NCBI GenBank assembly: GCA_030066985.1
Contig: JASJAN010000051.1
Location: forward strand, 1-39,491
Source: Desulfobacterales bacterium
GTDB taxonomy: Bacteria > Desulfobacterota > Desulfobacteria > Desulfobacterales > JAHEIW01
Length of the DNA stretch: 39,491 nucleotides
Reading direction: 5' to 3'
The notes under the pieces were generated by a model. It had not been told where the DNA came from. It saw only the letters and a program-made list of their open reading frames with translations, and did no database searches. Below are positions 1-39,491 of this stretch, piece by piece (positions within the stretch are counted from its first letter, which is position 1; the number at the start of each line of letters is the position of its first letter). A program made the translations under genes and the position numbers.

Positions 1-2394
1 GGTATGTCGGCAGCCCTGGCAGCGGCCGAGCAGGGACTGCGGGTGATTCTGCTGGAAACCCGACCGTGGCTGGGCGGATTTTTTGACTACCGCACGACCG
101 ACAGCGGCAACGGCACGTCTCTGGCGCAACGCGCGCGGCAGGTGGCCCAACAGGTTGAACAAAACGATCGTATCCGCGTATTTACGCATACCACTGTGGT
201 GGGTATATATAACAACAACCTGGTAACCGCCTTTCAAAAAGGCAGTCAGAGCGATTCTTTTGACGAGCGCTATGTCGAAATCCGGGCCACCAGTGTTGTG
301 GTGGCCACCGGCTGTATCGAGCGCCCGCTGTTGTTTGACAACAACGAGCGCCCCGGTGTGATGCAGATCGGCTGCGCTCACCGGCTGGCCCACACCTACG
401 GTCTGCTTCCCGGCAAGCAGGCGGTTTTCAGCATCGGGCACGACCTGGGACTGGAAGCCGCGCTTGATCTGTATAACCTGGGCCTTGAGGTCACCTGTGT
501 GGCTGACATCCGCGAGGATGGGCAAGACCCGGCCCTGCTCGCAGCCCTTAAGGCGTGCAAGATCCCATATCTGCGGGGCTGGGTGGCCACCCGTGCCCAT
601 GGCAACAAAGCGCTTAACAAGGTTACCCTGGCCACCATCCCGGGGACCCTTACCAAAGAGTTTGCCTGCGATCTTCTGGTGGCCTCCGCCGGGATGACGC
701 CCATGACTGGTCCCCTTTCGCTGGCCCAGGCAAAGCTCGCCTATGAGCCCTACACCGGTTTTTTTATGCCCAAACAGCTGCCGGCCAAGGTGCAGGTCGC
801 CGGTCGCATGCTGGGGCTCAATCACCCAGCGTCAATCGAAGCATCAGGCATGTTGGCCGGCGTTTTAGCGGCTGCCGATTGCGGCAAATCGGTTGAGAGC
901 CGGCTGAAGGAAGCCCGCGAAAAGCTTAATCAACAGCCGGGCCCGGAGCAGGGCTGCAAATTGGTAACCGCGCCGGCTGCCGGGCGCAAAACGTTTATCT
1001 GCTTTGATGAAGATACAACCATTAAAAACATCAAACAGGCCTTGGCAAAGGGCTTTGATGCCACCGAGCTCATCAAGCGCTTTACGGCCGCCGGTACCGG
1101 GCCGGGGCAGGCCGGTATCCCCGGGCACAACCTGCCGTTGTTTGTGGCGCAATACCATGGCGATACCCAGGCCACGGCCATGCCGACAACGATGCGCGCG
1201 CCCCTGGTGGGCACGTTTATCGCCACCTATGCCGGTAGCAATCATGATATGTGCAAGCGCACGCCGGTACACGATTCCCAAATAGACGCCGGCGGTATCA
1301 TTCGCCGCATCGGTGTCTGGGAGCGCGCGCGGTATTTTTCCGAAGACTTCAGCTGCCGTGAGGAAATCGAAAACGTGCGCCAGAATGTGGGCCTGCTGGA
1401 TGCCTCCACGCTGGGCAAATTCAGGCTCTGGGGCCCTGATGCCCTAAAGGCCCTGCAGCGGGTTTATGTGAGCGACATGTCCAAAATCGCCGACGGCAAA
1501 GTTAAATATTCGGCCATGTGCAATGATGACGGCTGCATCATCGATGACGGCGTGGTGGCCAAAAGAGCGGACAACGATTATTATTTTACGACTTCCACCG
1601 CCCGGGCGGGGGCGACGGTGGAATGGCTGCGATATCACACCCGCTATGACGGCTGGCGCTTTCACATGGTCAATCTCAGCGACGCTTTCGGGGTGATTAA
1701 CATGGCCGGGCCCAACGCCCGTAAGGTCCTCGAAAAAGTGACCGACGCGGATGTTTCCGCTGACGCTTTCCCCTATGCCGCATATCGCGAATTTATGATT
1801 AAAAATACCATACCGGTAAGGTCCATGCGCCTGGGGTTTGTCGGGGAGCTTTCCTATGAACTGCATGTGCCCTCGTCTTATATGCAGACACTGTGGGATA
1901 TTTTACTCGACGCCGGCAAACAGTTTGGCATTCGCCATTTCGGTCTGGAGGCCCAGAATGTGCTGCGCATGGAAAAAGCCCATCTGATCATCGGCTCCGA
2001 ATCCGAGCAGCGAACCACCCTGCACGATGTCGGGCTTGGATTTTTGTGGGACCGCAACAAATCAGATACCAAGACCGTGGGGGCTGTGGCATTGAAACAA
2101 ACCGAAAACCAGGAAGACCGCTTCAAGCTGGTAGGATTTAAGATGGAAGACCCCTCCCGCACCCCCAAGGATGGATCCATCATCGTGGACAGCCACATCA
2201 GAGGATATGTGTGTATTGCACGCCACAGCTTTACATTAAAAGAACCGGTCGGCCTGGCGCTGGTGGATGCCCCCCTGGCTGTCGAAGGCACGCGTTTGCA
2301 GATCTATGAAGATGAATGCAATGGTCAGCACCTTTATGCGACAGTGGTGCCCACCCCCTTTTACGACCCTGAAGGTCAGCAGCTAAAAATGTGA
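1..2394 (+). CDS. soxA: Sarcosine oxidase-like alpha subunit, 5' end cut by window edge
   Basis: 797 residues are visible and the reading frame is open to base 1. The first residues, GMSAALAAAEQGLRVILLE, are the end of a Rossmann GxGxxG helix, so the true start lies upstream. Order seen: FAD/NAD(P)-binding oxidoreductase domain (to about residue 330); a linker resembling the BFD-like region of SoxA but without a cysteine cluster (about 335-385); then a GcvT-type aminomethyltransferase domain beginning around TPVHD and ending in a GcvT C-terminal barrel (about 700-795). In heterotetrameric sarcosine oxidases alpha carries NAD+ and the folate site, moving the oxidised methyl group to tetrahydrofolate as 5,10-methylene-THF. 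The gamma subunit follows 7 bases downstream, with a SoxB-like protein and EtfBA beyond. In an anaerobe the electron acceptor is inferred to be ETF rather than O2. The substrate could be sarcosine, dimethylglycine or a related N-methyl amine. Confidence 0.88.
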   Translation, partial: GMSAALAAAEQGLRVILLETRPWLGGFFDYRTTDSGNGTSLAQRARQVAQQVEQNDRIRVFTHTTVVGIYNNNLVTAFQKGSQSDSFDERYVEIRATSVVVATGCIERPLLFDNNERPGVMQIGCAHRLAHTYGLLPGKQAVFSIGHDLGLEAALDLYNLGLEVTCVADIREDGQDPALLAALKACKIPYLRGWVATRAHGNKALNKVTLATIPGTLTKEFACDLLVASAGMTPMTGPLSLAQAKLAYEPYTGFFMPKQLPAKVQVAGRMLGLNHPASIEASGMLAGVLAAADCGKSVESRLKEAREKLNQQPGPEQGCKLVTAPAAGRKTFICFDEDTTIKNIKQALAKGFDATELIKRFTAAGTGPGQAGIPGHNLPLFVAQYHGDTQATAMPTTMRAPLVGTFIATYAGSNHDMCKRTPVHDSQIDAGGIIRRIGVWERARYFSEDFSCREEIENVRQNVGLLDASTLGKFRLWGPDALKALQRVYVSDMSKIADGKVKYSAMCNDDGCIIDDGVVAKRADNDYYFTTSTARAGATVEWLRYHTRYDGWRFHMVNLSDAFGVINMAGPNARKVLEKVTDADVSADAFPYAAYREFMIKNTIPVRSMRLGFVGELSYELHVPSSYMQTLWDILLDAGKQFGIRHFGLEAQNVLRMEKAHLIIGSESEQRTTLHDVGLGFLWDRNKSDTKTVGAVALKQTENQEDRFKLVGFKMEDPSRTPKDGSIIVDSHIRGYVCIARHSFTLKEPVGLALVDAPLAVEGTRLQIYEDECNGQHLYATVVPTPFYDPEGQQLKM

Positions 2395-2401
2395 GGCAAA
2401 A

Positions 2402-3043
2402 ATGACTGTTGAAATTAAGCGACGTTCTCCCATAACGTTTCCTGGCAAACCGTTAAAAACTGAAGTTCGCGAGCATTGGACCGTGGTGCAGGAATATGAA
2501 GACGAAGACGACGGGCCCTGGGTGTTCGATTTAAGTCACCGCATCCGCCTGGATTTGCAGGATTCGGATCTGGCAAACTTTCAGCCTGCGGGTATCGGTA
2601 TTCCGGATGCCCCTGGAAATTGTGTCTTCCAAAAAGGTATTCTCATCAACCGCATGAACCAGACCCAGGCATCGATCTGGCATCTTGTCGGAGCGCCGCC
2701 GGAGTTGCCGGTGGATCCGGCCTATACCGAAACCACCGATGCAACCCTGTTTGTGGCACTGATTGGCAAAAACATTTTTACGGTTGCCGAAAAATTAACG
2801 GCTCTGGATTTCAAAGATCCCGCCAAAACGGTTCCATTTCTTTATCAGGGCCCGTTTTCACATGTGCCCTGCCAGATCGTCACCCTGGAGCGCACCAGCG
2901 ACAGCGGCGCAATTTTGCTAACCTGCTCGCGCGGCTATGGCCGGGATATGGGCCATGCGGTTCTGGCAGCCGGTGAGGAATTCGGGTTGCGCCCGGCCGG
3001 GGAAAATACGTTTTTGCGCTGGATCAAAGCGCTTTCGGCCTAA
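2402..3043 (+). CDS. soxG: Sarcosine oxidase gamma subunit-like protein
   Basis: 213 residues, the usual size for SoxG. The ATG is preceded by GAGG (2393-2396) overlapping the soxA stop, with a 7-base intergenic gap, so it is translated in tandem with the alpha subunit. The sequence is soluble, with no signal peptide or membrane segment. The fold is related to the GcvT/YgfZ family; the C-terminal stretch with SRGYGRDMGHAVL and the motif VTLERTSDSGAILLTCSRGY fit SoxG proteins. The gamma subunit is a structural partner that has no cofactor of its own in characterised enzymes. Assignment rests on the strong soxA neighbour as well as the sequence. Confidence 0.75.
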   Translation: MTVEIKRRSPITFPGKPLKTEVREHWTVVQEYEDEDDGPWVFDLSHRIRLDLQDSDLANFQPAGIGIPDAPGNCVFQKGILINRMNQTQASIWHLVGAPPELPVDPAYTETTDATLFVALIGKNIFTVAEKLTALDFKDPAKTVPFLYQGPFSHVPCQIVTLERTSDSGAILLTCSRGYGRDMGHAVLAAGEEFGLRPAGENTFLRWIKALSA

Positions 3044-3067
3044 TTTTAGATTGAGGAGTTAATAATC

Positions 3068-3526
3068 ATGACGCTTGAGGCGAAAATTATTGCCGCTCTG
3101 GAGCAGACAAAAATTGGTTATGAAGTTGTCGAGCACGAACCGGTTTACACCAATCCGGCTATGGCCGATGCTCTGGGTGTCAGCGAGGCTGAGACAGTGA
3201 AATCGCTGGTGCTCAAAACCAAAGAAGGTCAGATGATTGTGCTGGTGCTGCCGGGAAACAAAAAGGTGGACTGGAAAAAGGCCGCTGCCGGCGCCAAGAC
3301 CAAAAAAGTTTCTTTTGCCAAGCCGGAAGAAGTCAGCGAGGCGGTGGGTTGTGAAGTCGGTTGTGTGCCACCCTTCGGCCATCTGACGTCTATTCCCATT
3401 TACATGGACCCGGATCTGACCAAAAAAAACTTTATTTATTTCAACCCGGGCGTGCACGACAAATCCTTCAAAATAAAGGCCTGGGATTTGAAAAAAATCT
3501 GCAAACCCGCATTTGTCAAGATGTGA
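3068..3526 (+). CDS. YbaK/EbsC-family aminoacyl-tRNA deacylase
   Basis: 152 residues with the YbaK/ProX-type editing fold. Recognisable elements are the N-terminal YEVVEHEP segment, the SEAETVKSLVLKT substrate-pocket strand, VLPGNKKVDWKKAA, and the conserved CVPPFGHLTSIPIYMD loop. The family hydrolyses mischarged tRNAs in trans (Cys-tRNAPro or Ala-tRNAPro for YbaK/ProXp). ATG 3068 follows GAGGAG (3053-3058) with a 9-base spacer. It sits between the soxG-like and SoxB-like genes in the same direction, so it is probably co-transcribed. Why an editing factor lies inside this catabolic block is not clear from sequence. The exact tRNA specificity cannot be decided. Confidence 0.85.
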   Translation: MTLEAKIIAALEQTKIGYEVVEHEPVYTNPAMADALGVSEAETVKSLVLKTKEGQMIVLVLPGNKKVDWKKAAAGAKTKKVSFAKPEEVSEAVGCEVGCVPPFGHLTSIPIYMDPDLTKKNFIYFNPGVHDKSFKIKAWDLKKICKPAFVKM

Positions 3527-3619
3527 ATAGCTGTTTTTTAGACCCGGGTTGTGATATGAGAAAGTATGTATGTGTCCAAAAGACCGATTTGAAGCTATCA
3601 TTTTATAGGAGGTATGATT

Positions 3620-4957
3620 ATGGCTAAAAAATATGATGCGATCATCATCGGGGCGGGCATCATCGGAACCCCCATCGCCTATGAGCTAACCCAAATGGGG
3701 TATAAAACCCTCAATATCGACAAATTGCCTGATGCCGGTGAAGGCTCTACGGCAGCTTCGTGTGCCATCGTCAGGGCCCATTATTCCACCGAGGATGGTG
3801 TGGCCATGGCTTATGAGGGCTTTAAATACTGGCTGGAATGGGAGGATTACCTGGATCATGTCAATGATGAAAAGGGTCTGGCCAAATACATGAACACCGG
3901 CTCGATTCTGCTCAAATCCCAGGGGCATGATTGGCGCAAAGTCCAGAAGCATTATGACGCCGTAGGGGTGGCATACGAAGAGTGGGATAACGCCAAGATC
4001 AACGAGATGGTACCCGTCTATGATTTGCACGAGCACTGGCCGGTCAGGCGACCAGAAGATCCTAAATTTTTTGATGAATCCGCCAAAATGCTTGAAGGCG
4101 CGATTTTTTGTCCTGAAGGCGGTTATGTCAATGACCCGGCTTTGTCGACCCACAATATCATGCGCGCTGCCGAGGCCAAAGGCGCTGAATTTATCTTTAA
4201 TGCCGAGGTGATTGCCATCAGAAGTCAGGACAACCAGGTGCTCGGTGTGACCCTAAAAGACGGAACCGAGATCGATGCACCGGTGGTTGTCAATGCTGCC
4301 GGCCCACACTCGTACAAAATCAACCAGATGGCCGAGGGCGTTTATGAAGCCTGCAACATCAAAACCAAGGCGCTGCGGCATGAGGTCATGCACTGCCCGT
4401 CTCCGGATGAATACGACTATCTCGGTGGGGGTTACCATACATCCGACGGCGATATCGGCTGCTATTATCGTCCGGAAGTCGGCAACATGTTTCTGATCGG
4501 CAGCGAAGATCCGGAATGTGATCCCCAGGAATGGGTCGATCCAGATGAATTCTATGCGGGTAAAGGCGAGCCGGGACGCAACAACCAACTGAGCGAGGAC
4601 CAGTGGAAAGCGCAAACCTACCGCTGTGCCAAGCGGGTACCCAGCATGCAGATACCCAATCAGCCGCGAGGCGTTTGCGATCTTTACGATTGCTCCGACG
4701 ATTGGATTCCGATCTACGACAAGTCGGATATGAAAGGCTTCTATATGGCCATTGGCACCAGCGGCAACCAGTACAAAAATGCGCCGGTGGTCGGCGCCAT
4801 GATGGCGGAGCTCATCGATGCCTGTGAAAAAGGTCTCGATCACGACAAAGAGCCCTTTCAGTTTACATTGCGCCACATTAAGCGGCCCATCAACGTAGGT
4901 TTCTTTTCACGCAACCGGGAGATTAATCCTGACAGTAGTTTCTCAGTAAATGGCTAG
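3620..4957 (+). CDS. SoxB-like FAD-dependent oxidoreductase (DAO family)
   Basis: 445 residues. An N-terminal FAD-binding dinucleotide motif is visible (AIIIGAGIIGTPIAYEL), then STAASCAIVRAHYS where SoxB, dimethylglycine and sarcosine dehydrogenases place the flavin-contact segment, and a C-terminal GFYMAIGTSGNQYKNAPVVG loop typical of DAO-family active sites. The start is ATG 3620: AGGAGG at 3607-3612 is 7 bases away, whereas ATG 3614 would leave only one base. It probably demethylates an N-methyl amine and passes electrons to the ETF encoded downstream, or acts as the beta subunit with the SoxAG-like proteins. The substrate is inferred. The stop codon (4955-4957) overlaps the left arm of a large palindromic element. 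Confidence 0.85.
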   Translation: MAKKYDAIIIGAGIIGTPIAYELTQMGYKTLNIDKLPDAGEGSTAASCAIVRAHYSTEDGVAMAYEGFKYWLEWEDYLDHVNDEKGLAKYMNTGSILLKSQGHDWRKVQKHYDAVGVAYEEWDNAKINEMVPVYDLHEHWPVRRPEDPKFFDESAKMLEGAIFCPEGGYVNDPALSTHNIMRAAEAKGAEFIFNAEVIAIRSQDNQVLGVTLKDGTEIDAPVVVNAAGPHSYKINQMAEGVYEACNIKTKALRHEVMHCPSPDEYDYLGGGYHTSDGDIGCYYRPEVGNMFLIGSEDPECDPQEWVDPDEFYAGKGEPGRNNQLSEDQWKAQTYRCAKRVPSMQIPNQPRGVCDLYDCSDDWIPIYDKSDMKGFYMAIGTSGNQYKNAPVVGAMMAELIDACEKGLDHDKEPFQFTLRHIKRPINVGFFSRNREINPDSSFSVNG

Positions 4958-5100
4958 AAGTGGTTTTAAAACCCCATCTATCGTCCGATAGCTGCGTTAT
5001 CCCGCGAATTGAAATACTCACGTACTGATATGTACGCTCTGTTTTCAATTCGCGGGACGCCTTGCTCTCGAACGCAATCTGACATTTTAAAACCACTTCT
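4956..5100. repeat. 145-bp nested palindromic element, copy A
   Basis: Outer arms AGAAGTGGTTTTAAAA (4956-4971) and TTTTAAAACCACTTCT (5085-5100) are an exact 16-bp inverted repeat. Inside are TGCGTT/AACGCA (4993-4998, 5071-5076), a second exact 14-bp inverted repeat CCCGCGAATTGAAA/TTTCAATTCGCGGG (5001-5014, 5043-5056), and a central CGTAC-N6-GTACG (5021-5036). The left arm begins inside the TAG of the upstream gene. Length and plan match copies at 15380 and 35339, although the stem sequences differ. Function unknown. Confidence 0.85.
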
Positions 5101-5259
5101 TTTAAACCTCTGTCAGCTTGTCTGACCTGACACCTGCCTGCCGCGCCGTAGCTTTTCGAGCGAAGGCGGGACACCTGAAACCTTTTTTGATCGTTCACAT
5201 TTCCACCGATTAACACCTAACCTCGTTGGTGAATTGCAACCTGCAAATCGGAAACCGGA
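5101..5259. repeat. Intergenic leader of etfBA with a GC-rich repeat fragment
   Basis: With copy A this completes the 302-base gap before etfB. It holds GCCGTAGCTTTTCGAGCG with flanking AAGGCGGG (5145-5170). This resembles, in reverse orientation, part of the GC-rich repeats at 16165 and 22287. I see no confident promoter or terminator. The etfB leader has only a weak Shine-Dalgarno-like CGGA. Confidence 0.5.
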
Positions 5260-6027
5260 ATGAAGATATACGTTTGCGTCAAACATGTCCCGGATACCGC
5301 CGCGAAGATTACCATCATCGACAACCACCAAATCGATGAAAAGGTCACCTTTATCATCAATCCCTATGATGAAAATGCCATTGAGGCGGCCAGCGGGCTA
5401 AAAAGACAAGTCGCCGATGCAGAGATCATCGCCGTCACCCTGGGCAAAGAATCAGCCGAGGGCACATTGCGATCGGCTCTGGCCATGGGGGCGGACCGGG
5501 GGATCCTAATCCGCTGCGAACGCAATCCCGATAGCCTGGTGACCGCCCGCGCATTGAAAGCCGCTATTGAGCAGGATGGCGCACCTGATATTATCTTTAC
5601 CGGCAATGAATCCATTGACAGTGAAGGCTTTCAAACCCCATTTCGCCTGGGAGCGGCCTTTAGCATACCGGTGGCCAGCAATGTGACATCTTTTAAGCTA
5701 GAAAACGGTTCGGTCATCGTTGAATCTAAAATGAATGCCGGTGAAATGGCGGTTATGCGGATGCCGCTGCCTTGTATCGTCGGGGCGGGTAAAGCCTTGA
5801 ATCAGCCGCGATATCCCACCCTGCCGGATATCATGAAGGCCCGGAAAAAACCGATTCAAACCGTAGATCTTGCCAGCCTGAAACTGTCGGCGGCTGCGGG
5901 CAGCATGGAATTTCTTGAATTGCGCCCGGTGGTTGAACAACGCCGCTCTAAAATCATCGAGGGATCGACCGATGCGGCTGTTGCCGAGCTCATCCGCCTT
6001 TTACAGGAAGAGGCCAAAGTCATTTAA
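5260..6027 (+). CDS. etfB: Electron transfer flavoprotein beta subunit
   Basis: 255 residues, the normal EtfB length. Hallmarks are the N-terminal KIYVCVKHVPDTAAKI, NPYDENAIEAA, the nucleotide-binding loop around TGNESIDSEGFQTPFRLGAA, and the C-terminal recognition-loop region LPCIVGAGKALNQPRYPTLP. EtfB binds the structural AMP (or FAD in bifurcating ETFs) and docks the donor dehydrogenase. It is followed 26 bases later by etfA. Encoding next to SoxB/SoxA-like flavoproteins suggests a dedicated ETF that collects electrons from demethylation and hands them to a membrane ETF:quinone oxidoreductase, which is not in this window. The ATG has only a weak ribosome-binding site. Confidence 0.93.
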   Translation: MKIYVCVKHVPDTAAKITIIDNHQIDEKVTFIINPYDENAIEAASGLKRQVADAEIIAVTLGKESAEGTLRSALAMGADRGILIRCERNPDSLVTARALKAAIEQDGAPDIIFTGNESIDSEGFQTPFRLGAAFSIPVASNVTSFKLENGSVIVESKMNAGEMAVMRMPLPCIVGAGKALNQPRYPTLPDIMKARKKPIQTVDLASLKLSAAAGSMEFLELRPVVEQRRSKIIEGSTDAAVAELIRLLQEEAKVI

Positions 6028-6053
6028 TTACTAATCGGCGGAGATTTTTCCTT

Positions 6054-7013
6054 ATGCCCAAAATCGGAATTCTGATTGAGACCAGCCCAGAAGGCATTAA
6101 GCCGACTGTAAACGGGGTTATCTCGGCTGCGCAGGGTCCGAAGAACGAACTCTACGGCTTGGTATTCGATGGGAATGGGCCAGCATATAAAGAAGAATTG
6201 CAGGCCTACGGCATTCACAAGATTGTCGATATTCGATCAGATAAGGGGCTGCTGGGCTGGAACCCGGATTGCTGGGCGCGAGCCATCGTCGCTGCCTTGA
6301 ATCACTTTGGCATCAATACCCTACTGGGCCTGACATCTTTCCAGACCAAAGACGTGTTTCCCCGAATAGCGGCTATCCTGGATGCACCGCTCCTGCTGGA
6401 CTGTACCCAGGTCGACCTGGATGCCCTGACAGCGGAAAAGTCTCAATATTCAGGCAAGACCATTGCACGTTTCAAGGTGAGCGGAAGCCACTTTTTATTT
6501 GCTATCCGCCCCAATGTCATCGCCGCGCAACCCGCACTCGTCACCGCGGAGGTTCTATCCTTTCAAACCAACATTGCGGAAGCATCCCTGAGGGTTGAAG
6601 CTGTCAAGAAAGATGCCGGCGGCGCGATCGACCTGGCGGAGGCGCCGATTATAATTGCCGGCGGCCGTGGCATGCAAAACGGTGACAATTACCGTATCCT
6701 GTATGAATGTGCTCAAATTCTGGGAGCGGCTGTCGGGGCTTCGCGTGTAGCGGTGGATGCCGGCTGGGTGCCACATTCAATGCAGGTGGGACAAACCGGG
6801 ACGACGGTCAGCCCCAATCTTTACATCGCCTGCGGCATCTCGGGCTCGGTACAGCATTTTGCCGGAATGAAGACGGCGCAGGTGGTGGTGGCCATCAACA
6901 CGGATTCCCAGGCAGCCATGATGCAGCATTGTGATTATGGAATTGCGGGGGATCTATTTGAAGTCGTGCCCGTTTTAACCCGCCAGCTCAAAGCCGCACT
7001 CAAGTCTGAATAA
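6054..7013 (+). CDS. etfA: Electron transfer flavoprotein alpha subunit
   Basis: 319 residues with the full EtfA C-terminal FAD signature: [18 protein letters not shown], then [48 protein letters not shown] and the DYGIAGD motif. The N-terminal domain (about 1-190) is the EtfB-like fold. No extra ferredoxin domain is present, so it is the short, classical type rather than the iron-sulfur-containing kind. It forms a heterodimer with the EtfB just upstream; GGAG at 6040-6043 precedes its ATG. Co-direction with the SoxAG/SoxB-like genes implies a shared catabolic unit. Confidence 0.94.
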
Positions 7014-7146
7014 GTGCGGCACAATCGAATACAATCAAAGCAAAGCGGGTGCTTACCGATATGGGATTGAGTTAAGTGCAGTGCGGCTTATAACCATCTG
7101 ATGCGCTGTGCGGTGGGAAAATTCAGGTTTAAAGGAATTCAGGGAC

Positions 7147-7329
7147 CTATTCTTGTTTTTCCTCTTCTATTTTCTCAGGCTCTTTTTTTTCTGCCTCGTC
7201 TGACTCGCCTTTGAAATTGCGAATGGCCTTACCCATTCCGGCGCCGATTTCCGGCAGTTTTCCGGCACCGAATATAATCAGAATGATTACCAGTATGATA
7301 ATCAATTCCGGCATTCCTATTCCAAACAT
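7147..7329 (-). CDS. tatA: Sec-independent translocase TatA/E
   Basis: 60 residues. The short N-terminal membrane helix (about residues 5-20), the [10 protein letters not shown] hinge and the amphipathic helix [14 protein letters not shown] are diagnostic of TatA, followed by an acidic/Lys-rich tail. TatA forms the variable pore of the twin-arginine pathway, which exports folded cofactor-bearing proteins. AGGAGG (7334-7339) sits just upstream of the ATG and overlaps the stop of the preceding zinc-knuckle gene, so the two are translationally linked. No tatB or tatC lies in the window. Confidence 0.93.
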
Positions 7330-7337
7330 ATTACCTC

Positions 7338-7748
7338 CTAATCGGTCCTAGATTGTTTTAGCTCATCAAGCAGCTTTTTGAACTCTTTGGATTTAATATA
7401 GCGATCCACACTGCCTTGATATTCGATCCACTTTGTCCAGGCATCAATCCAGGATTCGTTGTGCCAATAACAGTCCTCATCCCCCCGGCCTTTCAGACGT
7501 TCGATATATTCTAAATATTCTTCTGAGCATCCCTGACAAAAGTTGTAAGGCACGCTGAGCTTTCGGCGGTATTGTTTACCAACCTCAGGGTTATGTTCGA
7601 TCTGGGTCCCGCATTTCTCACACTTCATCGAGCAATGGGTGCATTGAAACACTTTTTGCACGGCCAACACTTTGCGTCTTCGTATTAACGCCGCCTTTTT
7701 GTCTTTGGCCAGATCGAGCTTTTTATCAATAGAAATGATGTCTGCCAC
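7338..7748 (-). CDS. Conserved protein with two zinc-knuckle-like Cys groups
   Basis: 136 residues, GTG start with GAGG seven bases upstream. A basic N-terminal helix ([14 protein letters not shown]) leads into [11 protein letters not shown] (C-x2-C-x3-C-x2-C) and later FCQGC, enough ligands for one or two zinc sites. The C-terminal half is charged and probably helical. It lacks a signal peptide, so it is likely cytoplasmic. It is the first gene of a two-gene unit with tatA (8-base gap). I recognise it only as the kind of conserved uncharacterised protein found in deltaproteobacteria. A role in Tat substrate handling is speculative. Confidence 0.7.
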
Positions 7749-8016
7749 GGATAACCTCGTCGTCCGAGCAATTGATTTTAGCCAGTCAAAGGCCGTTACT
7801 CGGACCTCTTTCCAGCGGGATTTCGACTATAACATCGGCCATTTTTTGTGTCAATCTTTTCAGATTATGGGATTTAATTCCAGAAAGCCTGACAACTATA
7901 CCTGTATTTCATCATTTATACTGATCTAAAGCTTGTCAATCATTTCTTTGCGTGATAATCTGAAAATTTTAGTACCAGATAAACGAAATTACGATGAGGA
8001 TTCAAGGAGTTGCACT

Positions 8017-9090
8017 ATGGAAAGCAAGTTCCGACCCCGTGGCTTGCCTGCACTGATCGGCAGTTTGCCGCTGACAGATCATACTCAGGCCTGCAAGCTT
8101 GTTTTGGAATATACACCGCAGATCCCGTTGTGGATTCAGCTTCCGGCAAACAAAAATGAAGGAATGGTCCCGCAATTTATGCCGGGCTTGCCGGGGATAT
8201 GCGCAACAACGGACACGGTACACATTGATACCGATCAGGCTGATTTTGAGAACGACATTATAACGTACTACGAAGACTACATGGCTGTGGCCGAAAATGA
8301 TGCCGACCTGTCTGCGTCCAGGTTTGCATTGAGCGAAGAGACCGCCGGAGGGTTTTTTGTCCTAATTGAGAACCTGAAGCAACTTGATTCTGTCCCGGTT
8401 GCGGTCAAGGGTCAGGTTACCGGACCGTTTACATTCACCACCGGTATAGCGGATCAAAACAAAAAGGCCATTATTTACGACGAGCAGCTTAAGGATGTTG
8501 CGGTAAAATTGCTGGCTTTAAAGGCGCGCTGGCAGGTGCAGCAGTTAAACCAATTTGATTGTCCGGTCATTATATTCTTAGATGAGCCTGCTCTGGCGGG
8601 TTTTGGCTCATCTGAGTTTATCAGCATTTCACGGGATGAGATAGCCCAGAGTCTGGCGGAAGTGATTGCCGGGGTGCATGCAGAGGGCGGTCTGGCCGGA
8701 GTGCATGTGTGCGCCAATACGGACTGGAGCCTGGTCCTGGATTCCGCTGCGGATATCGTCAGTTTTGATGCCTATGGTTATTTTGACCGCTTTATTCTTT
8801 ATGCGGACCAGCTTAAAGCCTTTCTGGATGCGGGCAAATTGATTGCCTGGGGGATGGTGCCCACTCTTGATCCCGATGAGTTGGAAAAAGCGACCACCGC
8901 GTCTTTGGTCGACCAATGGCAGCTAAAGGTAGCTCAGATTGAAAAACTGGGCATTGAATCCGATCAACTGATCGCGCAATCGCTGATCACTCCCAGTTGC
9001 GGTGCCGGATCGCTAAGTGTCGATCAGGCCGTCAAGGTCTTACAGCTCACAAGGGAAGTCTCGGAACAGATAAGGCAAAGCATAAGTTAA
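8017..9090 (+). CDS. MetE-core (UROD/MetE superfamily) methyltransferase
   Basis: 357 residues from ATG 8017, chosen because AAGGAG (8004-8009) lies 7 bases upstream; the longer frame to 7933 has no ribosome-binding site. It matches only the C-terminal catalytic half of cobalamin-independent methionine synthase: KGQVTGPFTF, FLDEPALAG, then HVC (His230, Cys232) and SCGAG (Cys328), equivalent to the E. coli MetE zinc ligands His641, Cys643 and Cys726. The position of the Glu665 ligand appears to be Asp251 (FDAYGY), which is my alignment by eye. Lacking the folate-binding N-terminal half, such short proteins in anaerobes are thought to take methyl groups from a corrinoid rather than methyl-THF. 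It stands alone, flanked by repeats. Confidence 0.8.
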   Translation: MESKFRPRGLPALIGSLPLTDHTQACKLVLEYTPQIPLWIQLPANKNEGMVPQFMPGLPGICATTDTVHIDTDQADFENDIITYYEDYMAVAENDADLSASRFALSEETAGGFFVLIENLKQLDSVPVAVKGQVTGPFTFTTGIADQNKKAIIYDEQLKDVAVKLLALKARWQVQQLNQFDCPVIIFLDEPALAGFGSSEFISISRDEIAQSLAEVIAGVHAEGGLAGVHVCANTDWSLVLDSAADIVSFDAYGYFDRFILYADQLKAFLDAGKLIAWGMVPTLDPDELEKATTASLVDQWQLKVAQIEKLGIESDQLIAQSLITPSCGAGSLSVDQAVKVLQLTREVSEQIRQSIS

Positions 9091-9391
9091 GGTTCAGGGT
9101 TCAGGGTTTCCCCCTACGCCTCTTCAAGGCTTCGGAGGACAAGCAGGGTTCAGGGTTTAGAAGCTCAGGTTCTGGGTTCAGAGTTTCGCTGGATCGGGGA
9201 TTTACGTTTCATTGATGTTTGTTGAAGGTCGCGGCAATTTTAATGAGCAATGCGGAAGCACATTTATTGAACCTCAAAACCTTTGAACGCAGAACCCTGG
9301 AACCTGTTGACCGAAAGCTGATTGCTGATAACTGACCTTAGTTAATTGGACCCGAAATTTACATAAATTAGACCATATGAAGAGGTTGAGA
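9091..9391. repeat. Intergenic region with GGTTCAG-type heptamer runs
   Basis: No gene is seen. GGTTCAG/GGTTTAG-like heptamers recur at 9092-9110 and 9147-9184. The complementary form (GAACCCTG, GAACCTG) appears at 9293-9308, giving two opposed tracts. Between them is GGCTTCGGAGGACAAGC (9128-9144), a GC-rich repeat piece. Similar heptamers occur at 16371-16408 and 20649-20667. Such tracts are common intergenic filler in related genomes. Confidence 0.6.
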
Positions 9392-10243
9392 ATGACTGAA
9401 AACAAGAATGGAACTTTCACAGGCGCGACCCGCTATGTCCTCGATGATGAGCTGGCCAAGATCGTCAATATATCCATGGCGCTGGAAATGCCGCTGCTGC
9501 TCAAAGGCGAGCCCGGTACCGGGAAAACCATGCTGGCCCATGCCATTGCAGACAGTTTGAAAATGCCGTTGATTGTGCTGAATGTGAAATCCAGCATGAA
9601 GCTGGTTGAGGCCTTGTATCAGTACGACACCCTGACACGGCTCAACGACAGCCGCTTTGGCGATTCAAGCCGCGATGTCAGCAAGATTGAAGATTATATC
9701 CGCATGGGGAAAATCGGGCAGGCGTTTACCTCGGATACAAGAACCGTCTTATTGATCGACGAGATCGACAAGGCCGATACCGATTTTCAGGACGATATGC
9801 TGGATGTCCTGGACCAGATGGAGTTTGACATCATTGAAATCGATAAAACCATTTCAGCCACCTATCGCCCGGTCATTGTCATTACATCCAATGCCAAAAA
9901 GGACCTATCCGATCCGTTTTTGGGGCGCTGCAATTTTCACCATATCGCTTTCCCCGACCCCGATATGATGCGCAAAATCATCCGGGTCCATTTTCCCAAA
10001 ATCGACTCGGATATGCTGGATCATGCTGTTACGGCATTTTACGGCGTGCGGGAATTCGGTGACATTGAAAAACGGCCGGCCACCCGGGAGCTGATCAATT
10101 GGATTCGGGCACTCAAGGCAGATCCGGATTTTAAGCCCAAACAGCTGGCCAAGGGCGATCTGCCGTATTTGGGTGTGCTGTTCAAGAAGAGCCAGGATTT
10201 GCAGAGGGCGCAGGGTGTGCTCGGTCGCCGTCGCTCCTACTAA
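9392..10243 (+). CDS. MoxR-type AAA+ ATPase
   Basis: 283 residues from ATG 9392 (AAGAGG at 9380-9385, 6-base spacer); an ATG at 9377 would lack a ribosome-binding site. Walker A GEPGTGKT (about residue 34), Walker B LLIDEIDKAD, sensor-1 ITSNAKKDL and an arginine finger in LGRCNFHHIAF are all readable. MoxR ATPases act with a von Willebrand factor A partner as chaperones that insert or remodel cofactors (CoxD/CoxE in CO dehydrogenase maturation, MoxR in methanol dehydrogenase). The VWA partner is the next gene. The client enzyme is not identifiable here. The stop codon abuts the start of a truncated palindromic repeat. Confidence 0.9.
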   Translation: MTENKNGTFTGATRYVLDDELAKIVNISMALEMPLLLKGEPGTGKTMLAHAIADSLKMPLIVLNVKSSMKLVEALYQYDTLTRLNDSRFGDSSRDVSKIEDYIRMGKIGQAFTSDTRTVLLIDEIDKADTDFQDDMLDVLDQMEFDIIEIDKTISATYRPVIVITSNAKKDLSDPFLGRCNFHHIAFPDPDMMRKIIRVHFPKIDSDMLDHAVTAFYGVREFGDIEKRPATRELINWIRALKADPDFKPKQLAKGDLPYLGVLFKKSQDLQRAQGVLGRRRSY

Positions 10244-10266
10244 AAGCAGTCTCAAAAATGTATCTA
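10242..10266 (+). repeat. Broken copy D: left arm of the 145-bp palindromic element
   Basis: AAAAGCAGTCTCAAAAATG and the next six bases match the left arm of the intact copy at 35338-35362 in 22 of 25 positions. Like the intact copies, it begins inside the stop codon of the upstream gene (TAA 10241-10243). No complementary right arm follows; a different repeat starts within a few bases. Confidence 0.7.
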
Positions 10267-10267
10267 T

Positions 10268-10366
10268 GGTTGATTTGGTTGAGCCCGTTGCCCGCTTGTC
10301 CGCCTCAGGCGGGTTAGCCCGTTTTTCTGTCAGTTTAAAATTAGACATTTTCCTTATTCAACCGGC
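10268..10366 (-). repeat. CCGCCTNAGGCGG element, copy R1
   Basis: It contains GAGCCCGTTGCCCG, the palindrome CCGCCTCAGGCGG (10300-10312), an AT-rich middle with AGACATTTTCCTT (10343-10355) and a TTCAACCGG end. Read on the minus strand it aligns along its whole length with the copy at 12779-12887. The 13-mer is also found, inverted, at 33846-33858. It separates the MoxR and VWA genes. Confidence 0.75.
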
Positions 10367-10404
10367 TCAACCGGCTAACCGGGAACCGTGAACGAAGTGA
10401 ACCT

Positions 10405-11595
10405 ATGTTCGTTGATTTTTTCTATAAATTAAAAGATGTGGGCATTCCGGTGAGCCCCACATCCTTTTTAACCCTGCACAAAGCGCTGGGCAGCGGCCTG
10501 GTGAATTCTCTCGAAGACTTTTATACCGCTTCGCGCACCATTCTCGTTAAAAGCGAGCGCTATTTTGATCTGTATGATCAAGTCTTTGCCCACAGCTTTG
10601 AGGGTGCCGACCTGCCGGACCCGGAGGGCATGGAGCTCGATGAGGTGGCCCGTCTGATGCTGGAAGCCTGGCTGCAGCATCCTGAGGGCCTGGCGGACAT
10701 ACTGGGTATGGATGAATCGGCGCTGATGAAACTGACTCCGGAAGAGCTAATCGAATATTTTAAAGAGCGTCTTAAAGAGCAGGACGAAGCTCACCATGGC
10801 GGGGGCAAGTGGATCGGTACCGGCGGCTACTCGCCGGTAGGCCACTCCGGCTATCATCCCGGCGGCATGCGTGTGGGCGGGGTTTCCCGCAACAAGTCGG
10901 CGGTAAAGGTGGCCATGGATCGGCGCTATAAAGATTATTCGATGAGCGGACCGCTGACCAGTGCCCTGATGGGTGAAGCCTTAAAGCGCTTGCGCAATCT
11001 GGTGCCCTTTGGCCCCAAAGATCAGGTCAATGTCGATGAAACCATCTATCAGACCATGAAAAACGGTGGTGAGATCGAAATCGTGTTTGACCGCTCGCTA
11101 AAAGATCGGCTCAAAATTATTCTGGCCATCGATAACGGCGGCTGGTCTATGGATCCTCACATTCCGATCGTGCAGACCTTATTCGATTACACGCGCGATC
11201 AGTTTAAGGATCTTAAAACCTACTTTTTCCACAACACCATTTACAGTACGCTCTGGAAGGATGCGGCGCGCTACAAAAAACCCCAGCCCATCGATCAATT
11301 CGCCCGTTTTGATCCGGAGACGCGGCTGGTGATTGTCGGCGATGCCAGCATGGCCCCCTATGAGCTGATGGCCACCGACGGATCCATTCACCTTGAGGAT
11401 CGCAGCGGCCTGCCCAGTATTGAATGCCTCAAATTTTTAGCACGCACTTTCTCCCATACGGTCTGGTTGAATCCCGTATCTGCTTCCATGTGGGATTATA
11501 CCCGCACCATCACCGTCATCCGCGATATTTTTCCGATGTTTGAGCTGACAATCGACGGGCTCGAACAAGCAGTGTCGTCGTTAATGCAAAAGTAA
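10405..11595 (+). CDS. CoxE-like von Willebrand factor A protein
   Basis: 396 residues. The N-terminal FVDFFYKLKDVGIPVSPTSF and DFYTASRTILVKSERYFDLYDQVF segments are typical of CoxE/VWA proteins paired with MoxR ATPases. A Gly-rich linker (about 130-165) precedes the VWA domain. The metal-ion-dependent adhesion motif, normally DxSGSM, reads DNGGWSM (about residue 243), so the first serine is lost. Later strands include TYFFHNTIYSTLW and LVIVGDASMAPYEL. No good ribosome-binding site precedes the ATG. It is presumed to work with the MoxR ATPase 160 bases upstream as a maturation or disassembly chaperone. Confidence 0.85.
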   Translation: MFVDFFYKLKDVGIPVSPTSFLTLHKALGSGLVNSLEDFYTASRTILVKSERYFDLYDQVFAHSFEGADLPDPEGMELDEVARLMLEAWLQHPEGLADILGMDESALMKLTPEELIEYFKERLKEQDEAHHGGGKWIGTGGYSPVGHSGYHPGGMRVGGVSRNKSAVKVAMDRRYKDYSMSGPLTSALMGEALKRLRNLVPFGPKDQVNVDETIYQTMKNGGEIEIVFDRSLKDRLKIILAIDNGGWSMDPHIPIVQTLFDYTRDQFKDLKTYFFHNTIYSTLWKDAARYKKPQPIDQFARFDPETRLVIVGDASMAPYELMATDGSIHLEDRSGLPSIECLKFLARTFSHTVWLNPVSASMWDYTRTITVIRDIFPMFELTIDGLEQAVSSLMQK

Positions 11596-11632
11596 TGTGC
11601 AGCTTTTTTAGAATTTTCTGAGTTATTAAATT

Positions 11633-11889
11633 AGCCACAGACCCACACAGACTCACACAGACAAATCTTTTCCTCGGTCGACTCTGCCCGAGAAAAAACT
11701 GTATGCCCTGCGGGCAACAGTTCTTACCATTTTTATACATGTCCGAAGGCAACTTTTCTAATCCATCTCATAAAGTGTGTTGGGTACATTTTGTTGGTAA
11801 TCGCGAAGCGATTGACAATTTTTGTTTGGCCAGAGCGCAAGCGTGTCGGCCGAACAAAAGTTAGTGTGGGTCCGTGTGGGTCTGTGGCT
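11633..11889. mobile_element. 257-bp MITE-like element with terminal inverted repeats
   Basis: The ends AGCCACAGACCCACAC (11633-11648) and GTGTGGGTCTGTGGCT (11874-11889) are exact 16-bp inverted repeats, continuing imperfectly inward. Internal hairpins are TGCCCtgcGGGCA (around 11704), AATCGCgaaGCGATT (11799-11813) and a GTTTGGCC/GGCCGAAC pair near 11824-11856. It holds no credible gene. It fills the 328-base gap between the converging VWA and tatD genes. It could be a non-autonomous transposable element or a bidirectional terminator region. Confidence 0.65.
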
Positions 11890-11923
11890 TATAAATAAGA
11901 CCTATCATTCATCCTGTTGTTGT

Positions 11924-12703
11924 CTAATCGATCCTATATAGCAGGTTTGTGTTGTTCCAGATGGTTTGAGCGAGTTGATCGGGGTCTTCATTGCGAACTT
12001 CGGCCAGCTTGAGCAGGACAAATTTAACAAAGGCGGGCTCGTTGCGGCGGGTGTGGTATTTTTCAGGGGCAGGGGTCAGATAGGGGGCATCGGTTTCCAC
12101 CACCAGTCGATTGGCCGGAATTTGGGGGACCATCTTACGCAGGTCCGACCCCCGTGCTCGGAGCGTCACGATACCAGTTATGCCGATATTCAATCCCAGC
12201 TCGAGATATTCTTGCAGCTCCGGCACTGTACCGCTGAAGCAATGAACCACACCGGGGTTTTCATTTTTGAAGTCGGTTTTGAGAATTTCAAGAAAACGAC
12301 CCCTGGTATCACGTTCATGGAAAATGACCGGCAGCTTGAGGTCAGCGGCCATGTGCAGCTGCCGGGTAAACCATTTTTCCTGATCCTCACGGGGCGAATA
12401 CATGCGGTTGTAATCCAGCCCGATTTCTCCCCACGCGCGTACGAGCGGGTTTTGCGCCAGTTCCATCAAAAAATCAAGCTCGCCGTTACTGCACTGGCTG
12501 GCATCGTGCGGATGAAACCCCACCGAAGCGTAAATGTCCGGATGGCTTTCGGCCAGTTTCACCGCGCGTGTGGCTGTTTTTGTGTTGACGCCGATAGTCA
12601 TCATGCGGGCAACACCCGCCTGGCGGGCACGCTCTATGACTCGCTCCAGATCCCTGCGATAGGCCTTATCATCCAGGTGGCAGTGACTGTCAAATAGTTT
12701 CAT
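11924..12703 (-). CDS. tatD: TatD-family metal-dependent hydrolase (DNase)
   Basis: 259 residues from ATG 12703; a GTG at 12712 would add three residues and neither start has a clear ribosome-binding site. Metal ligands are visible in order: FDSHCHLDD (HxH), GEIGLDY (Glu), FHERD (His), VHCFSG (His) and ETDAPYLTP (Asp). The family is a TIM-barrel amidohydrolase with 3'-5' exonuclease activity and roles in DNA repair or quality control. The length (260) is typical. It stands alone on the minus strand and, despite the name, is not linked to the tatA gene at 7147. Confidence 0.93.
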   Translation of the reverse strand: MKLFDSHCHLDDKAYRRDLERVIERARQAGVARMMTIGVNTKTATRAVKLAESHPDIYASVGFHPHDASQCSNGELDFLMELAQNPLVRAWGEIGLDYNRMYSPREDQEKWFTRQLHMAADLKLPVIFHERDTRGRFLEILKTDFKNENPGVVHCFSGTVPELQEYLELGLNIGITGIVTLRARGSDLRKMVPQIPANRLVVETDAPYLTPAPEKYHTRRNEPAFVKFVLLKLAEVRNEDPDQLAQTIWNNTNLLYRID

Positions 12704-12712
12704 TTCATTCAC

Positions 12713-13032
12713 ATTTCACAAAAGTTGACGTATGTATTTTAAGCTATTTCAAATTTGGGGGTCATTTTTAAAGGTATGACCGGTTGAAAAAGGGACAAAG
12801 TCTTAATTTAATATTTAAAGCGATAACGGGCCAACCCGCCTGAGGCGGACAAGCGGGTAACGGGCTCAGCCTGATTGAATACCAATGATAGGCTTGATAA
12901 TCAAGATTTTACCTTGATTTCAAACTCCGATTCTGACAATATAAATCTTTTAATCAACAGTACCACTTTGTGAAGGTGGCCAAATTGTCGGATGATAATT
13001 GCACCGGCAAAATATCGGTCTGGAGGTTGAGC
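12713..13032. repeat. Intergenic region with CCGCCTNAGGCGG element, copy R2 (12779-12887)
   Basis: Divergent gap between tatD and the Nfn genes. The element runs from CCGGTTGAAAAAGG (12780) through an AT-rich middle to AACGGGCC, the palindrome CCGCCTGAGGCGG (12836-12848) and AACGGGCTCAGCC. It is collinear with the reverse complement of copy R1. After it, AATCAAG-N7-CTTGATT (12899-12919) could form a small hairpin. No confident promoter was found. Confidence 0.7.
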
Positions 13033-13869
13033 ATGTTTAAAATTGTTAAGCGAGAAGAGATGTCGGACGGCACAGTGGTCCTCAATGATATCGATGCGCC
13101 TAAGATTGCCCGCAAGGCCCTGCCAGGGCAGTTTGTTATCCTGAAGGCCAATGAAGAGGGCGAACGCATTCCATTGACAATGGCGGAAACAGACCCTGAA
13201 AAAGGGACCATCACCGTCATCTATCAGGTGGTGGGTAAATCGACGGCCCTGTTTAAAACCCTGCAGGTAGGTGACGGATATCAGGATGTGATTGGCCCCC
13301 TTGGAAAAGCAACCCATATTGAAAAAGTCGGTAATGTTGTCTGCGTGGGAGGCGGTACCGGAATCGCCGTATTGCATCCGATTACCCGGGCCCTAAAGGA
13401 GATCGGCAATCATGTGACCTGTATCATCGGGGCACGAACCAAGGATCTGTTGATTCTCGAGGACCGTATGAAGTCGGCTTCCCACGAATTGCACGTCTGT
13501 ACCGACGACGGCTCTTACGGCCATCATGGGTTTGTCACCGATGTCCTAAAGGAAGTGCTGGAAAAAGGAGAAATTCAACAGGCTGTGGCCATCGGACCGG
13601 TTCCGATGATGAAATTCGTGTCATTGATGACCAAAGAATATAATGTGCCGACACTGGTCAGCCTCAATCCGATTATGGTGGATGGCACCGGTATGTGCGG
13701 CGGCTGCCGGGTTTCGGTCGGCGGGCATACCAAGTTTGCCTGTGTCGATGGGCCTGAATTTGATGCTCACAAGGTTGATTTCGACGAGCTGATGATGCGA
13801 CTGCAGGCTTACTGCGATGATGAGCAGTCCTGCTACGAAGATTTTTGCACCATTCGCGATAGCAAATAA
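13033..13869 (+). CDS. NfnA-type ferredoxin:NADP oxidoreductase alpha (FNR-like) subunit
   Basis: 278 residues from ATG 13033 (GGAGG 13022-13026, 6-base spacer). The FNR-like module has PGQFVIL and RIPLTMAE for FAD and GGGTGIAVLHP for NAD(H). The C-terminus carries the [2Fe-2S] motif of this family, TGMCGGCRV with FACVDGPEFD. The next gene encodes the large partner. Together they match NfnAB (NADH-dependent reduced ferredoxin:NADP+ oxidoreductase), which couples NADH, ferredoxin and NADP(H) by flavin-based electron bifurcation. A role as a glutamate synthase or sulfide dehydrogenase (SudAB) small subunit is the alternative, since those families are very close. Confidence 0.87.
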   Translation: MFKIVKREEMSDGTVVLNDIDAPKIARKALPGQFVILKANEEGERIPLTMAETDPEKGTITVIYQVVGKSTALFKTLQVGDGYQDVIGPLGKATHIEKVGNVVCVGGGTGIAVLHPITRALKEIGNHVTCIIGARTKDLLILEDRMKSASHELHVCTDDGSYGHHGFVTDVLKEVLEKGEIQQAVAIGPVPMMKFVSLMTKEYNVPTLVSLNPIMVDGTGMCGGCRVSVGGHTKFACVDGPEFDAHKVDFDELMMRLQAYCDDEQSCYEDFCTIRDSK

Positions 13870-13959
13870 ATAAAAAAAGCCGATTAAATCTGATCTCCAA
13901 ATCCATTAGAGACGATGGTCGGTCCCGTTTCAACCGATTGCGCTTTGACGGAGGAAAGC

Positions 13960-15381
13960 ATGACAGAAGCAGTGAAAAAGAAAGGCAAAAAGGAAAAGAT
14001 ACCCCGTGTTGCGATGCCCGAACAGGAAGCCGATGTTCGCAATAAAAATTTTTTAGAGGTCCCCACCGGTTACACGCCGGAGATGGCTGTGCTGGAAGCC
14101 CAGAGATGCCTGCAATGCAAAAAGCCCAACTGTGTGGCCGGCTGTCCGGTGGAAGTTGATATCCCCGGCTTTATTCAGCTCATCAAGGAAGAAAAATTTA
14201 CCGAATCCATTCGCAATCTCTGGGGCAAAAACAGCCTGCCGGCGGTTTGCGGCCGCGTTTGTCCCCAGGAAATTCAATGTGAAGGCGTGTGCATCCTTGC
14301 CAAAAAGGGTGATCCGGTGGCCATCGGCAATCTGGAACGCTTTGCGGCTGACTGGGAAAGAGAAAATGGGACCGGTGAGCTGCCGCCTAAAGCCGCTCCT
14401 ACCGGCAAAAAGGTTGCCGTGGTCGGCTCCGGGCCTTCCGGCCTGACAGTTGCCGGCGATTTGATTGTCAAAGGACATGATGTCACGGTGCTGGAGGCTT
14501 TCCATAAACCCGGCGGCGTATTGGTTTACGGTATCCCCGAATTCAGGCTTCCCAAGGCCATCGTGGCCCAGGAAGTCAATTTCCTGGAGCGGCTGGGGGT
14601 CAAAGTCGAATGCAATGCCGTCGTGGGCCGTACCGTCAGCCTGGACGAGCTTTTCGAAGAAGGCTATGACGCCATTTATCTGGGGGTGGGCGCCGGACTA
14701 CCGCGCTTTATGAATATCCCAGGGGAAAATCTCGTGGGCATCCTGTCAGCCAATGAATATTTAACCCGGGCCAACTTAATGAAAGCCTATCTCTTCCCGG
14801 AAGTGGACACCCCCATCCCCATAGGCAAAGATGTGGTCGTGCTGGGCGCCGGCAACGTGGCCATGGACTCAGCCCGCACCGCCATGCGGCTGGGTGCCAA
14901 CAAGGTTCAGATCGTCTATCGCCGTTCACGACAGGAAATGCCGGCCAGAATCGCCGAGATTCACCACGCCGAAGAAGAGGGCATTGAGTTTTTTCTGCTG
15001 ACCAACCCGATCGAATATCTGGGAGATGAGAATGGTCGCTTGACCGGCATGACCTGCCTGAAGATGGAGCTGGGCGAGCCGGATGACTCCGGCAGACGCC
15101 GTCCGGTTCCCATTGAAGGCTCTGAATTTCATTTGGATTGCGATCTGTGTATCGTGGCCGTGGGGTCCGGTGCCAATCCGCTGCTGACCGCATCCACCCC
15201 GGATTTGAAATTAAATCAGTGGGGCTACATCGAGGCGGACGAGGAAACCGGCAAGACCTATAAGAGAGGCGTCTGGGCCGGCGGTGACATCGTCACCGGC
15301 GCGGCTACCGTTATCCTGGCCATGGGTGCCGGCCGCAAAGCGGCGGATAGTATTCACGACTATCTCACCATCGGCTGGTGA
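13960..15381 (+). CDS. NfnB/GltA-type NADPH oxidoreductase (large subunit)
   Basis: 473 residues from ATG 13960 (GGAGG 13950-13954). The N-terminal domain holds RCLQCKKPNCVAGCPVEVDI and VCGRVCPQEIQCEGVC, the cysteines for two [4Fe-4S] clusters. Then come the FAD motif VAVVGSGPSGLTVAGDL, LEAFHKPGGVLVYGIPEFRL, the NADPH motif VVVLGAGNVAMDSARTAMRL and YRRSRQEMPAR, with a C-terminal GGDIVTGAATVILAMGAGR. This is the GltD-like architecture annotated either as NADPH-dependent glutamate synthase (homotetrameric) or as NfnB. The adjacent FNR-like small subunit favours an NfnAB complex that poises the NADPH pool. The stop codon overlaps the left arm of palindromic copy B. Confidence 0.88.
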   Translation: MTEAVKKKGKKEKIPRVAMPEQEADVRNKNFLEVPTGYTPEMAVLEAQRCLQCKKPNCVAGCPVEVDIPGFIQLIKEEKFTESIRNLWGKNSLPAVCGRVCPQEIQCEGVCILAKKGDPVAIGNLERFAADWERENGTGELPPKAAPTGKKVAVVGSGPSGLTVAGDLIVKGHDVTVLEAFHKPGGVLVYGIPEFRLPKAIVAQEVNFLERLGVKVECNAVVGRTVSLDELFEEGYDAIYLGVGAGLPRFMNIPGENLVGILSANEYLTRANLMKAYLFPEVDTPIPIGKDVVVLGAGNVAMDSARTAMRLGANKVQIVYRRSRQEMPARIAEIHHAEEEGIEFFLLTNPIEYLGDENGRLTGMTCLKMELGEPDDSGRRRPVPIEGSEFHLDCDLCIVAVGSGANPLLTASTPDLKLNQWGYIEADEETGKTYKRGVWAGGDIVTGAATVILAMGAGRKAADSIHDYLTIGW

Positions 15382-15524
15382 TTTTCGTTTCTAAACGGAT
15401 CTTTTTCCGATGAGCGTTGTTCTCCGCGAATTTCAGCCTTCGACGTACTACATGTACGCCGAAGGCTAAAATCCTTGTGCGGCCGTGCTCATCAAAAAAA
15501 CCTCTCATTTAAAAATCGAAAATC
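15380..15524. repeat. 145-bp nested palindromic element, copy B
   Basis: Outer arms GATTTTCG/CGAAAATC (15380-15387, 15517-15524), middle arms GATGAGC/GCTCATC (15409-15415, 15487-15493), CCGC/GCGG, and an inner stem AGCCTTCGACGTAC/GTACGCCGAAGGCT (15435-15448, 15454-15467, one mismatch) around a 5-base loop. The length is exactly that of copy A. The centre again reads CGTACT then TGTACGC. The left arm starts inside the TGA of the upstream gene. Confidence 0.82.
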
Positions 15525-15542
15525 TACACTAATAAAAAAACC

Positions 15543-15577
15543 AAAAGCCGGACAGGTTTCTATCTGTCTGGCTTTTT
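15543..15577 (+). terminator. Rho-independent terminator after the Nfn genes
   Basis: AAAAGCCGGACAG (15543-15555) pairs with CTGTCTGGCTTTT (15564-15576) through 12 Watson-Crick pairs and one G-T pair, with an 8-base loop and a T run in the descending arm. It closes the 13033-15381 operon on the plus strand and, being near symmetric, could also work on the minus strand. Confidence 0.8.
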
Positions 15578-15758
15578 GAATTTATCGTGATCCCTGATCC
15601 CTTCACCATGTACCCTTTTGACAAACATCATATTCAAAAGGTAATTGAGTTATAAAATATTATGCCCTCCGTATCATTTTGTGCACATTTTTACGCTTTA
15701 ATTTTATCCCAGCCTTCTTAAGATGCTGGAATATTTTCAAAAAAATTTAGACAGGAAT

Positions 15759-15774
15759 TGGTATAGGTTTTGCT
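15759..15774 (+). promoter_or_regulatory. Sigma-54 (RpoN) -24/-12 promoter
   Basis: TGGTATAGGTTTTGCT matches the RpoN consensus TGGCACG-N4-TTGCW, with GG and GC exactly 10 bases apart. It lies 126 bases before the ATG of the 56-residue gene, pointing at it, in a 300-base stretch with no other gene. It predicts a start near 15785 and a leader of about 115 bases. Confidence 0.65.
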
Positions 15775-15852
15775 TTTGATATATGGATAGTCGTATCCAA
15801 GCGCTTTTTTCATTCCCGGCCATCAAAACACTATTTCGACGAAGCATACCTC

Positions 15853-15892
15853 AAGTCCTCAATATTACTAAAAAAGGACTTATGATAGGAGG
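15853..15892 (+). promoter_or_regulatory. Leader hairpin and ribosome-binding site of the Arg-rich small gene
   Basis: AAGTCCT (15853-15859) and AGGACTT (15875-15881) form a 7-bp stem with a 15-base loop, ending four bases before AGGAGG (15887-15892). A structure placed this close could gate translation; that is inference only. Confidence 0.4.
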
Positions 15893-15900
15893 TAAAAAAG

Positions 15901-16071
15901 ATGAAAGATAATGGTGGAAGACGTCTGTTAATCGATAGACGAAAATGCTCGGATTTTGATCATTTTCCTGAAAGAAGGACGCTGCGTTTCAGGAGGAGTG
16001 ATTTTGACCGCAGAAAACCCTGGTCGGAAAATAGCTGGAATGGGATAGAGCGCAGAGCGAGCTTAAGATAA
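15901..16071 (+). CDS. 56-residue Arg-rich small protein with repeated DRR/ERR motifs
   Basis: The frame from ATG 15901 to TAA 16071 encodes 56 residues. AGGAGG lies 8 bases upstream and a sigma-54-type promoter lies further upstream, which together make a real gene likely despite its size. The protein repeats Arg pairs: GGRRLLIDRRK, PERRTLRFRRSDFDRR and IERRASLR. It is strongly basic, with one cysteine, no signal peptide and no membrane segment. Short proteins with spaced (D/E)RR motifs are known to me from deltaproteobacteria as uncharacterised open frames. Nucleic-acid or anionic-lipid binding is possible from charge alone. Function unknown. Confidence 0.68.
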   Translation: MKDNGGRRLLIDRRKCSDFDHFPERRTLRFRRSDFDRRKPWSENSWNGIERRASLR

Positions 16072-16405
16072 TAGTATTATTGCAATATCACACTGCTTGA
16101 TGGATTCCCCCAATCACACCCCTAGTTTAAAGTTAAGGTTCTAGCTCCTGCCAACTCAGGCCTCAAAACGACCCGTCTTTGCTCTGTCGAGCTTGGGGCT
16201 TCGCCTAAAGGCTTCCGACTTCGCCCTACGAGCTACGACGGGACAAGTCGACCCCACAAGCCGCCGCGGCAGGCAGGTTTCAGTCTTTGGCCCGGAGGGC
16301 TTAACGCGACATTGAAACCAGATAGCGGCAAGCAGTCACCGAGTGATTTCATGATTCGGAGTGGCAGAATGGAACCCTGAACGCAGAACTTTGAACCCAG
16401 AACCT
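16072..16405. repeat. Intergenic region: GC-rich repeat (16165-16275) and heptamer tract
   Basis: No gene is seen. Bases 16189-16224 are an exact 36-base match to 22339-22374, and similarity continues on both sides (CCCGTCTT upstream, AGCTACGACGGG downstream). At 16371-16408 there are GAACCCTGAACGCAGAAC-type heptamers running into the 3' end of the HD-domain gene. These are dispersed repeats without visible coding. Confidence 0.7.
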
Positions 16406-16948
16406 TTATTCGAACATCTTGACCCAGGATTCAAAGCGTTGGACTTTTTCAGGGCCGTAAGGTGCTAAACTGTCGATGATCTCTTGAATGGGCTTTTCAG
16501 TGGGCAGGCCGTTGCCGTTTTTGGAGAAAAATTTATCCGCATAGCACACGATCTGCTCTTCGATGGATACGGGAATCATCTCACGATCAGGTAGCGGCAG
16601 GTTTTGCTGGCGAATATCGGCCTTGCTGATCCCGACGCCAATATGCCGCTCGCAGACCAGGGCCAGTTTGGGGTAGCCTTCTTTTATTAAGATATTACTG
16701 CCCAGAATGCCGTGACAGATGTAAGGGTGTTCGCCAAAACAACCAAGCTGAGGGGTGGCGGTCTGAAAGATACCGATATCATGCAGCGTGGCGGCAGCTT
16801 CGATAAAATCCAGGTCCGGCTTCAGCGCCGGAATCTGTTCGGCGGCCGCCCGGGCCTTGTCGGCCACCTTCCGACCATGGGCCACTAGTATCTGATATGC
16901 CCTGGAGTTTGTGTCGTAATATCTCTCTATAAGTTCAATCGAATTCAT
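16406..16948 (-). CDS. HD-domain phosphohydrolase-like protein
   Basis: 180 residues from ATG 16948; a GTG six bases earlier is possible and neither has a strong ribosome-binding site. The HD superfamily ligands are seen as VAHGRKVADKA (His), ATLHDIGIF (His-Asp) and a later Asp in CYADKFF, with HPYICHGILG and ERHIGVGI supplying further histidines. This arrangement is that of small metal-dependent phosphohydrolases of the YedJ/uncharacterised HD group. The substrate is unknown. It is the last minus-strand gene downstream of prfB, separated by a repeat element. Confidence 0.82.
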   Translation of the reverse strand: MNSIELIERYYDTNSRAYQILVAHGRKVADKARAAAEQIPALKPDLDFIEAAATLHDIGIFQTATPQLGCFGEHPYICHGILGSNILIKEGYPKLALVCERHIGVGISKADIRQQNLPLPDREMIPVSIEEQIVCYADKFFSKNGNGLPTEKPIQEIIDSLAPYGPEKVQRFESWVKMFE

Positions 16949-16998
16949 TATCACGGGTCACTTTCCAAATTCGCTCCGCATTTTTAGGTTAGCACGTT

Positions 16999-17097
16999 TC
17001 GTCCGCCTTAGGCAGATTGAGCCCGAAAAATGGAGAAAAACGCTAAATTTTATTTTTTAACCGGCAAACGGGCTAACGGGCAACGGGCTCAACCTAT
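16999..17097. repeat. CCGCCTNAGGCGG element, copy R3
   Basis: GTCCGCCTTAGGCAGATTGA (17001-17020) is a degenerate form of the palindrome. It is followed by GAGCCCG, an AT-rich middle and AACGGGCTAACGGG then AACGGGCTCAACC (17085-17097). It lies between the HD gene and prfB and matches the plan of R4 at 33801. Confidence 0.65.
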
Positions 17098-18195
17098 TTA
17101 TGTTTTTTGGCTAAAAGAACACCTTCGATAAATGGATCGATGCCGCCGTCGAGCACATCATTGACATTGCCGATGTCCAGATTGATGCGGTGATCCTTGA
17201 CCATCTGGTAGGGGTGCAGGACATAAGAGCGGATCTGGCTGCCCCAGGCAATTTCATCTTTGCTGTCGTGAACCTCCTGCAGTTTTTCATCCTGCTTCTG
17301 TTTTTCATGCTGGTACAGACGTGCCTTGAGGACTTTTAAGGCCATATCCTTGTTGCGGTGTTGGGATTTTTCCTGCTGGCACTGCACCACGATCCCGGTC
17401 GGCAGATGGGTGATGCGCACCGCGCTGCTGGTTTTGTTGACATGCTGGCCGCCGGCACCGCTGGCGCGGTATACGTCTACCCGCAGGTCTTTGTCTTCGA
17501 TGTCGACAACGATTTCCTGGTCCAGCTCCGGATAGACGAAGACGGACGCAAAGGAAGTGTGGCGTTTACCGCTGGCATTAAAGGGCGATATTCTGACCAG
17601 ACGGTGAACCCCGATTTCCGATTTTAAATAGCCATAGGCATTCTCGCCGCCGGCAGTAAAGGTCACACTTTTTATACCGGCCTCTTCGCCGGGTTGATAA
17701 TCAATCAGCTCGATTTTATATCCGCGGCGTTCCACCCAGCGGGTGTACATGCGGAATAGCATTTCCGCCCAATCCTGGGCCTCGGTCCCGCCGGCGCCGG
17801 CATTGATGGACAGGATGGCGTTTTTACGATCGTCTTCTCCGTCAAGCATCAGCCCCAACGATAGCGCTGCAATTCTTTTGTCCAGACCTTTGATTTGATC
17901 GTTGACTTCAGCCAGAGCTTCTTCGTCGGATTCATCAATTGCCAGATCCAGCAGAATTTGATTTTCTTCCAGATCTTCCGCCAGTGTTTTGAATTTTTCG
18001 ACTTTATTTGAAAGGGATGTGCGTTCTTTCAGAAAGGGTTTGGTCTCTTCCGGGTTGTCCCAGAAGCCGTCTTTGGCAATTAGCTGTTCAAGTTCAGCCA
18101 GACGTGTTTCTATGGTATCCAGGTCAAAGATAGCCCCGCAAATTAAGCAGTTTTTGTTGAAGGTCTTCTAAGTTTTGTTTGAGTTCCACAGACAT
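17094..18195 (-). CDS. prfB: Peptide chain release factor 2, with programmed +1 frameshift
   Basis: Read on the minus strand, ATG 18195 (GGAGG upstream) opens 23 codons ending ...GGC TAT CTT TGA C. The in-frame TGA is at 18126-18124. Slipping +1 on CTT-T continues in frame from GAC (18125) to the stop at 17094, giving 366 residues, the size of RF2 in E. coli (365). The TAT-CTT-TGA-C site is the classical autoregulatory slip site at which low RF2 favours frameshifting. Downstream, the SPF anticodon-like tripeptide (VRISPFNASG) indicates UGA/UAA specificity, and GAGGQHVNKTSSA contains the catalytic GGQ. A plain frame call would give only the C-terminal 254 residues from 17858. lnt lies directly upstream, an order common in this phylum. 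Confidence 0.96.
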
Positions 18196-18220
18196 TTTAT
18201 ATCCTCCCCATATCAGGTTA

Positions 18221-18235
18221 TCCGCCTCAGGCGGA
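18221..18235. repeat. TCCGCCTCAGGCGGA palindrome between lnt and prfB
   Basis: A solitary copy of the 15-base palindrome that forms the centre of elements R1-R4. It sits at the very 3' end of lnt and 25 bases before the prfB start, inside the putative operon. It could act as an mRNA hairpin. Confidence 0.7.
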
Positions 18236-19846
18236 CTAACCTCTTTTTAATCTAAGGGCAGATTTGCCCAGTACAAGCAGTATAGCAAAAAGGGACCCCG
18301 CTACGCAAGTTAGCGCAAACAAATCCCCGAAACGACTGTAAACTGTGATCTCGCGAAGCAACGGCAATGGATGGGTCAAGGCAGCTTCTTCGAGCAGTCG
18401 CGTTGATGTTAAGATGCGGCCCACCGGATCGATAAACCCGCTGATGCCGGTGTTGGCCGCCCGGGCGAGCGCCCGCCGGTTTTCTACCGCGCGAAAAATG
18501 GTCATCGAAAAATGCTGATAAGGTCCGCTGGTGGTGCCAAACCAGGCGTCGTTGGTGATGTTGATCAGCAAGGTGGCACCGTTTTTTACCAGTTTCCGGG
18601 ACAGACCGGGAAAAATGACTTCATAACAGATCTGAATACCCAGAGCGTCTTTATCCCAGGAAAGAGTTTTACCGGGTTTGCCTGGCCGAAAATCACCCAC
18701 CTGGGCCACCAGTTTGCCTAAAAAAGGCAGCCAACGTTCAAAAGGCACATATTCGCCATAGGGGACCAGGTGGGTTTTATCGTATTTACTGACATCTTTC
18801 CTTGTGGGGCTGATCAGATAGGCGCTGTTATAATAAATGACCTTTTCGCCCTGCTTTGCGATGGAGGGGCTGCCGACCAGAAAATCGATGCCTGCTTTTT
18901 CGATGCCGCTCATGACCATTTCAGTTGGGCGCTGGTCAAAAAACAAATAAAAAGGCGTGGCCGATTCGGGCCATACAATCAGATCGGGATTTTCCGATTT
19001 GGCAGCCTGCGATAAGCGCTGATGCTTTTTGATGGCAGCCATCTGATGCGCGGGGTCCCACTTTATGGCTTGGTCAATATTTCCCTGGATGACAGCGACC
19101 CGGGCTGTTGGCGATGCAGCCATCAAGCTATCAATGGCTCGAATACGCCAGGCGCCGTACATCCAGGTAATAAGCAAAGCAAAGGTAAAGATCCCAACAG
19201 TGCCGAACAGCAGCGGTTTTGAAACCGGCAAGTTGTGCCACGTCTTGCGGCGGGCGTAGTTGAGCACCACGAAAACGGCTGCATTGCTCAGGGCAATCAA
19301 AAAGGATACCCCGTAGGCGCCAAACAGATCTGCGATTTGGATCAGATGCTCTCGCAGGTAAAGAGTGTGTCCCAGCAATGCCCATGGAAATCCGGTGAAG
19401 ATGAAAGTTCGAACATATTCAAGCGCCACCCAAATCAGAGGTATGGCGACTATACACCGCATGGGTGTGCGGCCAACGGCGGCGAGTGTCATGGAAAAAA
19501 CAGCCGGGAAAAGTGCCAGAACTGCTGCAAACAGAAACAAAATGGCAACGCTCAGATACCAGGGGAGATAGCCGTAGGTCCGCATAACCGGCACCACCCA
19601 GTAAAGCAGTGTAAGGTAGTGGACCAAACCGGCGATAAACCCGATACGAAAACTTTCCCTTGCCGAAAGATCAGCAAGCGCTGCCAGTAAGGGCACCAGC
19701 GCAATCCAGATGAGCCAATCCAGCCCGATTTTGGGAAACGATGCTGTCAGCAGCAGGCCGCTTACGGCCGCCAGCAGCATATGTGTTCGGTCGCTTTTCA
19801 TGGTTTGAAATTTCATATTATATATCATACAATTATTCTTTACCAT
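18236..19846 (-). CDS. lnt: Apolipoprotein N-acyltransferase
   Basis: 536 residues. Several N-terminal membrane helices (about 22-250) lead to a periplasmic nitrilase domain with the Lnt triad: Glu in IVWPESATPF, Lys in KYDKTHLVPYGEY and Cys in IQICYEVIFPG. A last C-terminal membrane helix follows. Lnt adds the third acyl chain to the N-terminal cysteine of lipoproteins in the inner membrane. Several lipoproteins that would be clients are encoded in this window (32137, 33925, 34899). The start is uncertain: ATGs at 19846, 19816 and 19801 all lack a good ribosome-binding site, and 19801 gives the most usual N-terminus. It is followed by prfB in the same direction. Confidence 0.93.
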   Translation of the reverse strand: MVKNNCMIYNMKFQTMKSDRTHMLLAAVSGLLLTASFPKIGLDWLIWIALVPLLAALADLSARESFRIGFIAGLVHYLTLLYWVVPVMRTYGYLPWYLSVAILFLFAAVLALFPAVFSMTLAAVGRTPMRCIVAIPLIWVALEYVRTFIFTGFPWALLGHTLYLREHLIQIADLFGAYGVSFLIALSNAAVFVVLNYARRKTWHNLPVSKPLLFGTVGIFTFALLITWMYGAWRIRAIDSLMAASPTARVAVIQGNIDQAIKWDPAHQMAAIKKHQRLSQAAKSENPDLIVWPESATPFYLFFDQRPTEMVMSGIEKAGIDFLVGSPSIAKQGEKVIYYNSAYLISPTRKDVSKYDKTHLVPYGEYVPFERWLPFLGKLVAQVGDFRPGKPGKTLSWDKDALGIQICYEVIFPGLSRKLVKNGATLLINITNDAWFGTTSGPYQHFSMTIFRAVENRRALARAANTGISGFIDPVGRILTSTRLLEEAALTHPLPLLREITVYSRFGDLFALTCVAGSLFAILLVLGKSALRLKRG

Positions 19847-19877
19847 CTCAATATTCTAATCAGGAATTCTTATTGCA

Positions 19878-20252
19878 ATGAAAGCATCCAGCAGGGCAAT
19901 GCTATTATCTGGGCTAGTGTATCCGGGGCTCGGGCAAATGCTTTTGAGGCGTCGATTCAGCGGACTTCTTTTTATCCTGGGGACAACTGCCGCATTTGTG
20001 GTACTCATTTATTGCCTCGTGCAGCGTGCCGTGCATGTGATGGATGAAGCCATGTCCAAGCTGGTCAATAATTCTTTAGACCTGCAAGCCCTGAAAGAAT
20101 TGATTGAACGGATATCAGCCGGCAGCTGGAGGGTTGAAAATATTTGTTTAATCGTTATTCTTGTCTGCTGGTTGGCAGCCATTGCGCATGCCTATTTCGT
20201 CGGCAATAAAATCGATTCGCAACCCCGTTCACCCTCTAACCAGATATACTGA
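19878..20252 (+). CDS. Small two-helix membrane protein
   Basis: 124 residues with two hydrophobic segments (about 33-50 and 90-108), an N-terminal GLVYPGLGQMLLRR motif like that of DUF5683/TM2-like proteins, and a charged middle loop. The start lies 31 bases from the divergent lnt start, leaving little promoter space. The gene for an ACT-domain protein begins 2 bases after its stop, so the two are coupled. Function not recognised. Confidence 0.65.
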   Translation: MKASSRAMLLSGLVYPGLGQMLLRRRFSGLLFILGTTAAFVVLIYCLVQRAVHVMDEAMSKLVNNSLDLQALKELIERISAGSWRVENICLIVILVCWLAAIAHAYFVGNKIDSQPRSPSNQIY

Positions 20253-20254
20253 AG

Positions 20255-20647
20255 ATGAGGACCAGGACACTTTCACTGAAAATATTGCCCGAACAGATGG
20301 CCGTGTGCCGCTTTGATTCCACCTCAGAGTTGCCTGACTGGATTGATCAATCCGCCTTTTATTCCATCACACGCACCCAAGAAGAGCTCACCATTGTTTG
20401 CCGCGAGGCGCTTGTCCCCCCGGGCACCAAATGCGAGCGCGGCTGGCGATGTTTTCGTGTTCAAGGGGTGTTAGACTTTTCTGAAATCGGCATTATGTTC
20501 TCCATAACTCAGCCATTGGCAAAAAGCGGTGTTTCTGTTTTTGTCATCTCAACCTATGATACAGACTATTTCCTGGTCAAAGAAAAAGAGCTGCCAAAGG
20601 CCATCGACGCTCTAACCGCCGCTGGCCATCAGATCGTTGCAGGCTGA
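20255..20647 (+). CDS. ACT-domain protein (CASTOR/ACT_7-like)
   Basis: 130 residues. The pattern KILPEQMAVCRF, the segment TRTQEELTIVCRE, the central WRCFRVQGVLDFSEIGI and the closing SVFVISTYDTDYFLVKE motif are those of a small tandem ACT protein of the CASTOR/ACT_7 type, which bind amino acids. No catalytic domain is attached, so it is likely a ligand sensor or stand-alone regulator. It is coupled to the upstream membrane protein (2-base gap) and followed 32 bases later by a beta-CASP nuclease. The ligand cannot be inferred. Confidence 0.75.
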   Translation: MRTRTLSLKILPEQMAVCRFDSTSELPDWIDQSAFYSITRTQEELTIVCREALVPPGTKCERGWRCFRVQGVLDFSEIGIMFSITQPLAKSGVSVFVISTYDTDYFLVKEKELPKAIDALTAAGHQIVAG

Positions 20648-20679
20648 CACCTGAAACCCTGAACCAAGAGGAGCTGAAT

Positions 20680-22260
20680 ATGTACGTAACCTTTTATGGC
20701 GCGGTACGGGAAGTGACCGGTTCGATGCACCTTTTAACCACCGATGAAGACCGGGTCATTCTGGATGCTGGTTTGTTTCAGGGGCGCCGCAAGGAAACCG
20801 GAGAAAAAAACAGGGTCATCCCCTTTGATCCCAACATGCTCACCAATATTGTGCTGTCCCATGCGCACATTGACCACTCCGGCCGCATTCCGTTGTTGAC
20901 CAAACATAATTTTACCGGCCGCATTGTGTGCACGCGTGCAACGGCTGCGGCCAGCGAATATTTGCTGAGGGACTCAGCTCATATCCAGGAATCGGATGCC
21001 AACTATCTGAATTACAAGACCGTCCGCAATGCATTGAGCAGGCAGCACAGTGCTAAAAGCGGCAAAAAAATCAGCAATCGCAAAAGAAGGGAAATAAAAA
21101 AGATTTTAAAGAAAAACCGTCACGACCTGAACACCGATATGATCGATGAGCTGATCGAAACCCATCGGCTGGAAAAAGTCGAACCGCTGTATCGAATTGT
21201 GGATGCCGATGAGGCTCTGGAGCTTTTTGACGGTTATCCATACCGGCATCCCGTCTCCGTTGGTAAGGATTTAACCTGCACCTTCTATGATGCCGGTCAC
21301 ATTCTGGGTTCTGCCTTTGCCCTGATCCGCGCTCAGGAAAATGGTCGCGAACTGCGGGTATGCTATACGGGCGATATCGGGCGCTTTGATAAACCGATCA
21401 TTAAAGATCCAACCATGGATTTTAGTGCAGAAGACAGGCAGATTGATTTGCTGATTATGGAAAGCACTTACGGCGACCGCCTGCATGAGCCGGTTCAGGA
21501 CTTAAAGCCGCAGTTAAAGAAGATTCTCGTCGAAACCCATGGGCGCGGCGGATCGATCATCATTCCGGCATTTGCGTACGGTCGCACCCAGGAGCTGCTC
21601 TATACACTGCATGAGCTATACGATGAAGCGGATGTTCCGCGAATGCCGATTTTCGTGGACAGCCCGCTGGCCACCAAAATTACCCGGGTGTTTGGCGAAC
21701 ACCCGGAGGTTTATGATGAGGAAACCCACGACACGTTTCTGGAAAAAGGCAAAAACCCCTTTTCCATGGACAAGATCCATTTTGTTGGATCGGTTGAAGA
21801 ATCCATTGCCCTCAACCACGAAACCAAACCCCACATTGTCCTTTCGGCATCCGGCATGTGCGAAGCTGGGCGCGTCCTGCATCACCTGCGATACAAAATC
21901 CACAATGAGAAAAACACCGTGTTGATGGTGGGCTACCAGGCTCAAAACACCTTGGGTCGGCGAATTCTTGACATGGGCCTAAAATATGCCAATGCCGGCC
22001 GCAAAGGCAAGCCGCCGGTGGTGCGCATTTTTGGCAAAGAGTACCCCCTGAAGGCCCACGTGATTAAGCTGGGCGGATTCAGTGCCCACGCTGATAAAAA
22101 AGAAATGCTACGCTTCCTCAAGGAATCCAATTTGAAGATCAAAAAGATCGCCCTGGTTCACGGGGAAGAAGACCAGATCCTGTCATTTGCCAAGTTTCTC
22201 AAAAAAGAAGGCTTTTCAGTTGTGGTGCCCAAGCATGGGGAGTCGGTTAGTATTAACTAA
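20680..22260 (+). CDS. MBL-fold/beta-CASP RNA-processing exonuclease
   Basis: 526 residues. Metallo-beta-lactamase motif 2 is LSHAHIDHSGR, with YGAVREVTGS and LDAGLFQG before it. A Lys/Arg-rich insert (about 115-165) precedes DAGHILGSAF (motif 3) and YTGDIGRFDKPI (motif 4), then the beta-CASP domain with ESTYGDR, IPAFAYGRTQELLY, FVDSPLA, LSASGMCEAGRVLHHL and GFSAHADKKE. This is the bacterial/archaeal CPSF-like (YSH1/TTHA0252) family of zinc-dependent endo/exoribonucleases. The basic insert may bind RNA. GAGGAG precedes the ATG. The upstream ACT and membrane genes are in the same direction. Confidence 0.92.
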   Translation: MYVTFYGAVREVTGSMHLLTTDEDRVILDAGLFQGRRKETGEKNRVIPFDPNMLTNIVLSHAHIDHSGRIPLLTKHNFTGRIVCTRATAAASEYLLRDSAHIQESDANYLNYKTVRNALSRQHSAKSGKKISNRKRREIKKILKKNRHDLNTDMIDELIETHRLEKVEPLYRIVDADEALELFDGYPYRHPVSVGKDLTCTFYDAGHILGSAFALIRAQENGRELRVCYTGDIGRFDKPIIKDPTMDFSAEDRQIDLLIMESTYGDRLHEPVQDLKPQLKKILVETHGRGGSIIIPAFAYGRTQELLYTLHELYDEADVPRMPIFVDSPLATKITRVFGEHPEVYDEETHDTFLEKGKNPFSMDKIHFVGSVEESIALNHETKPHIVLSASGMCEAGRVLHHLRYKIHNEKNTVLMVGYQAQNTLGRRILDMGLKYANAGRKGKPPVVRIFGKEYPLKAHVIKLGGFSAHADKKEMLRFLKESNLKIKKIALVHGEEDQILSFAKFLKKEGFSVVVPKHGESVSIN

Positions 22261-22286
22261 TTTCTAAGAAGACAGAGGTCAGATGA

Positions 22287-22428
22287 CCCGTCTTCGCTCT
22301 TGCGAGCTGCGCCGTGGCAGGCCCGTCTTCGCTCTTGCGAGCTTGGGGCTTCGCCTAAAGGCTTCCGACTTCGCTCTACAAGCTACGACGGGGCAAGCCG
22401 ACCCCACAAGTCGCCGGGACAAATCAAC
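22287..22428. repeat. GC-rich dispersed repeat with internal 22-bp tandem unit
   Basis: A 22-base unit beginning CCCGTCTTCGCTCTTGCGAG occurs at 22287-22308 and again at 22322-22343. From 22339 to 22374 there is an exact 36-base match to 16189-16224, followed by AGCTACGACGGGGCAAGC and GACCCCACAAGTCGCC, also shared. No coding is visible. It separates the nuclease gene from the accessory gene run. Confidence 0.75.
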
Positions 22429-22509
22429 GTGGCTAGACGAAAAGGCCATGCCGAATCAAAGCGCCTCAGGCAAACAGTCTAGCCGAAACGTTATTTGACG
22501 GGAACGCGT

Positions 22510-22977
22510 ATGTTAAAGAAGTTTAAGCAACTGGTATTCGGTAAACCCCCTGTTGAAATGAACCATCTCTTTTTTGGTAAAATGTTATTTATGGGAAAAG
22601 ATAAACCCAGAGACGATGATTACTGGGAAGCCGAGCTGGAAATTAAAAAAGCAGAGGAGCCGATTACCGTTCTGATCAACGCAGGCTTGGAAGGGCCCAA
22701 CGACAAGCATGTCGCCTTTTTTCAAAAATGTGTCTCAGATCTGAATGCTTTGTTCGATAAATGCTGGCCCATTTTTGAACCCGACTTTGAGCAATGGACG
22801 GGAAAGCCCTTTAGTGGGAAATGGACGGATGAATTTGAGTTAATCAGCATCGAAATTCCCCGCGATGCTGATGATACCAATGAGTGGACTGTGGGCTATT
22901 ACGTGGATGCGGCCAAGCACTATTTCACTGCACGCTTTATTGACGGCCAAGCAACATATAACGAAATCGATGGTTAA
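22510..22977 (+). CDS. Conserved hypothetical protein, DUF6985-like appearance
   Basis: 155 residues from ATG 22510 (a TTG at 22495 would add five). No signal peptide or membrane segment. It has an acidic, alternating strand pattern with DDYWEAELEIKK, a long helix around FFQKCVSDLNALFDKCW and a C-terminal strand set ending YFTARFIDGQATYNEIDG. The layout is reminiscent of DUF6985/immunity-type small proteins, but I cannot name a family with confidence. The next gene (AlkD-like) starts 22 bases after its stop. Confidence 0.6.
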   Translation: MLKKFKQLVFGKPPVEMNHLFFGKMLFMGKDKPRDDDYWEAELEIKKAEEPITVLINAGLEGPNDKHVAFFQKCVSDLNALFDKCWPIFEPDFEQWTGKPFSGKWTDEFELISIEIPRDADDTNEWTVGYYVDAAKHYFTARFIDGQATYNEIDG

Positions 22978-22999
22978 CTCAGCGAAATAGGAGGTGGCG

Positions 23000-23728
23000 G
23001 TGAGCGAAGACATTAAGAAACTTATCAAGACCGTTAATACAGAGCTGCAAAAACAGGCCGATGCCGCCTATCGCGAGCTGGTTCGCACGCGCTATAACAT
23101 GAATGTCGATAACTTCTGGGGCGTGCGAACTCCCGCGATTCATAAAGTTGCCGGAATACATTATAAAACAATTAAAACCCGGCCTGTTGATGAACGCTTC
23201 AGCATTTGCCGGCAATTGCTGGAAACGGGGATCTACGAGCACAAAATTATGGCCTTTCGCTGGGCGTTTCTGGCTCGCAAAGAATATCAGAAGAAACATC
23301 TTGAAATCTTCAGCGGCTGGTTGAATACATATGTCGATGACTGGATTGATTGTGACGATCTTTGTATCCATGTCATCGGCGAATTTTTTATGATGTTTCC
23401 AGACACTGCAAAAACAGTAACGCAATGGACCCGCTCCTCAAATTACTGGGTGCGACGCGGTGCCGCTGTTTCACTGGTTTTGCCGGCACGCAAGGGGCAG
23501 CAGAAGGCATTGGTATTTAAAATTGCCGATCTACTGCTTGACGATACAGAAGATCTGATACGCAAAGGCTATGGCTGGTTATTAAAGGAAGCCAGCAAAA
23601 CCTATCCTGATGACGTATTTGATTTTGTGATGGACAGACAAGATCGGATGCCCAGGGTGTCCTTTCGGTATGCGATTGAAAAGCTGCCCGAGCAGATGAG
23701 GTTAAAAGCAATGGGCAAGGGCGGGTGA
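23000..23728 (+). CDS. AlkD-like DNA alkylation repair HEAT-repeat protein
   Basis: 242 residues from GTG 23000 (AGGAGG 22989-22994, 5-base spacer); the earlier GTG at 22994 overlaps that site. All-helical sequence with the family pattern YYRELVRTRY-like N-terminus (AAYRELVRTRYNMN), NFWGVRTPAIHKVA, WLNTYVDDWIDCDDLC, SNYWVRRGAAVSLVLP and LIRKGYGWLLKEASKTYP. AlkD-type glycosylases remove bulky or cationic N-alkyl bases without base flipping. The WxxxD-like WIDCDD segment and WVRRGA Trp/Arg are the DNA-contact positions of the family. Not obviously linked to its neighbours. Confidence 0.87.
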   Translation: MSEDIKKLIKTVNTELQKQADAAYRELVRTRYNMNVDNFWGVRTPAIHKVAGIHYKTIKTRPVDERFSICRQLLETGIYEHKIMAFRWAFLARKEYQKKHLEIFSGWLNTYVDDWIDCDDLCIHVIGEFFMMFPDTAKTVTQWTRSSNYWVRRGAAVSLVLPARKGQQKALVFKIADLLLDDTEDLIRKGYGWLLKEASKTYPDDVFDFVMDRQDRMPRVSFRYAIEKLPEQMRLKAMGKGG

Positions 23729-23846
23729 CGTCGGTAAATCAAAAGACGCAAAATCGCGGTGCCTGACGCACAGTGCCAATCATGTTTTGGCGGCGAATTC
23801 TATTTCATTGGCCCCATCCAACCCTATGATCGAATAGAGGATATCA

Positions 23847-24179
23847 ATGTCTGCAATAGCCAACACACCGGAACCGCCATATTATGCTGTCATATTTACA
23901 TCCCACCTGACGGAATCTGACAGCGATTATACCCAAACAGCAGAGCGGATGGTTCAACTGGCTTCGCAGCAACCGGGATTTTTAGGTGTGGAGTCCGTCA
24001 GAGATGGCATGGGCATTACCGTTTCATATTGGTCAGATACTAAATCCATCAAAGCATGGAAGCAAAACACCGAACACCTGGTTGCACAAAAAAAAGGTCG
24101 CGATGTATGGTATCAGAAATTTAAAATTCGTATCGCCAAAATTGAACGCGACTATGGTTTCAGCAAGGGGTTTGAATAA
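23847..24179 (+). CDS. Antibiotic biosynthesis monooxygenase (ABM)-domain protein
   Basis: 110 residues, a single ABM ferredoxin-like barrel: YYAVIFTSHL first strand, AERMVQLASQQPGFLGVESV helix and strand, then GITVSYWSDTKSIKAWKQN and the C-terminal WYQKFKIRIAKIERDYG. Family members include small quinone-modifying monooxygenases and heme-degrading enzymes, but many are uncharacterised; the sequence alone does not give a substrate. AGAGG lies a few bases before the ATG. Confidence 0.87.
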   Translation: MSAIANTPEPPYYAVIFTSHLTESDSDYTQTAERMVQLASQQPGFLGVESVRDGMGITVSYWSDTKSIKAWKQNTEHLVAQKKGRDVWYQKFKIRIAKIERDYGFSKGFE

Positions 24180-24245
24180 ATCAAGAAAGATATTCGTAAA
24201 GGTGCCCCAAGGTTTTAATTAACTCGTGGACTACAACTGTGTGCT

Positions 24246-24272
24246 TTGACAAGCGTATTCATCCAGTATAAT
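24246..24272 (+). promoter_or_regulatory. Sigma-70-like promoter
   Basis: TTGACA (24246-24251) and TATAAT (24267-24272) are perfect -35 and -10 hexamers. The 15-base spacer is shorter than the ideal 17. It points at the Big_5-domain gene starting at 24316, which would have a leader of about 37 bases. Confidence 0.5.
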
Positions 24273-24315
24273 CTTTTCAAAACGGATTAAAACCTATCAC
24301 TTGAGGAGATGCCAC

Positions 24316-24729
24316 ATGCTGCGGAGAATGTTTTTTTTGCTGGTCGTAATGGTGACGATAGGTGATGGAATGGTTCAAGCTGAGAGCCAGATATCGGTGG
24401 ATTCGATGCCGCCTGTTGTCGTTCGTACGGTTCCGCAGGCAGGAGAGATGGCTGTTGATCCCGCCCTCACAGAAATCAGTGTCACCTTTAGTAAAGAAAT
24501 GCTAACACAGGAAATGTGGTCGTGGGTGATGATATCCAAAGAATCCTTTCCCCGGATCACGGGTGACATCAAATTTTTAGACGATAAAAGAACTTGCGTT
24601 GCACCTGTCAAATTGGAAGCCGGCAAAACCTATGTCGTGTGGTTTAATTCTAAAAATTATAATTATTTTAAGGACAAGAATCATAATTCAGCTATACCGT
24701 ATTTGTTGGTGTTTGAAACCAAAAAATAA
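24316..24729 (+). CDS. Secreted Big_5 (bacterial Ig-like) domain protein
   Basis: 137 residues from ATG 24316 (GAGGAG 24303-24308). A signal peptide (MLRRMFFLLVVMVTIGDG, cleavage near VQA) is followed by a single Ig-like domain with the Big_5/SbsA_Ig signature PPVVVRTVPQAGEMAVDP, ISVTFSKEML and LEAGKTYVVWFN. It is exported, with no lipobox. Such domains usually mediate surface or carbohydrate contacts in larger proteins; a stand-alone copy is of unknown role. The next gene, a DUF4019 protein, follows 47 bases later. Confidence 0.8.
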   Translation: MLRRMFFLLVVMVTIGDGMVQAESQISVDSMPPVVVRTVPQAGEMAVDPALTEISVTFSKEMLTQEMWSWVMISKESFPRITGDIKFLDDKRTCVAPVKLEAGKTYVVWFNSKNYNYFKDKNHNSAIPYLLVFETKK

Positions 24730-24776
24730 AATTATAATTATCCTTTTAGCAGTCATAATAAAAGGAGGGAAATCAA

Positions 24777-25205
24777 ATGTGGCGGTCAAAGATGTATGCG
24801 GTAATTGGAACGGTTGTTCTGGGGCTTTGCTATTCATCTCTTGCCTTGGCGGATGAGGCCAAGGAAGCGGCTGCTCTGGAGGCCGCAAAAGCATGGCTGA
24901 CACTGGTTGACAGTGAGCTTTATGGTGAAAGCTGGGAAACCGCAGCGGCGTATTTTAAAAGTACAGTAACCAAAGACTACTGGAAGCAAGCCTTACCGGC
25001 TATCCGCAAACTATTTGGCAAGCCGCTTTCCCGCAAACTCGGCGGAGTAACGTACACCACATCCCTGCCTGCCGCACCGGACGGCGAGTATGTAGTTGTC
25101 GAAATAGCGACAAGATTCGAAAAGAAGGAGCATGCTGTTGAGACCGTCATTCCGATGTTGGAAAGCGATGGGAAGTGGAGAGTCTCCGGTTATTTCATTA
25201 AATAG
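24777..25205 (+). CDS. DUF4019 secreted protein
   Basis: 142 residues with a cleavable signal peptide (cleavage near ALA-DEA, residue 25). The mature part fits DUF4019: AAKAWLTLVDSELYGESWE, AAYFKSTVTKDYWKQAL and a closing KWRVSGYFIK. The fold is NTF2-like by analogy. AGGAGGG lies about 9 bases before ATG 24777. Probably periplasmic. No function is known for the family. Confidence 0.83.
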   Translation: MWRSKMYAVIGTVVLGLCYSSLALADEAKEAAALEAAKAWLTLVDSELYGESWETAAAYFKSTVTKDYWKQALPAIRKLFGKPLSRKLGGVTYTTSLPAAPDGEYVVVEIATRFEKKEHAVETVIPMLESDGKWRVSGYFIK

Positions 25206-25257
25206 TCGCACGGAATTGTTTGCGCTATACCACCGCCAGCAGGATTAAAGGAAAAAC

Positions 25258-25701
25258 ATGTCAAGCGACCGCCTCGCAAATGTTTTCTTTTATGGGTCTT
25301 ACATTAATTTCACGGTCCTCAAAGAAGCGGATATTAACCAACGGGATTATAAAGTTGGGCGTATCAACGGCTTTGAGCTGACCATCTCACCCCTGGCCAA
25401 TTTAAGGCCCAAAAAGGACGGCCGTGTCTATGGCATTCTCACCCAACTGACCCATTCTGAATTAGATCGTCTGTATCAGGATCATGCCAAAAGCACATTA
25501 GGGGGCAACTATCTACCGGAGGCAGTCACCGTCTACCAGCAGAACGAGACCTGTGCCGCCGCGCTTTGTTACATATCTCATGATATGGCGGCGGAAAAAG
25601 CGGATCCGGCCTATATCGAGAGGATTTTAAAGCCGGCCACTGAATATGGGTTTCCTGAATGGTATCTGAATCATATCACCTCATTCTTGCATGAAAATTA
25701 A
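25258..25701 (+). CDS. Gamma-glutamylcyclotransferase-like (GGCT/AIG2) protein
   Basis: 147 residues. VFFYGSYIN is the substrate-loop motif (YGS) of the GGCT fold, followed by KVGRINGFELTISPLANL and DGRVYGILTQLTHSELDRL. The usual catalytic Glu is probably among the acidic residues near YLPEAVTVY, but I cannot place it surely. The family forms 5-oxoproline from gamma-glutamyl amino acids or related amines; many bacterial members are unassigned. Confidence 0.75.
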   Translation: MSSDRLANVFFYGSYINFTVLKEADINQRDYKVGRINGFELTISPLANLRPKKDGRVYGILTQLTHSELDRLYQDHAKSTLGGNYLPEAVTVYQQNETCAAALCYISHDMAAEKADPAYIERILKPATEYGFPEWYLNHITSFLHEN

Positions 25702-26047
25702 TGAGATCTAATAATAAGTCATAAAAAGGAAAGATATCATTTTATCTCATTATTTTTCACCCTATGGGCGAGCCCGCCAGAGGCGGACAAGCCTCGGGCT
25801 TCCATCGGTCCGCCTCAGGCGGATTATTAAGGACGAGGCATCCGCCTAAGGTGGATAGCCTCGCCCTTAAGTGCCATGCATATGAAAGCCTCCAACTCGT
25901 GGAAGTTTGTGATTTTGAATCGTTTAAAACCATACGACTTCTTACTTGCATTAAAATTACTGAGAAGATAATTTTATTCAATATGACAACCAGTTAAATA
26001 AATTATAGAAGTTAAAAATATTACAAATCAATTATAATGGATGGAAA
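25702..26047. repeat. Intergenic region with clustered CCGCCT palindromes
   Basis: Nested pairs GGGCGAG/CTCGCCC (25766-25772, 25860-25866) and GCCTCG/CGAGGC (25791-25796, 25834-25839) surround TCCGCCTCAGGCGGA (25809-25823); variants lie at about 25773-25786 and 25841-25855. The whole 25766-25866 block could fold as one long stem. Just before it, AATGAGAT/ATCTCATT (25700-25707, 25744-25751) followed by ATTTTT is a weak terminator candidate. The rest (25870-26047) is AT-rich with nothing recognised. Confidence 0.6.
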
Positions 26048-26371
26048 TTGTTGCAGGACCTGAAACTGAATATTTTTAGAGGCATAGCGATCTTATTAAC
26101 CCAATTGCCACTGATCCTTTTTCTTGGCGCCAAATATGATCTGCTTTTCGGGTTTAACCGTATGGATTCAGGATTCACCCTTTTGCTATATTTGTTTATC
26201 TTGGTCCCGCTTATCAATCTGGTTTGGCTGATCACCGAAATCATAGTATCTGTTAAACGCTTCAAATACCGGTCCAAAGCGTTATCTTTCCTGATGCCGT
26301 GCTTGGCGCTTTTCTTTTTTATAGAGGCCCTAGCTATAGATTTTTATTTAACAACGCAAGCGAGAATGTAA
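26048..26371 (+). CDS. Three-helix membrane protein, unknown
   Basis: 107 residues from a TTG codon; no ATG or good ribosome-binding site is available, so the start is tentative. Hydrophobic segments lie at about 12-28, 43-68 and 80-100. The stop is one base before the GTG of the next gene, which suggests translational coupling. No family recognised. Confidence 0.5.
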   Translation: MLQDLKLNIFRGIAILLTQLPLILFLGAKYDLLFGFNRMDSGFTLLLYLFILVPLINLVWLITEIIVSVKRFKYRSKALSFLMPCLALFFFIEALAIDFYLTTQARM

Positions 26372-26372
26372 T

Positions 26373-26924
26373 GTGAATGATTTTAGAAACATTCGAATAT
26401 ACTTGGTCTTCCTTGTTGTTGTCAGCCTGGTGATAATCGGTATATTCCAGCAAGTTTTTGCAAAGGATACAGCGACAACCAACACCTCCAAGCAATGTGT
26501 TCAGCGTGATGGCCTCACTTTCAACGGGGTCGGACTGTGGACAAGCCTGCCGACTGTATTAAAATTTTATGGTCAGCCGGTACGCATCGAACCGATGGCC
26601 AGCATTAACAAAGACCGCGTCAACACCCACTATTCTTATAAAGATATCAAACTGTTCATTTTTAATTCTACTGTTTGGCAAGTTGATATATTAGCCTCGG
26701 ACATTTCCAGTAAGTCCGGTATCCGTCTTTTGAATGATATTTCGGCAGTTGAAAAAAGGTTAGGCGTTACACTACGAAATCCTATTTCCGGTCCGAACAA
26801 TAAAATTAAATATAAATTTCCCATCTGTCCGCCTGATCCGCCTGAAGTTGAGGAATATGTGATACCTGTTTTCGATCAGAATAAACGGATTACAGATTTC
26901 ACTGTTGTGGGTATAATGCCATAA
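26373..26924 (+). CDS. Membrane-anchored or secreted hypothetical protein
   Basis: 183 residues from GTG 26373, one base after the upstream stop. A hydrophobic N-terminus (IYLVFLVVVSLVIIGIF) is a signal peptide or anchor. The exported part contains LTFNGVGLWTSLPTVLKFYG, HYSYKDIKLFIFNSTVWQ and a Pro-rich ICPPDPPEVEEY. No domain recognised. The coupled membrane protein upstream is the likely partner. Confidence 0.6.
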   Translation: MNDFRNIRIYLVFLVVVSLVIIGIFQQVFAKDTATTNTSKQCVQRDGLTFNGVGLWTSLPTVLKFYGQPVRIEPMASINKDRVNTHYSYKDIKLFIFNSTVWQVDILASDISSKSGIRLLNDISAVEKRLGVTLRNPISGPNNKIKYKFPICPPDPPEVEEYVIPVFDQNKRITDFTVVGIMP

Positions 26925-27070
26925 TCAAAAGGGGTACAAATTCTGTTACGCTCCCATCCATGATGTTGCCAAAACATAGAAGGCAGTTTTGGTATAAGGC
27001 CGCGCAGGATTCCCATCCATTTGATAAGCTACCGGCTTTTATGACTGCCAAAGGTTAAAGGAGGTGCATG

Positions 27071-27472
27071 ATGCCGCTGGTCACCATAAGCTTATCTGAG
27101 GCATGGTCTGTCGAAGATCAAAAAAGTATCGCTGACGGTGTGCACGATGCCATTGCAGGGGTTGGTTTCCCGCAAAGGGATCGGTTTCAGAAGATTCATC
27201 GATTGTCGAAAGATCAATTTCTTTACGATGAGCGCCATCCGGATTTAACACAGCCGCGCACTGAAAAATTCGTCCTGGTTGAAATCACCATTTCATATGG
27301 CCGCAGCGTTGAATTCAAAAAGGATTTATTAACCCGGATCATCCGAAATTTAGAGAATAAACCGGGAATCGCATCCCATGACGTTATGGTGCTATTTATC
27401 GAGACCGCCCGGGAAAACTGGGCATTTGCCGGTGGGGTTCAATATTACGTAGAATCTGAAGATGGCCATTGA
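27071..27472 (+). CDS. Tautomerase-superfamily protein with N-terminal proline
   Basis: 133 residues. Two adjacent ATGs occur (27068, 27071). GGAGG (27060-27064) is better spaced to the second, which puts proline right after Met, as needed for the Pro1 catalytic base of 4-oxalocrotonate tautomerase/MIF-type enzymes. The rest (PLVTISLSEAWSVEDQKSI, VHDAIAGVGFPQRDRFQKIH, FVLVEITISYGRSVEFKKDL, VMVLFIETARENWAFAGG) fits the two-repeat tautomerase family with the closing ENWAFAGG motif. The substrate is unknown. Confidence 0.85.
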   Translation: MPLVTISLSEAWSVEDQKSIADGVHDAIAGVGFPQRDRFQKIHRLSKDQFLYDERHPDLTQPRTEKFVLVEITISYGRSVEFKKDLLTRIIRNLENKPGIASHDVMVLFIETARENWAFAGGVQYYVESEDGH

Positions 27473-27518
27473 AGGTTAACGTTGTATTTGCCTTTTGTGC
27501 GATCCCGTATCACCGGAT

Positions 27519-27713
27519 CTAAGATTTGGCCTTCCTCAAGGCAGCGCCTGCATCCGGCGCATAACCATCGGCACCAATTTCAGCGGCAAAAGAAGCTGTA
27601 ACAAGGGCACCGTCAACCAAAATTTTTACCTGCTTACGGATACCGCCCGCAACCAGGGCTTCAATGGTCTTGCCCATTTTTGTGATCTCAGGATCTGCCA
27701 AGATTAAGGACAA
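27519..27713 (-). pseudogene. C-terminal remnant of a methyltransferase corrinoid protein
   Basis: 64 residues in frame to a TAG at 27519. KTIEALVAGGIRKQVKILVD followed by GALVTASFAAEIGADGYAPD is the C-terminal end of MtbC/MttC-type corrinoid-binding domains (usual form: KVMVGGAPVT...IGADGYAPDA). The N-terminal helical bundle and the DxHxxG cobalamin-ligating motif are missing. Upstream minus-strand DNA shows no continuation, and the frame has only a TTG start. It is a decayed or rearranged copy next to the MFS and DUF1786 genes. Confidence 0.72.
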
Positions 27714-27851
27714 TCTTTTCTATGGCACACGCGGCTTTGGCCTGTCAAAATATAATTGGCACTTTAAGCCGCTAAAACATATGATGCTATGGAGCGGTCG
27801 CTTGACGGCGCTCAATCAAGACTTACCAAAAATCAAATCAGGGAGAATAAG

Positions 27852-29081
27852 GTGAATAAAAATCCTGCCGTGCACTGGGCCTGGCTGATTTTAGGGATTT
27901 GCTTTATGAATCTGTTTGTCAATTACTCTGTGCGGTTGGGGTATGGTGTTGTATTGCCGGAGATGATCCGTGACCTGGATTTTAGCCGGGCGGCCGCCGG
28001 CACGATATACAATGCCTATATTTTGACCTACATCAGTATCACACCGTTGACCGGTTATCTCACGGATCGCATCGGAGCCCGCAGGGTGATCAGCACCTGC
28101 CTGTTGATACTGGGCATCGGTGTGGTCATGATGGGAACGGTTCGGTCGCTGGGAACCGCCTGCTTTTTCTTTGGCCTCGCCGGTTTGGGATCCTCCGGCC
28201 TATGGGCTCCGGTAATTACACTGGTGCAGCGCTGGTTTGCATTTCATCGCCGCGGTCTGGCGCTGGGGATCCTTTCCGCCGGCTATGGTCTGGGATTTGC
28301 AACCATGGGCATCCTGTTTCCCCTGATCGTTGACACCTTAAGTTGGCACTACGCATGGTTTATCCTGGGCGGGATGGCCCTGATCATGGTGATCATTAAC
28401 GCTACCTTTCTCAGAAGCGATCCGCAACATATCGGCCTTAAACCCTGGGGCCAAAAAACAGATGCGCCGGGCAAAAGCGGAACGCCGGCAGCAGATGAAT
28501 CTAAAATTACAGTGCGTCAGTTGTTGAGAAACCGCCTGTTCTGGCTGATTGGTTTTTCATATTTTGCCATTGCTTACAGTCTGTATGGGATTACAACCTT
28601 TATGGTCGATTATGCCAAGTTCCAGCTTGGCCTGCCATTGGAAAAAGCCAGCCTGCTGGCAACGATCCATGGCATCGGCCAAATTGTCGGTGTCTTAACG
28701 GTCATGCCATTATCCGATTACCTGGGACGGAAAAAAACCATCATTTTATCAAATACGTTTATCACTGTAGCCCTGGTGGGGATTTTACTGGCCGGAAATT
28801 CATGGATCATGCTGTGTGTATGGGTTGGGCTTCTGGCTGTATTCTACGGCGTGACGTTTCCCATTTACGGCGCCATTGCCGGTGATTATTTTCCAAAGGA
28901 TTCCCTGGGAACCGTTATCGGTGCCTGGACACCTTTTTACGGTACCGGTGCGATCATTACCCACTGGGTCACCGGAACCTTGCGGGATTCAACCGGTATC
29001 TACAACCACTCATTTGTCATTAGTGTTTTGATGGCTATTGTCGGCATCTTTCTCATGAGCCGGGTAAAAAATGACAAATGA
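27852..29081 (+). CDS. MFS transporter (oxalate/formate antiporter-like)
   Basis: 409 residues from GTG 27852 (GGGAG 27841-27845, 6-base spacer); the longer frame has no ribosome-binding site. Twelve hydrophobic segments fit the major facilitator fold. MFS motif A occurs as GYLTDRIGARRV between helices 2 and 3, and the equivalent in the second half is PLSDYLGRKKTI. A central loop (about 205-235) separates the halves. It resembles monocarboxylate/OFA-type carriers; the substrate is probably a small organic anion, which is inference. The DUF1786 gene follows. Confidence 0.88.
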   Translation: MNKNPAVHWAWLILGICFMNLFVNYSVRLGYGVVLPEMIRDLDFSRAAAGTIYNAYILTYISITPLTGYLTDRIGARRVISTCLLILGIGVVMMGTVRSLGTACFFFGLAGLGSSGLWAPVITLVQRWFAFHRRGLALGILSAGYGLGFATMGILFPLIVDTLSWHYAWFILGGMALIMVIINATFLRSDPQHIGLKPWGQKTDAPGKSGTPAADESKITVRQLLRNRLFWLIGFSYFAIAYSLYGITTFMVDYAKFQLGLPLEKASLLATIHGIGQIVGVLTVMPLSDYLGRKKTIILSNTFITVALVGILLAGNSWIMLCVWVGLLAVFYGVTFPIYGAIAGDYFPKDSLGTVIGAWTPFYGTGAIITHWVTGTLRDSTGIYNHSFVISVLMAIVGIFLMSRVKNDK

Positions 29082-29093
29082 TTGAAGTGCCGG

Positions 29094-29114
29094 AGAGATC
29101 TATTCCTGATCTCT
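29094..29114 (+). terminator. Hairpin after the MFS gene, possible terminator
   Basis: AGAGATC-N7-GATCTCT, a perfect 7-bp stem 13 bases after the stop codon. There is no T run, so intrinsic termination is doubtful. Confidence 0.3.
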
Positions 29115-29223
29115 AAATGCAGTCGCTGATAATTTATGCCGCAGCCGAATTCTAAAATTTTCGATTATCTAAATTTCTACAATAAGTTTAATAGCATTGC
29201 GCGGCCAAAGGAGCCTGATTAAT

Positions 29224-30300
29224 ATGAGCCGTTTTTTGATGATTGATATCGGCGCCGGGACCATGGATATTCTGGTTTACGATACCCGGACGGATTTACA
29301 CTACAAAGCGGTGGTCAAATCACCGGTGCGATTTATAGCTGAAAAGACAGCCGCTGTTTCCGGAAATCTTTTGGTGGTGGGCAATGAGATGGGTGGCGGT
29401 CCGATCACCCAGGTCCTTATGGAGCGTACCCGGTCGGCTGAAGTGGTGATGTCGCTTTCCGCGTCGGCAACCCTCAATCACGATGTGCAAAAAGTGACAT
29501 CTTGGGGTATCAAGGTGGTTGAAGATGAGCGGGCCGATCAATTGCGACACGATAACGACTTTACGCTCGTCACTTTGAATGACCTTGAAGCCGGGCGAAT
29601 CGAGAAAATTGTGACCAGCTTCGGCGTTCCATATACATTCGATGCGGTTGCCGTTTGTGCCCAGGACCATGGTGTGCCTGCGCCAGGTGTATCGCATCTG
29701 GATTTTCGTCATAATATGTTTACCGCATGCCTGACCGATAAGCCCTATCCGCATACATTGCTGTATCCATCCGCTCAGGTGCCCGACAGCATGAATCGTC
29801 TAAAATCGATTGCCGACACCGCCGGACACTTTCCGACTGATGAAATCTATGTCATGGACAGTGGCATGGCGGCTATTCTGGGCGCATCGCTGGATGGCCG
29901 CTGCGTCAATAAAGAGCGGTTTTTGGTGCTGGATATTGCCACCTCTCATACGGTGGGCGCTGCCATGAGCAACGATCAACTTGCTGGTTTTTTTGAATAT
30001 CATACTCAGGACATTACGCTTGAACGTCTGGAACAATTGCTGCGGGATCTGGCCGATGGTAACATCAGCCATGAGCAGATTCTTTCCGAAGGCGGCCATG
30101 GCGCCTTTCTGCGGCAGGCGGTTGGTTTTAGCGCTATTGAAACCATCGTGGCCACAGGTCCCAAACGGAAATTGATGGCCGATTCTCAGCTGCCGATTGA
30201 ATTCGGAGCTCCCTGGGGTGATAATATGATGACCGGAACCGTCGGCCTGTTGGAGGCCCTCAGGCGGCACAAAGGGCTTGAACCGATCACATATTTATAA
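29224..30300 (+). CDS. DUF1786 family protein (ASKHA-like)
   Basis: 358 residues from ATG 29224 (AAAGGAG 29208-29214). Opens with FLMIDIGAGTMDILVYD, an ATPase phosphate-1-like loop of the actin/hexokinase/Hsp70 superfamily, and has a second nucleotide-type segment FLVLDIATSHTVGAAM. The family (DUF1786) is often annotated as pyruvate formate-lyase activating-related without proof. It occurs in anaerobes, often near methyltransferase or corrinoid genes. Here it neighbours an MFS carrier and a corrinoid-protein remnant. Activation of a corrinoid or radical enzyme by ATP hydrolysis is a guess from fold and context. Confidence 0.8.
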   Translation: MSRFLMIDIGAGTMDILVYDTRTDLHYKAVVKSPVRFIAEKTAAVSGNLLVVGNEMGGGPITQVLMERTRSAEVVMSLSASATLNHDVQKVTSWGIKVVEDERADQLRHDNDFTLVTLNDLEAGRIEKIVTSFGVPYTFDAVAVCAQDHGVPAPGVSHLDFRHNMFTACLTDKPYPHTLLYPSAQVPDSMNRLKSIADTAGHFPTDEIYVMDSGMAAILGASLDGRCVNKERFLVLDIATSHTVGAAMSNDQLAGFFEYHTQDITLERLEQLLRDLADGNISHEQILSEGGHGAFLRQAVGFSAIETIVATGPKRKLMADSQLPIEFGAPWGDNMMTGTVGLLEALRRHKGLEPITYL

Positions 30301-30364
30301 ACAGGCACGTAACCTAAAAAAGCGAATCAACTGTCTAATATTAAAATGTGACTATCAAAACGAC

Positions 30365-30658
30365 CTAAACTTGACGCCGATCACTTAAAGTCTTTGAAAA
30401 TGACTGCGGAGTGGCGGACATATCATATTCAAAGTACCGCAAAACGACCTCATAATCAGTTGAGTGCATTGGATGCCGGCGTTTAGATTCATTATCCGGT
30501 GTCTTCAGAATCAACCCGCATTGACCTGCTATCTTGACGACAATTGATCTGGCGATTTTTTCCCGAAAAGCCATCAGAGTTGCGGCCTTGAGCGAAGATC
30601 GGCTTGATCCGCTCCAGATTTGATGTCCGGTGCGGGTGTCGGTCAAATTAAGGATCAC
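30365..30658 (-). pseudogene. Fragment of a TolB-like/adenylate-cyclase-associated protein
   Basis: 97 residues. LTDTRTGHQIWSGSSRSSLK, then MAFREKIARSIVVKIAGQCG and TDYEVVLRYFEYDMSATPQS resemble the middle of long class-III-cyclase/TolB-like TPR proteins (the form I know is LTDT.TG.Q.WS...K...L.AFQE..A..V..K.AGE.GII). A TGA lies in frame five codons upstream and the frame ends without the expected TPR region. It is therefore a remnant of a larger gene. Confidence 0.55.
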
Positions 30659-30951
30659 TTTCTTTCTGAATCATGACATCCGACGGTGCAAGCGCCTTGT
30701 TTTAATACCCAAATTAAAGAACGCATCACCATAATCTTCGAAAAACATAAACTAAGCGTATTGCCCATAGATCACACTAAATGGAGGCATGGCATTGTTT
30801 TTCGAATAAAATTTTAAGTCATCGCATGGCCTATAGGGATAAAACGGCTCTGTCATGTAATTTCGTAAGAGCCATTATCCCTAAACGTCATTTGTTTATC
30901 CTAAATTTAGTGCAAGGTCCTCAATATATTATTTAAAGATAGTTGCCAAAA

Positions 30952-30967
30952 TGGGACAAATATTGCT
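30952..30967 (+). promoter_or_regulatory. Candidate sigma-54 promoter of the solute-binding protein gene
   Basis: TGGGACAAATATTGCT has TGG and TTGC with the GG and GC exactly 10 bases apart. It lies 95 bases before ATG 31062. The -24 half (TGGGACA) is close to TGGCACG. Confidence 0.5.
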
Positions 30968-31061
30968 GACCTCTGATATCTTAAAAAGACACCATGCAAG
31001 GGCAAACAAAACGAACTATCATCACTCCACTTTACTGACTATCGCAAAGGAGAAATCGATT

Positions 31062-31919
31062 ATGAGAGGTTTACTGGGAATCATTTTGTTGATCACTTTT
31101 TTCGTAAGCCCGTTATCGGCTCAAGAACTGGAAGGAACGCTTCAACAGATTAAGAAATCTGGCCAGATAAGAATCGGCTATCGTGTGTCTGAGCCGCCCA
31201 TGTCCTTTTTGGACAAAGAGGGCAACCCGGCGGGTTATTCAATTGATATCTGTAAGGACATCACAACCGCGGTTGAAAACAAAATTGGATCGAAGCTAAA
31301 GATTAATTATGTTCCTGTGACCGCTGATAGTCGATTCAAAGCCCTGATGGACAGCAAAATTGACATATTGTGTGGCTCAACGACGAAAACGCTTTCCCGC
31401 AGTGAACTTGTTGACTTCACACAACTGACATTTGTCACCGGTGCTTCACTGATGACCTTAAGAGATAATACGCACTTCGATTCTTCTGGTTTTGATGGGG
31501 CAAAAATCGGAGTCGTGAAAGGAACCACCACTGCCGTCGCGTTAAAAAAACTGATCGAGGAAACGTCAACGGATGCAAAAGTTATTTTATTTAATTCAGC
31601 CAAAGAAAGCATTGATGCATTACAAAAGAAGAAAATCGATGCCTTTTCTTCAGACCAGATCGTACTAATTGGTATAGCGCTGAAAGAAAATGATCCAAGG
31701 AACTTTGTCGTTAAGTCCGAAGTCTTCTCTTTTGAACCTTTTGCACTTGCCGTAAGGCGAAATGATGCCGATTTTCGCCTTGTAGCAGATCGCGTTATTT
31801 CCGAACTTTACCGATCGAAAAAGATCATTAAGATTTACGACAAGTGGATCGGCAAGTATACCGGGAAAAGGCTACCCATTTTCGATGCAATGATAAAACT
31901 TAATGCAACACCAGAATAA
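31062..31919 (+). CDS. Family 3 extracellular solute-binding protein
   Basis: 285 residues from ATG 31062 (AAAGGAG 31046-31052); a longer in-frame start would place a promoter-like site inside the gene. Signal peptide MRGLLGIILLITFFVSPLSA, then the SBP_bac_3 pattern: SGQIRIGYRVSEPPMSFLD, GNPAGYSIDICKDI, DILCGSTTKTLSRSELVDFT, VKGTTTAVALKK and DAFSSDQIVLIG. It binds a polar amino acid or similar solute in the periplasm. No permease or ATPase lies beside it, so it is an orphan receptor in this window. Confidence 0.9.
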   Translation: MRGLLGIILLITFFVSPLSAQELEGTLQQIKKSGQIRIGYRVSEPPMSFLDKEGNPAGYSIDICKDITTAVENKIGSKLKINYVPVTADSRFKALMDSKIDILCGSTTKTLSRSELVDFTQLTFVTGASLMTLRDNTHFDSSGFDGAKIGVVKGTTTAVALKKLIEETSTDAKVILFNSAKESIDALQKKKIDAFSSDQIVLIGIALKENDPRNFVVKSEVFSFEPFALAVRRNDADFRLVADRVISELYRSKKIIKIYDKWIGKYTGKRLPIFDAMIKLNATPE

Positions 31920-32136
31920 GGATTTGGCGAATATCTGTCTGTTATTGCGCAACAGTTGCAGTTGCTCAAATTTGCATCTATTACCGAAAGTGTCATACTT
32001 AGGTTTCATATCCTGTAGCCCAGAAACCGAACGAAAATACTCATGATGGTTTAGGGATTCTGAAACAGAGGTTGGGGAAGCACTCCAGCACAATTTCAAC
32101 GACGCAATGTTATGTTAATGGGGCTATCCAGAAATT

Positions 32137-32433
32137 TTAATTAAAACCGCCGTTGCCCGAGTTTTCGCTCTGGCACTTCCAAAAATGCGGCCAATTTTGC
32201 TCATCAGTACAATCACCGACAAAACCGCCGAACCGTCCCAGATCGTGATCTCTGTCGATCACATAACCGTGGGGGGATTTTGCCGGTTTGGCCGGGGTTG
32301 AAGAAGCCTCCGGTTCATTCTGGGGCGCTGCCTGATTGGCGGTATCCGTGGCGGGTTGCCCATTATTTGACGGCGGGCTCGCGGCGCAGGCATATATCAT
32401 GAGCGTCACAATCAAAGTTAGCATTACCTTCAT
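32137..32433 (-). CDS. Small lipoprotein
   Basis: 98 residues from ATG 32433 (AGGAGG, 5-base spacer). Signal peptide with lipobox MIYAC, then a Pro/Ala/Asn-rich low-complexity linker (about 18-52) and a short Cys-containing tail with DCTDEQNWPHFWKCQSE, whose two cysteines could form a disulfide. Probably anchored to the outer membrane by lipid. Family not recognised. Confidence 0.72.
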   Translation of the reverse strand: MKVMLTLIVTLMIYACAASPPSNNGQPATDTANQAAPQNEPEASSTPAKPAKSPHGYVIDRDHDLGRFGGFVGDCTDEQNWPHFWKCQSENSGNGGFN

Positions 32434-32587
32434 ATCAGCCTCCTGAATTCGAATGCTAGCTGTTTAACTTAAGGTCAGTTCGATCTTTGTAAAGCAATTT
32501 TTAGCAGGCACTACTTGCTGCTGCCCACGACGGTATTATTTTAAATGTCAGAAAAACTATGTTCAAACCGTTGAGGAGCTTATAAGA

Positions 32588-33415
32588 ATGTCGCTTAACC
32601 CCATGATCAGCATACAGCTTACCGATCGAGACCTGGATTTTTTAATCGAGGCGGCAGCTTCAGGTGTCGGGGATAAGGCAAATTTAAAACAAATTCTCTG
32701 CAATGATGCAGATTTTCGCAATTCATTTGTCAGCGATGAGAAGGTTTTTAACAATTTGATCGCAGATGATGAAATTTTTTTGAAAATATCACCAGCTCTC
32801 TTTTTTGAAATCCTTTTGCACAATGCCGCCCGGACGCTTTCAAAAGCCAGTTATACGCTGGAGAAGACCCGCAACATGAACATCCCGGTCTTTGACACCC
32901 AGGATCTGGTTGAGCTGTTAAAAAATCAATCCATTGTTACCTACCTGGCAAATATGCTTTCGACCTTTACCCGGATTGAAAGCTTTGTGATAACATTTCG
33001 GGTGCGCACAGGCTTGTGGCGGAAAATACGATTCAATGACATGGACATCACCAGCTTGATTCATTTCAGCGAAGCGGTTAATGATGAATTTCGTCTCAGT
33101 TTGTATAAGCGCGTTGCAGACGTATGCCTGTTTATTCTCGGAATATTTCCGGAATATGCCGAGCGCAGTTATCGCTATCCGCTTTCGGGCGAAATCCGGC
33201 CCCAGATTGCAGCAAACGCCAAAATTAGCCCGGAGGAATACGAGCAGAAGGGCCAACAGTTTTATAGATTGGCAGCCGAGCATCAGGTTGCGGTTGAAAT
33301 GGATTTATCGGATGTGTTCTGGGCATTGCATGAAAATTTTCAGAAAGCCAAAAAACCCCTGAATTTCATAGCGGATTATTATCTGACAACCAGGCGACAT
33401 CATTTATTTGGTTGA
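32588..33415 (+). CDS. Conserved hypothetical protein, mostly helical
   Basis: 275 residues; GAGGAG (32573-32578) supports ATG 32588. No signal peptide, membrane segment or metal motif. Helical, with IQLTDRDLDFLIEAAASGVG at the N-terminus, LVELLKNQSIVTYLANMLST in the middle, and KRVADVCLFILGIFPEYAER plus FIADYYLTTRRHHLFG at the end. I have a weak impression of a conserved uncharacterised family in deltaproteobacteria, without a name. A 64-residue gene follows 120 bases later. Confidence 0.7.
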   Translation: MSLNPMISIQLTDRDLDFLIEAAASGVGDKANLKQILCNDADFRNSFVSDEKVFNNLIADDEIFLKISPALFFEILLHNAARTLSKASYTLEKTRNMNIPVFDTQDLVELLKNQSIVTYLANMLSTFTRIESFVITFRVRTGLWRKIRFNDMDITSLIHFSEAVNDEFRLSLYKRVADVCLFILGIFPEYAERSYRYPLSGEIRPQIAANAKISPEEYEQKGQQFYRLAAEHQVAVEMDLSDVFWALHENFQKAKKPLNFIADYYLTTRRHHLFG

Positions 33416-33535
33416 TAGTTGTGTTTGGTGTTTAGTATTTGGTATTTGGTGCTGTGCTTTGGGAAATTTCAGGATTTTTTACTAAACACAAAAGAGGTTT
33501 CATTTTTGAAACATTTTTCAAAGGAAGGTGACATT

Positions 33536-33730
33536 ATGAGTAAAGTTAAAACCTTTGCTAGCCCGTTAAAGATATTTCATGCCCGAAAGGAGCTCGAAGA
33601 CCTTGACGCTATGGTCAATAAATTCATCGAAGAAAAGGGCGTGCAGAAAGTTGTTTCCGTCAGCGATGCACCCACCACTGATGATACCGGCGCCACCATA
33701 GGTCTGATCCGCGTCCTGGCTTATGAATGA
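33536..33730 (+). CDS. Small conserved hypothetical protein
   Basis: 64 residues from ATG 33536, chosen because AAGGAAGG (33521-33528) lies 7 bases upstream. The in-frame extension to 33419 is TTTGGT-type repeat DNA giving an unlikely aromatic peptide. The sequence MSKVKTFASPLKIFHARKEL then DAMVNKFIEEKGVQKVVSV suggests one helix and a strand pair ending GLIRVLAYE. No family recognised. Confidence 0.6.
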   Translation: MSKVKTFASPLKIFHARKELEDLDAMVNKFIEEKGVQKVVSVSDAPTTDDTGATIGLIRVLAYE

Positions 33731-33800
33731 ATGCTGATTTAAATCGTTTTAGCACTAATAAAACAAGCAGCCATTGCCAAAGTAGCCGATTATCCATACA

Positions 33801-33919
33801 GGTTGTCCCGTTGAGTCCGCCTTAGGCGGATTGAGCCCGTTAAAAAAGGAAAATGTCTGTTTTTAATTTCTTTTACCGGCAAACGGGCGAACGGGTAACG
33901 GGCTCAACCTGATTGAGAC
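33801..33919. repeat. CCGCCTNAGGCGG element, copy R4
   Basis: CCCGTTGAG, TCCGCCTTAGGCGGA (33816-33830), TTGAGCCCGTT, the shared 13-mer AAGGAAAATGTCT (33846-33858), an AT-rich middle and AACGGGCGAACGGG then AACGGGCTCAACC. The GAGCCCGTT/AACGGGCTC ends are inverted repeats. It lies five bases from the 3' end of the minus-strand lipoprotein gene. Confidence 0.75.
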
Positions 33920-33924
33920 GGGTT

Positions 33925-34512
33925 CTAATTGGGTTTAGGGCTTCTATGTTTCTGAAATGTCTTCTTAAACTCCTCGCGCAAATTATCACGCCAGCGCTTA
34001 AATAGCGGTTTAATGGCTTCATAAAACGGGCTTTGCTTGGAAACGGTGACCTCCTCTGCCACCAGCACCGTGAAACTGGCGTGCTGGTCCTCAGAATGCC
34101 CTCCCTCTAGCCGCTCCAATTCAACGACCAAGTCGTTCTGGTCGTGCGTGCTGTTATGCGTACCGACAGCTGGTTTTGACCCTTTTGAAAAACTGCTGCG
34201 GCTGCTCCAGCAGATATAGCCCTCCTTGTATATGCCCATGACATAGTTTTTATCTGGATGCCGGGCCAGTTTAAAATGGCCGTCATCATTGGAGAGATCT
34301 TGATTGACCTCAATCGTGCGGGATGCAGCGGCACCATTGCTGTGGTGATCTTCGTACCAGCGAATGGCCACAGCCGCACCTTCTATTGGATACTGGGTTT
34401 CAGCATCCACCACGCGGCCGTTGATCATACATTTTGGCGCGCAGGCCGCCATGAAAAGGCTTAAAAAGATAAACGTCGACAACACTGTGGTTCGAATCGA
34501 AGTGGCCTTCAT
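33925..34512 (-). CDS. Lipoprotein with carboxypeptidase-regulatory-like domain
   Basis: 195 residues. Signal peptide with lipobox MAAC at about residues 21-24. The mature part begins INGRVVDAETQYPIEGAAVA, the CarboxypepD_reg-like/peptidase-associated beta-sandwich opening, followed by DDGHFKLARHPDKNYVMGIY. A basic C-terminal helix (FKRWRDNLREEFKKTFQKHR) is unusual. Likely outer-membrane anchored. GGGG precedes ATG 34512. Function unknown. It diverges from the CpxP-like locus. Confidence 0.75.
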   Translation of the reverse strand: MKATSIRTTVLSTFIFLSLFMAACAPKCMINGRVVDAETQYPIEGAAVAIRWYEDHHSNGAAASRTIEVNQDLSNDDGHFKLARHPDKNYVMGIYKEGYICWSSRSSFSKGSKPAVGTHNSTHDQNDLVVELERLEGGHSEDQHASFTVLVAEEVTVSKQSPFYEAIKPLFKRWRDNLREEFKKTFQKHRSPKPN

Positions 34513-34898
34513 AATTCCCCCCCAAAGCCTTAGGAATGTAAAGCCGGTTCGGTTCAGCCCTATCCGGAAGCGGACAGGGCTGACTGAATCTTATTGTTTG
34601 TGATCTCCCCAAAAGTCTTTGTAATTCGAGGTACTTACCACAATTTAAATTAAGAGCCCGACAAAAAAGATGCACGCACACCCGAGAAGTCTCCTGCTTT
34701 CTTATCGGCACTAAGCGGTAAAAGTTTAGACATTTTTCATTATGATCAACTGTGAGCGGATTTTGCGGCGTTACAATCTGTTACAAACTGTTACATCGCA
34801 GAAAAGCATTCTGTTTGTATTCGAATTATATTTCAACCATCGATAATGTCTTTGTTTTTAAAAACTGATGCAGGTTGTTTTACAACAAAGGAGGAATC
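34513..34898. other. Divergent regulatory gap before the CpxP-like gene
   Basis: 386 bases without a gene. The part near 34770 holds three phased GTTACA repeats, and TATATT at 34827-34832 is a possible -10. The part near the lipoprotein gene (34513-34740) shows nothing recognised. Confidence 0.5.
34770..34795 (+). promoter_or_regulatory. Three GTTACA repeats at 10-bp phasing, candidate response-regulator operator
   Basis: GTTACA occurs at 34770, 34780 and 34790, one helical turn apart. OmpR/CpxR-family regulators bind direct hexamer-like repeats with about 10-bp spacing (CpxR: GTAAA-N5-GTAAA). The site lies 104 bases before the start of the CpxP-like gene, whose locus encodes an OmpR-family regulator. 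Confidence 0.6.
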
Positions 34899-35339
34899 AT
34901 GGTAAAAAAAGGTTTAACAATCACCCTTATCTGTGTTTTTATTTTAGGCGTACTGGTGTTCAATGGTTGCCGCTCGCATTCCCCAGACCATAAAGCGGAA
35001 TTCATGGTGGATTACATTTCCGAGACCCTCGACCTGAACGACAGCCAGAGAGAGCACCTTGATGGGATCAAAGAAGAGTTTCTGGCCAAAGCCAAAGAGA
35101 TGCATGCCAAGAAAAAAGCCATGCATGCCGAATTCAAGACCGAGTTGCTCAAAGAAGAAATTGATCAGCAACGAATGAAAGATCTCATGGCACAGAAGCG
35201 GGAACAGATGGCCGAAATAATGGATCTGGCGGTGGAGCGTTTGGCCGAGTTCCATAAAACCCTGTCAGCGGAGCAAAAGGAAAAATTGGTGGCGAAGTTG
35301 GAATGGTTTCATGAGAAACACAATCAAAAATGGCAATAA
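34899..35339 (+). CDS. CpxP/Spy-like (LTXXQ) periplasmic lipoprotein
   Basis: 146 residues from ATG 34899 (AAAGGAGG upstream). Signal peptide with a lipobox-like VFNGC at about 24. The mature protein is wholly helical, with LDLNDSQREHL and KTLSAEQKEKL, the paired LTXXQ-type motifs of the CpxP/Spy family, and a Lys/Met/His-rich middle (AKEMHAKKKAMHAEF). Family members are spheroplast chaperones or metal-responsive inhibitors of the Cpx kinase. The response regulator and kinase genes follow, so a CpxPRA-like feedback circuit is inferred. The His/Met content also hints at metal sensing. Confidence 0.82.
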   Translation: MVKKGLTITLICVFILGVLVFNGCRSHSPDHKAEFMVDYISETLDLNDSQREHLDGIKEEFLAKAKEMHAKKKAMHAEFKTELLKEEIDQQRMKDLMAQKREQMAEIMDLAVERLAEFHKTLSAEQKEKLVAKLEWFHEKHNQKWQ

Positions 35340-35482
35340 AAGCCATCTCAAAAATGCATCTAACACCCAAGGGCTTTGTTCCAAACCGATTCAAAATGCT
35401 CGAATACTAGCGTGTATGCTCCACTTTTGAATCGGTTTGCGCCTCGCCCTTGGGCGTTACCTACTATTTTTGAGACGGCTTT
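35339..35482. repeat. 144-bp nested palindromic element, copy C
   Basis: Outer arms AAAGCCATCTCAAAAAT/ATTTTTGAGACGGCTTT (35339-35355, 35466-35482; 16 of 17), middle arms AACACCCAAGGGC/GCCCTTGGGCGTT (35362-35374, 35446-35458; 12 of 13) and inner arms AAACCGATTCAAAA/TTTTGAATCGGTTT (35383-35396, 35425-35438; exact 14). The centre reads ATACTAGCGTGTAT. It starts in the TAA of the CpxP-like gene and separates it from the regulator gene. Confidence 0.87.
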
Positions 35483-35530
35483 AAATCATTATCACTAAAT
35501 ACAGAATTAAAATTTCTATTTGGGCGAACC

Positions 35531-36220
35531 ATGAACCCGACGATTCTGATCATTGATGACGATGCCAAGCTCAACAAGCTGCTCAAAGACTTTTTAACGG
35601 ATTTTGGGTATGCGGTCATCACAGCAACCCATCCGGCCAGAGGTATAAAAAAGCTCAAGCAGGCATCCCCCGATCTCGTGATCCTGGATATCATGCTGCC
35701 GGAAATGGATGGGTTTGAGGTTTGCAGATTGATTCGCCAGACCAGCAGTATTCCCATCATCATGTTGACCGCCAGAGGCGAGGTCACCGATAAAGTGGTC
35801 GGGCTGGAGCTGGGCGCTGATGATTATCTGGCGAAACCCTTTGAACCCCGCGAACTGGTGGCCCGAATTCAGTCTGTGTTACGGCGCACCCAGCCGTTCG
35901 GAGATAATCAAGTGCTCACCTTTGATCGGTTGACCATTGATCTGGATAAACGCATTGCCTCGCTGGATGGCAACCCCGTTGACCTGACAACCAACGAATT
36001 TACGGCCCTGGCACTGCTGGCCAGAAACGCCGGCAAAGTATTGAATCGGGACCAAATTCTGCAGGAGCTGCGTGGTATGGATTGTGATGCCTTTAATCGC
36101 TCGGTTGATATTGCTGTCAGTCGCCTGCGTCAAAAGCTAAATGATAATCCAAAATCGCCCGAATTTATCAAAACGATTTGGGGCAGTGGATATGTATTTA
36201 TAGGAAAAAATGCGGATTAA
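35531..36220 (+). CDS. OmpR-family response regulator (CpxR-like)
   Basis: 229 residues. Receiver domain with acidic pocket (IIDDDAK), phospho-acceptor Asp53 (VILDIMLPEMDG), Thr80 and Lys102 (YLAKPFEP), then a winged-helix Trans_reg_C domain (LTTNEFTALALLARNAGKVL, SVDIAVSRLRQKL, TIWGSGYVF). It overlaps the sensor kinase gene by 11 bases, so the two are translationally coupled. It probably controls the CpxP-like gene through the GTTACA repeats at 34770. Confidence 0.94.
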   Translation: MNPTILIIDDDAKLNKLLKDFLTDFGYAVITATHPARGIKKLKQASPDLVILDIMLPEMDGFEVCRLIRQTSSIPIIMLTARGEVTDKVVGLELGADDYLAKPFEPRELVARIQSVLRRTQPFGDNQVLTFDRLTIDLDKRIASLDGNPVDLTTNEFTALALLARNAGKVLNRDQILQELRGMDCDAFNRSVDIAVSRLRQKLNDNPKSPEFIKTIWGSGYVFIGKNAD

Positions 36221-37526
36221 TTTTTTTAATAGAATCATACGCTCGGTGTTCACCAAGCTCTTGGTGGTGATCATCTTAGCCGGTATTTGCATCAATTTGG
36301 TGGTGGTTGGGTTTTTCGTTCACCTTCGTGATGCTTTCGTCGGCCCGTTTCATAAAAATGTGGTTCAATACCTCAATTATCTGATTGCCGATATGGGCAC
36401 CCCGCCTACCTTGGACCACGCGCGCGAAATCGCCCGACAGTCCTATTTGGAAATTCGTTACGAAAGCCCGGATCTCAGTTGGACCACTTCCGATGCCCTG
36501 CCAGCAGATATCAAAGGCCGGTTTCGCAGCTGGCACCAAAATCCCGATATCCGCTTTGGCAAATATCGGGGCCGACATATCATTGAGGTCAATACAGAGG
36601 CGGGCCGCTTTATTTTCGGTGCATCGCGTCATCTGCCGGTCGAACGGGAACGACGCCGGCTGTTTATTATTGTGCTGGTCCTTTTAACGGCAATTCTGAC
36701 TGTTGCCTTTTTTATCATTCGCCATATTTTAAGACCGGTAAAATGGCTGAACACCGGGGTGCAGGAAGTCAGTCGCGGGAATTTAAAACACCGGGTGCCG
36801 CTGAAAAAGTCCGATGAGTTACGGGATCTGGCAGAAGCTTTCAATAACATGACCGATCGTATTCGGGATATGCTGCACTCCAAAGAGCAGCTGCTTTTAG
36901 ATGTCAGCCATGAACTGCGAACCCCGCTGACGCGCATGAAAGTGGCGCTTGAATTTTTAGCTGACAGCCAGGCCAAACAAAGTCTTCAAGGTGACATCGA
37001 AGAAATGGAGAAAATGGTCAGCGAAATTCTGGAAACCGCCCGCCGGCAGCATAAATATGAAAATTTAAAAAAAAAGCCCACTAACCTGACCGATTTGATA
37101 AAGCAAACAACGTCTGCTTTTGAGAACCAGCCGCCGGGTGTTAAAATTGTGGATTTTCCTTCTGAAATTGAGGTCGAGATAGACCCCGAACAGATCAAAG
37201 CCGTATTTGAAAATGTACTGAATAATGCCATTAAATATAGCGAAGCGGACAGCAAGCCTGTTGAGGTGACCTGTGAGTTGCAGGCTTCATATGCCGTCAT
37301 CCGGATCAGGGATTATGGCATTGGAATTCCGCCAGAAGACCTGGCCCATATTTTCGAGCCGTTTTATCGGGTGGATAAATCCCGCGCCAAAGACACCGGG
37401 GGGTATGGTTTGGGGTTAAGTCTATGCAAGACCATTATGGAAGCCCATGACGGTAAAATTGAGGTGCAGAGTACGCAACATGAAGGCACGACCGTATCTT
37501 TGCATTTACCTTTACTTCAAAGTTAG
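36210..37526 (+). CDS. Membrane sensor histidine kinase (CpxA-like)
   Basis: 438 residues. TM1 about 13-38, a periplasmic domain of about 110 residues, TM2 about 151-172, HAMP (about 173-225), HisKA with His234 in DVSHELRTPLTRMK, and HATPase_c with NVLNNAIKY (N box), IRDYGIGIPP (G1) and GGYGLGLSLCK (G2). It phosphorylates the regulator whose gene it overlaps. The size and domain order match CpxA. The signal is inferred to be envelope stress, from the CpxP-like neighbour. Confidence 0.94.
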   Translation: MRINFFNRIIRSVFTKLLVVIILAGICINLVVVGFFVHLRDAFVGPFHKNVVQYLNYLIADMGTPPTLDHAREIARQSYLEIRYESPDLSWTTSDALPADIKGRFRSWHQNPDIRFGKYRGRHIIEVNTEAGRFIFGASRHLPVERERRRLFIIVLVLLTAILTVAFFIIRHILRPVKWLNTGVQEVSRGNLKHRVPLKKSDELRDLAEAFNNMTDRIRDMLHSKEQLLLDVSHELRTPLTRMKVALEFLADSQAKQSLQGDIEEMEKMVSEILETARRQHKYENLKKKPTNLTDLIKQTTSAFENQPPGVKIVDFPSEIEVEIDPEQIKAVFENVLNNAIKYSEADSKPVEVTCELQASYAVIRIRDYGIGIPPEDLAHIFEPFYRVDKSRAKDTGGYGLGLSLCKTIMEAHDGKIEVQSTQHEGTTVSLHLPLLQS

Positions 37527-37555
37527 TGTTTTATTAAATCATCAAAGGACTGACA

Positions 37556-38140
37556 ATGACAAAACATCCTGCCAACAAACCTACGGGGGCCGGCAAAAGC
37601 AGCTTTGGGCTGATTGATACGGCAACCTTTTTTCAAGAGCTTGATTTAAAAGAAGACATTACCTTTTTGGATGTCGCCTGCGGCCGGGGTGCCTATACAC
37701 TGGCCGTTGCCGATATTATCGGTAACAACGGTCAGATATATGCGGTTGATTTATGGGAAGAGGGAATTGGTATCTTAAGCGAAGAAGCTGCTTCAAAAGG
37801 GATTCAGAATATTACGACTTTTGTCAGCGATGTTGCACAGCACATACCCATTGAAGATGATTGCGTGGATGCCTGTCTGATGGCAACCGTGTTGCATGAT
37901 CTGGTGGCAGATAAAATCGATCAGCAGACGCTCAAAGAAATAGTCAGAGTGATGAAACCAGGAGGTACGCTGGTCATTGTTGAGTTTTTTAAAAAACAAG
38001 GACCACCGGGGCCCCCGAAACCGGTGCGGCTGTCGCCGGAAGAAGTGGATCAAATGCTAACGGTCCATGGCTTTCAGCAAAAACGCTATACAGAAATTGG
38101 GCCAGATAACTATTTACAGATTTTTTTAAAAAGAGAATAA
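37556..38140 (+). CDS. Class I SAM-dependent methyltransferase (UbiE/Methyltransf_11-like)
   Basis: 194 residues. Motif I is FLDVACGRGAYTLAVAD, motif II IYAVDLWEEGI, and post motifs are DDCVDACLMATVLHD and EIVRVMKPGGTLVIVEF. This is the small Methyltransf_11 type often attached to stress or metal loci. AAAGGA precedes the ATG. It starts 29 bases after the kinase stop and may be part of the same operon. The substrate is unknown. Confidence 0.88.
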   Translation: MTKHPANKPTGAGKSSFGLIDTATFFQELDLKEDITFLDVACGRGAYTLAVADIIGNNGQIYAVDLWEEGIGILSEEAASKGIQNITTFVSDVAQHIPIEDDCVDACLMATVLHDLVADKIDQQTLKEIVRVMKPGGTLVIVEFFKKQGPPGPPKPVRLSPEEVDQMLTVHGFQQKRYTEIGPDNYLQIFLKRE

Positions 38141-38270
38141 GACCTGTTTAATCCCCTCAAATCACTTGCACCCAGCAAAGGTTCAATTTTATATCCCATT
38201 ACGATCAAGTCCCGTTTTACCCAATGATGATCTCATCTTTTACCTGTAAAGTTTTCCCTTTTTTAAGCCG

Positions 38271-38291
38271 ATAAACATTAAGAATGTTTAT
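38271..38291. promoter_or_regulatory. ATAAACATT-aag-AATGTTTAT palindrome
   Basis: A perfect 9-bp inverted repeat with a 3-base centre in the gap between the methyltransferase and the zinc-ribbon gene, about 85 bases before the latter. It could be a dimeric operator or a hairpin. The rest of the 234-base gap shows nothing firm. Confidence 0.35.
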
Positions 38292-38374
38292 GAATATTGG
38301 TCTTGATATGATCCGCAATGAATAGGTCGTTTTTCGGGGAACAATTTGCTGAAAATAGACCTGACAGTTAAGCT

Positions 38375-38908
38375 ATGGCAACTCAAAAAATGACATGTCC
38401 TAAATGTGGCCGCCAACAAACCCCAAATGCTGAATGCATTCAGAGCGGTGTAATTATCGAAAAGTACGGTGCCAAACCCATAAAACGGCGCGAATCAGCT
38501 TTCAGAGTAGATCATCAGACCAAGAGTAGACAAAAAAAACTGAAAGCATTAGGCAAAGTCTTCATTTTCGTTATCATCTCTATTCCGGTAGTTTTTATGG
38601 TCCTTTTCTTCTCTGCGTTTCTGCCACACGAGATTAAAACTGAAGAGCATTTAGACTCTGTCAGTTGGTTGCCGCCCAGTGCCACCGATATTAGTTACAC
38701 CAAAAGAGGCGGTTTCGGATGGATAAAAAATTATACATGTTCCCTTTCTGAAGAGGATTTTTATTGGCTTGCGGCAGAAGAGGGTTGGAAATTGCAACAA
38801 GATGGGAATATGCTGTTCTATGAAAAACGACACCCGAATGGCGGGCATGTATCGGTAATTTATAAAACGGATTCAAAACGCCTGTCGGTTAATAGCAGTC
38901 ATCGATAA
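38375..38908 (+). CDS. Zinc-ribbon membrane protein with degenerate second knuckle
   Basis: 177 residues. The N-terminus MTCPKCGRQQTPNAECIQSG resembles deltaproteobacterial zinc ribbons (CPKCG...ECxxCGIIxxKY), but the last Cys is Ser, so only three ligands remain. A basic linker, one membrane helix (about 63-86) and an exported C-terminal domain (WLPPSATDISYTKRGGFGWI, FYWLAAEEGWKLQQDGNMLF) follow. No ribosome-binding site is evident before the ATG. Function unknown. Confidence 0.65.
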   Translation: MATQKMTCPKCGRQQTPNAECIQSGVIIEKYGAKPIKRRESAFRVDHQTKSRQKKLKALGKVFIFVIISIPVVFMVLFFSAFLPHEIKTEEHLDSVSWLPPSATDISYTKRGGFGWIKNYTCSLSEEDFYWLAAEEGWKLQQDGNMLFYEKRHPNGGHVSVIYKTDSKRLSVNSSHR

Positions 38909-38970
38909 TTAATATTGCAATAACTTTCTGAAGAGACACTGTAGCCAGTGTTCTTGGAAATCATGCTGTT

Positions 38971-39014
38971 ATAATAGAAACTATTATCTATTGGTAGTCC
39001 CTGATCACAGGGAC
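38971..39014 (+). promoter_or_regulatory. Two tandem hairpins before the last gene
   Basis: ATAATAGaaaCTATTAT (38971-38987) and GTCCCTGatcaCAGGGAC (38997-39014) are perfect 7-bp inverted repeats, 22 bases before ATG 39036. TATAAT (38970-38975) overlaps the first. They may be operator or leader structures. Confidence 0.4.
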
Positions 39015-39035
39015 CATCATTGAACAAAAGCGTTT

Positions 39036-39491
39036 ATGACACCTTCTAATTTAATCAAATACCAAATTCTTGCTTCGATAGTACTACTCATCTTCATTCC
39101 GTCGAATGCGCTGGCATTGGCCGGCATTGGCGAACATGATACGACCTTTCATTACAATAAATACACGCAGGTTCGTTGGGAACATCCTGGTCAATTTTGC
39201 ATTCGGGACGGTGACAGATCAGATTTACATTGCCTTAAATTCGTAAGGGAGAGTTACGAAGATTTTAAAGGACTGGAATCATCCCTGGAAGAAATTAATG
39301 TGCCTATAGATGAATCATCACCCTTTATCATTGCCAGGAGATCGAGCGACAGCAAATGGCTAATTTACGATCTTGAAATTGAACAGCATTTGGTCAGGGG
39401 TGTATCGTATAACGAAGCGCTGACCCTATGGCTATCAATGAATTTATTTGAACCTAATTTTGTTGATACCATCAACCCTGAAAAATTTTTG
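39036..39491 (+). CDS. Secreted hypothetical protein, 3' end cut by window edge
   Basis: ATG 39036 opens a frame that runs 152 codons to the last base without a stop. A signal peptide is clear (MTPSNLIKYQILASIVLLIF, cleavage near ALA). The mature part has cysteines in FCIRDGDRSDLHCLKF, and later SYEDFKGLESSLEEI and LIYDLEIEQHLVRGVSYNEA. No family recognised. It is probably periplasmic. Confidence 0.65.
   Translation, partial: MTPSNLIKYQILASIVLLIFIPSNALALAGIGEHDTTFHYNKYTQVRWEHPGQFCIRDGDRSDLHCLKFVRESYEDFKGLESSLEEINVPIDESSPFIIARRSSDSKWLIYDLEIEQHLVRGVSYNEALTLWLSMNLFEPNFVDTINPEKFL

Follow-up and report, generated by a model that had tools for sequence, protein, structure and literature searches.

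A family of structured hairpins about 145 bp long is dispersed in the genome of a Desulfobacterales bacterium, and most of its copies are placed on the stop codons of neighbouring genes, exact to the base and in one orientation. It is also well supported that the family is mobile and MITE-like. Three copies lie in the window, which is the whole stretch of DNA analysed here (39,491 nucleotides), and in each the near end overlaps a gene's stop codon. These elements, their apical hairpins and their host genes are as follows:

3614..4957, + strand: host gene of element 1, FAD-dependent oxidoreductase (DAO) family (Pfam DAO, E 2.5e-47)
4955..5102, - strand: element 1, nested hairpin of ~145 bp (cmsearch 145.6 bits)
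4955-4957: near end of element 1, TAG, stop codon of gene 3614-4957
5021..5037, - strand: conserved apical hairpin of element 1, GCGTACATATCAGTACG (core pattern match)
13915..15381, + strand: host gene of element 2, oxidoreductase (Pfam Fer4_20 and Pyr_redox_2), whose product we take to be glutamate-synthase small-subunit-like
15378..15527, - strand: element 2, divergent subfamily (cmsearch 78.4 bits)
15379-15381: near end of element 2, TGA, stop codon of gene 13915-15381
15444..15459, - strand: conserved apical hairpin of element 2, GCGTACATGTAGTACG (core pattern match)
34875..35339, + strand: host gene of element 3, LTXXQ / heavy-metal-resistance family (Pfam LTXXQ 1.2e-11, Metal_resist 1.6e-11)
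35338..35484, - strand: element 3 (cmsearch 134.7 bits)
35337-35339: near end of element 3, TAA, stop codon of gene 34875-35339
35403..35419, - strand: apical hairpin of element 3, variant GCATACACGCTAGTATT (direct sequence reading and relaxed pattern match)

A first-pass annotation, made from sequence alone, had described three intergenic palindromes at these sites, each with inverted repeats nested around a short core, and both the sites and the nesting held in a sequence check and in folding against shuffles. The placement on stop codons, the fixed orientation and the strand that folds were absent from it.

Structure and extent of the hairpin family

The element is one long hairpin. Between its outer and second helices lies a symmetric GA/GA internal loop, between the second and third an AAGGCG / AACACAG internal loop, and a GGA internal loop separates the third helix from the apical GCGTAC hairpin. 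Read on the - strand, the shared core is GCGTACA-NNN(N)-AGTACG, of which element 3 carries the variant given above. Against dinucleotide shuffles, z values were -9.8, -6.5 and -10.2 for + strand folds and -12.0, -13.1 and -12.4 for - strand folds (elements 1, 2 and 3, respectively), and in none of the six folds did any of 200 shuffles fold as well as the real element. The - strand folded better in all three window elements, with energies of -77.2 vs -62.1, -73.8 vs -49.4 and -78.5 vs -65.7 kcal/mol (- vs + strand, same order). Element 2 is the more divergent (78 bits vs 146 and 135 for elements 1 and 3) and has close relatives of its own in G001, G002, G003 and G004.

An alignment of 38 copies (A4) was used to build a covariance model, R1, with 148 positions and 56 pairs. 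Paired cells in A4 amounted to 93.0%, vs 72.8% after shuffling, and 91% of cells were paired in the outer helix set. Changes on both sides were observed in 50 of the 56 base pairs, and the covariation score was 0.606, compared with 0.220 when shuffled and at most 0.166 when slid. The three innermost pairs are invariant across the 38 copies, and the most conserved parts are the centre and the internal loops rather than the ends. Quasi-palindrome repair and template switching are processes that can mimic compensatory change without selection. On the strand opposite the neighbouring gene, G-U pairs outnumber A-C mismatches 206 to 28, with G-U in excess in all 38 copies, and because of this excess the template strand, complementary to the host mRNA, is probably the one that folds. 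The structure prediction used the G-U-rich strand, so the count leans towards that strand; the same preference emerges from the folding energies of the window elements, which were obtained without the alignment.

The first-pass annotation had proposed that the palindromes form a repeat family with a conserved core, to be checked with a covariance model in the whole genome and in related genomes, and this claim held, with many more copies found in both. Across the 5.07 Mb genome the core pattern was matched 49 times, vs 0 for a reversed control. Model R1 gave 137 matches at E <= 0.001, which correspond to 134 places, as three are second-strand readings of a place already listed; the genome contains at least this number, since only 150 of 1351 candidates were scored. 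Among genomes of the order, 37 of 58 (own included) have R1 matches, with 1 to 54 per genome, 54 being the number scored per genome in that search. In a phylum-wide sample, 36 of 198 genomes (own included) match at E <= 1e-6, and weaker matches there were counted without one-by-one inspection. Of four matches examined in three distant genomes, one coincides exactly with the stop that closes an open run of 500 codons, one has a stop 7 bases before the element and two show no stop placement. Among the named genomes bearing the exact core are MAGs of Desulfobacterales and Deltaproteobacteria, together with the genomes of two Olavius symbionts. The first-pass annotation would have been refuted if no further copies had been found, or if the model had fitted no better than shuffled sequence, and neither was the case. 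Chance palindromes are ruled out by the shuffle folding, the core-pattern count against its control and the covariation.

The further claim that this is an unnamed element also held. An Rfam scan of the window gave no match at the gathering threshold and a scan of element 1 none up to E 1, and a known RNA family is therefore ruled out in the sense that no curated covariance model in Rfam was matched. The family is thus a large, strongly covarying structured element without an Rfam match. The sole check of phage origin, a viral_contigs search with one exact core pattern, gave no matches. Among the titles returned by literature searches we found none on this hairpin family, and the pneumococcal BOX element was the only partial precedent.

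Several other repeats were observed alongside the family. A small CCGCCTNNGGCGGA-like palindrome is repeated in the genome (window 25774-25822 and 33817-33842) and is inserted into or beside several hairpins (L029, L034, L040, L047 and L052). The second internal loop holds an additional ~50-60 bp (GGATAAATGGATTACACATCT-like) in some copies (L189:3227-3373, own C3:15726; L214). Another repeat, of ~270 bp, has many copies in G001-G003 (L189:18135-18401, own C3 about 30634-30900), and two inverted repeats with common TTGAGCCCGTT-like arms, at window 10277-10372 and 33829-33909, perhaps represent a further repeat family.

Position on stop codons and occupancy in relatives

A copy was scored as lying on a stop when an open run of 80 codons or more had its stop codon at offset -2 to +1 of the near end in model coordinates. 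The own-genome sample of 78 copies was obtained from 109 matches by dropping 31 (27 second-strand readings, three partial matches and one duplicate locus). The near end lies on the stop codon of a gene running into the element in 57 of these 78 (73%), compared with none for the far end, and TAA, TAG and TGA are all used. Of the 21 copies failing the test, four show a qualifying stop displaced by 3 to 7 bases, and four (L026, L041, L193 and L038) have a long ORF that extends 11-31 bases into the element. Positional smear is small, the stop of the longest ORF lying 8-50 bp before the near end in only two of the 78 (L059 and L058). The stop side of the gene faces the 3' side of the element in 43 of the first 51 copies. 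An earlier count, based on 53 core-pattern copies in named contigs, had placed a stop at -68 to -65 in 33, with three more too near a contig edge.

The same placement was observed in other genomes, where 61 of 90 pooled copies were at a stop, vs 3 of 90 for the far end. The pool comprises close relatives of the copy at locus A (83-94% identical, in three congeners; 13/19 at a stop, far end 0/19), other copies in G001, G002 and G004 (17/21, far end 2), copies at other loci (17/26, far end 1) and copies left out at first and tested later (14/24, far end 0). A first set of 60 matches in relatives yielded 40 that were used, after 18 second-strand readings and two partial or weak matches had been dropped; a second set of 95 yielded 26 that were used and 36 that were tested later, with 29 second-strand and four partial or weak matches dropped. 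Twelve of these 36 had already been counted and 24 were new, one of them (L159) at masked sequence. The copies are not all independent, and include orthologous insertions (e.g., L198 and L256) and identical sequences (L137 and L139). Several failing copies in relatives bear TAA or TAG at the near end after a short open run (e.g., L136, L283 and L286); such copies possibly mark short or cut-off genes, or TA may itself be a target.

Eight loci, element 3 not among them, were compared with relatives. In G001 and G002 the same gene is not followed by element 1, nor is a homologue of 64% identity in G004, and all three stop at the residue where the own gene stops. Three further loci keep the stop without the hairpin in relatives: F has no element in G001, G002 or G003, D has none in G001 and is filled in G002, and B has none in G001, with a short element-like start in G002. 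Because the empty relatives stop at the same residue, the copies at element 1 and loci B, D and F are precise insertions, and truncation of the gene by insertion is ruled out at these four. Both G002 and G001 carry element 2 at the orthologous stop, its arms diverged yet still paired; its locus holds an apparent remnant in G004, and in G005 none was found up to the start of masked sequence. At locus C an element lies at the same stop in G001 and G002, with quite different stems in G001, and locus E holds a copy with inserts that is partly present in G001. The copy at locus A is intergenic and off a stop; the site is empty in G001 and G002 and has a short element-like start in G003. Dozens of sites in three congeners hold sequences that match this copy at up to 94% identity, which probably reflects recent movement.

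The host genes are diverse. A Pfam family was matched in all 20 hosts scanned, out of 58 stop-bound host ORFs, and these include citrate synthase, alanine dehydrogenase, ABC permeases and ArgJ, the last with the final position of the profile matched at the final residue of the protein. No common function was evident among the 20. Ordinary host genes thus seem likely to be left intact by the insertions.

With regard to the join, 38 of the 48 copies that have G...C ends are flanked by TA at the near end, and TA also follows the far end in 18 of those 38. The G...C ends are retained in the 10 copies without a TA flank, and for this reason the third base of TAG seems to be borne by the element. 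The flanking dinucleotides are identical in 20 of the 48 (shuffled mean 16.2, p 0.015); an earlier duplication test on 78 copies in uncertain register gave 12/78 for two bases (p 0.93) and 11/78 for three (p 0.03). A TA target duplication is a possibility that these counts suggest without proving. The far flank is T-rich, with a weak W-A-R-T-T-W that is missing downstream of 161 control stops. TA cannot be the sole target, as several off-stop copies lack it. Across 68 own loci, with occupied stops excluded, unoccupied stops make up 81 of 2067 YTAR (~4%) and 21 of 337 TARTT (~6%) non-coding sites, and because candidate targets lie mostly off stops, target sequence alone cannot explain the 73% of copies found there.

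Known systems and the search for a helper

The family fulfils the criteria of a MITE in being short with terminal inverted repeats, in its presence and absence between relatives and in having recent copies. It resembles TA-inserting MITEs such as RUP, whose TA insertion has been ascribed to IS630-Spn1 (PMC2229807), in size, terminal inverted repeats, copy number, TA at the insertion point and non-autonomy; ERIC and Correia elements are further TA-inserting MITEs of similar size, ends and copy number. However, the hairpin family differs in its stop-codon register, its fixed orientation and its conserved internal loops with a G-U bias on one strand, and the term 'stop codon' is absent from the main text of a review of prokaryotic MITEs (PMC10969869). 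Pneumococcal BOX elements encode the stop codon at the extreme 3' end of a gene in 36 cases, with truncation not strongly evidenced (PMC3049150). They are likewise small, interspersed, folded repeats regarded as mobile and sometimes supplying a stop codon, but they are modular (A, B and C modules), and the sections bearing on them describe no base-exact register, single orientation at stops or preference for a folding strand (PMC3049150). BOX may thus be viewed, by analogy of features, as a partial precedent, without implying sequence kinship.

In integrons, attC sites are hairpins just after the stop of a gene that fold from the opposite strand and keep their structure while varying in sequence (PMC2727003, PMC6393395). 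The hairpin family also folds from the strand opposite the gene, at its stop, but its copies are dispersed instead of forming gene-cassette arrays, and they lack the outer recombination boxes: RYYYAAC / GTTRRRY was found in 0 of 78 copies, and membership of attC was rejected on this ground. REP/REPIN sequences with their RAYT are intergenic, palindromic, present in more than 100 copies and thought to be moved in trans (PMC2817692). The present family shares the first three of these properties and is inferred to be moved in trans as well, but it is most conserved in the centre, not in terminal hairpins, and three genomes that carry it (G013, G033 and G054) have no match to the Y1 transposase profile PF01797.

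That profile has three matches in the own genome, where the reverse transcriptase profile PF00078 has none. The IS630-type DDE_3 profile, PF13358, was not matched in G000 (own), G001, G002, G004 or G013, and no parent insertion sequence was found, PF13358 being the only IS family searched, in G000. Profile searches of the genomes thus give no support to reverse transcriptase, Y1 transposase or IS630 DDE_3 as obligate helpers, although these negatives are limited by draft assemblies and gaps. Two one-arm matches of element 1, checked as possible parent ends, proved to be copies with inserts. The GC skew of G004, over 20 sampled stretches, showed no clear origin, and the replication strand of the copies could not be assigned. 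As a separate observation, G053 has 43 reverse-transcriptase matches, most of them identically scored, which suggests a recent burst of an RT-encoding element.

Competing explanations and meaning

We propose that the element is a high-copy, non-autonomous, MITE-like unit of ~145 bp whose form under constraint would be the folded single strand complementary to the host mRNA, and that copies would enter the genome at stop codons in one orientation. Copies with G...C ends would join after the second base of the stop (TA|G), with the third base coming from the element, and the host gene would thereby keep a stop and its full length; where the ends are A...T, the predicted join can be fixed only to within one base, owing to a run of A. 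The mobile intermediate is inferred to be a folded single strand, with DNA or RNA undecided, and the element would be moved by a helper enzyme encoded elsewhere, which is also inferred, no helper having been found. We infer too that insertion itself, not later selection, explains most of the stop-codon preference. The family, its folding, covariation and strand bias, its presence and absence in relatives, its position and its orientation are shown; the full model, of a hairpin moved in trans and inserted at stop codons with the template strand folded, we favour by a modest margin.

One possible alternative is an ordinary TA-inserting MITE that lands anywhere, with selection sparing the copies on stop codons in one orientation. 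The TA in the near flank of most copies with G...C ends and in the far flank of some, the weak far-flank motif and the TAA or TAG borne by some copies without a long ORF all speak for it, and copies landing inside genes would be lost. However, stops are only a few percent of the candidate sites and yet hold most own copies; copies closely related to that at locus A lie on stops about as often as the others do; neutral sites a few bases past a stop should serve equally, yet such copies are nearly missing; the orientation is fixed despite the symmetry of TA; and the own genome has no IS630-type transposase match. Insertion targeting is favoured over selection because copies hardly scatter around the stop and keep one orientation, and because of how recent copies behave.

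It is unlikely that the hairpin is a cis-acting 3' UTR structure, either a terminator or an mRNA stabiliser, kept for the expression of the host gene. Its position directly 3' of stop codons, the T-rich far flank and the element 2 locus, which keeps a hairpin with re-paired arms in three congeners, would fit this explanation, but G-U is tolerated on the strand opposite the mRNA and not in the mRNA, which is the poorer folder in all three window elements. Moreover, 4 of the 8 compared loci (element 1, B, D and F) are stop-bound with an empty site in a relative, and the 20 scanned hosts have no evident common function. If chromosomal genes had picked up a solitary integron-like site (attC or a related one), the layout would be alike, a structure-conserved, sequence-variable hairpin at a stop with an opposite-strand fold. 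We consider this very unlikely, as the outer boxes are missing and conservation is highest in the centre and internal loops, not at the ends; in addition, the gene of element 1 ends alike in hairpin-free relatives, and therefore the hairpin came alone.

To return to insertion at stop codons, a stop codon exists as such only for the translation machinery, and what mobile elements recognise is the sequence or the structure of DNA or RNA. A base-exact, oriented landing on stops implies either insertion coupled to translation or an unusually sharp selective filter, and both are testable. What is new here is the position on stop codons, in one orientation, in a little-studied bacterial group. In a bolder reading, which we consider possible but less likely than not, the insertion machinery would sense stop codons by way of the mRNA, or of the ribosome as it terminates, and would deliver the folded template-strand hairpin after the second base; RelE-type ribosome-dependent nucleases cut stop codons at that same bond, a parallel drawn by analogy only. 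The layout of gene, stop and opposite-strand hairpin resembles integron cassettes, the origin of which is an open question. If the bolder reading is true, the family would represent a mobile element that targets stop codons, and also a living model for the origin of integron-style units of a gene plus a hairpin.
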